64,000 bases of DNA, taken from NCBI GenBank assembly GCA_018647765.1, contig JABGSN010000058.1, positions 1 through 64,000 on the forward strand, in the 5' to 3' direction. Numbering within the stretch: position 1 is the first letter of the stretch; the number at the start of each line of letters is the position of its first letter. Both the position numbers and the translations under genes were made by a program. The DNA is from Oceanospirillaceae bacterium. Its GTDB lineage: Bacteria > Pseudomonadota > Gammaproteobacteria > Pseudomonadales > Balneatricaceae. This document shows, piece by piece, positions 1 to 64,000 of this stretch. The notes below the pieces were generated by a model. The model was not told the origin of the DNA. It did not search any database and worked only from the letters and a program-made list of their open reading frames with translations.

Positions 1-472
1 CAAATCCGGTACATATTACTTCTCTAAGACAGTACCTCGTGATTTAAAGCCTCATTATACACGTAGTCGAATTATTATTTGTCTCAACACTAAGTCAGCC
101 AAGAAAGCTGAATTATCGTCTAAATCTCTTTTAAGTAAGCTTGAAAACTATTGGCTGGGTCTTCGTTTAACTCATACTGATATACCAGCTCAACATTTAT
201 TAAGAACTAGTCCATCTCAAGCATCTGATGCGCCAACTCTTTTAGATGCGTTAGATTTATATCTAAAGGTTAAAGCCACTGGGCGCTCTGAGTATTTCAT
301 TACTACTGCACGAAGAAACATTGCTTATGTCGTTAAGTGCTTAGGCTGTAGGCCTATAGATCAGTACACCTCAGCGGATGCCGCTAAGTACCGAGACTGG
401 CTGGTTGAGAAAGGTCTGGCTAGTAGTTCAGTTAAGAGGGTGTTTAGTTCTGTCAAAGCCATAGTTAACTAG
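1..472 (+). pseudogene. N-terminal fragment of a tyrosine-type phage integrase (truncated at both ends)
   Basis: The reading frame is open from base 2 to a stop at 470-472. It encodes about 156 residues resembling the N-terminal half of a proteobacterial tyrosine recombinase: an SGTYYF..VPRDL start of the arm-type region, then a helical core-binding domain ending in SSVKRVFSSVKAIVN. The catalytic domain that should follow (Arg, His-x-x-Arg, Tyr) is absent, because the frame stops where an inverted fragment of another integrase begins. The 5' end lies outside the window. The product cannot be an active recombinase. The integrase family is inferred from sequence pattern. Codon use looks more A+T-rich than in the downstream core genes, as expected for mobile DNA. 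Confidence 0.75.
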
Positions 473-475
473 TGG

Positions 476-735
476 CGATTCAAAGTTCTCTCCAACCGCT
501 AACATCGTCGATGCGTAAGTATGTCGAGTTTGATACGGCACGCGGTAACGAATCCCAGCCTTTTTCAACACACTTGTCCATTGAGCACGTATTTTGTTAG
601 TCGTACTCCAAGGCTCACGTGTGCGTGGATTGAGAAACACACGCTCACTACTAAGAAAAGAATACTCTTTGTAGGCGAGCAAAGTATCAGTGCCAAAGGG
701 GACTGGTACAGAAACAAGACTAGATATTAATAAAG
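476..735 (-). pseudogene. Inverted fragment of a tyrosine recombinase catalytic domain
   Basis: Read on the minus strand, this segment encodes part of an integrase catalytic domain. It contains LLAYKEYSFLSSERVFLNPR, then a stretch ending in the conserved box TRHTYASTML (the His-x-x-Arg region of related enzymes is usually written TRHTYAS). There is no start codon, no upstream catalytic Arg region and no C-terminal Tyr. The frame is open a little past 735 to a stop near 748, and on the other side it runs into antisense of the first fragment. Style differs from the plus-strand fragment, so two different integrases are more likely than one inverted gene. Both are relics. Confidence 0.65.
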
Positions 736-1227
736 TAGAGGGGTACTGTTAATTTAAGCCTGAGGAACATGCGGCTAGCTGGGCTTTATATGTTGGTCGT
801 CTAAGGATTGAAGCAACGAATTTATAAGGGGAGTATTGTGTCGTTAGCACTGGATTCGTTAGATAGGTTCAAGACAGCGCTCGATGATGGCAATACAGCG
901 CCGTTAGCAGAGATGCTGGCAGAAAGCTTTATTTTTGAAGATTCAGTAGGGGTTTTTCCTAATCAACGGGAAATGAAAATCATCAAATTCGATTGGTAAT
1001 GCCACTCCATTCGCAATGGACAAGAACTTTCAGTCGAGAGCTCCGTTGCTTAATACGCTAGAAACCGATAATTAAAAGTCTCAAATTTTTCCCTAAATCG
1101 AAACCGGTATTAGATACTTCTCTAATACCCAAGCCCGTTAGATTATGTAAAAGTAGCGCCTATTGTGTGATTGCCTGTTTGTATTGCAGCGGCAATCGCT
1201 TGTTTAAGTCAGATAACGAGGCAGCCC
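736..1227. other. Accessory spacer with a short fragment and two hairpins
   Basis: This stretch of nearly 500 bases between the integrase relics and mmsA contains no intact gene. It holds the NTF2-like fragment listed separately. It also contains a perfect 9-bp inverted repeat with a 6-base loop at 1106-1129 (GGTATTAGA / TCTAATACC) and a 7-bp inverted repeat GATTGCC / GGCAATC at 1169-1197, just upstream of mmsA. Neither is followed by a T-run, so they are not obvious terminators. They may be operators or leader structures of mmsA. I see no clear sigma-70 promoter. Confidence 0.4.
838..999 (+). pseudogene. Short NTF2/SnoaL-like N-terminal fragment
   Basis: A GTG start at 838 follows a good ribosome-binding site (AAGGGG, about 5 bases upstream) and opens a 53-residue frame. 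The sequence SLDRFKTALDDGNTAPLAEM followed by LAESFIFEDSVG has the pattern of the first helices of NTF2/SnoaL-like fold proteins, which normally run to 110-150 residues. The frame then diverges and stops, so this is probably a truncated remnant. It lies in decayed accessory DNA beside integrase relics. The family is inferred from a short motif only, and it could simply be a small hypothetical protein. Confidence 0.3.
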
Positions 1228-2727
1228 ATGAGTATCCGTAAAGTCCCCATGTTAATTAATGGACAAGAATTTTCATCTACAAGTTCCACTTGGGTTGATG
1301 TACTAAACCCAGCGACACAAGAGGTGGTGGCCCAGGTTCCTTTTGCTACACTAGAGGAAGTGGACCACGCGGTAGCGAACGCTAAGCAAGCGTTTAAAAG
1401 CTGGCGCAAGGTATCTTTGGCCAAGCGCCAGCAATTTTTGTTAACGTTTTTGCAATTGGCACGCGCCAATACAACCCACATCGCTGAGTTAATTACCTTA
1501 GAGCATGGCAAGACCTTACCCGACGCAGAAGGCGAAGTGGGCCGCGGTATTGAAGCCATTGAAAACGCCTGCATGGTGACTAAGTTGCAACTCGGTGAAT
1601 TGGCCGACAACGTGGCCGGTAATGTTAACGTATACACGTTAAACAAACCCCTGGGCGTGGGCGTGGGCATCACTGCCTTTAACTTCCCAATTATGCTCCC
1701 TTGTTTTATGTTCCCGATTGCTATCGCTTGTGGTAACACGTTTGTACTGAAGCCCTCTGAGCAAGATCCAACGTCGACTATGTTCTTGGCTAAGTTGGCT
1801 TACGAAGCAGGCTTACCCCCTGGTGTGCTAAACGTCGTCCATGGTGGTGCTGATGTGGCTAACCACTTGGCAGAACACGAGGACGTAAAGGCGCTTTCCT
1901 TTATTGGTTCGACTCACGTTGGCTCCTCCTTGTACCGACGAGCGAGTAATGCGGGCATTCGGGCACAGTGCATGATGGGTGCTAAGAACCACTGCGTGAT
2001 TATGCCGGACGCCAATAAAGGCCAAGCCATTAACCACTTATTAGGTTCTTGCTTTGGTGCTGCTGGGCAACGCTGCATGGCGAACTCGGTCGCTATCTTG
2101 GTTGGCGAAACGAAACATTGGTTACCAGAAATCGTGGAAAAGGCTAAGGCTATGACGATTGATGTGGGTACTAACCGTGCGGCTGACTTAGGCCCACTGG
2201 TTTCACCACAGGCCAAGCAACGTGTAGAAGGGCTGATTGCTTCGGGTGTTGAGCAGGGTGCCACTCTGTTACTGGACGGTCGAAATCCACAGGTTGACGG
2301 TTTTGATAAGGGCAACTTTGTCGCCCCAACCATCTTCAGTGAGGTGAACACCGATATGGACATCTATGCTCAGGAAATCTTTGGCCCTGTCATGTGTATG
2401 ATGGAAGCGGATGACATTGACAGTGCTATCGACATCGTTAACGCTAATCCCAATGGTAATGGCACGTCTATCTTTACTAATTCTGGTTGGAATGCGCGCC
2501 ACTATGAAAACAACATTGACGTTGGCCAGATTGGTATCAACATTCCCATTCCTGTGCCGGTGGCCTATTTTAGCTTCACTGGGTCCCGTGCGTCTAAATT
2601 AGGAGACCTAGGCCCAAATGGCCAGCAAGCGGTACAGTTTTGGACCCAAACACACACGGTTTCGGCCCGCTGGTTTGAACCGGAAGAGGTGTCTGAAGGC
2701 GTAAATACCACCATCACCATGAGCTAA
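1228..2727 (+). CDS. mmsA: CoA-acylating methylmalonate-semialdehyde dehydrogenase
   Basis: The 499-residue product is an aldehyde dehydrogenase superfamily enzyme. It converts methylmalonate semialdehyde, CoA and NAD+ to propionyl-CoA, CO2 and NADH in valine catabolism (the family may also act on malonate semialdehyde). The diagnostic box GAAGQRCMANSVAI places the nucleophilic cysteine at about residue 283, matching MmsA proteins, and the length is normal. The ATG at 1228 was chosen over an upstream in-frame start because MSIRKVPMLINGQEF matches the family N-terminus and a GAG sits a few bases upstream. The gene stands alone, without mmsB or acyl-CoA dehydrogenase neighbours. Its product could feed the prp operon at 41324-47834. 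Confidence 0.93.
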   Translation: MSIRKVPMLINGQEFSSTSSTWVDVLNPATQEVVAQVPFATLEEVDHAVANAKQAFKSWRKVSLAKRQQFLLTFLQLARANTTHIAELITLEHGKTLPDAEGEVGRGIEAIENACMVTKLQLGELADNVAGNVNVYTLNKPLGVGVGITAFNFPIMLPCFMFPIAIACGNTFVLKPSEQDPTSTMFLAKLAYEAGLPPGVLNVVHGGADVANHLAEHEDVKALSFIGSTHVGSSLYRRASNAGIRAQCMMGAKNHCVIMPDANKGQAINHLLGSCFGAAGQRCMANSVAILVGETKHWLPEIVEKAKAMTIDVGTNRAADLGPLVSPQAKQRVEGLIASGVEQGATLLLDGRNPQVDGFDKGNFVAPTIFSEVNTDMDIYAQEIFGPVMCMMEADDIDSAIDIVNANPNGNGTSIFTNSGWNARHYENNIDVGQIGINIPIPVPVAYFSFTGSRASKLGDLGPNGQQAVQFWTQTHTVSARWFEPEEVSEGVNTTITMS

Positions 2728-2736
2728 GCTCCCAAA

Positions 2737-2779
2737 AGTGGGGCTAGATTTAACGTTTAGCCCCACTCCAAGTTTTTTT
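2737..2779 (+). terminator. Rho-independent terminator of mmsA
   Basis: A 10-bp stem, AGTGGGGCTA paired with TAGCCCCACT, is followed within five bases by seven T residues. It begins ten bases after the mmsA stop codon. Confidence 0.85.
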
Positions 2780-2892
2780 GGCCCAGAAGACGAGCTGGAA
2801 GGGGTTAAGCTCGAGACGCGAGTCCGGGTCACGGAAACAAGCTGTGAAATCATGTCAGATTACCCTTTTGAACTGCGGTTAATGTGCAGCGA

Positions 2893-3378
2893 TTAGGTAA
2901 CGTTAATGTAGGCACTGCTGTGGACCTGGCGCAAAGCCATACGCGTTTGTGTGCCTACCACACCGGGTAGGCGTAGCAATTTTTTGTAATACAGCTCTTC
3001 GTAGTCTTTGGCGTCGGTGTAGATTACTTTGAGCATATAGTCATTGTCGCCAGCCATTAAGTAACATTCTATCACTTGCTCAAGCTGAGTCACCGCAACC
3101 TCAAATTCTTCAAATACGGCTTCGCTTTGGTGATCTAGGCTAATAAAGATAAACGCCGTACCTTGCACGTGGAATAGGTCACGGTTAATAAGACCTACAA
3201 ACTCCCCAAACACATCGGCGTCGATTAGCGCTTTGGTGCGCCTCAAGCAGGCCGAAGGCGAAAGATTGATCTGGTCAGCCAATTCCACATTGCTTAGGCG
3301 CGCATTTTTTTGCAGCGCGTTAATGATTTTCTTATCAGTGTGATCAAGTTCTATATCAATTGATGTATTTAGTTGCAT
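2893..3378 (-). CDS. Lrp/AsnC-family transcriptional regulator
   Basis: The 161-residue protein has an N-terminal AsnC-type winged helix (LDHTDKKIINALQKNARLSN, then VELADQINLSPSACLRRTKAL, residues about 11-55). A C-terminal RAM/AsnC ligand-binding domain follows, with the typical IECYLMAGDNDYMLKV strand and glycine-rich turn. Such proteins form octamers that sense amino acids. It is divergent from the alanine dehydrogenase gene, and the two share a 126-base spacer. By analogy with AldR/BkdR-type neighbours, an alanine-responsive activator or repressor of ald is the likeliest role. That is inference, since global Lrp shares the same architecture. Confidence 0.88.
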   Translation of the reverse strand: MQLNTSIDIELDHTDKKIINALQKNARLSNVELADQINLSPSACLRRTKALIDADVFGEFVGLINRDLFHVQGTAFIFISLDHQSEAVFEEFEVAVTQLEQVIECYLMAGDNDYMLKVIYTDAKDYEELYYKKLLRLPGVVGTQTRMALRQVHSSAYINVT

Positions 3379-3399
3379 GGGAATACCTTTTTTCGCAAT

Positions 3400-3415
3400 T
3401 ATATTTCCAAATATA
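3400..3415. promoter_or_regulatory. Palindrome between lrp-type gene and ald (candidate operator)
   Basis: TATATTT CC AAATATA is a perfect 7-bp dyad with a 2-base centre in the spacer shared by the divergent Lrp-type and ald genes. Its A+T-rich symmetry suits an Lrp-family site. It lies 22 bases upstream of the regulator's start codon, so autoregulation is possible. Confidence 0.4.
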
Positions 3416-3444
3416 GGTTAATAACCCCAATTAAAGCAAGGTAA

Positions 3445-3472
3445 TTGTTCAAAAACACTCCTAGAATAGCAT
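3445..3472 (+). promoter_or_regulatory. ald: Possible sigma-70 promoter of ald
   Basis: TTGTTC and TAGCAT are separated by 16 bases, ending 32 bases before the ald ATG. The match to consensus is moderate, so this is a candidate only. Confidence 0.3.
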
Positions 3473-3504
3473 TATCTTCACCAATTGAATTAGAGGGCAA
3501 TACC

Positions 3505-4644
3505 ATGTTGATAGGCGTACCAAAAGAAATTAAAAACCATGAATACCGTGTTGGCATGACGCCCGCTAGTGTTAGAGAAGTGGTGCACGCAGGGCACACA
3601 GTGCTGGTTGAAACCTTGGCCGGAGGCGGTATTGGTTCGAGCGATGAGGACTATCTTGCGGCGGGTGCAGAAATCACCGCTACGGCAGCCGAAGTCTTTG
3701 CCCGTGCAGAAATGATCGTTAAGGTCAAAGAGCCACAAGCCCCAGAGCGGGCTATGCTGCGTGCGGATCAGCTATTATTCACCTATTTACATCTTGCGCC
3801 AGACGCCCAGCAAACCGCTGAGTTGGTGGCCTCAAACGCCACCTGTATTGCTTATGAGACGATTACCAGTGCGCAGGGCGGTTTGCCATTGTTAGCCCCC
3901 ATGTCTGAAGTTGCGGGTCGTATGTCAATTCAGGCCGGTGCTCACGTACTCGAAAAGGCCCAGGGCGGTCGTGGTATGTTGCTCGGCGGTGTGCCTGGCG
4001 TTGCACCGGCTAAAGTCGTGATTATCGGTGGTGGTGTGGTGGGCTCAAACGCTGCACAAATGGCTTTGGGTGCTCGTGCCCAGGTGACTGTATTAGATCG
4101 CTCCACACAGGCCTTAGCGCGTTTGGATAAGGAATTTAACGGCGCGGTGCAAACAGTATACTCAACCCAAGATAGCCTTGAGCAGTATGTACTGGATGCT
4201 GATTTGGTGATTGGCGGTGTATTAATACCTGGCGCTGAGGCACCTAAGTTGGTTACTGCAGACATGGTGAAGGCCATGAAGCCTGGGGCTGTATTGGTCG
4301 ATGTGGCCATTGATCAGGGTGGCTGTTTTGCAACCTCCAAAGCCACCACCCATCAAGACCCCACTTATGTGGTTGATGATGTGGTGCATTATTGCGTGGC
4401 CAACATGCCCGGTGGCGTAGCGATGACATCTACTTATGCACTAAACAATGCCACCTTGCCGTATATTCTTAAGTTGGCAAATTTGGGCTGGAAACAGGCC
4501 TTGAAACAAGATGAGCATTTTTTGGCTGGCCTTAATGTCCATGCCGGTAAGGTGACCAATGAGCATGTGGCCAGGGCACTGGGATACGACTATCTAGCAC
4601 CACAATTTGTTGTGGCGGACTCGCCTGCCCAGTTAGTGGCCTAA
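3505..4644 (+). CDS. ald: Alanine dehydrogenase
   Basis: The 379-residue enzyme reversibly converts L-alanine, NAD+ and water to pyruvate, ammonium and NADH. The N-terminal signature MLIGVPKEIKNHEYRVGMTP is intact. Lys75 (in KVKEP) and His96 (in YLHLAP) match the catalytic residues of characterised alanine dehydrogenases, and a Rossmann NAD site GGGVVGSNAA lies near residues 174-183. The ATG at 3505 has a clear ribosome-binding site (AGAGGG, 8 bases upstream). An upstream in-frame start is rejected because it adds a non-family extension. The divergent Lrp-type gene probably controls it. Confidence 0.95.
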   Translation: MLIGVPKEIKNHEYRVGMTPASVREVVHAGHTVLVETLAGGGIGSSDEDYLAAGAEITATAAEVFARAEMIVKVKEPQAPERAMLRADQLLFTYLHLAPDAQQTAELVASNATCIAYETITSAQGGLPLLAPMSEVAGRMSIQAGAHVLEKAQGGRGMLLGGVPGVAPAKVVIIGGGVVGSNAAQMALGARAQVTVLDRSTQALARLDKEFNGAVQTVYSTQDSLEQYVLDADLVIGGVLIPGAEAPKLVTADMVKAMKPGAVLVDVAIDQGGCFATSKATTHQDPTYVVDDVVHYCVANMPGGVAMTSTYALNNATLPYILKLANLGWKQALKQDEHFLAGLNVHAGKVTNEHVARALGYDYLAPQFVVADSPAQLVA

Positions 4645-4677
4645 CTGTTACTGACGCTTTAACCGCTATTTATGCCT

Positions 4678-4707
4678 AAGGCCTTCTTAACCGAAGGCCT
4701 TTTTTTT
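4678..4707 (+). terminator. Rho-independent terminator of ald
   Basis: A 9-bp stem, AAGGCCTTC with GAAGGCCTT, and a 6-base loop are followed directly by a run of T residues, 33 bases after the ald stop. Confidence 0.88.
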
Positions 4708-4898
4708 ACCAAAAATAAGCCTTAATGGCTCATATGGCTTGACTATTGGGGCTTAAATACGGAAAATTCGGTCTTTTATTTTCGCCCGCATTTGCCGATT
4801 TGGTTGGTAAAAAGCCTTGATTAGGCTTTAAGTGGACAAGATTTTGTACAACGGACCTTAATAAGGTTTGTTCATTTGATAATTAATGAGGCATTTAA

Positions 4899-6245
4899 AT
4901 GCAAGTTTCAGTTGAAGCGACCACTAGCATCGAACGACGTTTAACCGTAACTGTACCTGCTGAGCAAATTGACAGCGCAGTAGATAAAAAGGTTAACGAG
5001 ACCGCAAAGACCATCCGTATTGATGGCTTTCGCCCTGGCAAAGTACCCACTAAGGTGGTTAAGAAGCGCTATGGCGCCAGCATTCGCCAAGACGTATTGG
5101 GCGATGTGATCCAGTCTAGCTACTTTGAAGCGCTTCAGCAGGAAAGCATTAAGCCTGCTGGCATGCCTAACATCGAGCCTAAAGAAGACGCCGGCGAAGG
5201 TGAGTTTAGCTACACAGCAGTGGTCGAAGTCTACCCAGAAATCACCCTGTCTGACGCTTCTGGCATCAGCGTAGAGCGTTTGACGTCTAGTGTTGAAGAC
5301 GACGACGTTGATACCATGATCGAAAACTTGTTGAGCCAGCAAACACAGTGGACTGAAGTGCTACGTGCGGCAGCCGACGGCGACCAGATCAATATCGACT
5401 TTGAAGGCTACCTTGATGGCGAAGCATTTGATGGTGGTGCCGCTCAAGGTCACGACCTAGTGTTAGGTTCTAACAGCATGATTCCTGGCTTTGAAGAAGG
5501 CATTCAAGGCATGGAAGCGGGTCAAGATAAAGACATTACCGTGACTTTCCCTGCCGATTACAACGCTGCAGAATTAGCTGGTAAAGAAGCAACCTTTACC
5601 ATTAAAGCCAATACCGTTAGCGAAGCCACCAAGCCTGAGTTAAACGACGAGTTTTTTGCTCGCTTTAACCCGAAGGAAGAAGGCGAAGCCGGTTTCCGCG
5701 CGGAAATCAACTCCAACATGAGCCGCGAGTTAAACCAAGCGCTTAAGTCTAAACTTAAGAATGGTTTGCTAAACGCCTACTTAGAACTCAACGAATTTGC
5801 AGTTCCTTCGGCGCTCGTTCAAGAAGAGCTAGGTCGTTTAAAGCAACAAGCCTTGCAACAGTTTGGCGGTGGTAATGAAAATCTAGATCCAAGCATCTTG
5901 CCAGACGAGATGTTCCAAGACCAAGCAGACAAACGCGTTAAGATTGGTTTGTTGGCGGCTGAAATCATTCAAACCAATGAATTCAAAGCTGACGAAGACA
6001 AAGTGAAGGCGTTGGTTGAGGAGATGGCTCAAGGTTACCAAGACCCACAAGAGTTCATCGACTATTACATGAACAACGAAGAGCAGCGCTCGCAGTTGGA
6101 AGGTGTAGTTTTAGAAGACCAAGTGGTGGAGCATTTGCTTGCTGCCGCGACCATCACTGATGTTGCTGTAGACTACAAAACAGCCGTTGAGCCTGAAGGC
6201 AAAGACGTATCTGGTGATGACGAAGAAGCCAGCGAAGAAGCATAA
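4899..6245 (+). CDS. tig: Trigger factor, ribosome-associated chaperone
   Basis: The 448-residue protein binds ribosomal protein L23 at the exit tunnel and shields nascent chains. The N-terminal ribosome-binding domain carries the signature GFRPGKVP at about residues 43-50. An FKBP-type prolyl isomerase domain follows at about 150-245 (DGDQINIDFEGYLDGEAFDG), and then a helical chaperone domain. An acidic tail (GDDEEASEEA) ends the protein. The ATG at 4899 begins the family-typical MQVSVE. It heads the tig-clpP-clpX-lon-hupB-ppiD block conserved in gammaproteobacteria, but a terminator separates it from clpP. Confidence 0.97.
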   Translation: MQVSVEATTSIERRLTVTVPAEQIDSAVDKKVNETAKTIRIDGFRPGKVPTKVVKKRYGASIRQDVLGDVIQSSYFEALQQESIKPAGMPNIEPKEDAGEGEFSYTAVVEVYPEITLSDASGISVERLTSSVEDDDVDTMIENLLSQQTQWTEVLRAAADGDQINIDFEGYLDGEAFDGGAAQGHDLVLGSNSMIPGFEEGIQGMEAGQDKDITVTFPADYNAAELAGKEATFTIKANTVSEATKPELNDEFFARFNPKEEGEAGFRAEINSNMSRELNQALKSKLKNGLLNAYLELNEFAVPSALVQEELGRLKQQALQQFGGGNENLDPSILPDEMFQDQADKRVKIGLLAAEIIQTNEFKADEDKVKALVEEMAQGYQDPQEFIDYYMNNEEQRSQLEGVVLEDQVVEHLLAAATITDVAVDYKTAVEPEGKDVSGDDEEASEEA

Positions 6246-6291
6246 TTCTTTTAGGCTATAGTCGAGTCTCTTTTGGGGCTTGAACAGAAGG

Positions 6292-6333
6292 GCGGTATGA
6301 GTTACTTTTAGGTAATTCATACCGCTTTTTTTT
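6292..6333 (+). terminator. Rho-independent terminator of tig
   Basis: A 13-bp stem, GCGGTATGAGTTA with TAATTCATACCGC (one mismatch or wobble possible), is followed by eight T residues. Confidence 0.88.
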
Positions 6334-6344
6334 GAGATTAGCAC

Positions 6345-6373
6345 TTGGCATTTAGGTCGAGCGTCACTATATA
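6345..6373 (+). promoter_or_regulatory. clpP: Sigma-70 promoter of clpP
   Basis: TTGGCA and TATATA are separated by exactly 17 bases. The -10 ends 40 bases upstream of the clpP ATG and directly follows the tig terminator. Confidence 0.65.
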
Positions 6374-6413
6374 GGGCCTGTATCGATATTTTTGTATTGG
6401 AGTCACCGCGACA

Positions 6414-7073
6414 ATGAGTTTTTCTTTTCCTCCTCACATGGGTCAAAATAACCCTGTAATGAATTCAGGGCTAAGCTCTGAATTAGCCGCTTTAGTGCCT
6501 ATGGTTGTTGAACAAACATCCCGCGGCGAGCGTTCGTATGATATTTATTCACGCTTACTCAAAGAGCGTGTCATTTTTCTTGTAGGCCAGGTTGAAGACC
6601 ACATGGCCAACTTGGTTGTGGCTCAGTTATTATTTTTGGAAGCCGAAAATCCAGATAAAGATATCCACCTATACATTAATTCACCTGGTGGTTCTGTCAC
6701 TGCTGGCATGTCCATTTATGACACCATGCAGTTCATCAAACCTGATGTGAGCACTATGTGTATTGGCCAAGCTGCCAGCATGGGCGCCTTGTTGTTAACC
6801 GGTGGCGCCGAAGGCAAGCGTTATTGTTTGCCTAACTCGCGCATGATGATTCATCAGCCACTTGGCGGTTATCAAGGCCAAGCAACGGACATTGAAATTC
6901 ATACCAAAGAAATCCTTAATATTCGCGATAAGCTAAACCGTATCATGGCGCAACACACAGGTCAGGATCTAGCGACCATTGCCGCAGATACCGATAGGGA
7001 TAACTTTATGGAAGGTACTGAGGCCGCCGCGTATGGCTTAATAGACACGGTATTGGATAAGCGTCCAGTATAA
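6414..7073 (+). CDS. clpP: ATP-dependent Clp protease proteolytic subunit
   Basis: The 219-residue serine peptidase forms the double-heptamer degradation chamber used by ClpX and ClpA, both encoded in this window. The catalytic triad is complete: Ser122 in [11 protein letters not shown], His147 in MIHQPLGG and Asp196 in DRDNFME. A propeptide of roughly 25 residues precedes the mature fold, as expected, since Ser122 here corresponds to Ser111 in E. coli precursor numbering. A consensus promoter lies just upstream. Length and neighbours are standard. Confidence 0.97.
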
Positions 7074-7116
7074 GTCTGACTAAATTATTTGTTTTAGCAG
7101 CCGATAGTACACACTA

Positions 7117-7132
7117 ACGCAAGACCTTGCGT
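7117..7132. repeat. Palindrome overlapping the clpX -35 box
   Basis: ACGCAAG AC CTTGCGT is a perfect 7-bp dyad whose right arm contains the candidate clpX -35 hexamer TTGCGT (7127-7132). It could be an operator, or a hairpin at the end of the clpP transcript; no T-run follows. Confidence 0.5.
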
Positions 7133-7154
7133 CTGCCATAGTAGGCGCTACAAT
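7127..7154 (+). promoter_or_regulatory. clpX: Candidate sigma-70 promoter of clpX
   Basis: TTGCGT and TACAAT are separated by 16 bases, with the -10 about 42 bases upstream of the clpX start. It would allow clpX expression independent of clpP. Confidence 0.45.
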
Positions 7155-7195
7155 AGACAAAACATTCAGCCCCAGCGTATGCATGGGGCAAGAAC

Positions 7196-8491
7196 ATGGG
7201 TAACACTATGAGCAGTGAAAAAGACGGCACTGACGAAGGTAGCGGTAAGCTACTTTACTGTTCCTTCTGTGGCAAAAGCCAAAACGATGTACGCAAGCTA
7301 ATTGCTGGGCCTTCGGTATTCATTTGTGATGAATGCGTAGACCTATGTAACGACATCATCAGGGAAGAGATCTTGGATCAGGAACAGCCTGAGTCTGATG
7401 ACCACTTGCCGACACCTAAAGAAATTCGAGCGGCTCTAGAAGAGTACGTAATTGGTCAAAAGCGTGCGAAAATGGTGTTAGCCGTAGCGGTATACAACCA
7501 CTACAAACGCTTAAACTACTCGGCCGGTAAAGATGACGTCGAATTGGGCAAAAGTAACATCCTTCTAATCGGACCTACCGGTAGCGGTAAAACCCTGTTA
7601 GCAGAGACCTTGGCGCGTTTGTTAAACGTACCTTTTACTATTGCTGATGCAACCACCTTAACCGAAGCCGGTTATGTGGGAGAAGACGTTGAAAACATCA
7701 TTCAAAAGTTATTGCAAAAGTGCGATTACGATGTGGATAAAGCGCAGCGCGGTATTGTTTACATCGATGAAATCGACAAGATTTCGCGCAAATCAGATAA
7801 CCCATCAATCACCCGTGACGTATCTGGAGAAGGCGTTCAGCAAGCGTTGCTGAAGCTGATTGAAGGCACCGTTGCATCGGTACCGCCTCAAGGTGGTCGC
7901 AAGCACCCTCAGCAAGAGTTTTTGCAGGTCGATACCAGCAATATCTTGTTTGTGTGTGGTGGCGCCTTTGCTGGTCTAGATCAAGTGATTCGTGACCGTA
8001 CCGAGAAGAGCAGTATTGGTTTCTCAGCCTCGGTACAGAGTAAGGACGACAGCAAGACCTTTGGTCAGCTATTGCATTCGGTAGAAGCTGAAGACTTAGT
8101 TAAGTTTGGTTTAATCCCGGAGTTTGTGGGTCGCTTGCCTATGATCGCCACGCTTGAGGAGTTGGATGAAGCGGCACTGGTAAAGATCTTAACCGAACCA
8201 AAGAACTCCCTCACTAAGCAATACCATAAATTGTTTGAAATGGAAGGTGTTGAAATAGAGTTCCGTGATGAAGCCCTTAAGGCCGTTGCCCAAAAGGCTA
8301 TGGAACGCAAGACCGGTGCGCGTGGTTTGCGATCGATACTTGAATCGGTGTTATTGCCCACCATGTATGAGTTACCTGATCAAACCGACGCCATCAAAGT
8401 GGTGGTTAATGAGCAATGTATTGTTGGTGAGAGCGATCCACTAGTGGTACTGGATAGCCAAGAGCTGCCTCAAGCCGCGTCAGACGAGTAA
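7196..8491 (+). CDS. clpX: ATP-dependent Clp protease ATPase subunit ClpX
   Basis: The 431-residue AAA+ unfoldase recognises tagged substrates and feeds them to ClpP. The N-terminal zinc-binding domain has four cysteines (22, 25, 44, 47) in the C-x2-C...C-x2-C pattern. Walker A is GPTGSGKT at about 126-133, Walker B is YIDEIDK, and an ISRKSDN stretch follows. The ATG at 7196 has an upstream GGGG. A second ATG at 7208 is possible and would remove four residues. It follows clpP by 122 bases with its own candidate promoter. Confidence 0.97.
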
Positions 8492-8504
8492 TGTCTGCTG
8501 TTTA

Positions 8505-8530
8505 AAAAACCACCTACGGGTGGTTTTTTT
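8505..8530 (+). terminator. Rho-independent terminator of clpX
   Basis: A 7-bp stem, AACCACC with GGTGGTT, and a TACG tetraloop are followed by a T-run, 14 bases after the stop. Confidence 0.88.
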
Positions 8531-8549
8531 GCTTCATTTTCATCAAAGG

Positions 8550-8577
8550 CTTGTATTTCGACCCGCTGTCCGCATTT
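8550..8577 (+). promoter_or_regulatory. lon: Candidate heat-shock (sigma-32) promoter of lon
   Basis: CTTGTAT and CCGCATTT, separated by 13 bases, resemble the sigma-32 consensus CTTGAAA and CCCCATnT. They lie between the clpX terminator and lon. lon is a classic sigma-32 gene in enterobacteria, so the site is plausible, but it was matched by eye. Confidence 0.45.
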
Positions 8578-8634
8578 AATGAACTATACCTTCACTTCGC
8601 AAGCCATCGCGACCGTTAGCCTATAGGATTTTCT

Positions 8635-11043
8635 ATGACTCAATGCCTCCCTCTTATTCCTCTTCGTGATGTGGTGGTTTACCCGCACATGGTTATACCT
8701 TTGTTTGTGGGGCGTCAAAACTCCATAGATGCGCTAGAGCACGCTATGGCGGCCGAAAAGGCCATCGTTGTGGTGGCTCAGAAAAATGCCACAGTCGACG
8801 AACCTAAGGTAGAAGATTTATTTGCAGTGGGTACTTCTGCACGTATTTTGCAGTTGCTTAAATTGCCCGACGGCACCGTTAAGGTATTGGTTGAAGGCGA
8901 GCACCGGGTGGCTATAGGTGAGGTGGCAGAACAAGATGGCTTCTTTACCGCTCAAGTTGCTGCCATTGATGACGCGGCGCTACCCGAAGGTGAACGTAAA
9001 GCGCTAGCACATACGCTAATGGCGCAGTTTGAGCAGTACGTTAAGTTGAGTAAAAAAATCTCCAATGATGTCATGTCCTCTATTACCAACATAGATGACC
9101 CTAGCCGCTTGGCCGATACCATTGCTTCGCAAATGAGTTTAAAGCTAAAAGAAAAACAAAACTTACTTGAAATGGGTGACCTGAGCCAACGCTTAGAGCA
9201 TCTCATGGCGCAAATGGAAGGCGAAATCGACTTGGTGAAAGTTGAGAAGCGCATCCGTGGCCGAGTTAAAAAACAAATGGAAAAAAGCCAGCGAGAGTAT
9301 TACCTCAATGAACAGATCAAAGCCATCCATAAGGAATTAGGCGACATCGACGACGCTGCGCCCAATGACATGGAAGAGTTGCAGAGCAAAATTGATGCAG
9401 CGGGTATGCCAACTGAAGCCAAAGACAAAACTCAGGCTGAGCTTAATAAACTTAAAATGATGCCGCCTATGTCGGCAGAAGCCACAGTGGTGCGTAGTTA
9501 CATCGATTGGATGGTGACTATACCATGGAAGAAAAAAAGCCGCCTAAAACATGATTTAGCCAAGGCTTCAGCCATTTTAGAAGAGGACCATTACGGGCTA
9601 ACTGAAGTCAAAGAACGTATTTTGGAGTATTTAGCCGTTCAGCAGCGTGTTAAAAAGGTTAAAGGCTCGATCTTATGTCTGGTTGGCCCTCCAGGGGTAG
9701 GTAAAACCTCTTTGGGTAAGTCTATTGCTCGTGCTACGGGTCGTCAGTATGTGCGCATGGCCCTAGGTGGCGTGCGAGATGAGGCCGAGATTCGTGGTCA
9801 TCGTCGTACCTACATTGGATCTTTACCAGGTAAGCTGGTCCAAAAAATGTCTAAAGTGGGCGTCTCAAATCCGCTCTTTTTATTGGACGAAATCGATAAA
9901 ATGGGTATGGACAATCGTGGTGATCCGGCGTCGGCTCTGCTAGAAGTTCTGGACCCCGAGCAAAACAACAGTTTTAACGACCACTACTTAGAAGTCGATT
10001 ACGACCTGTCCAACGTCATGTTTGTCTGTACGTCCAATTCTATGAATATTCCAGGCCCCTTGTTGGACCGTATGGAAGTGATCCGTATTCCAGGCTATAC
10101 CGAAGATGAAAAGCTAAGTATCGCCAAACGCTACTTGTTACCTAAGCAGCTTGCCACCAATGGCTTGTCTCCCTCGGAAATGCACTTGGCCGACTGCGCC
10201 ATTGTTGATTTGGTACGTTATTACACCCGCGAAGCAGGCGTACGTAGCTTAGAGCGCGAAATTGCAAAGATTTGCCGTAAAGTCGTTAAGGAGCAGCTAT
10301 TGGCTGGCTTTAAAACGTCTGGAGCAGGCCCAACTAAGACCGTCAACTCCGATAATCTAGAGGCTTACTCTGGTGTTCATAAACATAGCTTTGGCGAGGC
10401 CGATGTAGATGACCGTGTGGGTCATGTGAATGGCTTAGCCTGGACCTCAGTGGGTGGCGATATACTCACCATAGAGGCTGCTGTAGTGCCCGGCAAGGGT
10501 CGCTTGGTGAAAACGGGGTCCTTGGGTGACGTCATGCAGGAATCCATTCAGGCGGCCTTAACCGTCGTCAGAGGCAGGGCCTCTGGCTTGGGTATTAAAG
10601 CGGATTTCCATGAAAAGTGTGATATGCACATTCATGTGCCCGAAGGCGCAACCCCAAAAGATGGCCCAAGTGCAGGTGTCGGCATGTGTACGGCGCTGGT
10701 TTCAGTGCTCACCGGTATTCCGGTGCGGGCGGACGTTGCCATGACCGGTGAAATCACATTGCGGGGCCAAGTTCTGCCTATTGGTGGTCTTAAAGAAAAG
10801 TTATTGGCGGCCCATCGAGGCGGCATCAAGACAATTATCATTCCAGAAGAGAATGAAAGGGACTTAAAAGAGATTCCTGACAATATAAAAGCCGATTTAT
10901 CAATAAAACCTGTGAAATGGATAGACGAAGTACTCGACTTGGCCTTACAATTCGCACCGACGCCAATTAATGTGTCTGAAAGCGAGTTAGCTGCTGAATC
11001 TGCCAAAGATTCGTCAACTAAAGACGCCATAAGTACTCATTAA
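8635..11043 (+). CDS. lon: ATP-dependent Lon protease
   Basis: The 802-residue hexameric protease degrades misfolded and regulatory proteins in the cytoplasm. It has an N-terminal substrate-binding LAN domain (about 1-200), a coiled-coil region and an AAA+ module with Walker [13 protein letters not shown]. The C-terminal Ser-Lys protease domain has Ser679 in [11 protein letters not shown] and Lys722 in [10 protein letters not shown], the same numbering as E. coli Lon. A low-complexity Ser/Ala-rich tail follows residue 780. The gene is a separate transcription unit after the clpX terminator, with a candidate heat-shock promoter. Confidence 0.97.
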
Positions 11044-11063
11044 TCATTTAGGCCGTATTTTTA

Positions 11064-11088
11064 CAAAGCCTTGCTTGACAAGGCTTTG
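11064..11088. repeat. Inverted repeat overlapping the hupB -35 box
   Basis: CAAAGCCTTG and CAAGGCTTTG form a perfect 10-bp dyad with a 5-base centre. It begins 20 bases after lon and covers the TTGACA at 11075-11080. No T-run follows, so it is a weak terminator at best. It is a candidate operator or an mRNA-end hairpin. Confidence 0.55.
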
Positions 11089-11104
11089 CGCAAGTTGGTA
11101 TAAA
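11075..11104 (+). promoter_or_regulatory. hupB: Sigma-70 promoter of hupB
   Basis: A perfect TTGACA and TATAAA are separated by 18 bases, about 100 bases upstream of hupB. The long leader suggests post-transcriptional control or a second promoter. Confidence 0.72.
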
Positions 11105-11204
11105 TTGACTCTCAACTTTTTCAGTTGAAATCAGAAGGCCAATAATAAAAAAAGATCTGCTGGAGCAGGTTTTCTAACATACATATATACAAAAGGGGAT
11201 TAAT

Positions 11205-11480
11205 GTGAATAAATCTGAACTGATTGACGCTATCACAGCCGATACTGATCTTTCTAAAGCTGCTGGTGGACGCGTACTAGACGCCTTTATAGGTGCTGTA
11301 ACTCGCGCACTTAAAGATGGCGAATCTGTTTCTTTAGTAGGTTTTGGTACTTTTTCTGTGAAAGCACGTGCTGCGCGCACTGGCCGTAACCCACAAACTG
11401 GTGCTACCATTCAAATTAAGGCTGCTAACATTCCTAACTTTAAACCGGGTAAAGCGCTAAAAGACTCCGTCAACTACTAA
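11205..11480 (+). CDS. hupB: DNA-binding protein HU-beta
   Basis: This 91-residue nucleoid protein bends DNA as a dimer. It has the HU signature [20 protein letters not shown] and the DNA-binding arm ending in [15 protein letters not shown]. It begins with GTG at 11205. That start is supported by a strong ribosome-binding site (AAAAGGGG) six bases upstream and by the family start (M)NKSELIDAI. An out-of-frame ATG overlaps it at 11203. It sits between lon and ppiD, as in most gammaproteobacteria. Confidence 0.97.
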
Positions 11481-11540
11481 GAACGGTTGTTAACGAGCTA
11501 AAAACAAAGCCCTCAACTTTGCTTGTTTTTTAAGTGATCA

Positions 11541-11568
11541 AAAACGCATTCCATTGAATGCGTTTTTT
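11541..11568 (+). terminator. Rho-independent terminator of hupB
   Basis: AAACGCATT pairs with AATGCGTTT, followed by further T residues. A weaker A-rich/T-rich hairpin just upstream (11501-11531) may assist. Confidence 0.8.
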
Positions 11569-11618
11569 GTTTGTAGAACCACAATAGATAGCCATATCGG
11601 CTGTAGAAGTTACATATA

Positions 11619-13502
11619 ATGCTGCAAAATATTAGAGACAACTCAAAAGGAATTATCTCCAAGATATTGGTGAGCCTTATCGCCTTTACCTTTGTCATTT
11701 GGGGTGCTGAAGCCCTATTTGATTTTTCTTCAGACGCCTCAGCGCCAGCTGAAGTTAATGGTGAAGAAATTACCATTCAAGAACTATTGCAAACATCTGA
11801 ACTCCAGCGACGCCAGATCCTTGCAAGTAACCCAGACATTGATCCCGTAACACTCGACCAACAAGCAATCCAAGCGGCGGCGTTACAACAACTTATTGCT
11901 CAAAAGATATTGCTTCAATACACGCAAAACAATGACCTAGAATTGTCTGATGCCAGTGTTGACCAAATGATTTTGCAATCTAAAGATTTTCAAGTGGATG
12001 GTACTTTTGACCGTGAATTGTTTGAATCACTGTTACGTAATTTTGGCTTAACCCCGACCACTTATCGCCAACAATTAAAGCGTGGCAATCTTATTGGCCA
12101 GGTACAACAGGCGGTGTCCGGTAGTGCGTTTACTATTGAGTCTGATGCTGACTTAGTGGCGCAACTGGACGGCCAAACTCGTAACATTGCAGTATTAACC
12201 TTGCCACTTGCCGCTGAAATGCTCAAAGTGACTATGGATGAGCAAGAAATAGACGCCTTTTACCAAGCCAATAAACAACAATTCAAAACGCCAGAACAGG
12301 TGAGTGTGAGTTATGTTGCCTTGAATAAGAGTGACTTTTACGACCAAGTAACGGTGAGTGAAGCGGATCTAGAGGCGGCCTATCAGGATTCATTAGACCA
12401 AGTGGCTAATCGCTCAGAAATTGAAGCCTCACATATGTTGTTTTTAGTTAACGAGTCGCAGGACTCTGCGCAAGCCATGGCATTGGCTCAAACGGCATAT
12501 CAGTTATTGCAGCAAGGCCAAAATTTTGCCGATGTAGCCAAGCTTCATTCGCAAGACGACAGTACAGCGGCAGACGGCGGTTATATTGGTTTATTGGCCA
12601 AAGGCGAATTTGGAGAGGCCTTTGATAGTGCCTTGTTTGACCTGCAATCGGGCGCCTACAGTTCACCTGTTGAAACTGGATTTGGTGTACAAATTGTATA
12701 TGCTCATGCAACCGATACAGCCTTGCAGCCGAGTTTTGAAGAACAAAAGCCAAGCCTTACGCTAGCGCTTAAACAAGCCGGCGCAGAGAGCTTATTTGTC
12801 GCTGCTAGTGAAATTATGGCCGATACCGCCTTTTCTTCACCCGATTTGTTAGAAGTGGCTGATGCCCTAGCGGTCGACATTAAGCTAAGTGGTTTGTTTG
12901 ATCGTCGCGGCGGCACCGATATCGCCGATCACGACCGGGTGGTGAGTGCAGCCTTTAGTGATGATGTGTTGCTTGATGGCAACAACTCTACCGTCATCGA
13001 ACTCAGTTCTGACCAGTTATTGGTGCTTAGGATTGCCGAGCATAATCAACCGGCCGAGCAAGCGCTGGAAGACGTAAAAGTTGATATTACGCAACAGCTA
13101 GTCAATCAAAAAGCGGCCGCTGCGCTAGATGCTAAAGCCAACGACTACCTCCAGCAATTGAAGCAAGGCGCAGATATCCAAAACATTTCGACCCAAGAAT
13201 CGTTAGATTGGCAGCAGTTTGATCAACTGGTACGTGGCTCGACTTTGGTAAATAGTTTGTTGGTGCAGTCGGCATTTCGTTTGCCGCGGCCGCAAGCTGG
13301 CCCGCAATATGGCTTGGCTGCGAGCTACAACGGAGACATCAGCCTCATCCAACTGCAATCGGTTGTAGATGCAGACCCCGTTGACCAAACGTCTGAGCAG
13401 CGCTCAGCGCTCATTGCAGCACTGGCGCGCTTGCAAGGTCAAGCCGATGTGGCTTTGTTAGAACAGTCATTAACTGATCAGGCGGTTATCGAAACCTTTT
13501 AG
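11619..13502 (+). CDS. ppiD: Periplasmic folding chaperone PpiD (SurA-N / parvulin domains)
   Basis: The 627-residue protein is anchored in the inner membrane by one N-terminal helix (residues about 12-35, ISKILVSLIAFTFVIWGAEA). Its body lies in the periplasm near the Sec translocon, where it helps outer-membrane protein folding. A SurA-type N-terminal chaperone region precedes a parvulin domain at about 265-362 (ASHMLFLVNE ... GGYIGLLAKGEFGEAFDSAL). Further chaperone helices follow. Length matches family members. It is the last gene of the tig-to-ppiD block and ends at a shared bidirectional terminator. Confidence 0.93.
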   Translation: MLQNIRDNSKGIISKILVSLIAFTFVIWGAEALFDFSSDASAPAEVNGEEITIQELLQTSELQRRQILASNPDIDPVTLDQQAIQAAALQQLIAQKILLQYTQNNDLELSDASVDQMILQSKDFQVDGTFDRELFESLLRNFGLTPTTYRQQLKRGNLIGQVQQAVSGSAFTIESDADLVAQLDGQTRNIAVLTLPLAAEMLKVTMDEQEIDAFYQANKQQFKTPEQVSVSYVALNKSDFYDQVTVSEADLEAAYQDSLDQVANRSEIEASHMLFLVNESQDSAQAMALAQTAYQLLQQGQNFADVAKLHSQDDSTAADGGYIGLLAKGEFGEAFDSALFDLQSGAYSSPVETGFGVQIVYAHATDTALQPSFEEQKPSLTLALKQAGAESLFVAASEIMADTAFSSPDLLEVADALAVDIKLSGLFDRRGGTDIADHDRVVSAAFSDDVLLDGNNSTVIELSSDQLLVLRIAEHNQPAEQALEDVKVDITQQLVNQKAAAALDAKANDYLQQLKQGADIQNISTQESLDWQQFDQLVRGSTLVNSLLVQSAFRLPRPQAGPQYGLAASYNGDISLIQLQSVVDADPVDQTSEQRSALIAALARLQGQADVALLEQSLTDQAVIETF

Positions 13503-13523
13503 TTTACAGTGGCTTTTCGAGCA

Positions 13524-13553
13524 TTAAAAAAGGCAGCCTTGGCTGCCTTTTTA
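13524..13553. terminator. Bidirectional terminator between ppiD and hpt
   Basis: AAAAAGGCAGCC and GGCTGCCTTTTT form a 12-bp stem with a 2-base centre. It has A and T tracts on both sides and serves the convergent genes. Confidence 0.88.
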
Positions 13554-13571
13554 ATGTTTTAATCGTTGCAG

Positions 13572-14123
13572 TTACATGTCTTTAACAGCGTAAATGCCAT
13601 CCATATTCCGGAAGTAACCTTGGTAATCCATACCAAAACCATACACAAAACGATCTTCCACATCTAGGCCGATAAAGTCAGGTACATAGTCGACCTTACG
13701 GTCATGGACTTTATTGAGCAGGGCGGCAGCATACACCTTTTTAGCACCGGCTTCTTCTAAGTATTCGCAAATTGCGGCTAGGGTATGGCCTTCGTCATAA
13801 ATATCATCCACAACCAATACCGTACGACCGGTGATGTCGTAGCTAGGTTGGGCCAACCAAGAGAGGTTAGTGCCGACGGTCTTTTTACCATAACGGGTGG
13901 CGTGTAAATAGTCCGTTTCGAGAGGGAACTGAAGCTTAAGCAGTAGTTGAGCCATTGGAATCATTCCACCATTGAGAACACATAGCACTAATGGCATGTC
14001 TTTGGACATTGTGGCCGTAATTTCTTGGGCCATGGTCACAAGACTGTCGGCGATAGTTTCACCGCTTACAAGTAGATCAGCCTGAGAGTGGACCGAGATG
14101 GCTTCTGCATACGTGATGGTCAT
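13572..14123 (-). CDS. hpt: Hypoxanthine phosphoribosyltransferase
   Basis: The 183-residue enzyme salvages hypoxanthine (and possibly guanine) with PRPP to give IMP or GMP. The PRPP-binding motif VLVVDDIYDEGHTLA is clear, and the loop CVLNGGMIPMAQ and the SLDVEDRFVYGFGMDY-type C-terminal region are recognisable. The ATG at 14123 is preferred because AAGG lies 8 bases upstream. An in-frame start at 14174 would add 17 residues with no family support. The gene is convergent with ppiD and divergent from the small unknown gene at 14266. Confidence 0.9.
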   Translation of the reverse strand: MTITYAEAISVHSQADLLVSGETIADSLVTMAQEITATMSKDMPLVLCVLNGGMIPMAQLLLKLQFPLETDYLHATRYGKKTVGTNLSWLAQPSYDITGRTVLVVDDIYDEGHTLAAICEYLEEAGAKKVYAAALLNKVHDRKVDYVPDFIGLDVEDRFVYGFGMDYQGYFRNMDGIYAVKDM

Positions 14124-14265
14124 AATTGTGCCTTGCAAAAGCGGTCTATTATAGCCTAAAAACCGGAACTTCATAAAAATAATTTAGACTAAAAGATGAG
14201 CAGTAATTGGTTATGAAGATGAGGTAGAATAGGTGACACATTACAAATTCACTAGAGTTTGATTT

Positions 14266-14508
14266 ATGAACACAGATATCAATCACATCCTTGTGAATGG
14301 TGCGCAAATAGCCTTTAACAAAATGAGACGGGCTCAGTCCTTTAATGCACGCTTGTATTATTACGCAGAAATAGGCGTTTATTTAGAAGTGTCTCTGTCT
14401 CACGGTGCCGGTATTACGCCACAAAGCCACGAACAAATACAAGACATCTATAATCAGGCAACCCACTTTCACATGGGCGAAAATAAACGTTCTCGTCTTG
14501 CTGGCTAA
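14266..14508 (+). CDS. Small conserved-looking protein of unknown function upstream of uvrC
   Basis: The gene encodes 80 residues (MNTDINHILVNGAQIAFNKM ... HFHMGENKRSRLAG) with no signal peptide, membrane segment or cysteine. The central part is rich in aromatic residues (NARLYYYAEIGVYLEV), suggesting a small folded cytoplasmic protein. Its stop codon overlaps the uvrC start in a TAATG arrangement, which implies translational coupling. I do not recognise the family. Coupling to uvrC hints at co-expression but not at a repair role. Confidence 0.6.
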   Translation: MNTDINHILVNGAQIAFNKMRRAQSFNARLYYYAEIGVYLEVSLSHGAGITPQSHEQIQDIYNQATHFHMGENKRSRLAG

Positions 14509-16358
14509 TGATGCACGAGTTGATTGAGCCTGCTCACTTCGATATTGATGAGTACCTAAAGCAGCTGCCACTGCGGCCAGGCGTTTATCGCATGCTGGGC
14601 GCTAAAAAAGACGTGCTATACGTTGGCAAAGCGGTGAATTTAAAAAGCCGTGTTAGTAGCTATTTTAGGGGCAAGAGTCACAATACCAAAACCCAGCTAA
14701 TGGTGGCCAAAGTGGCCACTATAGAGGTTACCGTTACCCACAGCGAAAGCGAAGCTTTGCTGTTGGAAAACACCCTCATCAAGCGCTTAAAACCGCCCTA
14801 CAACATTTCCTTGCGAGATGACAAGTCTTACCCCTACATTTTCATTTCTGACCAGCACAACTACCCAACAATGCAATATGTGAGAGGGGGTAGAAGCAGA
14901 AAGGGCCGTTTCTTTGGGCCCTATACCAGTGCCGGTGCCGTTAGGGAAAGTCTTAATTTAATGCAGCGTATATTTCGCATACGCCAATGCGAAGATGCCT
15001 TTTTTTCCAACCGCACACGGCCTTGTTTACAGTTTCAAATTGGCCGTTGTAGCGGCCCCTGTACGGGTGAAATAAGTGCTGATGATTATGCTGCTGACCT
15101 ACGTCATGCCACCTTGTATCTAGAAGGAAAAAACCAACAGTTATTGGACGAAGTGAGTCAACAGATGGATACAGCTGCGGAACACTTAAAATTTGAATCA
15201 GCGGCTCAACTGAGGGATCAGCTGGGTTTTTTACGCCAAGTTCAGGAGCAGCAGCATGTGGTTTCTAAACGCGGTAACTTAGATATATTTGCTGCGGCCG
15301 CCACTCAATCTGGGTTGTGTATTCACCAATTGATGGTTCGTGCTGGGCGCGTTATCGGCAGTAAAAATTTTTACCCAAAGCTGGGTTTAGAAGACGAAAC
15401 CGCCGCCATGTTGACTGCTTTTTTAGGGCAGTACTACTTATCAGGCCGTCATCGAGACGTGCCCGATGAGGTGATAGTCAGCCACGCCGAAGAAGATCAG
15501 CAAGTGATTGCCCTAGCCATCGCTGAAACAATTGATCACGGATTTCGTATCATCAGCAAGGTGAGGGGGGCTCGGTCCCAGTGGTTACGTTTAGCTCAAA
15601 CTAATGCCGACCAAGCTTTGTTGAGTTATGTGGCCAATAAACAGACACAAGTCACTCGGTTTGCGGCCTTGCAAGAAGCTTTAGATTTGCCACAAATGCC
15701 TGAGCGGCTGGAGTGCTTTGACATTAGCCACTCCAGTGGCGAGGCTACCGTGGCGTCTTGTGTGGTGTTTGATCAAGGGGGTCCTAAAAAGTCCGATTAC
15801 CGCACCTTTAATATCGAAGGCATTACCCCCGGCGATGACTATGCGGCCATGACTCAAGCGATCACGCGGCGTTATACACGGCTTAAAGAGAACCAAGGTG
15901 TGATGCCCGATATTCTCATTGTTGATGGTGGCAAAGGCCAGCTAACCCAAGCCACTCGAGTTTTATCCGAACTGCAATTGCACGACTTGTATGTGCTCGG
16001 TGTAGCTAAAGGTGAAACCCGCAAGGCGGGTTTTGAACGTCTGTTTAATGGCTGGACAGGGCAGGAGATTGTAATGCCCTCGGAGTCCTCGGCGTTGCAC
16101 TTGTTGCAACACATTCGGGACGAAAGTCACCGCTTTGCCATCACCGGTCACCGCGCACGACGTAATAAAAAGCGCACCCAATCAAAGCTACAGCAAATAG
16201 ATGGAGTTGGGCCAAAACGCCGTCAAGCACTGTTGCAACATTTTGGTGGCATACAAGATGTGACCAAGGCCAGTGTTGATGAGTTAGCAAAAGTGAAAGG
16301 GATTAGTGTAGAAATGGCAGACATGATCTATCGTTCTTTACGGGGCGAAGAAGGATAG
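14508..16358 (+). CDS. uvrC: UvrABC excinuclease subunit C
   Basis: The 616-residue nuclease makes both incisions around bulky DNA lesions after UvrA/UvrB loading. Its order is a GIY-YIG domain (about 16-95, with PGVYRMLGAKKDVLYVGKA), a Cys-rich segment around CLQFQIGRCSGPC, and a UVR/UvrB-binding motif (about 205-240). The RNase H-like endonuclease domain has LIVDGGKGQL, and C-terminal helix-hairpin-helix repeats (QIDGVGPKRRQALL) follow. It is coupled to the small upstream gene and followed 47 bases later by pgsA. Confidence 0.96.
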   Translation: MMHELIEPAHFDIDEYLKQLPLRPGVYRMLGAKKDVLYVGKAVNLKSRVSSYFRGKSHNTKTQLMVAKVATIEVTVTHSESEALLLENTLIKRLKPPYNISLRDDKSYPYIFISDQHNYPTMQYVRGGRSRKGRFFGPYTSAGAVRESLNLMQRIFRIRQCEDAFFSNRTRPCLQFQIGRCSGPCTGEISADDYAADLRHATLYLEGKNQQLLDEVSQQMDTAAEHLKFESAAQLRDQLGFLRQVQEQQHVVSKRGNLDIFAAAATQSGLCIHQLMVRAGRVIGSKNFYPKLGLEDETAAMLTAFLGQYYLSGRHRDVPDEVIVSHAEEDQQVIALAIAETIDHGFRIISKVRGARSQWLRLAQTNADQALLSYVANKQTQVTRFAALQEALDLPQMPERLECFDISHSSGEATVASCVVFDQGGPKKSDYRTFNIEGITPGDDYAAMTQAITRRYTRLKENQGVMPDILIVDGGKGQLTQATRVLSELQLHDLYVLGVAKGETRKAGFERLFNGWTGQEIVMPSESSALHLLQHIRDESHRFAITGHRARRNKKRTQSKLQQIDGVGPKRRQALLQHFGGIQDVTKASVDELAKVKGISVEMADMIYRSLRGEEG

Positions 16359-16405
16359 GCTAAAATGGTGTTTCTTTATCGTTGTAAGAACTCAAGCAGT
16401 TGATT

Positions 16406-16963
16406 ATGTTAAACATTCCAAATTTACTCACGTTATTTCGCTTGGGGCTCATTCCGTTTATTTTGTTGGCTTATTATTGGCCCTCAGAAACCAAATATAT
16501 GTGGGCTGCAGGGCTGTTTGCCTTGGCGGCGGCCACCGATTGGCTTGACGGCTACTTGGCTAGAAAACTAGATCAGGCAACCGCTTTTGGCGCTTTTTTA
16601 GACCCAGTAGCTGACAAAATCACCGTGGCCGTAGCCCTTGTCGCTTTAGTCGAGTCCTATTCTGAATTGTGGTTAACCTTGCCAGCCATTGTCATTATTA
16701 GTCGAGAAATTGTAATTTCCGCCTTACGTGAGTGGATGGCAGAAACAGGTAAGAGTGCACACGTTGCAGTGTCTTATATCGGTAAAGTTAAAACCACAAT
16801 GCAAATGGGCTCTATTGTGCTCTTATTAGCGACTCCTCCAGGCACGTTGGTGTCTTTAATTGGTCTCGTGATGCTTTATGTGGCGGCAGTATTGACCCTT
16901 TGGTCGATGGTGTTGTATTTATCTGCAGCTTGGATGCAATTAAAGAAAGGGATGACTGCCTGA
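16406..16963 (+). CDS. pgsA: CDP-diacylglycerol-glycerol-3-phosphate 3-phosphatidyltransferase
   Basis: The 185-residue inner-membrane enzyme commits CDP-diacylglycerol to phosphatidylglycerol synthesis. It has the CDP-alcohol phosphotransferase motif D-G-x2-A-R-x8-G-x3-D-x3-D (DGYLARKLDQATAFGAFLDP, then VADK). It has about four hydrophobic segments and the normal N-terminus MLNIPNLLTLFRL. ATG at 16406 was chosen over a TTG six bases upstream. Its TGA overlaps the ATG of the response regulator (TGATG), so the two are probably co-translated. Confidence 0.94.
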   Translation: MLNIPNLLTLFRLGLIPFILLAYYWPSETKYMWAAGLFALAAATDWLDGYLARKLDQATAFGAFLDPVADKITVAVALVALVESYSELWLTLPAIVIISREIVISALREWMAETGKSAHVAVSYIGKVKTTMQMGSIVLLLATPPGTLVSLIGLVMLYVAAVLTLWSMVLYLSAAWMQLKKGMTA

Positions 16964-17607
16964 TGGTTAAATCTGCGGCAATTCGTGTGATGTTGGTCGA
17001 CGACCATGAAATAGTGCGGGTTGGTTTTAAGCGTTTGTTAGAAACCTCCGACGACATTATTGTTATTGCCGAGGCCAGCACCGGTGAAGACGCATACACT
17101 ATGGTTCAGGAAGTCTATCCAGATGTGACCATTATGGATATTAATATGCCTGGTATCGGTGGCCTAGAAGCCATCAAACGGATCTGTAAGCGTAATGCAA
17201 AAGCCAAAGTGATTGCACTAACGGTGCATGAGACGGAGCCATTTCCAACACGAGTATTGGACGCCGGCGCTAAAGCTTATTTGAGTAAGCGTTGTGCGCC
17301 ACAGGAGCTGATCCAAGCGGTACGAAAAATCCACAAGGGGGGCACCTATATTACCGCTCGTGTGGTTAAGGAGATGAGAAAGACACCTGGCACTGAAAAT
17401 ACCGCGTTAAGTTGTTTAAGTGCCCGCGAATTTCAAGTGTTTTCGTTGTTAGCAGAAGGGCGCACACCGATGGAAATTGGTGAAGATATGAATCTTAACC
17501 ACAAAACGATCCATAGCCACCGCGCTAATATTATGAAAAAACTTAAGCTAAAAAATCATGTCAGCATCGTTCACTTTGCCGTGCTGCAAGGCATCGTCGA
17601 AGAGTAA
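16963..17607 (+). CDS. uvrY: GacA/UvrY-type response regulator (NarL family)
   Basis: The 214-residue regulator has a receiver domain with acidic pocket Asp13/Asp14 and phosphoacceptor Asp59 in VTIMDINMPGIGG. A C-terminal LuxR-type helix-turn-helix follows (LSAREFQVFSLLAEGRTPME, then NHKTIHSHRANIMKKL). Family members are phosphorylated by BarA/GacS and activate Csr small RNAs. No kinase gene is nearby, as usual. In E. coli the order is uvrY-uvrC-pgsA, whereas here the regulator follows pgsA and overlaps it by one base. The upstream in-frame start at 16900 lies inside pgsA and is rejected. Confidence 0.9.
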   Translation: MVKSAAIRVMLVDDHEIVRVGFKRLLETSDDIIVIAEASTGEDAYTMVQEVYPDVTIMDINMPGIGGLEAIKRICKRNAKAKVIALTVHETEPFPTRVLDAGAKAYLSKRCAPQELIQAVRKIHKGGTYITARVVKEMRKTPGTENTALSCLSAREFQVFSLLAEGRTPMEIGEDMNLNHKTIHSHRANIMKKLKLKNHVSIVHFAVLQGIVEE

Positions 17608-17626
17608 GCCTTGAGTTTTAAACGCC

Positions 17627-18499
17627 TCAAACTGGTCTGCGGCTAACACCAATACCAAACAATATTGCCAATAACGCAATCATGTCATGCCATACCACGG
17701 TTTCACCCAATACCAAGGCACCGGCAAAGTAGGCAACTACGGGTATTAGGTAGTTTATATTCGACAAAAATGTAGGCCCTGCACGGCGTACTAATACAAA
17801 AAATATAGCTGCCGCTACGCCCGTGGCAAACACTCCTAACCATAACGTGGCCATCAAACTCAATTGACTTACTTGATGCCAATCCACTTGCAGTACTGAC
17901 GGCCACAATAACAAACTAATGACTGCTGCACACAAGGTGACGCCAGTACTGACCACCGATGAGCTGTAGGTGGGTAAACGACGGGCGACAATGGTATTGG
18001 TGGCGTAGAGTACAGCCGCAGAAAGTACTAATAAGCAACCAATCAGGCTATTTTGCGAACCTAGAATGGTAGGACCCAAGATGAGGCCGATGCCCGTAAT
18101 ACCCAAGACAAAGCCCAATAGCTTGTTACGGTTGAGGTTTTCGCCAGTAATAAAAAAATGCGCCAAGATCAAGGTGATCAAGGGCATGATTGCCATCAGC
18201 AAGCCGGCCATGCCGGAAGTAACTAACAGTTGGCCTTTGGCGATAAACCAAAATGGCAGCACGTTGCCTAACAAGCCCATAATCATAAAGTGTAACCATG
18301 CCACTGGGTTTAACGGCAAACGTTTACCTTTAGCGAGCATAAACGCCAACAGTACGGCAGCGCCAATTGATAAGCGCAACACCACAATTTGGTCGGGTGT
18401 AAATTGGCGCAAACTAACGTTGATGGCAATAAAAGAAGTTCCCCAAAGAGCCACTAAGGCAAATAGCAGTAGCCAGTTAATCCGTTGTTCAAGCTGCAT
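17627..18499 (-). CDS. DMT-family (EamA) transporter
   Basis: The 290-residue inner-membrane protein has about ten hydrophobic helices arranged as two EamA repeats (first repeat WLLLFALVALWGTSFIAINV, second beginning near LVLSAAVLYATNTIVARR). The drug/metabolite transporter superfamily exports amino acids, metabolites or drugs, and the substrate cannot be read from sequence. It is convergent with the response regulator gene, with a 19-base gap and no clear terminator. Confidence 0.85.
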   Translation of the reverse strand: MQLEQRINWLLLFALVALWGTSFIAINVSLRQFTPDQIVVLRLSIGAAVLLAFMLAKGKRLPLNPVAWLHFMIMGLLGNVLPFWFIAKGQLLVTSGMAGLLMAIMPLITLILAHFFITGENLNRNKLLGFVLGITGIGLILGPTILGSQNSLIGCLLVLSAAVLYATNTIVARRLPTYSSSVVSTGVTLCAAVISLLLWPSVLQVDWHQVSQLSLMATLWLGVFATGVAAAIFFVLVRRAGPTFLSNINYLIPVVAYFAGALVLGETVVWHDMIALLAILFGIGVSRRPV

Positions 18500-18626
18500 T
18501 GGTATGGTCCTTGTGGCTAGTTTTAGGCAGTTTAGGTATGCAACGTCAGCATACGGGCAATGTTCAAGAATGCAATTAAAAACTTAGGCAATTGCCAATC
18601 CGTATCACATGCTTTATATAATTTAA

Positions 18627-18642
18627 CATAATATACATTATG
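18627..18642. promoter_or_regulatory. Dyad upstream of the XRE regulator (candidate operator)
   Basis: CATAAT ATAC ATTATG has perfect 6-bp arms and lies in an A+T-rich spacer between the divergent transporter and XRE genes. XRE proteins often repress their own promoters, so it is a candidate site only. Confidence 0.35.
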
Positions 18643-18712
18643 CGAAGTTTAATATATGCCTAATGCGGCCCTACCATGGCCACACAAGAATCAGAGAGGT
18701 ATAATTCGAGCT

Positions 18713-19051
18713 ATGCTAGAAATCAGAAACAACAACGTCCCCACTATTTCAAGCTGCCCGGTTCACGAGCGACTTAAACAGGCCCGCATCAAATGCAATA
18801 TTTCGCAGCGTAGTTTGGGCATTGCCGCCGGTATCGACACGGCATCAGCCAGTGCCCGTATGAATCAATATGAACGCGGTAAGCACGTGCCTGATTATGA
18901 CACCCTTTGTAAGCTGGCTCACGTGCTGGGCGTGCCTGTACCTTATTTTTATGCCAATGATGATGAAGCTGGTTTTATGCTCGATATGGCACGACTGTCT
19001 GATGATCAACAACGCCTGGTTAAGGCCTTAGTTCAACGAATCAATTTTTAG
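18713..19051 (+). CDS. XRE-family helix-turn-helix regulator
   Basis: This small DNA-binding protein (112 residues from the ATG at 18713) has a Cro/C1-type helix-turn-helix (ERLKQARIKCNISQRSLG through MNQYERGKHVPDYDTLCKLA). A short C-terminal tail (MARLSDDQQRLVKALVQRIN) may mediate dimerisation. An in-frame ATG at 18656 would add 19 residues that do not look family-like, so the shorter form is preferred with moderate confidence. It stands alone and diverges from the EamA transporter, which could be its target. No prophage genes are nearby. Confidence 0.82.
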   Translation: MLEIRNNNVPTISSCPVHERLKQARIKCNISQRSLGIAAGIDTASASARMNQYERGKHVPDYDTLCKLAHVLGVPVPYFYANDDEAGFMLDMARLSDDQQRLVKALVQRINF

Positions 19052-19122
19052 CCAGCCTATTGGTGCGGGATCGCTGCTCTTTGGCATCTATGTCACCGCG
19101 GCATACAGTAAATTTTGTACAT

Positions 19123-19157
19123 AAAAAAGCCAGCCGATGTAAACATGGGCTGGCTTT
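19123..19157 (-). terminator. Terminator of the 47-residue membrane protein gene
   Basis: AAAGCCAGCC and GGCTGGCTTT form a 10-bp stem. On the minus strand it ends in a T-run (complement of 19123-19128). It begins about 19 bases past the stop of the small gene, which supports that gene being expressed. Confidence 0.75.
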
Positions 19158-19175
19158 AGCTGTCGATGGTTAGGT

Positions 19176-19319
19176 CTATTTGGCGTTTGTCGCCGCCGCA
19201 GCTGCATCCGTTGCCATAGACTGGCGTAAAAGCTTAATGCCATAGGCAGGCAGTGCAACGCAAGCAAAAACAACAGAAAGGCTCGCAGCCAAAGAAATAG
19301 TCGTGTAAGTGTCAAACAT
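19176..19319 (-). CDS. Small single-helix membrane protein (47 aa)
   Basis: On the minus strand an ATG at 19319 follows GGGA by 8 bases. It opens a 47-residue frame: an N-terminal MFDTYTTIS, one hydrophobic helix (LAASLSVVFACVALPAYGI), a short basic turn (KLLRQS), and an Ala-rich tail ending TNAK. A strong terminator follows. Start site, single transmembrane helix and terminator together make it a credible small gene, although it is shorter than common ORF cut-offs. The overlapping 75-residue minus-strand frame at 19088-19315 is less convincing because it runs through the terminator. The function is unknown. Confidence 0.6.
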   Translation of the reverse strand: MFDTYTTISLAASLSVVFACVALPAYGIKLLRQSMATDAAAAATNAK

Positions 19320-19386
19320 AATGACGTCCCAATTAAGTGTAATAATTGGCGGGAATTATACGTATAAACAGAGCCATAAACCAGTT

Positions 19387-19448
19387 AAATAGTGGTCCAA
19401 ATAACCACTATTTGGCGCCCCAATACTTAGCCTAGGTAGACGCCAAAT
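19387..19448 (-). repeat. Two overlapping, mutually exclusive inverted repeats downstream of hspQ
   Basis: AAATAGTGGT (19387-19396) pairs with ACCACTATTT (19404-19413). ATTTGGCG (19410-19417) pairs with CGCCAAAT (19441-19448). The arms share bases 19410-19413, so both stems cannot form fully at once. They lie just past the hspQ stop and may serve as a transcript end or a switch. There is no strong T-run. Confidence 0.45.
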
Positions 19449-19455
19449 ATGGGCC

Positions 19456-19791
19456 TTAATTTAGACTATAACGGTGCACATATTGGCCGTTGGCGAGTGT
19501 AAATAGTGCCTCAATGCCCGCATGCTGTACGGGCTCTACATTGTCAGCAGCACACAGGTTTTGCTGCGACACATAGGATTCGTGATCACTGCCGTCAGTT
19601 AAAAGATGATAAAACGGCTGTTTTTTTTCAATAGGAGGCTTGCCCAAACTAGCCATGGCCTTGCAGGCCTCTTGATACCAATGCTCATCGAGCGAATATT
19701 CAAAATCCACATCAAACACCACCCCACGAAAGCCATAGTGCTTATGCTCCACCACCTGGCCAATATTAAAAAGTGCATGGGTTGTTTGCAT
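19456..19791 (-). CDS. hspQ: Heat shock protein HspQ
   Basis: The 111-residue protein belongs to the HspQ/YccV hemimethylated-DNA-binding fold. In E. coli it is a heat-induced specificity factor for Lon. The family pattern is visible: FNIGQVVEHKHYGFRGVVFDV, then an acidic DEHWY segment, PFYHLL and YVSQQNL. The ATG at 19791 was taken instead of the TTG immediately before it. Lon is encoded in the same window, about 9 kb away. The family assignment is confident, and regulation by sigma-32 could not be established from the upstream sequence. Confidence 0.9.
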   Translation of the reverse strand: MQTTHALFNIGQVVEHKHYGFRGVVFDVDFEYSLDEHWYQEACKAMASLGKPPIEKKQPFYHLLTDGSDHESYVSQQNLCAADNVEPVQHAGIEALFTLANGQYVHRYSLN

Positions 19792-19962
19792 CAACGGGCT
19801 TGCTCAATGGTTAACTGTGAGACACCAGTATACGCCCTTTGTGGCGCTCAATACAGTTGGTTATTGATGTTGTAACCATTACCCGCCGCAATTTGGGCGT
19901 CACATGGTCTTGAAAAACGCTGTCATCACCCCAATTAAACTAGAAGGCATTAAGATAAGTGG

Positions 19963-19984
19963 TTGTAAATACTGAAATTTACAA
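19963..19984. promoter_or_regulatory. Inverted repeat upstream of yccA (candidate operator)
   Basis: TTGTAAAT and ATTTACAA form perfect 8-bp arms around a 6-base centre, about 78 bases before the yccA start. It resembles a TyrR half-site pair (TGTAAA / TTTACA), but the spacing between those halves is 8 rather than 6, so TyrR is not asserted. Confidence 0.35.
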
Positions 19985-20061
19985 TTTATTGCGTAAATTA
20001 CCTAGCATCTTAAGCTAGTTAGATTACAATAATCGATATTGATATAATGAGGATAGTACTT

Positions 20062-20730
20062 ATGCAAGACCAAGTTCAGTTTACCAGCAGCTCACGCGAG
20101 TCTGCCTTAGCCACTAACAAGGTGTTACGCAATACCTACGCCCTACTGTCTATGACGTTGATTTTCAGCGCTGTAACGGCGACCATCGCTATTGCTTCAA
20201 ATGCTGCACCAGTTAACTTCATTGTTCAGCTGGTTGTTTTGCTTGGAACCTTATTTGCATTAAACAAGTTTCAAAACTCAGTTTGGTCGATTCCTTTAGT
20301 ATTCTTCTTCACTGGCTTCCTGGGCTATACCGCAGGCCCTATTGTTAACTTTTATTTAGGTATGGCCAATGGCGGCGACATTGTTACTACTGCCCTAGCC
20401 ATGACGGGCATTACTTTCTTGGGCCTTTCAGCCTATGCCGTTTCCAGCCGTAAAGACTTTAGCTTTATGGGTGGTTTTTTAATGATTGGACTCATCCTTG
20501 TGGTTGTGGCTTCAATTGCTAATATCTTTTTCGCCATTCCTGCGCTATCTCTAGTGATTAGTGCCGTGGGTGTGTTAGTGTTTTCTGGTTTCATCTTGTA
20601 CGACACGAGCCGCATGGTTAACGGTGGTGAAACCAACTACGTGATGATGACGGTGAGCTTGTACCTTAATATCTACAACTTGTTTATGATGTTGTTACAT
20701 CTAACAGGTGCTCTAAGTGGCGATGATTAA
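20062..20730 (+). CDS. yccA: Bax inhibitor-1 family membrane protein YccA
   Basis: The 222-residue inner-membrane protein has seven hydrophobic segments typical of BI-1/YccA proteins (NTYALLSMTLIFSAVTATIA at the first helix, LYLNIYNLFMMLLHLTGALS at the end). E. coli YccA is a substrate and modulator of the FtsH protease. ATG at 20062 is preferred because GAGGA lies about 9 bases upstream. An in-frame ATG at 20047 sits too close to that site. It precedes the tus genes, with a terminator between them. Confidence 0.92.
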   Translation: MQDQVQFTSSSRESALATNKVLRNTYALLSMTLIFSAVTATIAIASNAAPVNFIVQLVVLLGTLFALNKFQNSVWSIPLVFFFTGFLGYTAGPIVNFYLGMANGGDIVTTALAMTGITFLGLSAYAVSSRKDFSFMGGFLMIGLILVVVASIANIFFAIPALSLVISAVGVLVFSGFILYDTSRMVNGGETNYVMMTVSLYLNIYNLFMMLLHLTGALSGDD

Positions 20731-20762
20731 TCGTCACTTGATTCAGCAATCTGAATTCGGAG

Positions 20763-20785
20763 CCCCGCCTTTTGGCGGGGTTTTT
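20763..20785 (+). terminator. Terminator between yccA and tusD
   Basis: CCCCGCC TTTT GGCGGGG plus five T residues is a strong intrinsic terminator. It ends only 5 bases before the tusD ATG, so tusD translation depends on read-through or on a promoter hidden in yccA. Confidence 0.85.
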
Positions 20786-20789
20786 GTAT

Positions 20790-21218
20790 ATGCCTAATAC
20801 CACCCACCCAAACGACGTCACCAGCCTCTCCTATTGCATTGTAGTTCGCTGCGGCCCAAACCAACAAAGCCAATCCCTGTCTGCGCTGCAGTTTACCCAA
20901 GAGCTGTTGGCACAAGGCCATAGGGTGATTCGCGTGTTCTTTTACCAACAGGCGGTACTTATAGCGTCTAACTTTACGGTGATGCCTCAAGATGAGGCTA
21001 ACCTATCGCTACAATGGCAAGCACTGGCACAAGAACACCAGCTGGAATTGGGTGTCTGTATTGCCGGCGCTTTACAAAATGGCATTGTTAACCCTCAAGA
21101 GTGTGAGCGCTACCAGTTGAGCGCTGCAAATCTAGCCCAGGGTTTTCAATTGGTTGGCTTAGGACAGCTTGCCGCGGCCAGTGCAGACTGCGACCGATTA
21201 ATCAGTTTTGGAGCTTAA
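20790..21218 (+). CDS. tusD: Sulfurtransferase complex subunit TusD
   Basis: The 142-residue DsrE-like protein carries the sulfur-relay cysteine in LGVCIAGALQNGI (about residue 90). TusBCD accepts persulfide sulfur from TusA and passes it to TusE and then MnmA for 2-thiouridine in tRNA. The ATG at 20790 is the first that excludes the terminator hairpin. An upstream TTG would lie inside the hairpin. The downstream order tusC-tusB-tusE is complete and tightly spaced, and mnmA is at 35673. Confidence 0.92.
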   Translation: MPNTTHPNDVTSLSYCIVVRCGPNQQSQSLSALQFTQELLAQGHRVIRVFFYQQAVLIASNFTVMPQDEANLSLQWQALAQEHQLELGVCIAGALQNGIVNPQECERYQLSAANLAQGFQLVGLGQLAAASADCDRLISFGA

Positions 21219-21221
21219 CAT

Positions 21222-21572
21222 ATGTCTTGCTTAATTAGCTTAAGTCAATCACCGTATGGCTCTCGGTCTGCTAAGGAATCCTTAGATATTACCTTAGTGT
21301 TGGCCGCATTTGAACAGAATCCTGGCCTGTTATTTATTGACGACGGGGTACTACAGTTATTGCCTAAGAGCCAACAGCCCTCACCTCACAAACATATCGG
21401 CAAGATCATCAGCGCTTTAGAAATGTATGACATAGACGAGCTATGGGTGGAAACTGAGTCACTGCAGGAGCTAGGTTTGCAGTTAGAGCAACTATCGCAG
21501 CCGGTTAAACTCATAGGCCGCCAACAACTGTCTGAACTCTGGTCTAAATATGATCAACATTTGGTATTTTAG
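21222..21572 (+). CDS. tusC: Sulfurtransferase complex subunit TusC
   Basis: The 116-residue DsrF/TusC-like protein (SQSPYGSRSAKESLDITLVL, then FEQNPGLLFIDDGVLQLL) forms the heterohexameric TusBCD complex in the cytoplasm. It starts 3 bases after tusD and ends 2 bases before tusB, so the genes are co-transcribed. No catalytic cysteine is expected in this subunit. Confidence 0.92.
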   Translation: MSCLISLSQSPYGSRSAKESLDITLVLAAFEQNPGLLFIDDGVLQLLPKSQQPSPHKHIGKIISALEMYDIDELWVETESLQELGLQLEQLSQPVKLIGRQQLSELWSKYDQHLVF

Positions 21573-21574
21573 CG

Positions 21575-21853
21575 ATGGCAATATTACACATAATATCGAC
21601 TCATCTGAGTACTGAGGCCCTGGCCAAACTTAAACAGCGAAGTCACGCCGATGACGCATTTGTATTGATGGACGACGGCGTTTATAGCGGCTTGGGTCTG
21701 GCCGATAACCCCCTTTCGGGGTGCAGTGTTTACGTCTTACACCAACATGCCCTACAACGCGGTTTAGGTGGCGTCGAGATGAGTGTGGTTCACATTGATA
21801 TGGCTCAGTTGGTCGCTTTGACTGTGCGCTATAGTTCGTCTATGAGTTGGTGA
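21575..21853 (+). CDS. tusB: Sulfurtransferase complex subunit TusB
   Basis: The 92-residue DsrH/TusB-like protein begins MAILHIISTH and has the family's DAFVLMDDGVY segment. It completes the TusBCD ring. It lies between tusC and tusE with gaps of 2 and 1 bases. Family members are small and divergent, so position in the operon strengthens the call. Confidence 0.88.
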   Translation: MAILHIISTHLSTEALAKLKQRSHADDAFVLMDDGVYSGLGLADNPLSGCSVYVLHQHALQRGLGGVEMSVVHIDMAQLVALTVRYSSSMSW

Positions 21854-21854
21854 T

Positions 21855-23442
<1,588 letters not shown>

Positions 23443-23455
23443 CTAATTAATTAAC

Positions 23456-23845
23456 TCAAAGCCAACGGCCAACACTCATGCCTACAAAAGCACCGAACAA
23501 GCCAAACGCAACGTTGGCAATAATGTTACTTAAAGCCAACATCCAATAACCCTGTTCCATCAAGCGCAAACTGTCTAATGAAAAAGTAGAGAAAGTGGTA
23601 AAGGCGCCTAATAACCCAATCATGATAAATGGGCGCCAGGTCTCGGGTAACATGCCTTTTTCTGTGATTAACACGTACACCAAACCCAAACATAAGGAGC
23701 CTAGTGAGTTGGCCAAAAAGATGGCGACCGGAAAACGACCATTATAAAGTGTACTTATCCACTGCTGTAACCCAAAGCGGCTAACTGCACCTAGTGCTCC
23801 GCCGCAAGCAATTGCTAATAACTGCCCCACTTTATAATTCTCCAT
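23456..23845 (-). CDS. crcB: Fluoride ion exporter CrcB/Fluc
   Basis: The 129-residue protein has four hydrophobic helices and the family signatures GGALGAVSRFGLQQW and GLLGAFTTFSTFSLD, the latter with the conserved TFSTFS channel motif. It forms a dual-topology dimer that exports fluoride. It lies between rarA and serS. I see no recognisable fluoride riboswitch upstream in the 39-base gap. Confidence 0.94.
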   Translation of the reverse strand: MENYKVGQLLAIACGGALGAVSRFGLQQWISTLYNGRFPVAIFLANSLGSLCLGLVYVLITEKGMLPETWRPFIMIGLLGAFTTFSTFSLDSLRLMEQGYWMLALSNIIANVAFGLFGAFVGMSVGRWL

Positions 23846-23884
23846 AGAACTACTACCGGGCCATATTATAGCCTACTCAAGAGG

Positions 23885-25228
23885 CTATTTATAACGCTGC
23901 TGATCACTAATTTGATTGAGTTGAGCGAGTTTTTCTAACTTTTCGCCAATCTTGCCTTCAAGCCCACGATCCGATGGTTGGTAAAGTACATGATGGGCCA
24001 ATGGCTCTGGCAGGTAACTCTCGCCAGCCGCAAATGCCATGGGCTCAAGATGCGCATAACGATAATCGTCGCCATGGCCCATGGACTTGGCTAACTGCGT
24101 TGGCGCATTACGTAAATGGTTGGGGACTTCGTAACCGGGTTCTTCTCTAGCTAACTTCATGGCCGCCTTGAAGGCCGTGTCCACGGCATTGCTCTTGGCA
24201 GCACAAGCACAGTAGACCGCCGCGTGGGCTATTGCTCGATTACCTTCAGCGGATCCAACCCGCTCAAACACCTGCCAAGCGTTAACGGCGACTTGTAATG
24301 CCCTGGGATCGGCATTGCCAATGTCTTCTGAAGCGATGGCTAACAGGCGCCTGGCGATGTACAAGGGGTCGCAACCGGCATCAAACATACGCGCTAACCA
24401 ATACAGCGCACCACTAGGGTCTGATCCACGCACGGATTTATGAAACGCAGAAATCTGGTCATAAAAGATATCGCCGCCTTTATCAAATCGTTTGGGGCTG
24501 GTTTGTAATACTTGTTCTAGCACAGTGTTATCAATGATTTGCACTGCGCCGGAAGTCTCAGCGAGGTCGCTAGCGATCTCCAATAGGTTTAACAGGCGTC
24601 GTGCGTCGCCATCGGCGGCCTGTAGCAACAACCGTTGCTGTGGTTCTTCAATGCTAATGTTGAGCTTGCCTAGGCCCCGCTCTTCATCCGCCAAGGCTTG
24701 TTTTAGCAGTTGCGCGAGCTCTGTTTCGCTGAGGGACTTGAGGATATAAACCCGAGACCGTGACATAAGCGCATTGTTAAGTTCAAAGGCTGGGTTTTCG
24801 GTCGTGGCACCGACAAAAATGAAGGTACCATCTTCTATGTAAGGTAAAAATGCATCTTGTTGTGATTTGTTAAAGCGATGTACTTCATCAACAAATAACA
24901 CACTGTCGCGGTCGGACTGAGCCCGAACCTGTTTGGCTTCTTCAACCGCACTACGAATGTCTTTAACACCAGACATGACCGCCGACATGGTCATAAAATG
25001 GGCATCACTGACATGACTCATTAGACGTGCAAGGGTGGTTTTACCCACCCCTGGAGGGCCCCACAAGATCATGCTGTGCAGCAAGCCTTGTTGTAACGCA
25101 CGACCAAGGCTTTTACCTTCGGCTAAGAGGTGAGATTGGCCCGCGTATTGATCAAGGGTCTGTGGCCGCATTCGGTCTGCAAGCGGCTGGTAACCGCGTG
25201 ATTGTTGAGCAAATAAATCGTTGATCAA
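23885..25228 (-). CDS. rarA: Replication-associated recombination protein A (RarA/MgsA)
   Basis: The 447-residue AAA+ ATPase, related to clamp loaders and RuvB, acts at stalled replication forks. Walker A is [12 protein letters not shown] (about residue 58), Walker B is LFVDEVHRFN, and sensor 1 lies in GATTENPAFELN. The C-terminal tetramerisation region (YRYAHLEPMAFAAGESYLPE) is typical. Its start overlaps the lolA stop by 4 bases, indicating translational coupling. Confidence 0.95.
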   Translation of the reverse strand: MINDLFAQQSRGYQPLADRMRPQTLDQYAGQSHLLAEGKSLGRALQQGLLHSMILWGPPGVGKTTLARLMSHVSDAHFMTMSAVMSGVKDIRSAVEEAKQVRAQSDRDSVLFVDEVHRFNKSQQDAFLPYIEDGTFIFVGATTENPAFELNNALMSRSRVYILKSLSETELAQLLKQALADEERGLGKLNISIEEPQQRLLLQAADGDARRLLNLLEIASDLAETSGAVQIIDNTVLEQVLQTSPKRFDKGGDIFYDQISAFHKSVRGSDPSGALYWLARMFDAGCDPLYIARRLLAIASEDIGNADPRALQVAVNAWQVFERVGSAEGNRAIAHAAVYCACAAKSNAVDTAFKAAMKLAREEPGYEVPNHLRNAPTQLAKSMGHGDDYRYAHLEPMAFAAGESYLPEPLAHHVLYQPSDRGLEGKIGEKLEKLAQLNQISDQQRYK

Positions 25229-25848
25229 AGTTCACCCATGGCAACAACGTCGACCCCTTCGGGCACGTCAAACTCAAACAAAGAGGCATCGATGATGGGG
25301 TTTAGGCTTACGTTAGTAAAACTCAAACTCGTCTTTTGATGCATGCTGTCTTCCAATTGCATTTCCAGTAGTTGAGCGTTTTTAAAGTTGATGCGCAAGC
25401 TCTGATACAGGCTTTCTGGGTCTTTAGGTGTAAGCCTGTAAAAGACTAAGCCGCCCTCACCTCGTTTCATCACCACCTCAAACTGTGCGCCAATATCCTT
25501 GCTATTGCCGCTGAGCAATAGTGCGGGTGTATTGGTGGTACGTTGATCCAACTTTTGTACGGTCACCTGTTCTAAATCTTGATCGTAGATCCACAAGCGC
25601 TGGCCATTACTTACAAGCAACTGTGCAAATGGATCCTCCGTTTGCCACCAAAACTGGTTCGGCTGGGCCAACACCATGTGCCCATGGGTTTCCTGCAGGC
25701 GACTACCGCTGGCATCTAATAGATATTGGACAAAATCGGCTTCTATGTTGTTACGCTGGCCTAATTGTTGGCTCAGGGCTTGGGCAGCGGTTTGCCCAAA
25801 GGTGAGCATAGAGCAGGTTAAAGCAAACAGTAACGCGGCTACGCGCAT
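25225..25848 (-). CDS. lolA: Outer-membrane lipoprotein carrier protein LolA
   Basis: This periplasmic chaperone (207 residues from ATG 25848) ferries lipoproteins from LolCDE to LolB. A cleavable signal peptide (MRVAALLFALTCSMLTFGQT, then AAQA) is followed by the LolA half-barrel with NNIEADFVQYLLDASGSRLQ and QFWWQTEDPFAQLLVSNGQR. ATG 25848 follows AGGA by 7 bases. An in-frame ATG at 25863 would add MLGLF, so the start is not certain. It lies 21 bases (or 6 from the upstream start) after ftsK and overlaps rarA. Confidence 0.92.
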   Translation of the reverse strand: MRVAALLFALTCSMLTFGQTAAQALSQQLGQRNNIEADFVQYLLDASGSRLQETHGHMVLAQPNQFWWQTEDPFAQLLVSNGQRLWIYDQDLEQVTVQKLDQRTTNTPALLLSGNSKDIGAQFEVVMKRGEGGLVFYRLTPKDPESLYQSLRINFKNAQLLEMQLEDSMHQKTSLSFTNVSLNPIIDASLFEFDVPEGVDVVAMGEL

Positions 25849-25869
25849 AAATAATCCTAACATATGGGG

Positions 25870-28476
25870 TTAATCCCGTGGCGGTGGTGGCACTAACACT
25901 TCGCGGCTACCATTGTGGGCCGGTGGCGTAATGACACCGGCGGCTTCCATCGACTCAATTATGCGCGCAGCGCGGTTATAGCCAATTTTAAATTTGCGCT
26001 GCACCGAGGAAATCGATGCGCGGCGAGTTTCGGTAATAAAGGCGACCGCCTCATCATAAAGCCGGTCCTGGTCTTCCTCAAAGGCCCCTTCAGAAGAGGT
26101 CAAACCAAAGCCTTCTTCTTGGTCGTAGTTGCCTTCTACAATGGCTTCAATGAAGTTGGGGGCACCCCGTTGTTTCCATGCTTCCACAACACGATGAACT
26201 TCGTCATCGCTCACGAAGGCACCGTGAACCCGTTCGGGCATGCTCTTTCCTGGCGGTAAGTACAACATATCACCGTGGCCTAACAAGCTTTCTGCACCAC
26301 CTTGATCAAGAATGGTACGCGAATCGATTTTAGAACTCACTTGGAATGCAATTCGAGTTGGTACGTTGGCCTTAATCAGGCCGGTAATCACATCCACAGA
26401 TGGCCGTTGTGTAGCAAGAATAAGATGAATGCCGGCTGCCCTTGCCTTTTGTGCAATACGGGCAATAAGTTCTTCAACCTTTTTCCCGACAACCATAATC
26501 ATGTCGGCAAACTCATCCACCACGACTACGATATAAGGTAAGGGCTCTAAGAAAGGTCGGTCATCGGGGTTTTCCCCGGCAGCCTCGTTGGGCACCCAAA
26601 TGGGGTCAAGAATCGGTTCGCCGGCGGTTATCTTGGTGTTAAACCCAGCTAAATTGCGCACTCCCTGAGAGGCCATCAGGCGATAACGGCGTTCCATTTC
26701 TGCCACACACCAACGTAGGCCACCGGCGGCTTCTTTCATATCGGTAATGACGGGCGCTAGCAAGTGTGGGATGCCATCGTAAATAGACAGCTCTAACATT
26801 TTTGGGTCCACCAACAGCATGCGTACTTGATCAGGTCCAGATTTAAGCAAAATACTCATGATCATGGCATTAACACCCACTGACTTACCCGAACCCGTAG
26901 TGCCCGCTACCAGTAGGTGGGGCATTTTCGCAAGGTCCACCACCACTGGTTTGCCGGCAATATCATTGCCTAAGGTTAGGGTCAGTGGACTCGTTGAGGC
27001 CAGGTAAGTTTTACTGCCGACAACTTCACTAATGCGTACCATTTCTCGGTTTTGATTAGGGATTTCAATGCCAATCACCGATTTTCCGGCAATAACTTCA
27101 ACCACACGTACACTCATTACCGCCATCGAACGGGCAAGGTCTTTTGACAAGTTGCTTATCTTGCTCACTTTGGTGCCCGGCGCTGGTTGAATTTCTATGC
27201 GCGTAATTACGGGCCCAGGGTTCACCTCCACCACTTCTGCCACCACACCAAAATCGAGAAGTTTGGCCTCTAGTAGCTGGCTTAAGCTAGCTAATTCTTC
27301 GGGCGTTACGGTTGGATTGAGGCTGGCGCTTGGGGGGTCTAATAGGCTAACCGACGGCAAGCCTTTTTGTTTGGCAGCGCGGCCCTTTTGATCTTGGTTT
27401 TGCTCGGTATGGGAGTCGCCGGTGTCCTGTTTATGGGTTTCGGACAAAGGCACAATTTTCACTTCCTTTACCGGCGTAGCGACGGCAGTGATAGGTGTCG
27501 GTTCGACCTCCAGTTGCGCTGGCCTCGCTTTCATAGCTTCGGGCTTGGCTTTTGCTGGTGTTGCCGAAAGTGCCGCAGCCACTTCGTCATGACTAAAATC
27601 AGCATGTTGACTCGAAAGGTCCTGCACCGAATTCACTCGGGGTGCCGGCGCGACGGCGCTAGCCTTTGCTTGTATTGGCGCAGAGGGTGTTACTGCGCTG
27701 GGCCTAAAGCCGCGCAAATAGCCGCTAATTCCCTGCCAACACTGGTTTATACGGGTCACAGCCGATCGGTACCAGGCGGCTTTAGCGGCACCAGTTGGCG
27801 CTGGGGTAGGGTTTTTGGTTGCTGCTTTGGCAGTGATAGGCGGCGCACTAAACAGGCTTTGTTTTAAGTGTAGGTACCAATAGATGCAATGGCGGCCTAA
27901 TGTTTCTGTAATGACCCCCCAACGTAATTGCCAAAATTGGCTAATGGACAGCATTAAGGTGGTTAATACTAAAATATTAGTGCCTGTCATACCCAAAGCG
28001 TGATGTAGTGGCTGGCCCAAACTCAGGCCCAACAAACCGCCACTACCCTGGGGGTATTGTAAAACTTGGTTAGAAAAGTGCACAGCAGCAAACACACTAA
28101 AAGCAACGACGAGGGCGGCAAAGGTGAGCAGCTTAAACCAAGGGTGTATGGCATCCGGGCCGTTTTTTTGACCCAAGAAACGGCGAATTTCATATTCAAT
28201 AACGATGACCGGGATTAAATACGCCACAATGCCAACGGAACGCAATAATAAGTCGGATAAAATGGCGCCAAATGTGCCCCCAGCGTTATGCGTCGTGGAC
28301 ACATCAAAGGCTTGAGAAAAGCTAGGGTCTGCCGCATCAAAGGTGACCAGTACTATAAGCAGGTACACGCTAAAGGCAAGCAGTGCCAAATGATAGCCCC
28401 GCCAACTGAGAAGTTGGATCCAGCTGGTGTTGGGTGTTTGACTGGGTTTACGTGTCCGTGGGTTAGAGAGGGCCAC
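25870..28476 (-). CDS. ftsK: DNA translocase FtsK
   Basis: The 868-residue septal motor resolves chromosome dimers with XerCD at dif. Four to five N-terminal membrane helices span about residues 25-190. A proline/alanine-rich linker runs to about 390. The motor has Walker [16 protein letters not shown] near residue 525 and Walker [13 protein letters not shown] near 650. The C-terminal gamma winged helix ([20 protein letters not shown]) reads KOPS sequences. The linker is much shorter than in E. coli FtsK (1,329 residues), common in marine gammaproteobacteria. It heads the ftsK-lolA-rarA-crcB-serS unit. Confidence 0.96.
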
Positions 28477-28711
28477 TAAATGAGATCCTTTTATAAGTGC
28501 GGCTAATTAAAGTGTAGGAGTGTAAGGATTAGCTAGCATAGCCTATGATACTCAATCCTGATACCTGAACCAAGTCCGTTACCACAGTCATTTGTATCGG
28601 CGTGCTGTTACAATATGTTACTTGTAAAAATAAATTAATTGGGTCAGTGCATATTCAACCGCTGACAGGCGTAATATACTGGCCCTAATCTAAAGCCATG
28701 GCCCTTTTATT

Positions 28712-29557
28712 ATGACTGCAGCAACAGCCCATAAGACAGAACGCTCTAATCGTATCCTAACTTTCCTGTTGGGCCATACTCGGTTTGCTATTGATATTTC
28801 CAGCATACTGTCAATTACCGACGATTTTAACAAAGTAGAGTCTTCGAAAAACCACCAGCTGTCGTTTTTAGGCTACCTCTACTACCGCAACAAACCTGTT
28901 AATACCTACGAATGCTCTACGCTGCTAGGTCGTGATTCCAATCGCACCATATTAGAAAGTACCATTATCAGCCTTAACGAAGGCGAAGAAGCTCATGTGA
29001 GTTGGCTCAATGCTTTGGAGCAGAGTATTACCAACGGTACTAGCTTTGATCTACAGCGCGACCCTCGAGTTTGTGAGTTTGGCCATTGGCTACAGCACAA
29101 ACAAAAAACAGCCGACGAAACCACTAAAACCTTATTGTCGCGGTTTGAAGAACCTCATGTTGAGTTTCACCGTCAAGCCGACCTTCTGCTCCAGGTTGCC
29201 AAAGATTCAGGCACCGCCGAAGCGCTGAAGCAACTAGCCGCAGCCAAGCGAGGCAAAGTAAGCGAACTATTGCGGTTGTTTAATTACACGAAATCACAGC
29301 TACAATCGGCGGTACACCCGGTGGTACTTTATATCACTAGGGATGGCGTGACGCCTTGGTTTGCATTGGTGCTTGATAGCATGGATGATATTGTATCCTA
29401 CGAAGACAGTCAGTTTACTCAAATGCGTAACCCTGATGACTTGTCTGCAGAAACACACCCAGACCCAGTTTATGGCTACATCCATAACTCAGACACCGAT
29501 GAGAAAGACAGTTTAATCTTGTCGGCCACACGCTTAGCGTATCTAATCGAGCATTAG
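28712..29557 (+). CDS. CheW-like domain interrupted by a CZB zinc-binding domain
   Basis: The 281-residue soluble protein begins with a CheW-like half (ILTFLLGHTRFAIDISSIL, residues about 13-90). A chemoreceptor zinc-binding (CZB) domain follows, and the C-terminal part resumes a CheW-like pattern (VVLYITRDGVTPWFALVLDS). The four CZB zinc ligands are present: His95, Cys121 in CEFGHWL, His149 and His153 in EPHVEFH. CZB domains sense zinc or oxidants such as hypochlorite. There is no receptor membrane region, so it is probably a scaffold whose signalling state depends on bound metal. No chemotaxis genes are adjacent. Confidence 0.8.
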   Translation: MTAATAHKTERSNRILTFLLGHTRFAIDISSILSITDDFNKVESSKNHQLSFLGYLYYRNKPVNTYECSTLLGRDSNRTILESTIISLNEGEEAHVSWLNALEQSITNGTSFDLQRDPRVCEFGHWLQHKQKTADETTKTLLSRFEEPHVEFHRQADLLLQVAKDSGTAEALKQLAAAKRGKVSELLRLFNYTKSQLQSAVHPVVLYITRDGVTPWFALVLDSMDDIVSYEDSQFTQMRNPDDLSAETHPDPVYGYIHNSDTDEKDSLILSATRLAYLIEH

Positions 29558-29588
29558 TCGAGCACTTTAGGCGAATTTATACACTGCG

Positions 29589-30290
29589 ATGCCTGTTTAC
29601 CAACTTGATACCACTGACTATTGGTTTCCACCCGTTAGCGAGGCATTAACCAACCCTGCCGGTTTGTTGGCCATTGGTGGCGACCTATGTGTGCCCCGCT
29701 TGCTACACGCCTATCAACAAGGCATCTTTCCTTGGTTCTCGGATCAGGAACCCATTTTGTGGTGGGCCCCTAGCCCGCGCATGGTATTAAAACCAGAACA
29801 CATACATGTATCTAAAAGCATGCGTAAGTGGATGCGTAAAACGCAATTTAGCGTCACCTTCGATTACGCATTCGAACGCGTGGTTGATGCCTGTGGTAGC
29901 ACCGTAAGGGCCGGACAAGTCCAGGCAGAAAGTTGGATTACGCCAGCCATAAAGGAGGCTTATACCAATTTATTTAGGTCAGGCTATGCCCATAGTGTTG
30001 AGGTTTGGCGCGGTAGCGAGCTGGTTGGCGGCTTGTACGGCGTTGCCCTGGGGCGCATGTTTTTTGGAGAGTCTATGTTCAGCCTCGCCGACAATGGTTC
30101 CAAATTAGCCTTTATCCACCTAGCCCAGCAGCTACAAGCCTGGGGTTTTGTACTGATAGACTGTCAGATGCATACACACCATTTATCTAGCCTTGGTGCG
30201 GCTGAAATTGAAATGGCTGAGTTTCAAGCCTACTTAGACCACAATTTAACTTTTGGTGTAGATAGTTGCTGGGAACTGGTGCTAGAGTAA
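29589..30290 (+). CDS. aat: Leucyl/phenylalanyl-tRNA-protein transferase
   Basis: The 233-residue enzyme adds Leu or Phe from aminoacyl-tRNA to proteins with N-terminal Arg or Lys, creating N-degrons. Family signatures are FPWFSDQEPILWWAPSPRMV, GGLYGVALGRMFFGESMFS and LIDCQMHTHHLSSLGA. It lies 31 bases after the CheW/CZB gene and 7 bases before bpt. Together with bpt, clpA, clpS and clpP in the window, the whole bacterial N-degron route is encoded here. Confidence 0.96.
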   Translation: MPVYQLDTTDYWFPPVSEALTNPAGLLAIGGDLCVPRLLHAYQQGIFPWFSDQEPILWWAPSPRMVLKPEHIHVSKSMRKWMRKTQFSVTFDYAFERVVDACGSTVRAGQVQAESWITPAIKEAYTNLFRSGYAHSVEVWRGSELVGGLYGVALGRMFFGESMFSLADNGSKLAFIHLAQQLQAWGFVLIDCQMHTHHLSSLGAAEIEMAEFQAYLDHNLTFGVDSCWELVLE

Positions 30291-30297
30291 TCACATT

Positions 30298-31023
30298 ATG
30301 TCTTCATCTACCGATATCAATAGTTTGGTGTTCTACCCGACCCCCGAACATGATTGCAGTTACTTAACTGGGCGCCAAGCTCGGTCCGTGTTTTTGAGTC
30401 CCGACCAAGGCCTGGATGAGCCCACCTACATGCAACTAACAGATATGGGGTTTCGTCGCAGTGGCGAACACATATACCGGCCATGGTGTGACACGTGTAG
30501 CGAGTGTAAATCGGTACGGGTACCGCTAGATCAATTTACCTTTAGAAAAAGTCAAAAGCGCGTTATCAATCGCAATAAAGACCTTGAAGTTACCTTTGAA
30601 GAGCCCAAATTTAGCGACGAATATTACGCTTTGTATCAACACTACATTAACACTCGCCATGCGGATGGCGATATGCACCCGCCGTCAGAGGAGCAATTCA
30701 CCAGCTTTTTGTGTCAGCCAAACCCAGCTTGCCGCAGTTATTTCATCTGTTTTCGTGCAGCCGAAAAGCTGATTGCAGTGGCGGTGGTCGACATGCTGCC
30801 CAAAGGGGTTTCGGCCATTTATACCTTTTTCGACCCACAATACAGTATAAGAAGCCTTGGACAATTGGCCGTGTTGTGGCAAATTTCTTGGGCGAAAAAG
30901 CAATCTTTGAGTTACGTTTATTTAGGCTACTGGATAAAAAATTGTCAAAAAATGTCCTACAAGGCAGATTACCAACCCTTGGAAGTGTTTAATGATTTGA
31001 TTTGGCAACCCTTAGAACCCTAG
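30298..31023 (+). CDS. bpt: Aspartate/glutamate leucyltransferase
   Basis: The 241-residue ATE1-like enzyme transfers leucine to proteins with N-terminal Asp or Glu (often annotated arginyltransferase). Cysteines in CDTCSECKSVRVPL and the C-terminal YVYLGYWIKNCQKMSYK match the family. It follows aat by 7 bases and precedes infA by 104 bases, the usual order in Vibrio- and Shewanella-like genomes. Confidence 0.95.
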   Translation: MSSSTDINSLVFYPTPEHDCSYLTGRQARSVFLSPDQGLDEPTYMQLTDMGFRRSGEHIYRPWCDTCSECKSVRVPLDQFTFRKSQKRVINRNKDLEVTFEEPKFSDEYYALYQHYINTRHADGDMHPPSEEQFTSFLCQPNPACRSYFICFRAAEKLIAVAVVDMLPKGVSAIYTFFDPQYSIRSLGQLAVLWQISWAKKQSLSYVYLGYWIKNCQKMSYKADYQPLEVFNDLIWQPLEP

Positions 31024-31127
31024 CGCACGTCGATTTTGATGTTTTTACTCGCTTTTTAAACACCTTTCTGGCACAATATCGCGCACTGTAACCACCATAA
31101 AATTTAGCAATACACCTTGAGGCTTTA

Positions 31128-31346
31128 ATGGCAAAAGAAGACCAGATTGAAATGGAAGGTACCATTATTGATACCTTACCTAACACCATGTTCCGCGTAG
31201 AACTAGAAAACGGCCACGTGGTCACCGCACATATTTCTGGCAAGATGCGTAAGCACTATATTCGTATTTTGACGGGCGACAAAGTTAAAGTGGAGCTGAC
31301 TCCATACGACTTAACCAAAGGCCGTATTACTTACCGCGCACGTTAA
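31128..31346 (+). CDS. infA: Translation initiation factor IF-1
   Basis: This 72-residue S1/OB-fold factor occupies the ribosomal A site during initiation. The sequence [20 protein letters not shown] and the ending [17 protein letters not shown] match IF-1 throughout. A typical length and a bidirectional terminator after the gene support the call. It lies between bpt and the convergent clpA, as is conserved in this lineage. Confidence 0.98.
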
Positions 31347-31374
31347 TCGTCGCTGGTTAAGTTTCGCCTATAAT

Positions 31375-31405
31375 AAAAAAAGAGCACCCTAGGGTGCTCT
31401 TTTTG
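31375..31405. terminator. Bidirectional terminator between infA and clpA
   Basis: AGAGCACCCT AGGGTGCTCT is a perfect 20-bp palindrome flanked by an A-tract on the left and a T-tract on the right, between convergent genes. Confidence 0.9.
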
Positions 31406-31425
31406 TTGTTACCTAAGCTATACCC

Positions 31426-33693
31426 CTAGGCTGAGACTGGGTCGAGCAGCTTGATCGCCCGTTTACTAGGTTTGCTTGTTAAGGTAATTTTATCATCCGT
31501 AAGGCCCACTAATAACTTGCCGCCTGCAGCCGCTAAATCACCAAACAATAACAACTCTGCCATCGGTTTCTTTAGCTCTTGCTGGATAAGCCGCGCCATA
31601 GGTCGCGCGCCCATCTCTTTGTCATAGCCTTTATCACCTAGCCACACTCGTACCTCGTCGCTTACCTGTAGGTGGACTTGCTTATCCTCTAATTGCACTT
31701 GTAACTCAACTAAGAACTTATCCACCACACCCAATATAACGTCTTTAGCGAGGGCGTTAAACTGAATAATGTCATCCAAGCGATTACGGAATTCTGGGCT
31801 AAACAGGCGCTTTATCGCCCCCATGCCATCGGAGCTGTGGTCCTGCTTGGTAAAGCCTATGGAACTACGGGCCATTTGTTCAGCCCCAGCATTAGTGGTC
31901 ATCACGATAATCACATTACGAAAGTCTGTTTTACGGCCATTGTTATCTGTTAGGGTGCCGTTATCCATCACTTGCAGCAAAATATTAAATACTTCTGGGT
32001 GGGCTTTTTCCACTTCATCGAGTAACAATACGCAGTGTGGGGTTTGAGTTACCGCCTCGGTAAGTAAACCGCCTTGGTCAAAACCAACATAGCCTGGCGG
32101 CGCGCCAATTAAGCGCGATACAGTGTGTCGCTCCATATATTCAGACATGTCAAAACGCACCAGATCAATGCCCATAATACGGGCCAACTGTTGTGTTACT
32201 TCGGTTTTGCCCACTCCCGTGGGTCCAGAGAACAAGAAGCTGCCAACAGGCTTATGGGGGGCATTAAGCCCCGCCCTAGCCAGCTTAATAGCGTTGGTTA
32301 AGGTATCGATGGCAGTATCTTGCCCAAACACCACGCGCTTAAGGTTCTGTTCTAGGGATTGCAATTGATCCCGGTCAGTGGCCGACACACTTTTGGGCGG
32401 AATGCGTGCGATTTTAGCCACCACGGCTTCAATTTCCGCAACATCAACCAGAGATTTGCGTTCACTTTCGGAGAATAGCTGCTGAAACGCTCCCGCCTCG
32501 TCGATCACATCAATGGCTTTATCAGGCATCTTTTTATCGGTGATGTAGCGCTCTGCGAGCTCCGCGGCCGCATCAATGGCTGCTGAGGAGTAAGTTAACT
32601 GATGATGCGCTTCGTAGCGGGAAATCAAGCCGCGCAGTATAGCCTGGGTATCGGCCACATTAGGCTCTTCCACATCAATTTTTTGAAACCGCCGAGCTAA
32701 GGCATGATCTTTTTCAAAGATGCCCCTAAACTCGGTAAATGTGGTGGAACCAATACAACGTAGCTTGCCAGAACTCAGCATGGGCTTAAGTAAGTTAGAT
32801 GCATCCATAGAACCACCCGAAGCAGCGCCCGCGCCTATGATGGTATGAATTTCATCAATGAACAGCACTGCATTAGGGGTTTTTTCGATATCAGACAATA
32901 AACCTTTAAGGCGCTTTTCAAAATCACCTCGGTACTTAGTACCGGCCAGTAAGGCGCCCATATCCAAGGAAAATACTTGTGACTTGGCAATAACTTGCGG
33001 CACATTGCATTGTTCAATTTGATAGGCTAACCCTTCTGCAATAGCAGTCTTACCAACGCCCGCATCACCCACCAATAAAGGGTTGTTTTTACGCCGCCTA
33101 GACAATACTTGGACTAAGCGCTCGAGTTCGTCGCCTCGCCCCACCAAAGGGTCAATGCGGCCGAGACGTGCTTCGGCATTGAGGTCTGTGGTGTATTTGA
33201 CCAGGTGGCTGGTTTCTTCGCCCTCGCCTTCAATGGTGGACTCACTGCCCTCTATGTCTGATTTACTCACGCCGTGCGACAGGTAGTTGACGATGTCCAC
33301 GCGCTCAACATCGACAGAATCAAGCAGGTACACCGACTGGCTGTCGGTTTCGCTAAAAATAGCCACTAACACATTAGCGCCGCTGACTTCACCCTTTCCG
33401 GACGATTGGACATGGAACACCGCGCGCTGTAACACGCGCTGAAAACCCAAGGTAGGTTGAACCTCATAGTCGCCATGAGACTCCGCCACAGCAGGCGTGG
33501 TGTCTTCAATAAACTTTTCCAGGGGTTGGCGTAAATCGTCTAAGGAGACGCCACAAGCCTGTAGTACTTCGGCGGTTGTTTGGTTGTTTAGCAAAGCCAG
33601 CAACAGGTGCTCAACCGTCATGAATTCATGACGCTTCCAGCTGGCGTGTTTGTAGGCTTGGCTAAGACTCTGTTCTAAATCTTTATCTAACAT
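31426..33693 (-). CDS. clpA: ATP-dependent Clp protease ATPase subunit ClpA
   Basis: The 755-residue unfoldase partners with ClpP. An N-terminal Clp repeat domain (about 1-145) binds ClpS. Two AAA+ modules follow, with Walker A GDAGVGKTAIAEG (first) and GPTGVGKTEVTQQ (second). The IGF-type ClpP loop is seen in RSSIGFTKQD (after about residue 610). It follows clpS by 4 bases, so they are co-transcribed. Length is normal for ClpA and shorter than ClpB, which has a long middle domain. Confidence 0.97.
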   Translation of the reverse strand: MLDKDLEQSLSQAYKHASWKRHEFMTVEHLLLALLNNQTTAEVLQACGVSLDDLRQPLEKFIEDTTPAVAESHGDYEVQPTLGFQRVLQRAVFHVQSSGKGEVSGANVLVAIFSETDSQSVYLLDSVDVERVDIVNYLSHGVSKSDIEGSESTIEGEGEETSHLVKYTTDLNAEARLGRIDPLVGRGDELERLVQVLSRRRKNNPLLVGDAGVGKTAIAEGLAYQIEQCNVPQVIAKSQVFSLDMGALLAGTKYRGDFEKRLKGLLSDIEKTPNAVLFIDEIHTIIGAGAASGGSMDASNLLKPMLSSGKLRCIGSTTFTEFRGIFEKDHALARRFQKIDVEEPNVADTQAILRGLISRYEAHHQLTYSSAAIDAAAELAERYITDKKMPDKAIDVIDEAGAFQQLFSESERKSLVDVAEIEAVVAKIARIPPKSVSATDRDQLQSLEQNLKRVVFGQDTAIDTLTNAIKLARAGLNAPHKPVGSFLFSGPTGVGKTEVTQQLARIMGIDLVRFDMSEYMERHTVSRLIGAPPGYVGFDQGGLLTEAVTQTPHCVLLLDEVEKAHPEVFNILLQVMDNGTLTDNNGRKTDFRNVIIVMTTNAGAEQMARSSIGFTKQDHSSDGMGAIKRLFSPEFRNRLDDIIQFNALAKDVILGVVDKFLVELQVQLEDKQVHLQVSDEVRVWLGDKGYDKEMGARPMARLIQQELKKPMAELLLFGDLAAAGGKLLVGLTDDKITLTSKPSKRAIKLLDPVSA

Positions 33694-33697
33694 CTCA

Positions 33698-34051
33698 TCA
33701 AACCGATTCTACTTCGCACAAGAGCGGGTGTTTATGTTGACGTGAAAACTGATTCACTTGCATGGCTTTAGTTTCTGCCACATCTTTAGTATAGGTGCCA
33801 CAGACGCCTTTGCCTTGGGTGTGCACGGCCAACATGATCTGGGTGGCTTGCTCTTCGTCATGGTTAAAAAAGTGCGCCAAAATATCGATGACAAACTCCA
33901 TGGGCGTATAGTCATCATTAAGCAGGACCACTTTGTATAAGGACGGTTGGGCAATTTTAGGTCGTGTCTGTTCGATCACCTGCAAATCGTGGTTGTCTTC
34001 TGGCCCATCGTGATCATGGGCGCTCATGTTATGGGTATTCAGATTGTGCAT
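33698..34051 (-). CDS. clpS: Clp protease adaptor protein ClpS
   Basis: The 117-residue adaptor binds N-degrons (Leu, Phe, Trp, Tyr) and delivers them to ClpA. The N-degron pocket motif [15 protein letters not shown] is intact. A flexible acidic, His-rich N-terminal tail ([20 protein letters not shown]) precedes it and is needed for delivery. It is divergent from cspD with a 180-base spacer and co-directional with clpA. Confidence 0.96.
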
Positions 34052-34231
34052 TAGCAGACTCTAGTCATCTCAATTGGTTTTATCATAACGTTACTATTGG
34101 GCCAATGTCAGCACTTTTCCAGAGCAGAATAAAAAACTGCTGCTAATATTATTAGGTAGCGTTTTAGTCGAGCTGTTGAGTTACCGGATACAGCCTTCTT
34201 AATTGGTTTAAGCAATGCTCAGGAGTAAGGT

Positions 34232-34462
34232 ATGCAAGCAGGTAAGGTGAAATGGTTCAATAATGCAAAAGGATATGGCTTTATCGTGTCAAACGACAAT
34301 CCAAACCAAGACCTGTTCGCGCATCATTCGGCCATTCAGAGTCATGGGTATCGCTGTTTACGGGCAGGACAAGACGTGGGCTTTGAGTTGACGGACGGTC
34401 CCAAAGGCCCTCAAGCCATTAACATCATCTTACGGCCGAGTCCTGATGGGGAGATTAATTAG
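34232..34462 (+). CDS. cspD: Cold-shock-domain protein CspD
   Basis: This 76-residue single CSD protein has RNP1 KGYGFIV and RNP2-like DLFAHHSAI. Its position beside clpS-clpA and the extended tail (LRPSPDGEIN) match CspD, a stationary-phase inhibitor of replication in E. coli, rather than CspA. A ribosome-binding site AGGAG lies 7 bases upstream. In related genomes cspD and clpS are also divergent. Confidence 0.9.
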   Translation: MQAGKVKWFNNAKGYGFIVSNDNPNQDLFAHHSAIQSHGYRCLRAGQDVGFELTDGPKGPQAINIILRPSPDGEIN

Positions 34463-34552
34463 TTTAATTCCCATGCCATTGGCTTCAATATAAGTGATAA
34501 TAGGGCCGTTTTGAAGCTCGGACCCAGCAACTCACAGGAATTGTAAGCAAAT

Positions 34553-35104
34553 ATGCATACCTCAAACATTGTCGTTTTTAACAAGCCGTTTAAGGTATTG
34601 AGCCAGTTTAAGGATGACGACGGCCGTGCCACCATGGCCGAATACATTGATGCCCCAGGGTTTTATGCTGCAGGTCGATTAGACTACGATTCTGAGGGTT
34701 TAATGATCCTTACCAATGATGGTCAGCTGCAGCAAAAAATTTCTAACCCTAAACACAAATTAGAAAAAACCTATTGGGTACAGATTGAAGGCCGGGCCGA
34801 CGAAGCGCAGCTAAAGCAGCTGCGCACAGGACCCGTGCTCAAAGATGGGCCAACCCGCCCGGCTAAAGTGAGGCCGTTAGGCAGTGAAGTGAATAAGTTA
34901 TGGCCACGGGAACCGCCCATTAGAAAACGTGTAGACAAACCGACTCAGTGGTTAGAAATACGTATTAGCGAGGGCCGTAACCGCCAAGTGCGCCGCATGA
35001 CCGCGGCAGTCGGCCTACCCACCTTACGTTTGGTGAGGGTTGCGGTTGGCCCGTGGCGCTTAAAGGGCCTTGCAGTCGGCCTTTGGCGTTACGACAAGGC
35101 CTAA
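34553..35104 (+). CDS. rluE: 23S rRNA pseudouridine synthase RluE
   Basis: The 183-residue member of the RsuA/RluB/E/F family has the catalytic aspartate in GRLDYDSEGLMILTNDG and a RNRQVRRMTAAVGLPTLRL motif. RluE modifies U2457 of 23S rRNA. It lacks the N-terminal S4 domain, which fits the short RluE subgroup. Its 3' end overlaps moaE by 4 bases on the opposite strand. Confidence 0.92.
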   Translation: MHTSNIVVFNKPFKVLSQFKDDDGRATMAEYIDAPGFYAAGRLDYDSEGLMILTNDGQLQQKISNPKHKLEKTYWVQIEGRADEAQLKQLRTGPVLKDGPTRPAKVRPLGSEVNKLWPREPPIRKRVDKPTQWLEIRISEGRNRQVRRMTAAVGLPTLRLVRVAVGPWRLKGLAVGLWRYDKA

Positions 35105-35568
35105 TCAGTTGACCAGCGCTGTTGCGCTAACTGATCACTGGCTTTGGCTTGGACCCAGTTTTTGCCATGTTCTGTGATTTCGGCTTTCCAAAACGGGGCA
35201 TCCTGCTTCAGGTAATCCATCACAAACTCACAGGCATCAAAAGCGTCGCTGCGGTGGCGAGAAGCCACACCCACCAATACAATTTGGTCGTTGCTATTGA
35301 GGCGTCCTACGCGATGCACTAAGTGAATGCCTTCCAATGCCCAACGCTGGTGGGCCCTTGTGACAATTTGCTGGAGACAGGTTTCAGTCATCCCCGGATA
35401 ATGGTCTAGTTGCATAGCCTCCACGTGGGCATCATCTAAATCTCTCACTAATCCAACAAACAATACCGCTGCACCTGTGCCGGCAGGGTTGATTTGCAAC
35501 AAACGCTGATAATGATGGTTAATATCAAAATCAGCTTCTTGAATGGCAATGAGGTCTGCTTTTTTCAT
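35101..35568 (-). CDS. moaE: Molybdopterin synthase catalytic subunit MoaE
   Basis: The 155-residue enzyme, with MoaD, converts precursor Z (cPMP) to molybdopterin. Family features include GAAVLFVGLVRD, the LDHYPGMTE segment, GVASRHRSDAFDACEFVMDY and the C-terminal PFWKAEITEHGKNWV. Normally moaE follows moaD, moaC and moaA, but no moaD or other moa gene lies in this window, so it is an orphan whose partner must be elsewhere. Confidence 0.93.
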   Translation of the reverse strand: MKKADLIAIQEADFDINHHYQRLLQINPAGTGAAVLFVGLVRDLDDAHVEAMQLDHYPGMTETCLQQIVTRAHQRWALEGIHLVHRVGRLNSNDQIVLVGVASRHRSDAFDACEFVMDYLKQDAPFWKAEITEHGKNWVQAKASDQLAQQRWSTD

Positions 35569-35672
35569 GGGGTTAATAATTCTCGCTATATCACTTTAAG
35601 CCTAGGCGTGAGCCCTTGGTTCGGTTAAAATTAGGGCCGTTAATAAATGTAGTTTATCACTTGACCAAATCT

Positions 35673-36770
35673 ATGAGTGTTACCACACCCACGCGCGTTA
35701 TCGTCGGCATGTCTGGCGGAGTTGACTCGTCTGTTTCTGCTTTGTTGCTCATGCAGCAAGGGTACCATGTTGAAGGCCTGTTCATGAAGAACTGGGACGA
35801 AGATGATGGCACAGAATACTGCACTGCAAAACAAGACTTGGCGGATGCCCAATCCGTTTGTGACACCTTGGGCATACACCTTCACGCCGCCAACTTTGCA
35901 GCCGAGTACTGGGACAATGTGTTTGAGCACTTTTTAGCCGAATACAAAGCCGGGCGCACACCCAATCCAGATATCCTGTGTAATCGAGAAATTAAATTCA
36001 AAGCCTTTTTGCAATATGCCAAAACCTTAGGTGCTGATTTTATTGCCACTGGTCACTATGTGCAGCGTCGCGGCGAAGGCACGAAGTGCCAACTGATCAA
36101 GGGTCTAGACACCAACAAAGATCAAAGCTACTTTTTACACGCCATTGGCGCTGCCGAAGTGGGCCTTACCTTGTTCCCCATTGGCGCCATGCAAAAACCA
36201 CAGGTTAGGGCCTTGGCCGAACAACACGGTTTAGCCAATCATGCAAAAAAAGACAGCACGGGCATTTGTTTTATTGGTGAACGACGTTTTAAAGATTTTT
36301 TGCAGCAATACTTGCCGGCACAGCCAGGCAAGATTGAAACCGTAGATGGGGATGTTATTGGTGATCACCAGGGATTGATGTACCACACCATCGGCCAACG
36401 CCAAGGGTTGGGGATTGGTGGCTTGGCCAACTACAATGAGTCGGCTTGGTATGTGGTGGATAAAGACTTAGAGCGCAACCGACTTATCGTCACCCAGGGT
36501 AAAAACCACCCTCGCCTGTTTAAGCCGACTCTCACCTGCCAACAACTCATGTGGGTTGACGGCTTAGGTCCCGACTTGAACCAAGGTCAAAGCGTATCGC
36601 TGATGGCCAAGATACGTTACCGCCAGGATGATCAAGCCTGCCACATCACGGCACTAGGCGACGGCCAGCTTAAGGTGGTGTTTGATACGCCACAACGGGC
36701 AGTGACACCCGGTCAATCCATTGTCTTTTATGACGCCGATACCTGTTTAGGAGGAGCGGTCATTGATTAG
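35673..36770 (+). CDS. mnmA: tRNA-specific 2-thiouridylase MnmA
   Basis: The 365-residue enzyme adenylates U34 of tRNA-Lys, -Glu and -Gln and thiolates it with sulfur from TusE. It has a PP-loop [10 protein letters not shown] near the start, and catalytic cysteines Cys103 in [12 protein letters not shown] and Cys199 in [15 protein letters not shown] 35673 begins [16 protein letters not shown] as in the family. An in-frame start 57 bases upstream adds a non-family extension. No good ribosome-binding site precedes the ATG. The tusDCBE genes at 20790-22166 supply its sulfur donor. Confidence 0.96.
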
Positions 36771-37404
36771 TCGTTTAAATTCCAATCAAGAACGTGTACT
36801 AGCCCTTGCAGCGGTGGTGCAAGCGGCGTCGCTAGTACATCAAGTGGCAAGCACAGGCAAAGCCTGCGAAGAAGCTAGCCGCACTTGTCTGGCATCTTTA
36901 TTTGTCACCTCGCCAGAATCAACCGAAGATGTGTTTGGAGGCGACCAGGCGGTGCAAAACCTCCGTTTGGGATTACAAACACTCAAGTCCATTTTGGACC
37001 AAGACAAAAGCGTTGCCGCTAGGGAGATCACCCGTTACGTATTGGGCCTAACCCATTTAGAAGCGAAACTACGTAAACGTCCTAAAATGCTTGACGCAAT
37101 AAGCCAGCAGTTAAGCCATAGCCAGCGTCAAGTAGACCTCTACGACCTCACCCACGCCAACGTATTGGCCAGTGTTGCAGAAACCTATTCGAGCACCTTG
37201 AGTAGCTTTCATTTCCGTATTCAGGTCACCGGCAACCCCACCTATTTACAGCAACCGATGAATACCAATCGTGTACGCAGCTATTTGTTAGCCGGCATTC
37301 GCGCCACCACCCTGTGGCGCCAAGTGGGTGGTCGAAAATGGCAACTGGTATTGTTTAAAAATTCTTTGCAGCGCGAACTTAACGCGTTGCTTAATCAGCT
37401 CTAA
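36763..37404 (+). CDS. hflD: High frequency lysogenization protein HflD
   Basis: The 213-residue all-helical membrane-associated protein is of the HflD/YcfC family. In E. coli it binds lambda CII and sits between mnmA and purB, the same order as here. The start is a TTG at 36763, which overlaps the mnmA end by 8 bases. It is supported by the strong ribosome-binding site GGAGGAG about 6 bases upstream and the absence of a nearby ATG. Its cellular role beyond CII binding is poorly defined. Confidence 0.9.
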
Positions 37405-37414
37405 TCCAACCTAG

Positions 37415-38791
<1,377 letters not shown>

Positions 38792-38794
38792 TTG

Positions 38795-39991
38795 ATGAAC
38801 ACATCAACCGTAGCGGGCGCTCCAAATTTAGCGCCATTGACTCAGTTAGGCGAATTAAGCCTAGCTGAATTTATGGCTGATTATTGGCAGCAAAAACCCG
38901 TCTGCATTCGTAACGCCATCGACTTGGAGCAACCGCTCATTGCGGTTGATGAACTAGCGGGTTTAGCCTTAGAGGCAGAGGTGGACTCTCGCCTTATCGA
39001 AAACCAAGGCAACGTTGCCGACTGGCAAGTGATTCATGGGCCATTAAGCGAAGCTGACTTTAATAAAGAACGCGACTTTCCTTGGACTTTACTTGTTCAG
39101 GGAGTCGATTGTTTTGTGCCCCAGGTACACGACTTTTTGGCGAAGTTTCGTTTTTTACCCAGCTGGCGTTTAGATGACCTCATGATCAGTTATGCCACTA
39201 AAGGCGCAGGTGTGGGCGCTCATTACGACCGCTACGATGTGTTCTTAATTCAGGGCGAAGGTCAACGCCAATGGCAAATTGGCCAAACTTGTAGTGAAAA
39301 CTCAGGCCTAATGGCGCATGATCAATTATGTTTGTTAGACCAGTTTGAATTACAGCAAGAGTTTATTCTTAACCCCTGTGATTTACTCTACATTCCGCCG
39401 TTAGTGGCTCATAAAGGCACGGCGGTTAGTGACCATTGTGTCACCTATTCGGTGGGCTTTCGTTCACCTTCGCACAGTGATGTAATCACGGGTTTTGCCG
39501 ATGAGCGCAATCTAGACTTAAGTGCCGATCTACGTTTAAAAGATCGCGGCAAGGTTACTCACAGTGCGGAAATTAGTGCCGATGATGTGGCCGACTTAGT
39601 GCGCCTAATGCAACAGCAAATCACCACCGAAAATGTAGCGCAGTGGTTTGGCAAGCTAAGCACCGAAGCCAAGTACCCTAACCTTGATATGGCCGAAGAA
39701 GCGATGGATGCCGATGAACTGGCTACTATTGTTGCCGATGGTTACGGCGTGCTGAGGGTCTCAGAAGGAGTGAGACTGGCTTATACATGGGAAGGTGACG
39801 GAGGCTTAACCCTGTTTGCGCAAGGAGAAGCGTTACCCTGCCCGCCAGATACCACTGATTTTGCAGAAACCATCGCTAATCAATGGCTCATTGAGGTGGA
39901 TCAACTAGCGCCACTCATCAGCAGTGAAGCCGCTAAGGCGATGCTGTTAATCCTGCACAACCAGGGTTATTTATACTTCGCTGACGAGTAG
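38795..39991 (+). CDS. roxA: Ribosomal oxygenase RoxA (uL16 arginine hydroxylase, JmjC fold)
   Basis: The 398-residue Fe(II)/2-oxoglutarate enzyme is of the YcfD/RoxA (cupin_4) family, which hydroxylates an arginine of ribosomal protein L16. The metal triad is visible as His-x-Asp in [20 protein letters not shown] and a later His in [11 protein letters not shown]-terminal winged-helix-like region follows. ATG at 38795 is preferred over the TTG immediately before it. The gap from purB is 3 bases. Its 3' end overlaps rraA by 21 bases on the opposite strand. Confidence 0.92.
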
Positions 39992-40462
39992 CTCATGGGG
40001 TGCAACGAGCACCCCATTATTGTCTGCATAGACATAATGTCCCGGTACAAAGTTAACACCACCAAACGTGACTGTCTGATTGACGTCACCTAAACCGCGC
40101 TTTTCAGTTTTCATGGGGTGTGTGGCTAATGCCTGTACGCCTAAATCGATCTCGCCTATGGCATTCACGTCTCGGATACAGCCGTAGATCACCATACCTT
40201 CCCAACCATTAGCGGCCGCTTTAGCCGCCAATAAATCACCTAAAAGGGCACGGCGTAAGGAACCACCACCATCAACCACAAGCACTTTGCCAGTGCCATC
40301 TTGGCCTGCTAATTCACGCACCTTAGAATTGTCTTCATGGCACTTTAAGGTGACGATTTGACCACCAAAACGTTCTTTACCACCGACGTTCATAAACATG
40401 GGTTCAACCACGTGCACTAAATTTTCAAACTGATCGCATAGCTCAGGTAGTAAATCTTTCAT
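39971..40462 (-). CDS. rraA: Regulator of ribonuclease activity A (RraA)
   Basis: The 163-residue protein binds RNase E and inhibits mRNA decay. It has the RraA/MenG-like fold with [39 protein letters not shown] and [19 protein letters not shown]. It is one of the more reliably recognised RraA sequences, not a demethylmenaquinone methyltransferase. Transcription may continue from the RluA-family gene 38 bases upstream. Confidence 0.92.
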
Positions 40463-40500
40463 CTGTAGGTCCTTGATAATGACGATTGAGAGGGGTGATT

Positions 40501-41331
40501 CTAACTAATTTTGGGCAAGTATTCATGTGCCAAGGTGTAGCTTTTTGGCATTGAGTCAAATGGGCTGAGAAACGCCAAATAACTCGAAACTAGACACAAA
40601 TCGACCTCAGAAGCTTGCTCTTCAGGCCCGTACAGTCTATCGCCTACAATGGGCAAACCCGCGCCACTCAAGTGTTTACGTATCTGGTGCTTACGACCTG
40701 TGTCAATTCCCACGCTTACTAAGGAAGTCTGAGTATATGCATCAAATTGCAACAAACTCACATGGCTGACTGCAGCTTTACCATCGATGTCTGTGTCTAA
40801 TAACAAAGGCTTTGGCAAGGTGCCAGCCACCAGTGCCGTATAACGTTTGTCTATCGCTCGCTGGGCAAACAAATCGCTTAAGGCACTGGCTGCTGTTTTT
40901 GAATGGGCAATCAGCATCAAGCCTTGGGCTGCTCGGTCCAAACGGTTAACGATAAACGCCGGCCGCTGAGGCCGATGATGTTGCTCTACCCATCGATTGA
41001 TGGTGCAATGATCGCCCCATTTGGAACCCTGGCTGAGCATACCGTAGGGTTTGTACCAAACACTGAAGTCACCCTCGTCCGCCACTAACACGGGCGCCGT
41101 GGGCACTTGGGCCAACACCAATGGATCATAATAAAGGTGCAACTGCTGGCCCGGCTTGAGTTGTTTATCTGCCCGCCTGAGGCGTTTATGGCCCTGATCA
41201 AGTAGACTCACCCACACAGCGCCCTTTTTCATGGCCTGTTTAATAACCTGCTTAGACAAGCCGCTAGTGGTCTTGAGCGTGTCTACTGCCGTAGCCTTAG
41301 TTTCACCCACTAACACATGGTATTCAGGCAC
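40501..41331 (-). CDS. RluA-family pseudouridine synthase
   Basis: The 276-residue protein has an S4-like N-terminal region ([18 protein letters not shown]) and an RluA catalytic domain. The catalytic aspartate is in [18 protein letters not shown], with later [20 protein letters not shown]. The usual HRLDxxTSGL box is altered to [10 protein letters not shown], which places it in a divergent subgroup, so the target uridine (rRNA or tRNA) is not assigned. Its start overlaps the end of prpF by 8 bases, so it appears to be in the methylcitrate operon. Confidence 0.85.
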
Positions 41332-42496
41332 CAGGCACCCTAACCCAACCTTCCATTAGCACCCGCGCACTGCGGCTCATAATGGCCTTGGTGGCTGACC
41401 AGCGGCCATCCTGCTCTACGGCTTCTGCACCCACCGTGAGGGTGCCCGAAGGATGTCCAAAAGTGACGCTAGACCGCGCGCCGCCACCTGCGGCCTGATT
41501 CACCAAGGTGCCTGTAATTGCAGCGGCTGTGCCAATTGCGACGGCCGCGGTTCCCATCATGGCGTGATGCAACTGACCCATGGACATGGCCCGAACTAAG
41601 AGATCGACGTCAACGGCCGCCACCGCAGAACCACTGGAAGAGGTGTAGTCTTGGGCTGCAGCAACAAAGGCAACTTTAGGAGTGTGTTGTCGCTGTTGGG
41701 CATCATCAATGTGGCTAAACAAACCCATTTTAACACCACCATGGGCGCGGATGGATTCAAGTTTAGCTAATGCTTGCGGGTCGGTGTTAATATCGGGCTG
41801 TAGTTCGGTACCTGAGTAACCAAGGTCATGCGCATTAATAAAGATAGTGGCGATACCGGCGTTAATCATAGTGGCTGAAAAACAACCGACGTTTGGCACG
41901 TCCAGCTGATCGACTAAATTGCCGGTGGGAAACATATCCGCATCACCCGCAGACGGGTTGATGAACTCCAATTTGATTTCAGCAGCAGGAAAAGTCACAC
42001 CATCAAGCAAAAAGTCGCCTGTCTCTTGTACCACACCATTGCTAATAGGAATGTGAGCGAGGATGGTTTTTTTGATGTTGGCTTGCCAAATACGCACCAA
42101 GGCCACGCCATTAAGTGGGATACGACTGGCGTCAACTAAGCCTGCGTTAATGGCAAAAGCGCCAACTGCACAGGACAAGTTACCGCAGTTACCAGACCAA
42201 TCTACAAATGCCTTATTAATAGACACTTGACCAAACAAATAGTCCACGTCGTGATCTGCCACGGTAGCAGGCCCTACAATGACTGTTTTGCTGGTGCTAG
42301 ACGTTGCGCCACCCATGCCATCAATTTGCTTGGCATAAGCATCTGGGCTACCAATTACACGCATCAACAATGCGTCCCTGTGAGGCCCAGCTACCTGCGC
42401 GGCTATGGGTAAGTCTTTGAGGTTAAAAAACACCCCTTTGCTGGTGCCGCCGCGCATGTAGGTCGCGGCTACCTTAATCTGTGGTGAATGTTGCAT
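41324..42496 (-). CDS. prpF: 2-methylaconitate cis-trans isomerase PrpF
   Basis: The 390-residue PrpF-fold isomerase converts trans-2-methylaconitate, made by AcnD, to the cis isomer that aconitase B can hydrate. Family features include YMRGGTSKGVFF near the N-terminus, MGGATSSTSKT, and SGNCGNLSCAVGAFA. It follows acnD by 8 bases. The acnD/prpF pair replaces prpD, as in Shewanella and Pseudomonas. Confidence 0.95.
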   Translation of the reverse strand: MQHSPQIKVAATYMRGGTSKGVFFNLKDLPIAAQVAGPHRDALLMRVIGSPDAYAKQIDGMGGATSSTSKTVIVGPATVADHDVDYLFGQVSINKAFVDWSGNCGNLSCAVGAFAINAGLVDASRIPLNGVALVRIWQANIKKTILAHIPISNGVVQETGDFLLDGVTFPAAEIKLEFINPSAGDADMFPTGNLVDQLDVPNVGCFSATMINAGIATIFINAHDLGYSGTELQPDINTDPQALAKLESIRAHGGVKMGLFSHIDDAQQRQHTPKVAFVAAAQDYTSSSGSAVAAVDVDLLVRAMSMGQLHHAMMGTAAVAIGTAAAITGTLVNQAAGGGARSSVTFGHPSGTLTVGAEAVEQDGRWSATKAIMSRSARVLMEGWVRVPGA

Positions 42497-42504
42497 AAGT
42501 TATC

Positions 42505-45102
42505 CTATGGGGTTTCGCTAGCTTCAAGAAAGTCCTGAGCAAAGCGTTGCAAAACGCCACCGGCGGTGTAAACAGACACTTCTTCAGCAGTGTCTAGCCT
42601 ACAGGTTACGGGCACTTGTATTGATTCGCCGTTGCTACGGTTAATCACTAAGGTAAGGTCGCAGCCCGGTGCCGCTTGACCGATAACGTCAAAGGTTTCG
42701 GTACCGTCAATGGCGTAAGTTAAACGGGTTTCGCCAGCCTTAAATTCGAGTGGCATGACACCCATTCCGACCAAGTTGGTACGGTGAATGCGTTCAAAAC
42801 CTTCAGCCACAATCACTTCTACGCCAGCTAAACGAGGACCTTTGGCCGCCCAATCGCGGGAAGAACCTTGGCCATAGTCGGCGCCAGCAACAATAATTAG
42901 TGACTGGGCGCGCTGCATGTACGTTTCAATGGCTTCCCACATGCGCGTGACCTTGCCTTCGGGCTCTACACGAGCCAACGAGCCTTGTTGCACTTGACCT
43001 TGGTTGTTAAGGCACATTTCGTTTAGCAATTTAGGGTTAGCAAAGGTGGCCCGTTGGGCGGTTAGATGATCACCGCGATGGGTCGCATAGGAGTTAAAAT
43101 CTTCTTCTGGCAACCCCATTTTAGTCAAATACTCGCCCGCAGCACTGCTGGCTAATATCGCATTGGATGGCGACAAATGGTCGGTGGTGATATTGTCACC
43201 TAGAACGGCTAAGGGTCGCATGCCCTTCATGGTACGTTCACCTGCTAAGGCGCCTTCCCAGTATGGTGGGCGGCGAATGTAGGTGGTTTGTGGACGCCAG
43301 TCGTACAACGGGCTCGGGGCCTGTTCTACCTTACCTAAGTCAAACATCGGAATGTAGACTTGTTTAAACTGCTCAGGTTTTACACACTTAGCAACAATCG
43401 CGTCTATTTCGTCATCGTTGGGCCAAATGTCCCTCAGGGTAACGTCGTTGCCCTGCTGGTCCTGTCCCAACACGTCTTGTTCAATATCAAAACGCATGGT
43501 GCCAGCAATAGCGTATGCAGCGACTAACGGCGGCGAAGCCAAGAAGGCTTGTTTTGCATAGGGGTGAATACGGCCGTCAAAGTTACGGTTGCCAGACAAC
43601 ACTGCAGTGGTATACAAGTCACGCTCGATCACTTCTTGTTGTATGACTGGATCCAGTGCGCCGCTCATACCATTACAGGTGGTACACGCATAACCCACAA
43701 TACCAAAACCAAGTTGCTCAAGCTCCGTAAGTAAACCCGCTTCCTCTAAGTAGATTTTTGCGACTTTAGAACCTGGCGCAAAAGACGACTTAACCCATGG
43801 CTTGCGAGTTAACCCTAAACGGTTTGCGTTACGGGCCAAAAGTCCTGCAGCCACCACGTTACGTGGGTTACTGGTATTAGTACAACTGGTAATGGCGGCA
43901 ATAATAACTGCACCATCAGGCATTTCGCCGTCGTTTTGTTGCCAATCTGAGGCAATGCCGCGTTCGGCTAGTGCACTGGTGGGCAACCGGCGATGGGGGT
44001 TAGATGGCCCCGCCATGTTACGGCATACGCTTGAAAGATCGAAGCTTAATACCCGCTCATAAGTAGCTGATACCATCTCATCAGCCCATAGACCATTGGT
44101 TTTGGCATACTCTTCTACCAAGGCCACTTGCTCTGGTTCGCGGCCAGTCAGATTCAAATAATCAAGGGTTTGCTGGTCGATATAAAACAGTGCAGCAGAG
44201 GCACCAAATTCAGGTGTCATGTTAGAGATAGTGGCTCGGTCACCGATGGTTAAGCCATTGGCGCCAGCGCCGTAAAATTCTAGATAAGAGGACACAACGC
44301 GCTGTTCACGTAAGAACTCGGTTAACGCCAAAACGATATCAGTGGCGGTAATACCCGGTTGGCGACTACCGGTAAGTTCAACACCAATAATGTTGGGTAG
44401 ACGCATCATTGATGCCCGCCCTAACATGACATTTTCGGCCTCTAGCCCACCTACGCCTACTGCAATAACGCCTAAAGCATCAATGTGTGGTGTGTGGCTA
44501 TCGGTGCCTACGCAAGTGTCTGGAAAAGCCAAGCCGTCACGATTTTGAATCACCGGTGACATTTTTTCCAAGTTGATTTGATGCATGATACCGTTGCCGG
44601 CTGGGATCACATCAACGTTCTCAAACGCCGTTTTGGTCCATTCAATAAAGTGGAAACGGTCATCGTTACGTCGGTCTTCAATGGCACGGTTTTTGTCAAA
44701 TGCATCAGCTTCAAAACCACCATGCTCTACGGCGAGCGAGTGGTCAACGATCAGCTGCGTGGGTACCACAGGGTTAACCTTAGACGGGTCACCGCCTTGG
44801 TCGGCAATGGCGTCGCGTAAACCGGCTAAGTCTACTAATGCAGTCTGGCCTAAAATATCATGACAAACTACCCGCGCGGGGTACCATGGAAAGTCTAGAT
44901 CTTGCTTGCGCTCAATCAACTGTTTGAGTGACGCCGTGAGCGATTGCGGATCACATCGGCGTACCAATTGCTCGGCCAAAATTTTAGAGGTATAGGGTAG
45001 CTTGGCATAAGCGCCTGCACTAATCTCTTCAACCGCAGATTGGCTGTCAAAATAATCTAGACCGGTGGCACCCAACGGCTTACGGTAGTTTGTATTGTTC
45101 AT
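42505..45102 (-). CDS. acnD: Fe/S-dependent 2-methylisocitrate dehydratase AcnD
   Basis: The 865-residue aconitase-family enzyme dehydrates 2-methylcitrate to 2-methylaconitate. The three [4Fe-4S] cysteines lie in AITSCTNTSNPRN and YACTTCNGMSG, and the swivel domain near the C-terminus has DYGQGSSRDWAAKGP. Its length and association with prpF separate it from AcnA and AcnB. It lies 3 bases after prpC. Confidence 0.95.
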   Translation of the reverse strand: MNNTNYRKPLGATGLDYFDSQSAVEEISAGAYAKLPYTSKILAEQLVRRCDPQSLTASLKQLIERKQDLDFPWYPARVVCHDILGQTALVDLAGLRDAIADQGGDPSKVNPVVPTQLIVDHSLAVEHGGFEADAFDKNRAIEDRRNDDRFHFIEWTKTAFENVDVIPAGNGIMHQINLEKMSPVIQNRDGLAFPDTCVGTDSHTPHIDALGVIAVGVGGLEAENVMLGRASMMRLPNIIGVELTGSRQPGITATDIVLALTEFLREQRVVSSYLEFYGAGANGLTIGDRATISNMTPEFGASAALFYIDQQTLDYLNLTGREPEQVALVEEYAKTNGLWADEMVSATYERVLSFDLSSVCRNMAGPSNPHRRLPTSALAERGIASDWQQNDGEMPDGAVIIAAITSCTNTSNPRNVVAAGLLARNANRLGLTRKPWVKSSFAPGSKVAKIYLEEAGLLTELEQLGFGIVGYACTTCNGMSGALDPVIQQEVIERDLYTTAVLSGNRNFDGRIHPYAKQAFLASPPLVAAYAIAGTMRFDIEQDVLGQDQQGNDVTLRDIWPNDDEIDAIVAKCVKPEQFKQVYIPMFDLGKVEQAPSPLYDWRPQTTYIRRPPYWEGALAGERTMKGMRPLAVLGDNITTDHLSPSNAILASSAAGEYLTKMGLPEEDFNSYATHRGDHLTAQRATFANPKLLNEMCLNNQGQVQQGSLARVEPEGKVTRMWEAIETYMQRAQSLIIVAGADYGQGSSRDWAAKGPRLAGVEVIVAEGFERIHRTNLVGMGVMPLEFKAGETRLTYAIDGTETFDVIGQAAPGCDLTLVINRSNGESIQVPVTCRLDTAEEVSVYTAGGVLQRFAQDFLEASETP

Positions 45103-45105
45103 GGT

Positions 45106-46230
45106 TTAGCCTCGCTCTGCAATATCGACCCACTGGGACGTTTCTGGACCCGTATAGTCGGCGCTAGGGCGAATGATACGGTTGTTTTGACGCTGTTCCA
45201 TTACATGGGCAGCCCAGCCCGTGAGGCGTGACATAACAAAGATTGGGGTAAACAATTTGGTCGGAATGCCCATAAAGTTATAGGTCGATGCGTGGAAGAA
45301 GTCGGCATTACAAAACAACTTTTTCTCGCGCCACATCACCGACTCACAACGTACCGACACTGGATAAAGGTGGGTGTCGCCTACGGATTCGGCCAATTTC
45401 TCTGACCAACCTTTGATGATCACGTTACGTGGGTCAGATTCACGGTAAATGGCGTGGCCAAACCCCATGATCTTATCCTTACGAGCCAACATCCCCATAA
45501 TGGCAGCTTCAGCTTCGTCAGGCGTTTTCCACTGCTCAATCATGTCCATGGCCGCTTCATTAGCGCCACCATGTAGTGGTCCACGCAAACTGCCAATGGC
45601 ACCGGTGACACACGAGTGCATGTCAGATAAGGTAGACGCGCATACGCGGGCGGTAAATGTTGAGGCATTAAATTCATGCTCAGCGTACAAGATCAACGAC
45701 ACGTTCATAACCTTAGCGTGTAATTCGCTTGGCTTTTTGTCATGTAATAGGTGCAAGAAATAAGAACCAATTGAATCGTCATCAGTTTCTGTTTCAATAC
45801 GCACGCCGTCATGACTAAAGCGATACCAGTAACAAATAATGGCAGGGAATAAACCCAGCAACCGATCTGTTACATCTTGCTCCATGGAAAAGTCATCTTC
45901 CATCTCTAGGTTGCCCAACATAGAGCAACCCGTTCGCATCACATCCATCGGATGGGCATTGGCAGGAATCTGTTCCAACACGGTCTTTAATGCTTGAGGT
46001 AAATGACGCATGCCCTTCAACTTAGCCGTGTAAGCATCAAGTTCAGTTTGAGTGGGCAATTGGCCCTTAAGTAACAGGTGGGCGACTTCTTCAAAGCTAG
46101 CTTTTTCTGCCAACTCACTGATGTCATAGCCGCGGTATGTGAGACCTGTACCGGTTAAACCTACGGTGCAAAGTGCTGTAGAACCTGCTGACTGGCCGCG
46201 CAGGCCAGCTCCAGAAATGGGTTTGCTCAT
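45106..46230 (-). CDS. prpC: 2-methylcitrate synthase
   Basis: The 374-residue citrate-synthase family enzyme condenses propionyl-CoA with oxaloacetate, the first step of the methylcitrate cycle. The family box GFGHAIYRESDPRN and the earlier GPLHGGANEAAMDMI are intact. Length and operon position favour PrpC over GltA. It lies 33 bases after prpB. Confidence 0.95.
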   Translation of the reverse strand: MSKPISGAGLRGQSAGSTALCTVGLTGTGLTYRGYDISELAEKASFEEVAHLLLKGQLPTQTELDAYTAKLKGMRHLPQALKTVLEQIPANAHPMDVMRTGCSMLGNLEMEDDFSMEQDVTDRLLGLFPAIICYWYRFSHDGVRIETETDDDSIGSYFLHLLHDKKPSELHAKVMNVSLILYAEHEFNASTFTARVCASTLSDMHSCVTGAIGSLRGPLHGGANEAAMDMIEQWKTPDEAEAAIMGMLARKDKIMGFGHAIYRESDPRNVIIKGWSEKLAESVGDTHLYPVSVRCESVMWREKKLFCNADFFHASTYNFMGIPTKLFTPIFVMSRLTGWAAHVMEQRQNNRIIRPSADYTGPETSQWVDIAERG

Positions 46231-46263
46231 GATGGTGTCCTTATTATTAACAGATGATCGACG

Positions 46264-47151
46264 TTATAGGTTTTTACCAGCTGCAAACAGCTGATCTAAT
46301 TTTTGTTCAAATGAGTGATAGTCCAAGAAATCGTACAATTCCATACGTGTTTGCATGGTATCGATCACTGCTTTTTGGTCACCGTCTTCGAGTAGGTGCT
46401 GGTACACGTTAAGCGCGGCTTTGTTCATTGCCCGAAAAGCACTCAATGGGTAGAGCACCATGTCTACACCAACATTGGCTAACTCACTCTTGTTATACAA
46501 AGGCGTGGCTCCAAATTCGGTAATGTTGGCTAACAGCGGCACTTCAATCGCTTTCGCGAAAGCGTCATAGTCGGTTAATTCATGTACGGCTTCAGCAAAA
46601 ATACCGTCTGCTCCGGCTTCAATACAGGCCTGTGAACGGTCAATGGCTGCTTGTAAGCCGTCTTTTTGAAAGGCGTCTGTGCGAGCCATAATGAAGAAGT
46701 CATCATCAATACGGGCATCGGCGGCAGCTTTCACCCGGTCGACCATTTCTTGGGTTGAAACGATTTCCTTGTTAGGGCGATGGCCACAGCGCTTTTGCGC
46801 GACCTGATCTTCGATATGCACAGCAGCAACACCGGCAGATTCCATACCCTTGATGGCGCGGGCAATATTAAATGCACCACCCCAGCCTGTGTCGATGTCT
46901 ACCAACAATGGCAGCTCACTCGCAGCGGTAATACGACGCGCATCTTCCAGTACATCATTAAGGCTGGTCATACCCAAGTCGGGTAAACCATAAGACGCGT
47001 TAGCCACACCACCACCAGAAATATAAATGGCCTGATGACCCACCTTTTCGGCCATCATGGCGCTGTAGGCGTTAATAGTTCCAACAATTTGTAAGGGGTT
47101 GTTGTTGGCAATAGCGGCGCGAAATTTTGCGCCTTGGCTTATCCTGCTCAT
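46264..47151 (-). CDS. prpB: 2-methylisocitrate lyase
   Basis: The 295-residue PEP mutase/ICL superfamily enzyme cleaves 2-methylisocitrate to pyruvate and succinate. The catalytic-loop motif [13 protein letters not shown] and the metal site [19 protein letters not shown] are clear. Its ATG overlaps the stop of the GntR regulator gene by 4 bases (ATGA), so the regulator and the cycle genes form one transcript. Confidence 0.96.
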
Positions 47152-47834
47152 GGTGTTTCTCCGAGTTGAGGGTCTGACTGCGCTTGCATGCGCAGCATAA
47201 TATTATTGCGGGCATTGTTGATGTGACGCTTCATTAACCATTCGGCTAATTCACCATCACCTTCTTCAATAGCACTGCAGATTTGGTCATGCTCTTTTAG
47301 AGCTTGCTCTGGGCGGTTACTCGACAAACTAAATTGATAGCGGTACATACGCACCAACTGGTAAAGATCTCCAGCCAACATGTCGATTAAACGTTGATTT
47401 TTACTGCCGTGAACAATGCGGTAATGAAAGTCTACATCGCCTTCTTGTTGAAAGTATGAGCGGCCTTGCGTGTCGAGGATATGTTTATGATGGCTCGTCA
47501 ATAACAAGCGTAGTTCCGATTTCTCTTGCACTGACATGGTTTGCGCAGCAAGCCTTGCCGCCAAACCTTCGAGAGACTCGCGGATTTGATAGATTTCGAG
47601 CAACTCACCATAAGACAGTTTAACCACCCTGGCACCGACGTTAGGCACTCGGGTAATCAAGCGCATTGCTTCTATGCGACTCATCGCCTCACGCAGTGGA
47701 CCACGGCTAATGCCATGAATACGCGCCAGTTCGGGTTCGTTTAGCTTTTGGCCCTGAGCGATAACCCCGGTGATAATATCTTTTACGATACGGTCACAGA
47801 CTTTATTGGCTAAGGTTGTGGCTTCTACTTCCAT
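47148..47834 (-). CDS. GntR-family (FCD) regulator of the methylcitrate operon
   Basis: The 228-residue protein has an N-terminal winged helix ([40 protein letters not shown]) and a FadR-type helical effector domain (FCD) with conserved metal-binding His residues. It is the first gene of the unit and is coupled to prpB. By position it is the prp regulator that responds to a cycle intermediate. The sigma-54 activator PrpR of enterobacteria is absent here. Confidence 0.9.
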
Positions 47835-47838
47835 ATAT

Positions 47839-47850
47839 ATTGTCTACACT
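47839..47850. promoter_or_regulatory. Half-conserved GntR site near the regulator start
   Basis: ATTGTCTACACT begins 5 bases upstream of the GntR start codon. Its left half (ATTGTC) resembles the dyad at 47912-47923 and the usual FadR-type pattern. It is a candidate autoregulatory site. Confidence 0.4.
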
Positions 47851-47911
47851 TTATAAGTAAAATCATTATATTGTTTCATATTTAACCTGTCAATTTAGAC
47901 ATTGATCTAAT

Positions 47912-47923
47912 ATTGTTGACAAT
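47912..47923. promoter_or_regulatory. Perfect palindrome ATTGTTGACAAT (candidate GntR operator)
   Basis: ATTGT TG ACAAT is a perfect 5-bp dyad, 78 bases upstream of the GntR start. Shape and sequence fit FadR-subfamily GntR operators. It lies in the 216-base spacer between the prp operon and the divergent pabB gene. Confidence 0.55.
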
Positions 47924-48050
47924 AGTCCCAATGCAGGCGTTTAGATTGTCGAGCTAATACAAATAAATAACACCCGCTATGAGTAAAACCCTAGGCGTCA
48001 CAGGTTAGGGAAGTTAGAATAGCCTTTTTGTCAGCCGTTAGACTTTAGAC

Positions 48051-49430
48051 GTGTATATAATCCCTCTACCATTTGCTGAAAATGCCTGCCATTATTTTGA
48101 GGCCATCAGGCACCAGCCGTTTCCCTTGTTGCTGGATTCCAGTCGTCCTGCTAGCCACTTTGGTCGCTACGACATTGCCATGGCCGCACCGCTGGCAGTG
48201 ATCACCCATAAGGATGGTGTGACCCAAGTACTACAAGATGGCATGACACGCACAACAGAAAGTGATGCTTTTGATCTCGTTGGCGAGTTGCAGCAGCAGT
48301 TATTGCAAGATCTGAGCGCTGGCGATCTAGACCCAGCCATCCCCTTTACAGGCGGCGCTGCAGGCCTATTTGGCTATGATTTAGGCCGCTCTATCGAGGC
48401 TATGCCTAGCCAAGCTAACGCCGACATTGCTGTGGAAGATATGTGTGTAGGTATTTATCCATGGGCCGTGATTACCGACCATGAACTGCGTACAAGTTAT
48501 TTAGTGAGCCAATTAGATGACCCACAAACTCAAACCCTTGTGCAAACGCTGACACATCCATCAAGTGTCATGGCGAATACCTTTGCCTTAAAAGGTGATT
48601 TTAGCTCCAACATGTCGGCGCAAGAATATGCGGATAAATTTTATCGCGTTATCGATTACATCCACGCTGGCGATTGCTATCAGGTGTGTTTAGCCCAGCG
48701 TTTTAGTGCTACCTACACAGGCAACCCTTGGTTTGCCTACCAGCAACTAAGAAAAGCTTCGCCAACACCCTTTAGTGCTTATATGGAAACCAGTGAAGGC
48801 GCCCTACTCAGCCTGTCTCCAGAACGTTTTTTACAAGTCCACAAAGGGCGGGTTGAAACCAAACCGATTAAAGGTACCCGACCTCGAGGTGACACGCCAA
48901 CGTTAGACAAAGCCTTGTATGAAGAACTAAGATCAAGCCCTAAAGATCGTTCTGAAAACCTGATGATTGTCGATTTGTTGCGCAATGATTTAAGTAAACA
49001 CTGCCTACCTTTTTCCGTTAAAGTGCCGGATTTGTTTACCATCGAGAGTTACAGCAATGTTCACCATTTGGTCACTACGGTCACCGGGGAATTGGCGACT
49101 AATGAGCAAATTTTACCTTTGTTAAAAGGCGCTTTTCCCGGTGGTTCTATCACGGGCGCACCCAAACTACGGGCCATGGAAATCATCGAAGAACTGGAGC
49201 CACATCGTCGCAATGCCTACACAGGCTCTATTGGTTACCTGAGCAGCAATGGCCGCATGGATACAAATATCTGTATTCGTACGTTAGTGACGGACAGCAA
49301 AGGTGATGGTGGCGGGCAAATTTACTGTTGGGCTGGGGGCGGCCTAGTGGCCGATTCGGACTGTGAGTCAGAATACCAAGAAACCTTCGACAAAGTTAAC
49401 AACCTACTTGATGGCTTGCGGGTGTTATAA
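48051..49430 (+). CDS. pabB: Aminodeoxychorismate synthase component I
   Basis: The 459-residue chorismate-binding enzyme, with PabA glutaminase, makes 4-amino-4-deoxychorismate for folate. The C-terminal catalytic region has SPERFLQVHKGRVETKPIKG, TRPRGDTP, PGGSITGAPKLRAMEIIEEL and GGGLVADSDCESEYQET. The N-terminal region lacks the full Trp-inhibition motif of TrpE. The start is a GTG at 48051 with no good ribosome-binding site, so the exact start is uncertain. No pabA is adjacent. Confidence 0.9.
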   Translation: MYIIPLPFAENACHYFEAIRHQPFPLLLDSSRPASHFGRYDIAMAAPLAVITHKDGVTQVLQDGMTRTTESDAFDLVGELQQQLLQDLSAGDLDPAIPFTGGAAGLFGYDLGRSIEAMPSQANADIAVEDMCVGIYPWAVITDHELRTSYLVSQLDDPQTQTLVQTLTHPSSVMANTFALKGDFSSNMSAQEYADKFYRVIDYIHAGDCYQVCLAQRFSATYTGNPWFAYQQLRKASPTPFSAYMETSEGALLSLSPERFLQVHKGRVETKPIKGTRPRGDTPTLDKALYEELRSSPKDRSENLMIVDLLRNDLSKHCLPFSVKVPDLFTIESYSNVHHLVTTVTGELATNEQILPLLKGAFPGGSITGAPKLRAMEIIEELEPHRRNAYTGSIGYLSSNGRMDTNICIRTLVTDSKGDGGGQIYCWAGGGLVADSDCESEYQETFDKVNNLLDGLRVL

Positions 49431-49433
49431 GGC

Positions 49434-50417
<984 letters not shown>

Positions 50418-50487
50418 TTAAATCATGCCCACTAGTATTTAAATCATATCACATAGACCGAAAAAGCATATAGATATTATTTAGTTA

Positions 50488-52302
50488 TTAATAACCCTTT
50501 ACACGCTCAATTAAGCGCACTAAATCTTCTGTTTCGGGCACCCCTACCACGGTGTGTTGCAACAATAGCTCACCACTTGCACTATAAAATACCAATGCCG
50601 GAGGCCCCACAAGCTGCAATGAACGCATCAACGCCACAGCCTCAGGCTCGTTAGCTGTGACATCAACCTTAATCACTGCTACATCGCTCAGCGCGGCCTG
50701 GACGCCGGCATTGGTAAACACAAACACATCTAGCTCCACGCAAGAAATACACCAGTCGGCGTAGAAGTCCAACATCACCACCTGATCATCAGTTTGTGCC
50801 TTATTTAATAATAGCGGTACTGCGGACGCTGTCACCTTAGTTATGGACATTGGCTGGTTTAGTGACTGGCTGGGCTGCTGCGTTAAACCTTGTAATGGTG
50901 CCAACAAGGATGCGTGGCCTAGCAATAGACCCACCAACAAAGTAATAGCATACATCGCCAATAACACCCCTGCAAAATAGGCAAAAACAATTCCCTGCAG
51001 GCTGGCAAGTGCTGGTTTCCAGCGGCTATTGAGTAGCAGCGACAGGGCTAACACTAAGGTCACCACAGCCACCAACCACAAACTCCACTGCGACCACACA
51101 CGATCACTCATCCAGATCGCCATATACAGCATGAGAAAACCAAAGCCAGTTTTAATACGCTGCATCCAAGCCCCAGTTTGAGGAATAAAGCGCCCCGCTG
51201 ACGTGCCAACAAGCAGTAGGGGTAAACCCATACCCAAACCCATAACAAATAACGCAAAACCACCCAGTGTAGCGTCACCCGTTTGAGCAATAAACAATAA
51301 AGCACCCGCTAACGGAGCCGCCACACAGGGGCCAACTACTAAGGCTGATAAGGCCCCCATAATAGCCACACTGACAAACTGCCCGCCTGCCCTGCGTTGC
51401 GTTAGTTGGTTAATTTTAAGTTGTAATAGGGTGGGCATTTGCACGTTAAACCAGCCAAACATCGCCCCAGCAAACACCACAAATAAACTCGCGATAACCC
51501 CGATTACCCAGGGTTGTTGTAATGCAATTTGAACGTTAGCACCACTAAGACCTGCCACCAAACCAGCTAAGCTATAGGTTAACGCCATAGCCAACACATA
51601 GGCGGCCGATAAAGCGAAACTCTTGCAGGCACTTGGTTTGGGGTTAAGTCCAACAATGATGCTGGATAAAATAGGCACCATAGGTAACACGCAAGGAGTA
51701 AATGCGAGGGCTAAACCTGCCAGAAAAAAGACTATTAATAGACCACCAACACTGCTGCCTTCGAGTTGCATTATGAACCAGTTGGCATTGGTACCACTAG
51801 ACTGAGCCCACAGGCTGGGGGCTTGCGCCGCTACTGGTTGCGCGGCAATGACCGGCGTCAGATCAAATTCCATGGTTTGAGGAGGGTAGCAGACCCCGCC
51901 ATCCCAACAGCCTTGGTAATGCACCCGCAGTGTGGTGGCGGGCTCAGTGGTTAGGGGTAACAACCCAGTCAGATGCAATTGTCCGTAGTAGACGTTAGTG
52001 GTGCCAAAGGTCGGGTCCTGCTTTACCTTGGCTGGGGATAAACTTAGGTCAGTTAATGGGTGATTATTAGAGGTAGTGAAAGCAAGTTTGTCTTGATACA
52101 GATAATAGTCAGGCGCTGTATTCCAGATAATGTCGATCTTGTGGCCATGCTGTTCAACGGTTAAGGGAAAAGCGTCGGCGGCTGGCAAAGGGTGCTGCGG
52201 CGAATTAAACAGCGCTGCATTGGCATTAGTGGTCATCAGAAGCAACAAAGCAACAACCTGCACACCATGGCGTAAGCCACTATGAACCCACGATATCTGC
52301 AT
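50488..52302 (-). CDS. dsbD: Thiol:disulfide interchange protein DsbD
   Basis: The 604-residue protein moves electrons from thioredoxin across the inner membrane to periplasmic DsbC, DsbG and CcmG. It has a signal peptide, then the alpha domain with Cys pair in QGCWDGGVCYPPQ. The beta domain has eight helices, with membrane cysteines in FTPCVLPMVPIL and GPCVAAPLAGALL. The gamma thioredoxin-like domain has YADWCISCVELDVF. All six functional cysteines are present. Length matches E. coli DsbD (565) with modest extensions. Confidence 0.95.
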   Translation of the reverse strand: MQISWVHSGLRHGVQVVALLLLMTTNANAALFNSPQHPLPAADAFPLTVEQHGHKIDIIWNTAPDYYLYQDKLAFTTSNNHPLTDLSLSPAKVKQDPTFGTTNVYYGQLHLTGLLPLTTEPATTLRVHYQGCWDGGVCYPPQTMEFDLTPVIAAQPVAAQAPSLWAQSSGTNANWFIMQLEGSSVGGLLIVFFLAGLALAFTPCVLPMVPILSSIIVGLNPKPSACKSFALSAAYVLAMALTYSLAGLVAGLSGANVQIALQQPWVIGVIASLFVVFAGAMFGWFNVQMPTLLQLKINQLTQRRAGGQFVSVAIMGALSALVVGPCVAAPLAGALLFIAQTGDATLGGFALFVMGLGMGLPLLLVGTSAGRFIPQTGAWMQRIKTGFGFLMLYMAIWMSDRVWSQWSLWLVAVVTLVLALSLLLNSRWKPALASLQGIVFAYFAGVLLAMYAITLLVGLLLGHASLLAPLQGLTQQPSQSLNQPMSITKVTASAVPLLLNKAQTDDQVVMLDFYADWCISCVELDVFVFTNAGVQAALSDVAVIKVDVTANEPEAVALMRSLQLVGPPALVFYSASGELLLQHTVVGVPETEDLVRLIERVKGY

Positions 52303-52431
52303 ATATACCCTTTCTCTGCACGTTTTATTTGTTTCTAGGCCCTTGATTGTGTTACAAAGGAGCGCTTAATTATAGCGTTTTGGCTTACCCACAGGCCATT
52401 ATTTACCCGTTTTTACTGTTAGAGATATATC

Positions 52432-53511
52432 ATGACCGATCGCCGTATCGAAGACCTGAACATTGCCAGCCAACAGGTACTCACCTCACCCGAAGATTTA
52501 AAGACTCAATTACCGACCACCAGCGCCATTGCCGACAGCGTTATGCAGGCTCGCCAAACCGTTAAAAACATATTAGATGGAACCGATCACCGCCTATTTG
52601 TAGTCATTGGGCCATGCTCAATTCACGATACCGAAGCCGCTTTAGATTATGGTCGCCGCCTTGCCGTATTAGCCGATGAACTCAAAGATACCTTGTACAT
52701 CGTCATGCGCGTCTACTTTGAAAAACCGCGCACCACCGTGGGTTGGAAAGGCTTAATTAACGACCCTCATTTAGACGGCACCTTTGACATTGAAACGGGG
52801 TTGCACATTGGTCGTAAGTTGATGCTTGACCTGTCGGCTATGGGTTTACCCCTAGCGACAGAAGCTTTAGACCCTATTTCACCTCAATATCAGTCAGACT
52901 TATGGACCTGGGCCGCCATCGGCGCACGCACTACAGAATCACAAACCCACCGCGAAATGTCCAGTGGCCTTTCATGCCCTATTGGATTTAAAAACGGCAC
53001 CGACGGTGGCCTTACCGTGGCCTTTAATGCGCTTGAGTCCATGGCCTCGCCTCACTCGTTCCTTGGTGTTAACCCTCAAGGACAAGTTGCCATCACCCGC
53101 ACCAGCGGCAATCAATATGGTCATGTGGTATTACGAGGCGGTGGCGGCAAGCCAAATTATGACTCGGTGAATATTGCTTTATGTGAACAAGCGCTAGAAA
53201 AAGACGGCTTGTCTGGCAACATTATGGTTGACTGTAGTCATGCCAACTCCAGTAAAGACCCCTCCATCCAACCCTTGGTGATGGACAATATTGCCCAACA
53301 AATCAATGAAGGCAATGAGTCTATTGTGGGCTTGATGATTGAAAGCAACATTAATTGGGGTAACCAGTCGATTCCACAAGACTTGTCGGAATTACAATAT
53401 GGCATTTCTGTCACCGATGCGTGTATCGACTGGGACACCACCGAATCCAGCATGCGCGATCTGGCCAACAAACTGCAAGATCGTTTAGTTAAGCGCAAGC
53501 GTTTGCGCTAG
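52432..53511 (+). CDS. aroF: Class I 3-deoxy-7-phosphoheptulonate synthase (AroF-like)
   Basis: The 359-residue enzyme condenses PEP with erythrose 4-phosphate in the first step of the shikimate pathway. It has GPCSIHDTEAALDYGRRL, VMRVYFEKPRTTVGWKGLIN, GARTTESQTHRE and the MVDCSHANSSKD metal-binding region. From memory, LPLATEALDP and GLMIESNI match the tyrosine-sensitive AroF isozyme better than AroG, so the symbol is tentative. No TyrR box with correct spacing was seen upstream. It is the only aromatic-pathway entry gene in the window. Confidence 0.85.
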   Translation: MTDRRIEDLNIASQQVLTSPEDLKTQLPTTSAIADSVMQARQTVKNILDGTDHRLFVVIGPCSIHDTEAALDYGRRLAVLADELKDTLYIVMRVYFEKPRTTVGWKGLINDPHLDGTFDIETGLHIGRKLMLDLSAMGLPLATEALDPISPQYQSDLWTWAAIGARTTESQTHREMSSGLSCPIGFKNGTDGGLTVAFNALESMASPHSFLGVNPQGQVAITRTSGNQYGHVVLRGGGGKPNYDSVNIALCEQALEKDGLSGNIMVDCSHANSSKDPSIQPLVMDNIAQQINEGNESIVGLMIESNINWGNQSIPQDLSELQYGISVTDACIDWDTTESSMRDLANKLQDRLVKRKRLR

Positions 53512-53528
53512 CGGCACAAACGAAAAAC

Positions 53529-53557
53529 AAAAAAACCAGCATTTAGCTGGTTTTTTT
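53529..53557. terminator. Bidirectional terminator between aroF and nfuA
   Basis: AAAAACCAGC and GCTGGTTTTT pair around ATTTA, with A and T tracts on both sides, between convergent genes. Confidence 0.88.
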
Positions 53558-53573
53558 GCTGCGCTAACAAGGT

Positions 53574-54167
53574 CTACATATAGGCATTGTCGGTATTAGT
53601 ATGGTCAGTAACATCCCTAACTGCGCCGATGCCGGGTACTTTTTCCATGAGGATTTTTTCGACGCCGTCTTTCAGCGTCATCGACACCGAACTACAGCCT
53701 TGGCAACCGCCGCCAAAACGCAAGACTGCAACGTTAACATCGTCTTCCTTAACCACACCCACTAAACTCACATCGCCACCATGTGAGGCTAAGCCTGGGT
53801 TTACCTCTGTATACAGGTAGTAATTAACTTGTGCATCTAAGGGGCTGTCGGCGGTAACCTGAGGCATCTTGGCATTCGGTGCTTTAATAGTTAACTGGCC
53901 GCCCATTCGGTCGGCGCTGTAATCGACAAAGGCATCCTCTAGGTAATCTACACTGGCGGGGTCAACGTAAACCCTAAAGTGTTCGAGATCAGTAAATTCG
54001 TCCGTAATTTTAACTTCATCGGGCCGACAGTAAGCTAAGCAGGTCTCGGCGTTGGGCGTGCCAGGGTCGGTAACGAAGATACGTACTGAGATCCCTTCTA
54101 CGTCTTGTTTAGACAACAATTCGGCAAGGTACTCTTGAGCGCTGGCGGTAATTTCTAGATAATCCAC
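53574..54167 (-). CDS. nfuA: Fe/S biogenesis protein NfuA
   Basis: The 197-residue scaffold has an N-terminal degenerate A-type (IscA-like) domain (about 1-100) and a C-terminal Nfu domain with the cluster-binding C-x2-C in [20 protein letters not shown]. It carries [4Fe-4S] clusters to apoproteins under stress. Clients encoded here may include AcnD. It is convergent with aroF. Confidence 0.95.
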
Positions 54168-54324
54168 TGTTTTTTCCTGTGTTGCTCCCGTTGAGGTAAA
54201 ACGTGGGGAGACGCAACTGTAATATGGTGCATATTATATACCTTACTGTTTTAGTTGGGTATTCATTTTGAAGCCTCGGCAAAAAAGCATATAATAGCGG
54301 CTCAATGTTACAAAATGTCCTTAC

Positions 54325-55653
54325 ATGCCCCCTATACCAACCTCTACCTTGCCTACTAAGCCATCATTAACGGCGTTATTACGCTTGGCGTTGCCATTAA
54401 GCGGCGCGATGCTGTCTCAGGCATTGCTTGGTCTGGTCGATACGGCCCTAGTGGGCCATTTAGGTGGCCTGGCCTTGGCGAGTGTGAGCATTGGTAGTTA
54501 TTTGGTGTTTATCTTAGCTGCGTTGTTAACCGGCTTTGGTACCGGTCTACACACCTACGTGAGCCAGAGCAAAATAGCGTCAACATGGCTAAGTTCTGGA
54601 CTATGGTTTGGACTCAGCTTAGCCATAGTGTTGAGCGCTATCGCAGCATTGGTGGCACCAGAGGTCATTACAGCTTTTGTACTCGATGACCGTATTAATA
54701 GCCTGGCGCTACACTACACACAATGGCGACTGTGGGGATTACCTGCCATCGTTTTGAGCATTAGCATGAGGGTGTATTGGAGCCACCAAGGGCAGCCATG
54801 GCAATTTGCCAAAATCTTGCTCCTAGCTCATGTGGCTAACGTACCCATAAGTTACGCCTTAATCTATGGTATTGGTGTCCCGGCTATGGGTGCTTCAGGC
54901 GCAGCGCTAGGCACTAGCATTGCACTTTGGCTGGGCGCCTTTATGCAGTGGCTACACTTTGTTAGGGCCCACGGTTCAGTACCATTACGGGCACCTAAAG
55001 TTGACCAAATTAGGCAGTTAATTTATCTTGGTTGGCCATCAATGGTACAGCAATTGGCATTCTCTATGCACTTAGCCGTATTTATGTGGATAGTAAGCCA
55101 CCTAGGCGCGTCTGCGTTAGCAGCCACCTTTAGCGTGCTCAATGTGGGTTTGTTACTGGTATTGCCTGCGGTCGGCTTGGGGCAAGCCACATTAAGCCTT
55201 ATCGGCAAAGCCATTGCACAACAGGACGCAACGCGTATCAAGCAGTGGAGTCGATTAATATTAATCACCGGCCTGCTCAGTTCCGTCATGTTATTAGTAT
55301 TAGTCTGGTTGGGGCGTGAGCCTTTGGCTAATCTGTTGTTGGTGAGTCGTGAATTACAGAACTTAACCAGCACTGCACTGCCCTGGTATGCCTTGGCGAT
55401 GGTGTTAGAAACACTCATTATCATCCTCAGCCGTTGTCTGATAGTAGCAGGTCAGCGAAAACGGGCTATGATATGGGTCAGTTTAGGTCAATGGGGCTTA
55501 TTTTTACCATTGATGATTTGGTGTATCCCCAGTTATGGTTTTATTATGGTTTGGTGGCTACACATCGGTTATCGCGCCATCGTCAGCGGCATTTTGTGGC
55601 TTAGTTGGCAACATTATTTACAACAGCGCAAGACACAAGGACAGGCAAGCTAA
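54325..55653 (+). CDS. MATE-family efflux transporter (DinF-like)
   Basis: The 442-residue membrane protein has about twelve helices in two MATE repeats (LPLSGAMLSQALLGLVDTAL in the first, GWPSMVQQLAFSMHLAVFMW in the second). The VDTALVGHLG start is typical of the DinF branch. MATE proteins export drugs or metabolites against sodium or proton gradients, and the substrate is unknown. Its stop codon is immediately followed by the start of the antiporter gene. Confidence 0.9.
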   Translation: MPPIPTSTLPTKPSLTALLRLALPLSGAMLSQALLGLVDTALVGHLGGLALASVSIGSYLVFILAALLTGFGTGLHTYVSQSKIASTWLSSGLWFGLSLAIVLSAIAALVAPEVITAFVLDDRINSLALHYTQWRLWGLPAIVLSISMRVYWSHQGQPWQFAKILLLAHVANVPISYALIYGIGVPAMGASGAALGTSIALWLGAFMQWLHFVRAHGSVPLRAPKVDQIRQLIYLGWPSMVQQLAFSMHLAVFMWIVSHLGASALAATFSVLNVGLLLVLPAVGLGQATLSLIGKAIAQQDATRIKQWSRLILITGLLSSVMLLVLVWLGREPLANLLLVSRELQNLTSTALPWYALAMVLETLIIILSRCLIVAGQRKRAMIWVSLGQWGLFLPLMIWCIPSYGFIMVWWLHIGYRAIVSGILWLSWQHYLQQRKTQGQAS

Positions 55654-56841
55654 ATGCATACCGAATCAGTAATATTTTCCTTCTTTTTAATTTTTACCGG
55701 TGCTGCGCTGCTAGCAACTTTATCGTTGTACTTTCGCCAACCCTTGTTATTAGCCTATATCGTACTCGGCGCTTGCTTGGGCCCATTTGGTTTGGCATGG
55801 GTCGTCGACACGGAGTTGTTAGCCGATGTATCCCATGTGGGCATCATATTTTTGTTGTTTCTTATCGGTTTAGACATGCAACCAAGCCACTTGTTACAGA
55901 TGCTCCGCAAAGGCTATATGGTGGCTTTAATTAGTTCGCTGGCGTTTGCCTTGTTAGGTTATGGCGTGGCAGTAGGGTTTGGCTTCAACACCATTGACAG
56001 CTTAATCATTGGTGCTTCGACGATGTTTTCTAGCACCATCATTGGCATTAAGCTACTACCTACGACCGTGTTGCACCATAAACAAACGGGTGAACTGGTG
56101 GTGGGCTTGTTGTTATTACAAGATCTAATTGCCATTATCTTACTCACCTTGCTTACCACCCTAGGGCAGCAGTTTAGCCAAGGCTTAGACTTAACCCTAA
56201 ATGCCGACCTGTTATTCAGTTTGGCGGCGGTGCCGGTATTAATGTTGGCCGCCTTAGCCATGGTTCGTTGGGTGTTATTGGTGCTCATTCAAAAGTTTGA
56301 CCGCTTTCACGAGTATATTTTCCTACTGGCCTTAGGTTGGTGTTTGGGGCTGGCGGAGTTAGCTCACAGCATCGGTCTTTCGGCAGAAATCGGTGCCTTT
56401 ATTGCCGGTGTAAGTCTAGCGTCAAGCCCCATTAGCCAATACATTGCGATTAACTTAAAGCCGATTAGAGATTTCTTTTTGGTGTTATTTTTCTTTTCCA
56501 TCGGCGCTAGTTTTAACTTCCCCATGATGCACTCCATCTGGTTTCAGTGTTTGGTGCTGGCCTTGTTGGTCATTAGCATCAAACCACTGGTGTTTGGTTT
56601 GATTATAAGGCCTATCTGCAAGTCAAAGTCTACGGCTTGGGAAGTGGGTTTTAGATTAGGTCAAACCAGTGAATTTTCTATCCTGATCGCTACCTTAGCG
56701 GCCTCTAGTATGTTGATTACTGATACGGCATCGTTACTTATTCAAGCCACGGCGATCATTACATTTGTGGCCTCCTCCTACCTTGTGGTGTGGAACTTCA
56801 AGTCACCCATTGCCGTTAAGGATCATTTACGCCACGACTAA
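55654..56841 (+). CDS. CPA2-family cation:proton antiporter (membrane domain only)
   Basis: The 395-residue protein has roughly twelve hydrophobic helices of the KefB/NhaA-like CPA2 fold (QPLLLAYIVLGACLGPFG, LLLQDLIAIILLTLL with the conserved QD, and ALGWCLGLAELAHSIGLSAE). It ends shortly after the last helix and lacks the C-terminal TrkA-N (RCK) domain of KefB/KefC. It begins directly after the MATE gene stop codon, so the pair is co-transcribed. Ion specificity is unknown. Confidence 0.88.
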   Translation: MHTESVIFSFFLIFTGAALLATLSLYFRQPLLLAYIVLGACLGPFGLAWVVDTELLADVSHVGIIFLLFLIGLDMQPSHLLQMLRKGYMVALISSLAFALLGYGVAVGFGFNTIDSLIIGASTMFSSTIIGIKLLPTTVLHHKQTGELVVGLLLLQDLIAIILLTLLTTLGQQFSQGLDLTLNADLLFSLAAVPVLMLAALAMVRWVLLVLIQKFDRFHEYIFLLALGWCLGLAELAHSIGLSAEIGAFIAGVSLASSPISQYIAINLKPIRDFFLVLFFFSIGASFNFPMMHSIWFQCLVLALLVISIKPLVFGLIIRPICKSKSTAWEVGFRLGQTSEFSILIATLAASSMLITDTASLLIQATAIITFVASSYLVVWNFKSPIAVKDHLRHD

Positions 56842-57015
56842 AAAAGCCCCAACCGGCATAACCGATGAGGCCTGGTAGAACTGAGTTTTAATCAGTACTT
56901 CTGCACGGCGACTTTCGGCTAGATTTTCAACGCCGTTATCATCCATCTCAGCCGGTAACATGTAAGCGTGAATGAGTAGATAACAGTTAGCAACTGCGCG
57001 GCTAATATTAGCCTG
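56827..57015 (-). pseudogene. Possible remnant of an OmpA-like C-terminal domain
   Basis: On the minus strand an open frame without a clear start reads SRAVANCYLLIHAYMLPAEM and then DDNGVENLAESRRAEVLIKT before stopping at 56827-56829, inside the 3' end of the antiporter gene. The NLAESRRAEVLI segment resembles the end of OmpA/MotB-type peptidoglycan-binding domains. The upstream part has no match I recognise and the frame is short. It may be a decayed gene or chance. Confidence 0.25.
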
Positions 57016-57255
57016 GAACGGCTAAAAGAAGCGACTAAAGGGTAGTAAAGGCCTAAATTGAGTACGAGCTTAGCAGATTACAAGTGCCTGTCTTGAATTA
57101 TTCCTCATTTATTTATCTTTAAGCAGTTTTGTACACCATCTAAATTGATCGCCATCAATTGATTACACAGGATCGCTCCCCGTACGTGATGTCAAATATA
57201 GAATAGGTTTTTTGATTTGCTCTAATATTTAATAAAATGACAATAAATATTAATT
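56842..57255. other. Non-coding spacer between the antiporter and gor
   Basis: This stretch of about 410 bases has no intact gene. Its left half contains the possible OmpA-like remnant. Its right half is A+T-rich and contains a perfect 7-bp dyad AATTGAT CGCC ATCAATT at 57143-57160, which nothing nearby explains. I see no terminator for the antiporter gene. gor is transcribed toward this spacer. Confidence 0.4.
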
Positions 57256-58599
57256 CTACACTCGCATGGTAACTAATTCTTCGGCACTGGTTGGGTGAAT
57301 ACCAATGGTGGCATCGAAATCGGCTTTAGTGGCGCCAGCTTTTATTGCCACTCCAAAACCTTGCAACATTTCTCCTGCACCTTCACCCACAATGTGTAAA
57401 CCGATCACTCTATCACTGGTTTTATCAACAATGAGTTTCATAAAGCTACGTTCATCGTTGCCACTAAGGGTGTGCTTCATCGGTTTGAAGTCGGCGCTGT
57501 ACACGTCTATGTGGGAATATTGATCGCGGGCTTGTTGCTCTGTTAAACCGATGGTACCAACGTTGGGCTGAGTAAATACCGCAGTTGGTATAAACTCGTA
57601 ATCCATGGTTTTTGAGCCATCTCCATACCAATGGTTTACCAAGGTCATGGCCTCTGCCAACGCCACGGGTGTAAGCTCAATGCCGCCGGTAACATCACCC
57701 AGCGCGTAGATACTACTGATATTGGTTTGGAATTTATCGTTGACTGCAATAGTGCCACTGGCTGTGGTTTGGATGCCGACACGCTCAAGGCCTATACCCT
57801 GCAAACGTGGATTGCGCCCAATCGCCATGAGCACTTGATCGACCTGACGGCTGGAACCATCGTTAAAGGTCACCAATAAACTGCCATCGGTTTGCTTTTC
57901 TACATTTTCGACCTGGCTTTGGTAACTTAAGACGATGCCCTGCTTGCGCATTTCTTGGTCGACAAACTGGCGAACATCTTGGTCGAATCCACGCATGATC
58001 AAGTCACCGCGGTAAGACACTTCAACCTGGCTACCTAAACCCTGGAAAATACACGCAAACTCTAACGCAATGTAACCAGCACCCACCACCAGCAAGCGTT
58101 TAGGAAACTCTGGCAAGTCAAAGATTTGATCGGAGCTAATGAGTAAATCGGCATAACCTACGGGCGGAATATTAGGCGTGCCGCCGGTGGCAATAACGAT
58201 GCGTTCGGCAGTGTAATCTTGGTTAGAAACGGTCACAGTATGCGCGTCTTTTAACTGTGCATAGCCGGCAATAACGTGCGCACCAGAGCTGTTTAATAAG
58301 TTGCCATAGATAGTATTGAGACGGCTAATTTCATGTTTTTTATTGGCTACCAAAGTCGGCCAATCAAATTTAACGGCAGGTACCTGCCAGCCAAAGCCTG
58401 CGGCGTTGGCCACATCATGACTAAAGTGGCTGGCATAGGTATACAGTTTTTTAGGCACACATCCGACGTTAACACAGGTGCCCCCCAATGCGCGGTCATC
58501 TGCCACGGCAACTTTTGCGCCAGCGGCGGCGGCCATGCGTGCTGTTCTCACACCACCAGAACCGGCACCAATGACAAACACATCAAAATCATAATTCAT
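57256..58599 (-). CDS. gor: Glutathione-disulfide reductase
   Basis: The 447-residue FAD-dependent enzyme reduces glutathione disulfide with NADPH. It has an N-terminal FAD site (GAGSGGVRTARMAAAAGAKV), redox cysteines in GGTCVNVGCVPKKLY, and an NADP-binding GAGYIALEFACIFQGLGS. The C-terminal His-Glu is in IGIHPTSAEELVTM. It is the classical family length. The gene stands alone. Confidence 0.95.
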   Translation of the reverse strand: MNYDFDVFVIGAGSGGVRTARMAAAAGAKVAVADDRALGGTCVNVGCVPKKLYTYASHFSHDVANAAGFGWQVPAVKFDWPTLVANKKHEISRLNTIYGNLLNSSGAHVIAGYAQLKDAHTVTVSNQDYTAERIVIATGGTPNIPPVGYADLLISSDQIFDLPEFPKRLLVVGAGYIALEFACIFQGLGSQVEVSYRGDLIMRGFDQDVRQFVDQEMRKQGIVLSYQSQVENVEKQTDGSLLVTFNDGSSRQVDQVLMAIGRNPRLQGIGLERVGIQTTASGTIAVNDKFQTNISSIYALGDVTGGIELTPVALAEAMTLVNHWYGDGSKTMDYEFIPTAVFTQPNVGTIGLTEQQARDQYSHIDVYSADFKPMKHTLSGNDERSFMKLIVDKTSDRVIGLHIVGEGAGEMLQGFGVAIKAGATKADFDATIGIHPTSAEELVTMRV

Positions 58600-58732
58600 A
58601 TCTTTAATTCTCTAATCGTGGGCGGCAACGCCAAGCTACATTCCTAGCCGCTCTTGCATTACAATAGCCGCAAAGCTTAGCAGTCTTTTACCTGCTTTGT
58701 CGGTTTTAAATCACCTAACTCGAGTTTTCCTT

Positions 58733-59545
58733 ATGTACCTAGTTTCGTTTAACATTAATAGCATCCGCGCACGTATTGCGCAACTGAAAGCCATCAGTGA
58801 GCAATACTTACCCGCCGTTATAGGCCTGCAAGAAACTAAAGTACAAGACCTTGAGTTTCCCATCGCTCAGACGCAACGTTTGGGCTATGAAACCATATTT
58901 CATGGTCAAAAAGGCCAATATGGCGTTGCTCTGATGACCAACCTACCAATTTTGAAAACTATTAAAGGCCTGCCCGGTGACACCGAAGAATCGCAAAAAC
59001 GTTTAGTGGGTGCGCTATTGCAGCTACCCAATGGTGAAACCATGACAGTTCTTAATGGGTATTTCCCGCAAGGTGAAAACATTGACCATGCTACAAAATT
59101 CCCGGCTAAACGAGATTTTTATGCAGGCCTGACCCAATTACTAGCCGATGAATACCACAGCAGTGATCATGTTGTGGTCATGGGTGACATTAATATCGCT
59201 GCCAACGACATTGATATAGGCATAGGCGATGACAACCGTAAGCGCTGGTTAAAAACCGGCAAAGCCAGCTTTCAACCGGTTGAGCGTGAATGGCTAGAGC
59301 GGCTGATGCAGTTTGGTTTGACTGACAGTTATCGAGCGCTACACCCCAATGAACAACACTATTCATGGTTTGATTATCGTAGTAAAGGCTTCGATCGAGA
59401 ACCGCGTCGGGGGCTTAGAATTGATCAAATATTGCTCACCCAAAGCCTTCAAAACCAGGTTAGCGAAGCGGGAATTGATTATGTTATCCGAGCGATGGAA
59501 AAGCCGTCTGACCACTGCCCCATTTTTGTGCGCTTAGATCTATGA
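58733..59545 (+). CDS. xthA: Exodeoxyribonuclease III
   Basis: The 270-residue AP endonuclease and 3'-phosphatase acts in base excision repair. It has the metal-binding Glu in VIGLQETKVQDLEFP, GDINIAANDIDIG with active-site Asp/Asn, and the closing SDHCPIFVRLDL. ATG 58733 begins MYLVSFNINSIRAR. The in-frame upstream start at 58697 adds 12 non-family residues and is rejected. It is about 133 bases from gor, divergent. Confidence 0.95.
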   Translation: MYLVSFNINSIRARIAQLKAISEQYLPAVIGLQETKVQDLEFPIAQTQRLGYETIFHGQKGQYGVALMTNLPILKTIKGLPGDTEESQKRLVGALLQLPNGETMTVLNGYFPQGENIDHATKFPAKRDFYAGLTQLLADEYHSSDHVVVMGDINIAANDIDIGIGDDNRKRWLKTGKASFQPVEREWLERLMQFGLTDSYRALHPNEQHYSWFDYRSKGFDREPRRGLRIDQILLTQSLQNQVSEAGIDYVIRAMEKPSDHCPIFVRLDL

Positions 59546-59611
59546 CCAAGTGATATATAAATTACAAAGCATATGTTATTTGGTTATAATGAAGCATCTA
59601 ATATTTTAGAA

Positions 59612-59643
59612 TTAATTATTGTACCTATTAATTATTGTACCTA
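59612..59643. repeat. Perfect 16-bp tandem duplication upstream of the HlyU-like gene
   Basis: TTAATTATTGTACCTA occurs twice in immediate tandem (59612-59627 and 59628-59643). A partial third copy (TTAAT) follows. It ends 79 bases before the ArsR-family gene. It may be an operator array or a replication slippage product. Confidence 0.6.
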
Positions 59644-59722
59644 TTAATAAATAGTCTACAATTAACCAATCGTACACCCTAAGACTCAATAAGCACTAAT
59701 ATAAGTGCGGAGATAATCGCCC

Positions 59723-60043
59723 ATGGCAACCCAAACCCCAGCCCTAAATCAAGCGGCTGACGACCTAAAAAGCAACGCCAAAATAGCGGCCACCATGCTC
59801 AAAGCTATTGCTAATGAGAGTCGCCTGCTGATTTTGTGTAATTTGGATGGCACAGAGCTTTCTGTTACCGAACTCAATGACCACTTAGACCTCAGTCAGT
59901 CGGCTTTGTCGCAACACCTTGCGGTATTGCGTAAAGATGGTTTGGTGAAGACCCGCAGGGAATCACAAACCATCTATTACTCGCTGTCTGACGTACGGGC
60001 GTCTAAAGTCATTAACACCTTACACGAGCTGTACTGCTCGTAA
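59723..60043 (+). CDS. HlyU/SqrR-like ArsR-family regulator
   Basis: The 106-residue winged-helix repressor resembles Vibrio HlyU by memory: LLILCNLDGTELSVTELND, LDLSQSALSQHLAVLRKDGL, QTIYYSLSD and LHELYC. Two cysteines, Cys39 (in ILCNL) and Cys105 (second from the end), sit where HlyU and SqrR form a disulfide or polysulfide bridge. No metal-binding CxC of ArsR or CadC is present, so a thiol-based reactive-sulfur or redox sensor is more likely. Its target is not adjacent, since the downstream gene is on the opposite strand and abuts it. Confidence 0.85.
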   Translation: MATQTPALNQAADDLKSNAKIAATMLKAIANESRLLILCNLDGTELSVTELNDHLDLSQSALSQHLAVLRKDGLVKTRRESQTIYYSLSDVRASKVINTLHELYCS

Positions 60044-61423
60044 CTAAAGTTCAAATATCTTGCCCGGGTTCATAATGTTTTTTGGATCTAGGGCACGTTT
60101 GATTACGGCCATGGTCTGTACTGCTTTAGCGCCATGTTCTTCAATTAAATAATCCATTTTTCTAAGCCCGATACCATGCTCACCAGTACAGGTACCCTGT
60201 AATGCCAAGGCTAGCTGTACCAAGTGATGACTCAGTTCCTTAGCAGCCAACACCTGAGCTTGATTATCTGGGTAAAATGGAATTAGAAGGTGGAAGTTAC
60301 CATCGCCCACATGCCCTACTAGTGGACAATTAAAACCCAATTCCAAGGCTTTGGCCTCAGCGAGTTCAATGCAATCTGCCAGCTTAGAGATGGGTACACA
60401 GACATCAGTACTAATGACGCTGGCGCCAGGGTTAAGCGCCATGCCAGCAAAGTAGGCTTTATGCCGCGCCGTCCATAATTGGTTGCGTTGTTCCAAGGTT
60501 TCGGCCCAACGAAAGCCCTGGGCGCCATACTCTTGGGCCACCGACTCCACCAACTCAATTTGTTCATCAACACTGGCTTTAGAACCGTGGAATTCCATAA
60601 ACAAGGTCGGTTGAGCCGTAAAGTCTTGCAGTTTTGAATACTCAATACAGGCACCCATTTGACAACTGTTAAGCAACTCAATACGGGCCATTGGCACCGC
60701 TAACTGCATACATTCAATCACACACTGTGCAGCATCGTTTACTGTGGCAAAACCACACACGGCTGAGCGAATTTGTTCGGGCACTGGAAAGATGCGCAAC
60801 CGAAGCTCGGTAATGATGCCTAGTGTGCCTTCAGCGCCAACGTATAAATGGGTTAAATCATAGCCAGCAGCACTTTTTCTTGCGCGCCCGCCAGTTTCGA
60901 TAACATCACCATTAGGCGTGACCACAGTGAGCCCCAGTACTACTTCTTTCATGGTGCCATAGCGCACTGCATTGGTGCCAGATGCGCGAGTAGACGCCAT
61001 ACCACCTAAACTGGCATTGGCCCCAGGATCAAGGGGAAAAAACAAGCCACTGGTCTTGAGCTCGTAATTTAGTGCTTCTCGAGTCACACCGGCTTGTAGT
61101 TTGACGTCAAAATCTTCAACATTAATTTCTAACACTTGGTCCATGCCAGTCAAATCAATACTGACACCGCCATTAACGGGCACCAGATGCCCTTCGAGTG
61201 ACGTACCGGCGCCAAATGGGATCACCGGAATGCTGTATTCGCTACAAATGCCTACGGCCGTTGCTACGGCCTCTGTGGTGTCTAGCATTAGCACGGCTTC
61301 GGGCATAGCATCACTGATATAGCCCTCACCGGTACTGTGTTCTTGGCGCATGTTGGCATTGTCGCTATAACGATCACCGAACACAGCTTTTAGCGCTGTT
61401 AGACCTTGGTTTGATGTAGTCAT
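60044..61423 (-). CDS. FAD-linked 2-hydroxyacid oxidase (GlcD / D-lactate dehydrogenase-like)
   Basis: The 459-residue flavoprotein is of the PCMH-type (VAO) family. The FAD-binding domain (about 35-215) includes PVIPFGAGTSLEGHLVPVNG and LGGMASTRASGTNAVRYGTM, and the C-terminal cap has VGHVGDGNFHLLIPF with catalytic His and GTCTGEHGIGLRKMDYL. Family members oxidise D-lactate, glycolate or D-2-hydroxyglutarate. It follows the dioxygenase gene by 22 bases, so the two probably act in sequence. The exact substrate is open. Confidence 0.85.
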   Translation of the reverse strand: MTTSNQGLTALKAVFGDRYSDNANMRQEHSTGEGYISDAMPEAVLMLDTTEAVATAVGICSEYSIPVIPFGAGTSLEGHLVPVNGGVSIDLTGMDQVLEINVEDFDVKLQAGVTREALNYELKTSGLFFPLDPGANASLGGMASTRASGTNAVRYGTMKEVVLGLTVVTPNGDVIETGGRARKSAAGYDLTHLYVGAEGTLGIITELRLRIFPVPEQIRSAVCGFATVNDAAQCVIECMQLAVPMARIELLNSCQMGACIEYSKLQDFTAQPTLFMEFHGSKASVDEQIELVESVAQEYGAQGFRWAETLEQRNQLWTARHKAYFAGMALNPGASVISTDVCVPISKLADCIELAEAKALELGFNCPLVGHVGDGNFHLLIPFYPDNQAQVLAAKELSHHLVQLALALQGTCTGEHGIGLRKMDYLIEEHGAKAVQTMAVIKRALDPKNIMNPGKIFEL

Positions 61424-61445
61424 TAAGTCAATTCCCAGATTATTA

Positions 61446-62495
61446 TTAGTTTACGTCAGGGGTAGATTTGGCGATACCGCCGTCAGCACGATCACGGTTG
61501 ACAAAGTGCTGCATGTCATCTGGCACGACACTCAAGCCAGGCAGCTGCATCCATATACGTAATAGTAAACGGTACTTAGAAGGCTCGTCCCAGTCTTCAT
61601 AATCGGTGCGTGCGTGCATTAGAAAACGGTTGTTTACGAACTGCATATCACCAGGTTTTAATATGGTTTCTAAGTATAATTCAGGACGATGCCACAATAC
61701 ATCTTTAATTGCCGTCTGAGCGGTCACTTCAATATGGTCACTGGCCATACCATCACGCTCTTGGTAAAACTCACTAAAGCCTGGGATATAATGGGCCATA
61801 AATTCGCCTTCATCAGCAAACTTAAAAACCGGAATTTTATAAGGGGTATATAACTCAGTGTCACCGCGGTCAGGGGTAGTACGCATATAAGGGTAGCCCT
61901 GGTAAAAGGTTGACATTAGTTCAGGTTTTTCGGCCAATAAAACGTTGTGCACTGTTGCCGAACTCATAACCCGACTTAAGCCGCCCGTTTTGCCCTTTCT
62001 AATCGACATTAAGCCTACCAAATCCGCCGTTGGGTCGCGGTGCATAATAAATTCACCACCATTATGATAGGGGCGTCGATCTACCGGATCTTGCTTGTCA
62101 ATCACTTCACCAATGTAGTCGCCACGGTAGCTTTGCGACACGGGAATGCCTAAGTGAAGAGAAATGCCAAAGTAGGCCAACTTCACTTGGTCTAACGTGT
62201 AATTTGCCACTTCAAACCCTGATAATTTAGCCAATCCACGCCCATAACCCAGTACGTCTTGCATGGCTTCAGCGGTCGCACAAAACGAAGGCAATATAAA
62301 ATCTGCCTGTGTCAGTGTCGAGAACTCGATATCTCTGCCACTGAGCGCTTTTACCGCTACATCAAGTTCCTGTAAGGTTTGCTTAGACAGTTGAAACAAC
62401 CAGCTGGCGTCCGCTTCGATTTGTTTACGATCCCATACCGCTGGGCCGGTAATGGGTTGCATTTGCTGTCCTACACCTGCGAAGTCCTTAGCCAT
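61446..62495 (-). CDS. TauD/TfdA-family Fe(II)/2-oxoglutarate dioxygenase
   Basis: This protein (349 residues from the ATG at 62495) is a non-haem iron dioxygenase with a jelly-roll fold. The His-x-Asp iron pair is in EFIMHRDPTADLVGL (about residues 152-154). The distal His is in FVNNRFLMHARTDYE (about 294), and the oxoglutarate-binding Arg is probably in RLLLRIWMQLPG (KYR...R). The ATG at 62495 follows AGGTGG by 6 bases, and the GTG at 62504 is rejected. The substrate is unknown. It is followed by the FAD oxidase and shares a promoter region with the LysR gene. Confidence 0.85.
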   Translation of the reverse strand: MAKDFAGVGQQMQPITGPAVWDRKQIEADASWLFQLSKQTLQELDVAVKALSGRDIEFSTLTQADFILPSFCATAEAMQDVLGYGRGLAKLSGFEVANYTLDQVKLAYFGISLHLGIPVSQSYRGDYIGEVIDKQDPVDRRPYHNGGEFIMHRDPTADLVGLMSIRKGKTGGLSRVMSSATVHNVLLAEKPELMSTFYQGYPYMRTTPDRGDTELYTPYKIPVFKFADEGEFMAHYIPGFSEFYQERDGMASDHIEVTAQTAIKDVLWHRPELYLETILKPGDMQFVNNRFLMHARTDYEDWDEPSKYRLLLRIWMQLPGLSVVPDDMQHFVNRDRADGGIAKSTPDVN

Positions 62496-62545
62496 CAATT
62501 CCACCTGTCATTATTTGATATGGGTTTACTCTAGCGGTTTTTTTA

Positions 62546-62598
62546 TGATATAAAAAATACATAATAACTATGGTTAACCATATATATTTCTTATATCA
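62546..62598. promoter_or_regulatory. 53-bp near-perfect dyad between the dioxygenase and LysR genes
   Basis: The outer arms TGATATAAAAAATACATA (left) and the complement of the right arm TGATATAAGAAATATATA agree at 16 of 18 bases. At the centre is a 14-bp perfect palindrome TATGGTTAACCATA (62569-62582). The left half carries six extra bases relative to the right. It lies in the 116-base spacer of the divergent genes and is very likely the binding region of the LysR protein. Confidence 0.65.
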
Positions 62599-62611
62599 AG
62601 TAGTGCATAAA

Positions 62612-63541
62612 ATGAACCTCAAGACTTTAAAGTATTTCCTAGCCATCGCTGAAACGGGCAGCATGTCGGCAGCAGCACGTACATTATTTGTGGCGCAGCC
62701 TGCGCTAAGCCTTCAGGTTTCTAACTTGGAGGCCGAATTAGGCGTGTCTTTGTTTGTTCGTAGTGTAAAAGGTGTTACCTTGACCGGTGCAGGCACAAAG
62801 CTAATCGATCACGCCCGTGTCATTACCCGCCAAGTTGAAGCCGCTAAAGACCACGTTAGTTCAGACTCATTTTCGCCCCGTGGCGAAGTCCGTTTGGTGA
62901 TCGATGGCTCTAAAGCCTACACCCTACTGGCTCCATTATTACAACGTTGTGCAGCCCAGTATCCCAGTATTACCCTCAGTGTAACGGATGCCATGAGTAC
63001 CCATGCGGCCCAGACGTTGATGGAAGGTAAAGTCGATATGGCGCTTATCCCAGGAGCGGAAGACTTACTGTCTGTAGAGGTCACCCCTTTGTACCGAGAG
63101 CCTCTCCACCTTATCGGCAAACACCTAGATCAGTATGCGTTGGACGGTTGCATCCAATTTACTCAATTACAGAAATTGCCATTAGTGGCCCCCAGTAAAG
63201 GCTTTAATTTGCGCCATCATATCGACGAGGCCGCATTGCAGGCGCAGCTACCTTTGAATATTAAATACCAGCAAGATACAGGGCTTTCATTACGCTGTTT
63301 GGCTCATCATGGTATGGCTCACGCTATTTTGCCACTCGATGTCATGGCCGCAGAATTGCGTCTAGGGGAGCTAGAATCTGCAAGAATAATCAACCCACCC
63401 ATTCAGCGGGTGCATTCGCTTGTACAATTGTCGACCCAAGCGCCGTCCCACGCCATGCAGGCGGTGGCTTCGTTGCTCAGTTCTTTAATTGCCGATTTAT
63501 GCGCCCACGGCACTTTGGATGGTCAATGCTTAGCCCACTAA
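62612..63541 (+). CDS. LysR-family transcriptional regulator
   Basis: The 309-residue protein has an N-terminal helix-turn-helix (LKTLKYFLAIAETGSMSAAA, FVAQPALSLQVSNLEAELGV) and a C-terminal effector domain (RLVIDGSKAYTLLAPLLQRC and following). ATG 62612 gives the family start MNLKTLKYFL. The in-frame ATG at 62570 lies inside the central palindrome and is rejected. It diverges from the dioxygenase/FAD-oxidase operon, which is the expected target. The effector is unknown. Confidence 0.88.
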   Translation: MNLKTLKYFLAIAETGSMSAAARTLFVAQPALSLQVSNLEAELGVSLFVRSVKGVTLTGAGTKLIDHARVITRQVEAAKDHVSSDSFSPRGEVRLVIDGSKAYTLLAPLLQRCAAQYPSITLSVTDAMSTHAAQTLMEGKVDMALIPGAEDLLSVEVTPLYREPLHLIGKHLDQYALDGCIQFTQLQKLPLVAPSKGFNLRHHIDEAALQAQLPLNIKYQQDTGLSLRCLAHHGMAHAILPLDVMAAELRLGELESARIINPPIQRVHSLVQLSTQAPSHAMQAVASLLSSLIADLCAHGTLDGQCLAH

Positions 63542-63577
63542 AAAGCCCCCTGCTAGTGATATAGGCGGGGGCTTTTT
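63540..63577. terminator. Bidirectional terminator between the LysR gene and htpG
   Basis: AAAAAGCCCCC and GGGGGCTTTTT form an 11-bp stem with a 16-base loop. It has A and T tracts on the two sides, between convergent genes. Confidence 0.88.
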
Positions 63578-63595
63578 AAAGACTCTGGAACTTAG

Positions 63596-64000
63596 TTAAG
63601 CACTGAGTTCCAATAACAACTTGTTCAAGCGAGAAACGTAAGCTGCGGGATCTTCTAATTGACCACCTTCAGCCAACTGGGCTTGATCAAACAACACGCG
63701 AGTCAACTCGCCAAAACGATCTTCATCCGCTTCGTCGTTTAACTTGGCCACCAACGGGTGCTCAGGGTTAAGTTCAAAGGTTGGCTTTGTGGCTGGCATA
63801 GCTTGTCCAGCAGACTCCATAATACGGCGCATTTGTAAGCCCATATCATCTTCACCCACCACCAAACAGGCGGGTGAATCGGTTAAGCGGTGAGTAATAC
63901 GAACACTTTCAACCTGCTCTTCAAGTAAACCTTTAACTCGTTCTACAAGGCCTTCGTATTGCTTGGCTTGCTCTTCCTGCTCTTTCTTTTCCGCTTCGTC
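63596..64000 (-). CDS. htpG: Chaperone protein HtpG (Hsp90), C-terminal part
   Basis: The reading frame is open to the window end and covers the last 134 residues of bacterial Hsp90. It begins in an acidic/lysine-rich helix ([20 protein letters not shown]), then [34 protein letters not shown] and the C-terminal dimerisation helices ending [12 protein letters not shown]. The rest of the gene lies beyond 64000. HtpG is an ATP-dependent cytoplasmic chaperone induced by heat. Confidence 0.93.

Follow-up and report, generated by a model that had tools for sequence, protein, structure and literature searches.

The locus analysed here raises the question of whether an Fe(II)/2-oxoglutarate dioxygenase and an FAD-dependent oxidase, encoded side by side next to a divergent regulator gene, act in succession on one organic acid, which would be hydroxylated and then oxidised. 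To our knowledge, such a role of 2-oxoglutarate dioxygenases in bacterial catabolism is established for glutarate (CsiD-LhgO). The genes lie in a 64,000 nucleotide stretch of contig JABGSN010000058.1 from an Oceanospirillaceae bacterium (source genome G000), referred to below as the window, and the features under consideration are as follows:

60044-61423, minus strand: OX, FAD-dependent D-2-hydroxyacid dehydrogenase of the LDHD type, 459 aa
61424-61445, minus strand: DI-to-OX junction, 22 bp
61446-62495, minus strand: DI, PF02668 (TauD/TfdA-type) Fe(II)/2-oxoglutarate dioxygenase, FrbJ/TtnM-like, 349 aa
62553-62583, plus strand: putative operator AAAAATACATAATAACTATGGTTAACCATAT, 31 bp, in the divergent promoter
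62612-63541, plus strand, divergent from DI: LysR-type regulator, 309 aa from ATG 62612

The first-pass annotation had described a TauD-type dioxygenase, a 22 bp gap, an FAD 2-hydroxyacid oxidase and a divergent LysR gene, and the open reading frames and Pfam matches agree with this description. The ATG start of DI gives 349 aa, and a start at the GTG at 62504 would lengthen the protein by 3 aa. The DI-OX order with divergent LysR is retained in two relatives, at 92–94% (G097) and 81–85% (G096) protein identity, with intergenic gaps of 19 and 15 bp, respectively. Since both genes lie on one strand with gaps of 22, 19 and 15 bp in the 3 genomes, there is scant space for a separate OX promoter, and we infer from this arrangement that DI and OX are co-transcribed. 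A pattern search found no operator directly upstream of OX, which we count against the reading of one unit. The promoter/terminator scan (3 against a shuffle mean of 4.4, and 5 against 3.4) stayed within the shuffle range. The conserved gene order, together with the catalytic residues present in both enzymes, argues that DI-OX is neither a chance pairing nor a fragment.

The sole Pfam match of DI at E≤0.001 is PF02668 (64.8 bits, cut-off 27). Dioxygenases of this family carry an HxD...H iron triad and a C-terminal arginine for 2-oxoglutarate, and H152, D154, H294, R309 and R313 of DI are invariant among 31 aligned relatives. A grouping of DI with enzymes for taurine or carnitine precursors, which had been named as an outcome that would speak against the proposal, was not seen; the closest solved structures are FrbJ (5eqn) and TtnM (7n7v), in sequence comparison (95.6 and 97.3 bits) as well as in fold comparison (Z 29.9 and 28.4), at 22–25% identity. 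CsiD entries have the same fold (Z about 22–23), and TauD itself is not among the structure matches listed for DI in the sequence and fold comparisons. FrbJ is an enzyme of secondary metabolism, as is TtnM according to its PDB title, unlike the catabolic role proposed for DI, and neither of these two nearest characterised homologues is known to hydroxylate C2 of a simple acid, which weighs against that proposal. No phosphonate pathway genes were recognised by Pfam or NCBIfam among the 5 proteins of 58733-63541. In a midpoint-rooted TauD tree of 103 rows, which left out FrbJ and TtnM and held some genes under two locus ids (e.g. L005/L170 and L002/L115), the deep branch joining L167 to the window clade has a support of 0.33.

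The description of OX as GlcD-like held for the FAD 2-hydroxyacid family and not for the subfamily, which is LDHD-like. OX matches only PF01565 (122.7 bits) and PF02913 (219.6 bits) in Pfam, and its nearest solved structure is mouse LDHD (455 bits, nearly full length). Its identification as GlcD was rejected on a TIGR00387 score of 318 bits against the NCBIfam cut-off of 568 and on the lack of neighboring GlcE/GlcF genes among the window open reading frames; OX resembles GlcDEF in being an FAD 2-hydroxyacid oxidase and differs from it as a single subunit from another subfamily. According to PMC10589216, residues R347, H398, H405, E442 and H443 of mouse LDHD are those of the metal and the 2-hydroxyacid head, and all 5 are kept in OX (R320, H371, H378, E415 and H416). 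The side-chain pocket (subsite B; L76, Y324, S338 and L380 in OX against V101, W351, S365 and I407 in LDHD, PDB 8jdc) has changed conservatively (V101L, W351Y and I407L, with S365 kept) and thus stays hydrophobic, which speaks against dicarboxylate substrates; a dicarboxylate such as glutarate was accordingly rejected as an unlikely first-choice substrate of OX. LDHD is a general, Mn-dependent D-2-hydroxyacid dehydrogenase that oxidises D-lactate and longer D-2-hydroxyacids. By analogy with LDHD, from which it differs also in being bacterial and encoded in a dioxygenase operon, OX would be expected to act on D isomers whose side chains are hydrophobic. Mouse LDHD is described as inactive on glycolate (PMC10589216). 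In OX and the related oxidases considered below, the residues that contact the glycolate moiety of a 2-hydroxyacid are conserved (24/24 rows compared). The source genome has 3 PF02913 matches (E≤1e-15), and its GlcDEF genes lie on contig C44.

The parallel with CsiD-LhgO, drawn in the first-pass annotation with the proviso that the proteins are unrelated or distant, is one of organization: a 2-oxoglutarate dioxygenase gene followed by a gene for an FAD enzyme of 2-hydroxyacids, a dedicated regulator, and hydroxylation followed by oxidation. LhgO-type FAD enzymes act on L-2-hydroxyglutarate. The proviso is borne out, as DI matches PF02668 only and OX is an LDHD-like PF01565/PF02913 protein and no LhgO-type enzyme, so that membership in the CsiD-LhgO system was rejected. 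According to PMC6265302, CsiD belongs to PF08943; the CsiD/GlaH-LhgO glutarate pathway is described from E. coli and P. putida. CsiD yields the L isomer, whereas D isomers are expected for OX; the regulator there is the repressor CsiR and here a LysR protein, and no gab genes were recognised at the window.

The longest open reading frame of the LysR gene begins at 62570, inside the putative operator, and its relatives start at a motif matching ATG 62612 (MNLKTLKYF). Its best NCBIfam model is the nitrogen regulator NAC, an identity rejected on the missed equivalog cut-off (169 against 309 bits). With most GlcDEF/TauD-linked relatives LysR shares 53–56% identity, and with three of them 46–50%. 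One operator pattern is common to 18/18 LysR promoter regions examined, and the putative operator AAAAATACATAATnnnTATnnnnnnCCATAT at 62553-62583 matches it exactly, the window promoter being one of the 18 regions from which it was derived. This is the sole site in the source genome with up to 3 mismatches. A search of 28 selected genomes, allowing ≤3 mismatches, matched the pattern in 18/18 genomes with LysR and in 0/10 without; all 20 matches with ≤2 mismatches lie at LysR-linked genes, five matches elsewhere all have 3 mismatches, and a reversed-pattern control gave 1 match. Among an even draw of 390 genomes of the order, 3 match (≤2 mismatches), all of them LysR carriers. Genomes with a site of ≤2 mismatches have 1–3 of them, indicating a tiny regulon. 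From these patterns we infer that LysR binds the operator at 62553-62583.

The same regulator type is found outside the window, as 19 copies (E≤1e-70) in 18/116 family genomes. Seventeen of the 19 adjoin, or are in line with, an FAD 2-hydroxyacid oxidase (14 GlcDEF, 3 of the window type) and 2 have no adjacent oxidase; a TauD gene adjoins 14 copies and is not adjacent to 5, and 9 of the 14 LysR-linked GlcDEF operons, which share the LysR type and operator of the window, have another TauD gene. Five sites with ≤2 mismatches played no part in deriving the operator pattern. Three such sites lie 128–131 bp upstream of TauD (G104, G106 and G108), with no oxidase gene seen alongside, and one match lies 74 bp upstream of glcD (G010). 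In G104 and G106 the operator and TauD are on a different contig from LysR-GlcDEF; the G104 contig stops 214 bp past TauD. The fifth site, also in G108, lies 527 bp upstream of an oxidase of a third type; GlcE has no match in this genome. Because of the common operator and regulon, the dioxygenase, the 2-hydroxyacid oxidase and LysR are functionally linked, and the two enzymes very likely share a pathway as well as a regulon. A pocket residue distinguishes the LysR-linked GlcDs (HPS in 14/14) from other GlcDs (HPL in 5/5). For DctP, the TRAP receptor encoded in the GlcDEF operons, the nearest PDB entry is 4p56 (222 bits), which we take to hold a mandelate ligand. In two relatives the GlcDEF operon is followed by a permease-like gene (identified by eye) and by one whose product shares 31% identity with a betaine-aldehyde dehydrogenase. 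DI is ~30% identical to the GlcDEF-linked TauD type, and its substrate may differ from that of the latter. Among 19 Bacillales relatives of DI that are 57–60% identical to that type and belong to the 71 loci without an OX-like gene described below, no locus (0/19) has an OX, GlcD, GlcE, GlcF or DctP match, and five second-type TauD orthologues in genus g9 occur without LysR.

The adjacent DI-OX pair itself is present in 3/116 family genomes, and in four congeners the corresponding position holds OX but neither DI nor LysR, with 215–335 bp between the OX open reading frame and htpG. Conservation of the neighborhood, on which the original proposal was to be judged, is therefore lacking in part, for the exact pair only, whereas the association of TauD, oxidase and LysR recurs. 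Carriers of DI form one clade (support 0.998 in a tree of 7 genomes and 4 proteins with no outgroup, the GR protein being absent for G089), and a single gain of DI-LysR is the simplest history, with loss as a less simple alternative. DI orthologues (60–70%) are separate from OX in 2 congeners; the formate dehydrogenase-like genes (identified by eye) adjoining them were rejected as partners, as they lie on the opposite strand and converge with DI. A survey of DI relatives examined 75 loci, viz. L001 and L002 of G000 and 73 others, and 71 of these 73, some on short contigs, have no OX-like gene above 100 bits, the two with one being L003 and L004. In three congeners, OX orthologues (62%) are in line with TRAP transporter genes, and the receptor of G098, the only one tested, resembles the ketoacid-binding protein 7ug8.

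On balance we favour, by a modest degree, the reading that LysR controls DI and OX as a single catabolic unit, which hydroxylates an acid and then oxidises the resulting D-2-hydroxyacid. DI, with Fe(II), O2 and 2-oxoglutarate, would hydroxylate a small organic acid, probably no dicarboxylate, to a D-2-hydroxyacid, which OX, with FAD and a divalent metal, would convert to the 2-oxoacid; the respiratory chain is the probable recipient of the electrons. LysR would sense the substrate, the hydroxyacid or the oxoacid, act at 62553-62583 and drive DI-OX as a single transcript. Gene anatomy, enzyme families, catalytic residues and the common operator and regulon can be read from the DNA itself, and C2 hydroxylation by DI followed by 2-oxoacid formation by OX would fit them best; the C2 regiochemistry, the D configuration, the identity of the substrate and the inducer are our guesses.

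A coupling of the two enzymes may also be indirect, with DI cleaving a C-S, C-P, C-N or C-O bond and a general enzyme making a 2-hydroxyacid (glycolate or D-lactate) for GlcDEF or OX from the released aldehyde or alcohol. TauD and TfdA cleave bonds by hydroxylation, DI is of their family, the phosphonate hydroxylase FrbJ is among its nearest structures, the commonest partner oxidase is by family a glycolate oxidase, and the betaine-aldehyde dehydrogenase-like and permease-like genes of two relatives would suit such a scheme. Next to DI-OX, however, we recognised neither an aldehyde dehydrogenase gene nor a sulfite gene, and glycolate is not used by mouse LDHD (PMC10589216), so that we regard this route as unlikely, if the most serious competitor.

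Less probable still is that a scavenging LysR induces an oxidase and a dioxygenase for two co-occurring nutrients (e.g. phytoplankton exudates) whose products never meet. NAC as the best-scoring model for LysR, the LysR copies without an adjacent TauD or oxidase and the LysR-free TauD genes of genus g9 are consistent with this, but a tiny regulon has retained both functions despite the change of oxidase type, and TauD in G104 and G106 has kept its operator on a separate contig. The occurrence of OX in the same slot in congeners without DI and LysR, and the single clade of DI carriers, for which one event accounts for the pair, would also suit the insertion of a LysR-dioxygenase module by a resident D-lactate dehydrogenase gene with no common role. 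With 3 PF02913 matches among an estimated ~2,300 genes of G000, however, an in-line landing directly upstream of one has a chance of roughly 1 in 1,000; together with the ties of this regulator type and its operator to other 2-hydroxyacid oxidases elsewhere, this makes mere chance highly improbable.

Our verdict is that the window pair is real and is another form of a hydroxylate-then-oxidise operon; our literature searches found no published report of a TauD-type dioxygenase, a 2-hydroxyacid oxidase and LysR in combination. More tentatively, and with doubt prevailing, the pair may belong to a hitherto undescribed route of this marine family in which FrbJ/TtnM-type dioxygenases convert a small acid that is otherwise unreactive to a D-2-hydroxyacid for oxidation by respiration, under one LysR type and operator, with one replacement of the dioxygenase subfamily and two or more of the oxidase (GlcDEF, LDHD and the third type of G108) while regulator and logic stayed constant. 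If true, this would be a second case of hydroxylation followed by oxidation, run by unrelated or distant enzymes under a LysR of its own, would give enzymes of the FrbJ/TtnM branch of PF02668 a role in primary catabolism, and would tie a TauD-type enzyme to the glycolate-oxidase operons of marine bacteria, with the 31 bp operator and two or three genes providing a concrete handle toward the substrate.

Gene coordinates and a PF02668 match bear out the layout described in the first-pass annotation, in which a TauD-type dioxygenase gene is followed 22 bp later by an oxidase gene, with a LysR gene divergent from them. The features of the locus are as follows:

58733-59545: xthA, further out from the oxidase gene
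59723-60043: ArsR-family regulator gene, convergent with the oxidase gene, the stops of both genes abutting (best NCBIfam match BigR, 93 bits against a cut-off of 155)
60044-61423, minus strand: FAD 2-hydroxyacid dehydrogenase (the oxidase), 459 aa
61446-62495, minus strand: TauD-type dioxygenase, 349 aa
from 63596, beyond LysR: end of a putative htpG gene, recognized by eye

The dioxygenase matches only PF02668 in a Pfam search, and no NCBIfam equivalog comes near its cut-off. Residues H152, D154, H294, R309 and R313 are invariant in an alignment of 31 relatives. The structures nearest to its AlphaFold model (mean pLDDT 86.7, pTM 0.87) are FrbJ (Z 29.9; 267 residues superposed at rmsd 2.1) and TtnM (Z 28.4; 288 residues at rmsd 3.1), which are also the first two entries in Foldseek. 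The earlier suggestion of a parallel to CsiD-LhgO "with unrelated or distant proteins" was apt in this respect: CsiD, the dioxygenase of that system, is a PF08943 member (PMC6265302), whereas the fold of the window enzyme resembles CsiD entries only at Z 22–23, amid many other dioxygenases. Because of this different family and these lower scores, the window dioxygenase is a distant cousin of CsiD and lies outside the CsiD family. In a tree of 103 rows, window-type dioxygenases form a separate clade (support 0.999) comprising those of the window, G096, G097, L005 (taken as G102), L007 (taken as G094) and a further MAG (L006, 51%). Locus L005 also contains, at 2237-5293, a 1018-aa ORF that by eye unites phosphotransferase-like, M23-peptidase-like and aminotransferase-like parts.

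The oxidase had been described as a GlcD-like 2-hydroxyacid oxidase, and matches to PF01565 and PF02913 uphold the general class; however, it falls far below the NCBIfam GlcD cut-off and is nearer to mouse LDHD (455 bits, residues 7-456), the next enzyme kind listed being LctD (244 bits). In the mouse LDHD study, Arg347, His398, His405, Glu442 and His443 bind the metal and the glycolate moiety, and a hydrophobic pocket of Val101, Trp351, Ser365 and Ile407 accounts for an enzyme active on D-2-hydroxyacids whose side chains are hydrophobic but inactive on D-malate, D-2-hydroxyglutarate and glycolate (PMC10589216). The window oxidase has all five metal and head residues, with Leu/Tyr/Ser/Leu in place of the four pocket residues, and the head residues are conserved in 24 of the 24 rows compared (20 oxidase relatives including the window copy, three GlcDs and an oxidase of a third type). 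Since the head residues are conserved and the pocket is LDHD-like, it should accept a D-2-hydroxyacid whose side chain is hydrophobic, and D-lactate is among these candidates. Pocket residues vary with gene context (window oxidase and L117-L124): at residues 322 and 380, the three genomes in which the two genes adjoin have K322 and L380, and four congeners without the dioxygenase have Q and I. In three congeners (G094, G098, G102), an orthologue 62% identical, with K and L at these pocket positions, is in line with TRAP transporter genes (identity checked on the G102 large subunit); the best solved relatives of the receptor tested (G098) include the ketoacid-binding protein 7ug8 and 2hzk.

Among 116 family genomes, relatives of the dioxygenase (E<=1e-20) occur in 36 and of the oxidase (E<=1e-90) in 42, and the two genes adjoin in only three. 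These are the window genome (G000), G097 (dioxygenase 92%, oxidase 94% identical) and G096 (83% and 85%), which have gaps of 22, 19 and 15 bp, respectively, and form one clade (support 0.998). Four congeners (G089, G090, G099, G101) carry the oxidase (78–85%) in the same slot, flanked by ArsR and htpG, without the dioxygenase and LysR, a stretch of 215–335 bp separating the oxidase ORF from htpG, and in G102 and G094 the dioxygenase (60–70%) is apart from the oxidase. The genus members are mostly drafts, with completeness of 67–100%. Beyond the family set, no oxidase-like gene above 100 bits was found at 71 of the 73 genome_contigs loci of dioxygenase relatives, the two exceptions being taken as G097 and G096. 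On its own, this rarity would count against the proposed pair.

The regulator presents a different distribution. Other genera of the family possess a second TauD type (323 aa, reference copy at L140), about 30% identical to the window dioxygenase. Its gene is in line with glcD, glcE, glcF and a TRAP receptor gene in G004, G007, G010, G068 and G071, divergent from a LysR gene whose product is 53–55% identical to that of the window; in G070, G072, G073 and G077 these genes surround LysR in a different order, with choline genes further out. The enzyme names rest on L140, where GlcE and GlcF exceed their NCBIfam cut-offs and GlcD is under both of its own (720 vs 897; 515 vs 568). LysR-GlcDEF-DctP without TauD is found in G104, G106 and one G069 locus, LysR-GlcDEF in G002 and G008, and LysR with TauD without GlcDEF in G108 and the second G069 locus. 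Overall, 17 of 19 LysR copies (mostly 53–56% identical to the window copy; 46–50% in G069b, G002 and G008) are beside or in line with a FAD 2-hydroxyacid oxidase and 14 of 19 are beside a TauD gene. The neighbourhood conservation sought for the pair is confined to one clade for the two adjacent genes but is wider for the association of TauD, oxidase and LysR genes.

Five genomes of genus g9 have the second TauD type but not the LysR, and 19 Bacillales relatives (L008-L015, L017-L022, L025, L027, L030, L032, L037) are 57–60% identical to the GlcDEF-linked TauD and about 31% to the window dioxygenase, with no match to the oxidase, GlcD, GlcE, GlcF or DctP at E<=1e-8 at any of the 19 loci. Because these TauD genes occur otherwise, the bond to an oxidase belongs to the regulon and not to the TauD type itself. 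By eye, most Bacillales loci are one recurrent cluster of SDR-like, MFS-like transporter and LysR genes, some with CoA-transferase-like subunits. A pocket residue is Ser in 14 of 14 LysR-linked GlcDs vs Leu in five of five other GlcDs of those genomes, a difference which hints that the former may act on a substrate other than plain glycolate.

Several further features accompany these genes. At L137, L139, L143 and L144 (four genomes of one genus), genes for betaine-aldehyde dehydrogenase, choline dehydrogenase and a choline ABC transporter come after LysR-GlcDEF-TauD (betB, betA and choline receptor identities from L137), a possible hint of a choline-related substrate. At L174 and L175 (G002, G008), LysR (46%)-GlcDEF precedes a permease of TSUP-like (sulfite exporter-type) appearance and an aldehyde-dehydrogenase-like gene 31% identical to a BetB. 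At L115 3307-6927 (contig C60), the window genome has a second TauD gene, 37% identical to the window dioxygenase and 51% to the GlcDEF-linked type, with no operator at its locus; the adjacent 808-aa ORF, an apparent GbcA-GbcB fusion, matches GbcA (by model name, glycine betaine monooxygenase) in its first half and GbcB (reductase) in its second, both below cut-off.

A predicted operator bears on the link between the two enzymes. The sequence AAAAATACAT is common to the 18 promoter regions that were compared, followed in most by conserved TAT and CCATAT, and the window copy differs from the G073 GlcD promoter at one of 31 positions. This asymmetric motif resembles the NAC site, ATA-N9-TAT. A search of 28 chosen genomes with the derived pattern (<=3 mismatches) gave 29 matches in 18 genomes, exactly those that carry the LysR (E<=1e-70); the 10 genomes without it gave none, and the reversed-pattern control gave one. 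Of these, 24 are at LysR, TauD or oxidase genes, including 20 of 20 with <=2 mismatches; the other five each have 3 mismatches, and around the four that were viewed the reference proteins have no relatives. The window genome has a single, exact match (62553-62583). When 390 genomes drawn evenly from the order were searched (<=2 mismatches), only G000, G068 and G071 had a match, and the reversed control gave none.

Since the 18 sites were the source of the pattern, five other matches with <=2 mismatches constitute the fair test. Three are 128–131 bp upstream of 323-aa TauD genes in G106, G104 and G108. In G104 and G106 this TauD is on a different contig from LysR-GlcDEF (the G104 contig ends 214 bp past TauD, leaving its downstream neighbour outside), and in G108 TauD adjoins LysR yet has its own match. 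The fourth is 74 bp upstream of glcD in G010. The fifth, with one mismatch, precedes a third-kind FAD oxidase in G108 (L186 6251-7732, contig C4; 493 aa, 33% identical to the window oxidase), a genome without a GlcE match, and is the weakest because it is 527 bp away. In a table of 24 operator sites from 22 loci, the first gene opposite the LysR side is of TauD, GlcD or window-oxidase type at 23; at the other, the G108 LysR promoter, DctP is first, 500 bp away.

No published account of the combination of dioxygenase, oxidase and LysR was found in a literature search of limited depth. The case is one of sequence comparison, and its basis is the operator together with the loci of LysR. Regulator and operator persist with 2-hydroxyacid oxidases of three different subfamilies and with a TauD gene relocated elsewhere, and hence the most economical reading is that dioxygenase and oxidase would serve one common pathway. 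The main rival to direct hydroxylation is a TauD-like cleavage, with the 2-hydroxyacid arising through a separate step. In the simplest chemistry, the dioxygenase would convert an acid to a D-2-hydroxyacid, which the oxidase would convert to a 2-oxoacid; this is the best-fitting candidate route.
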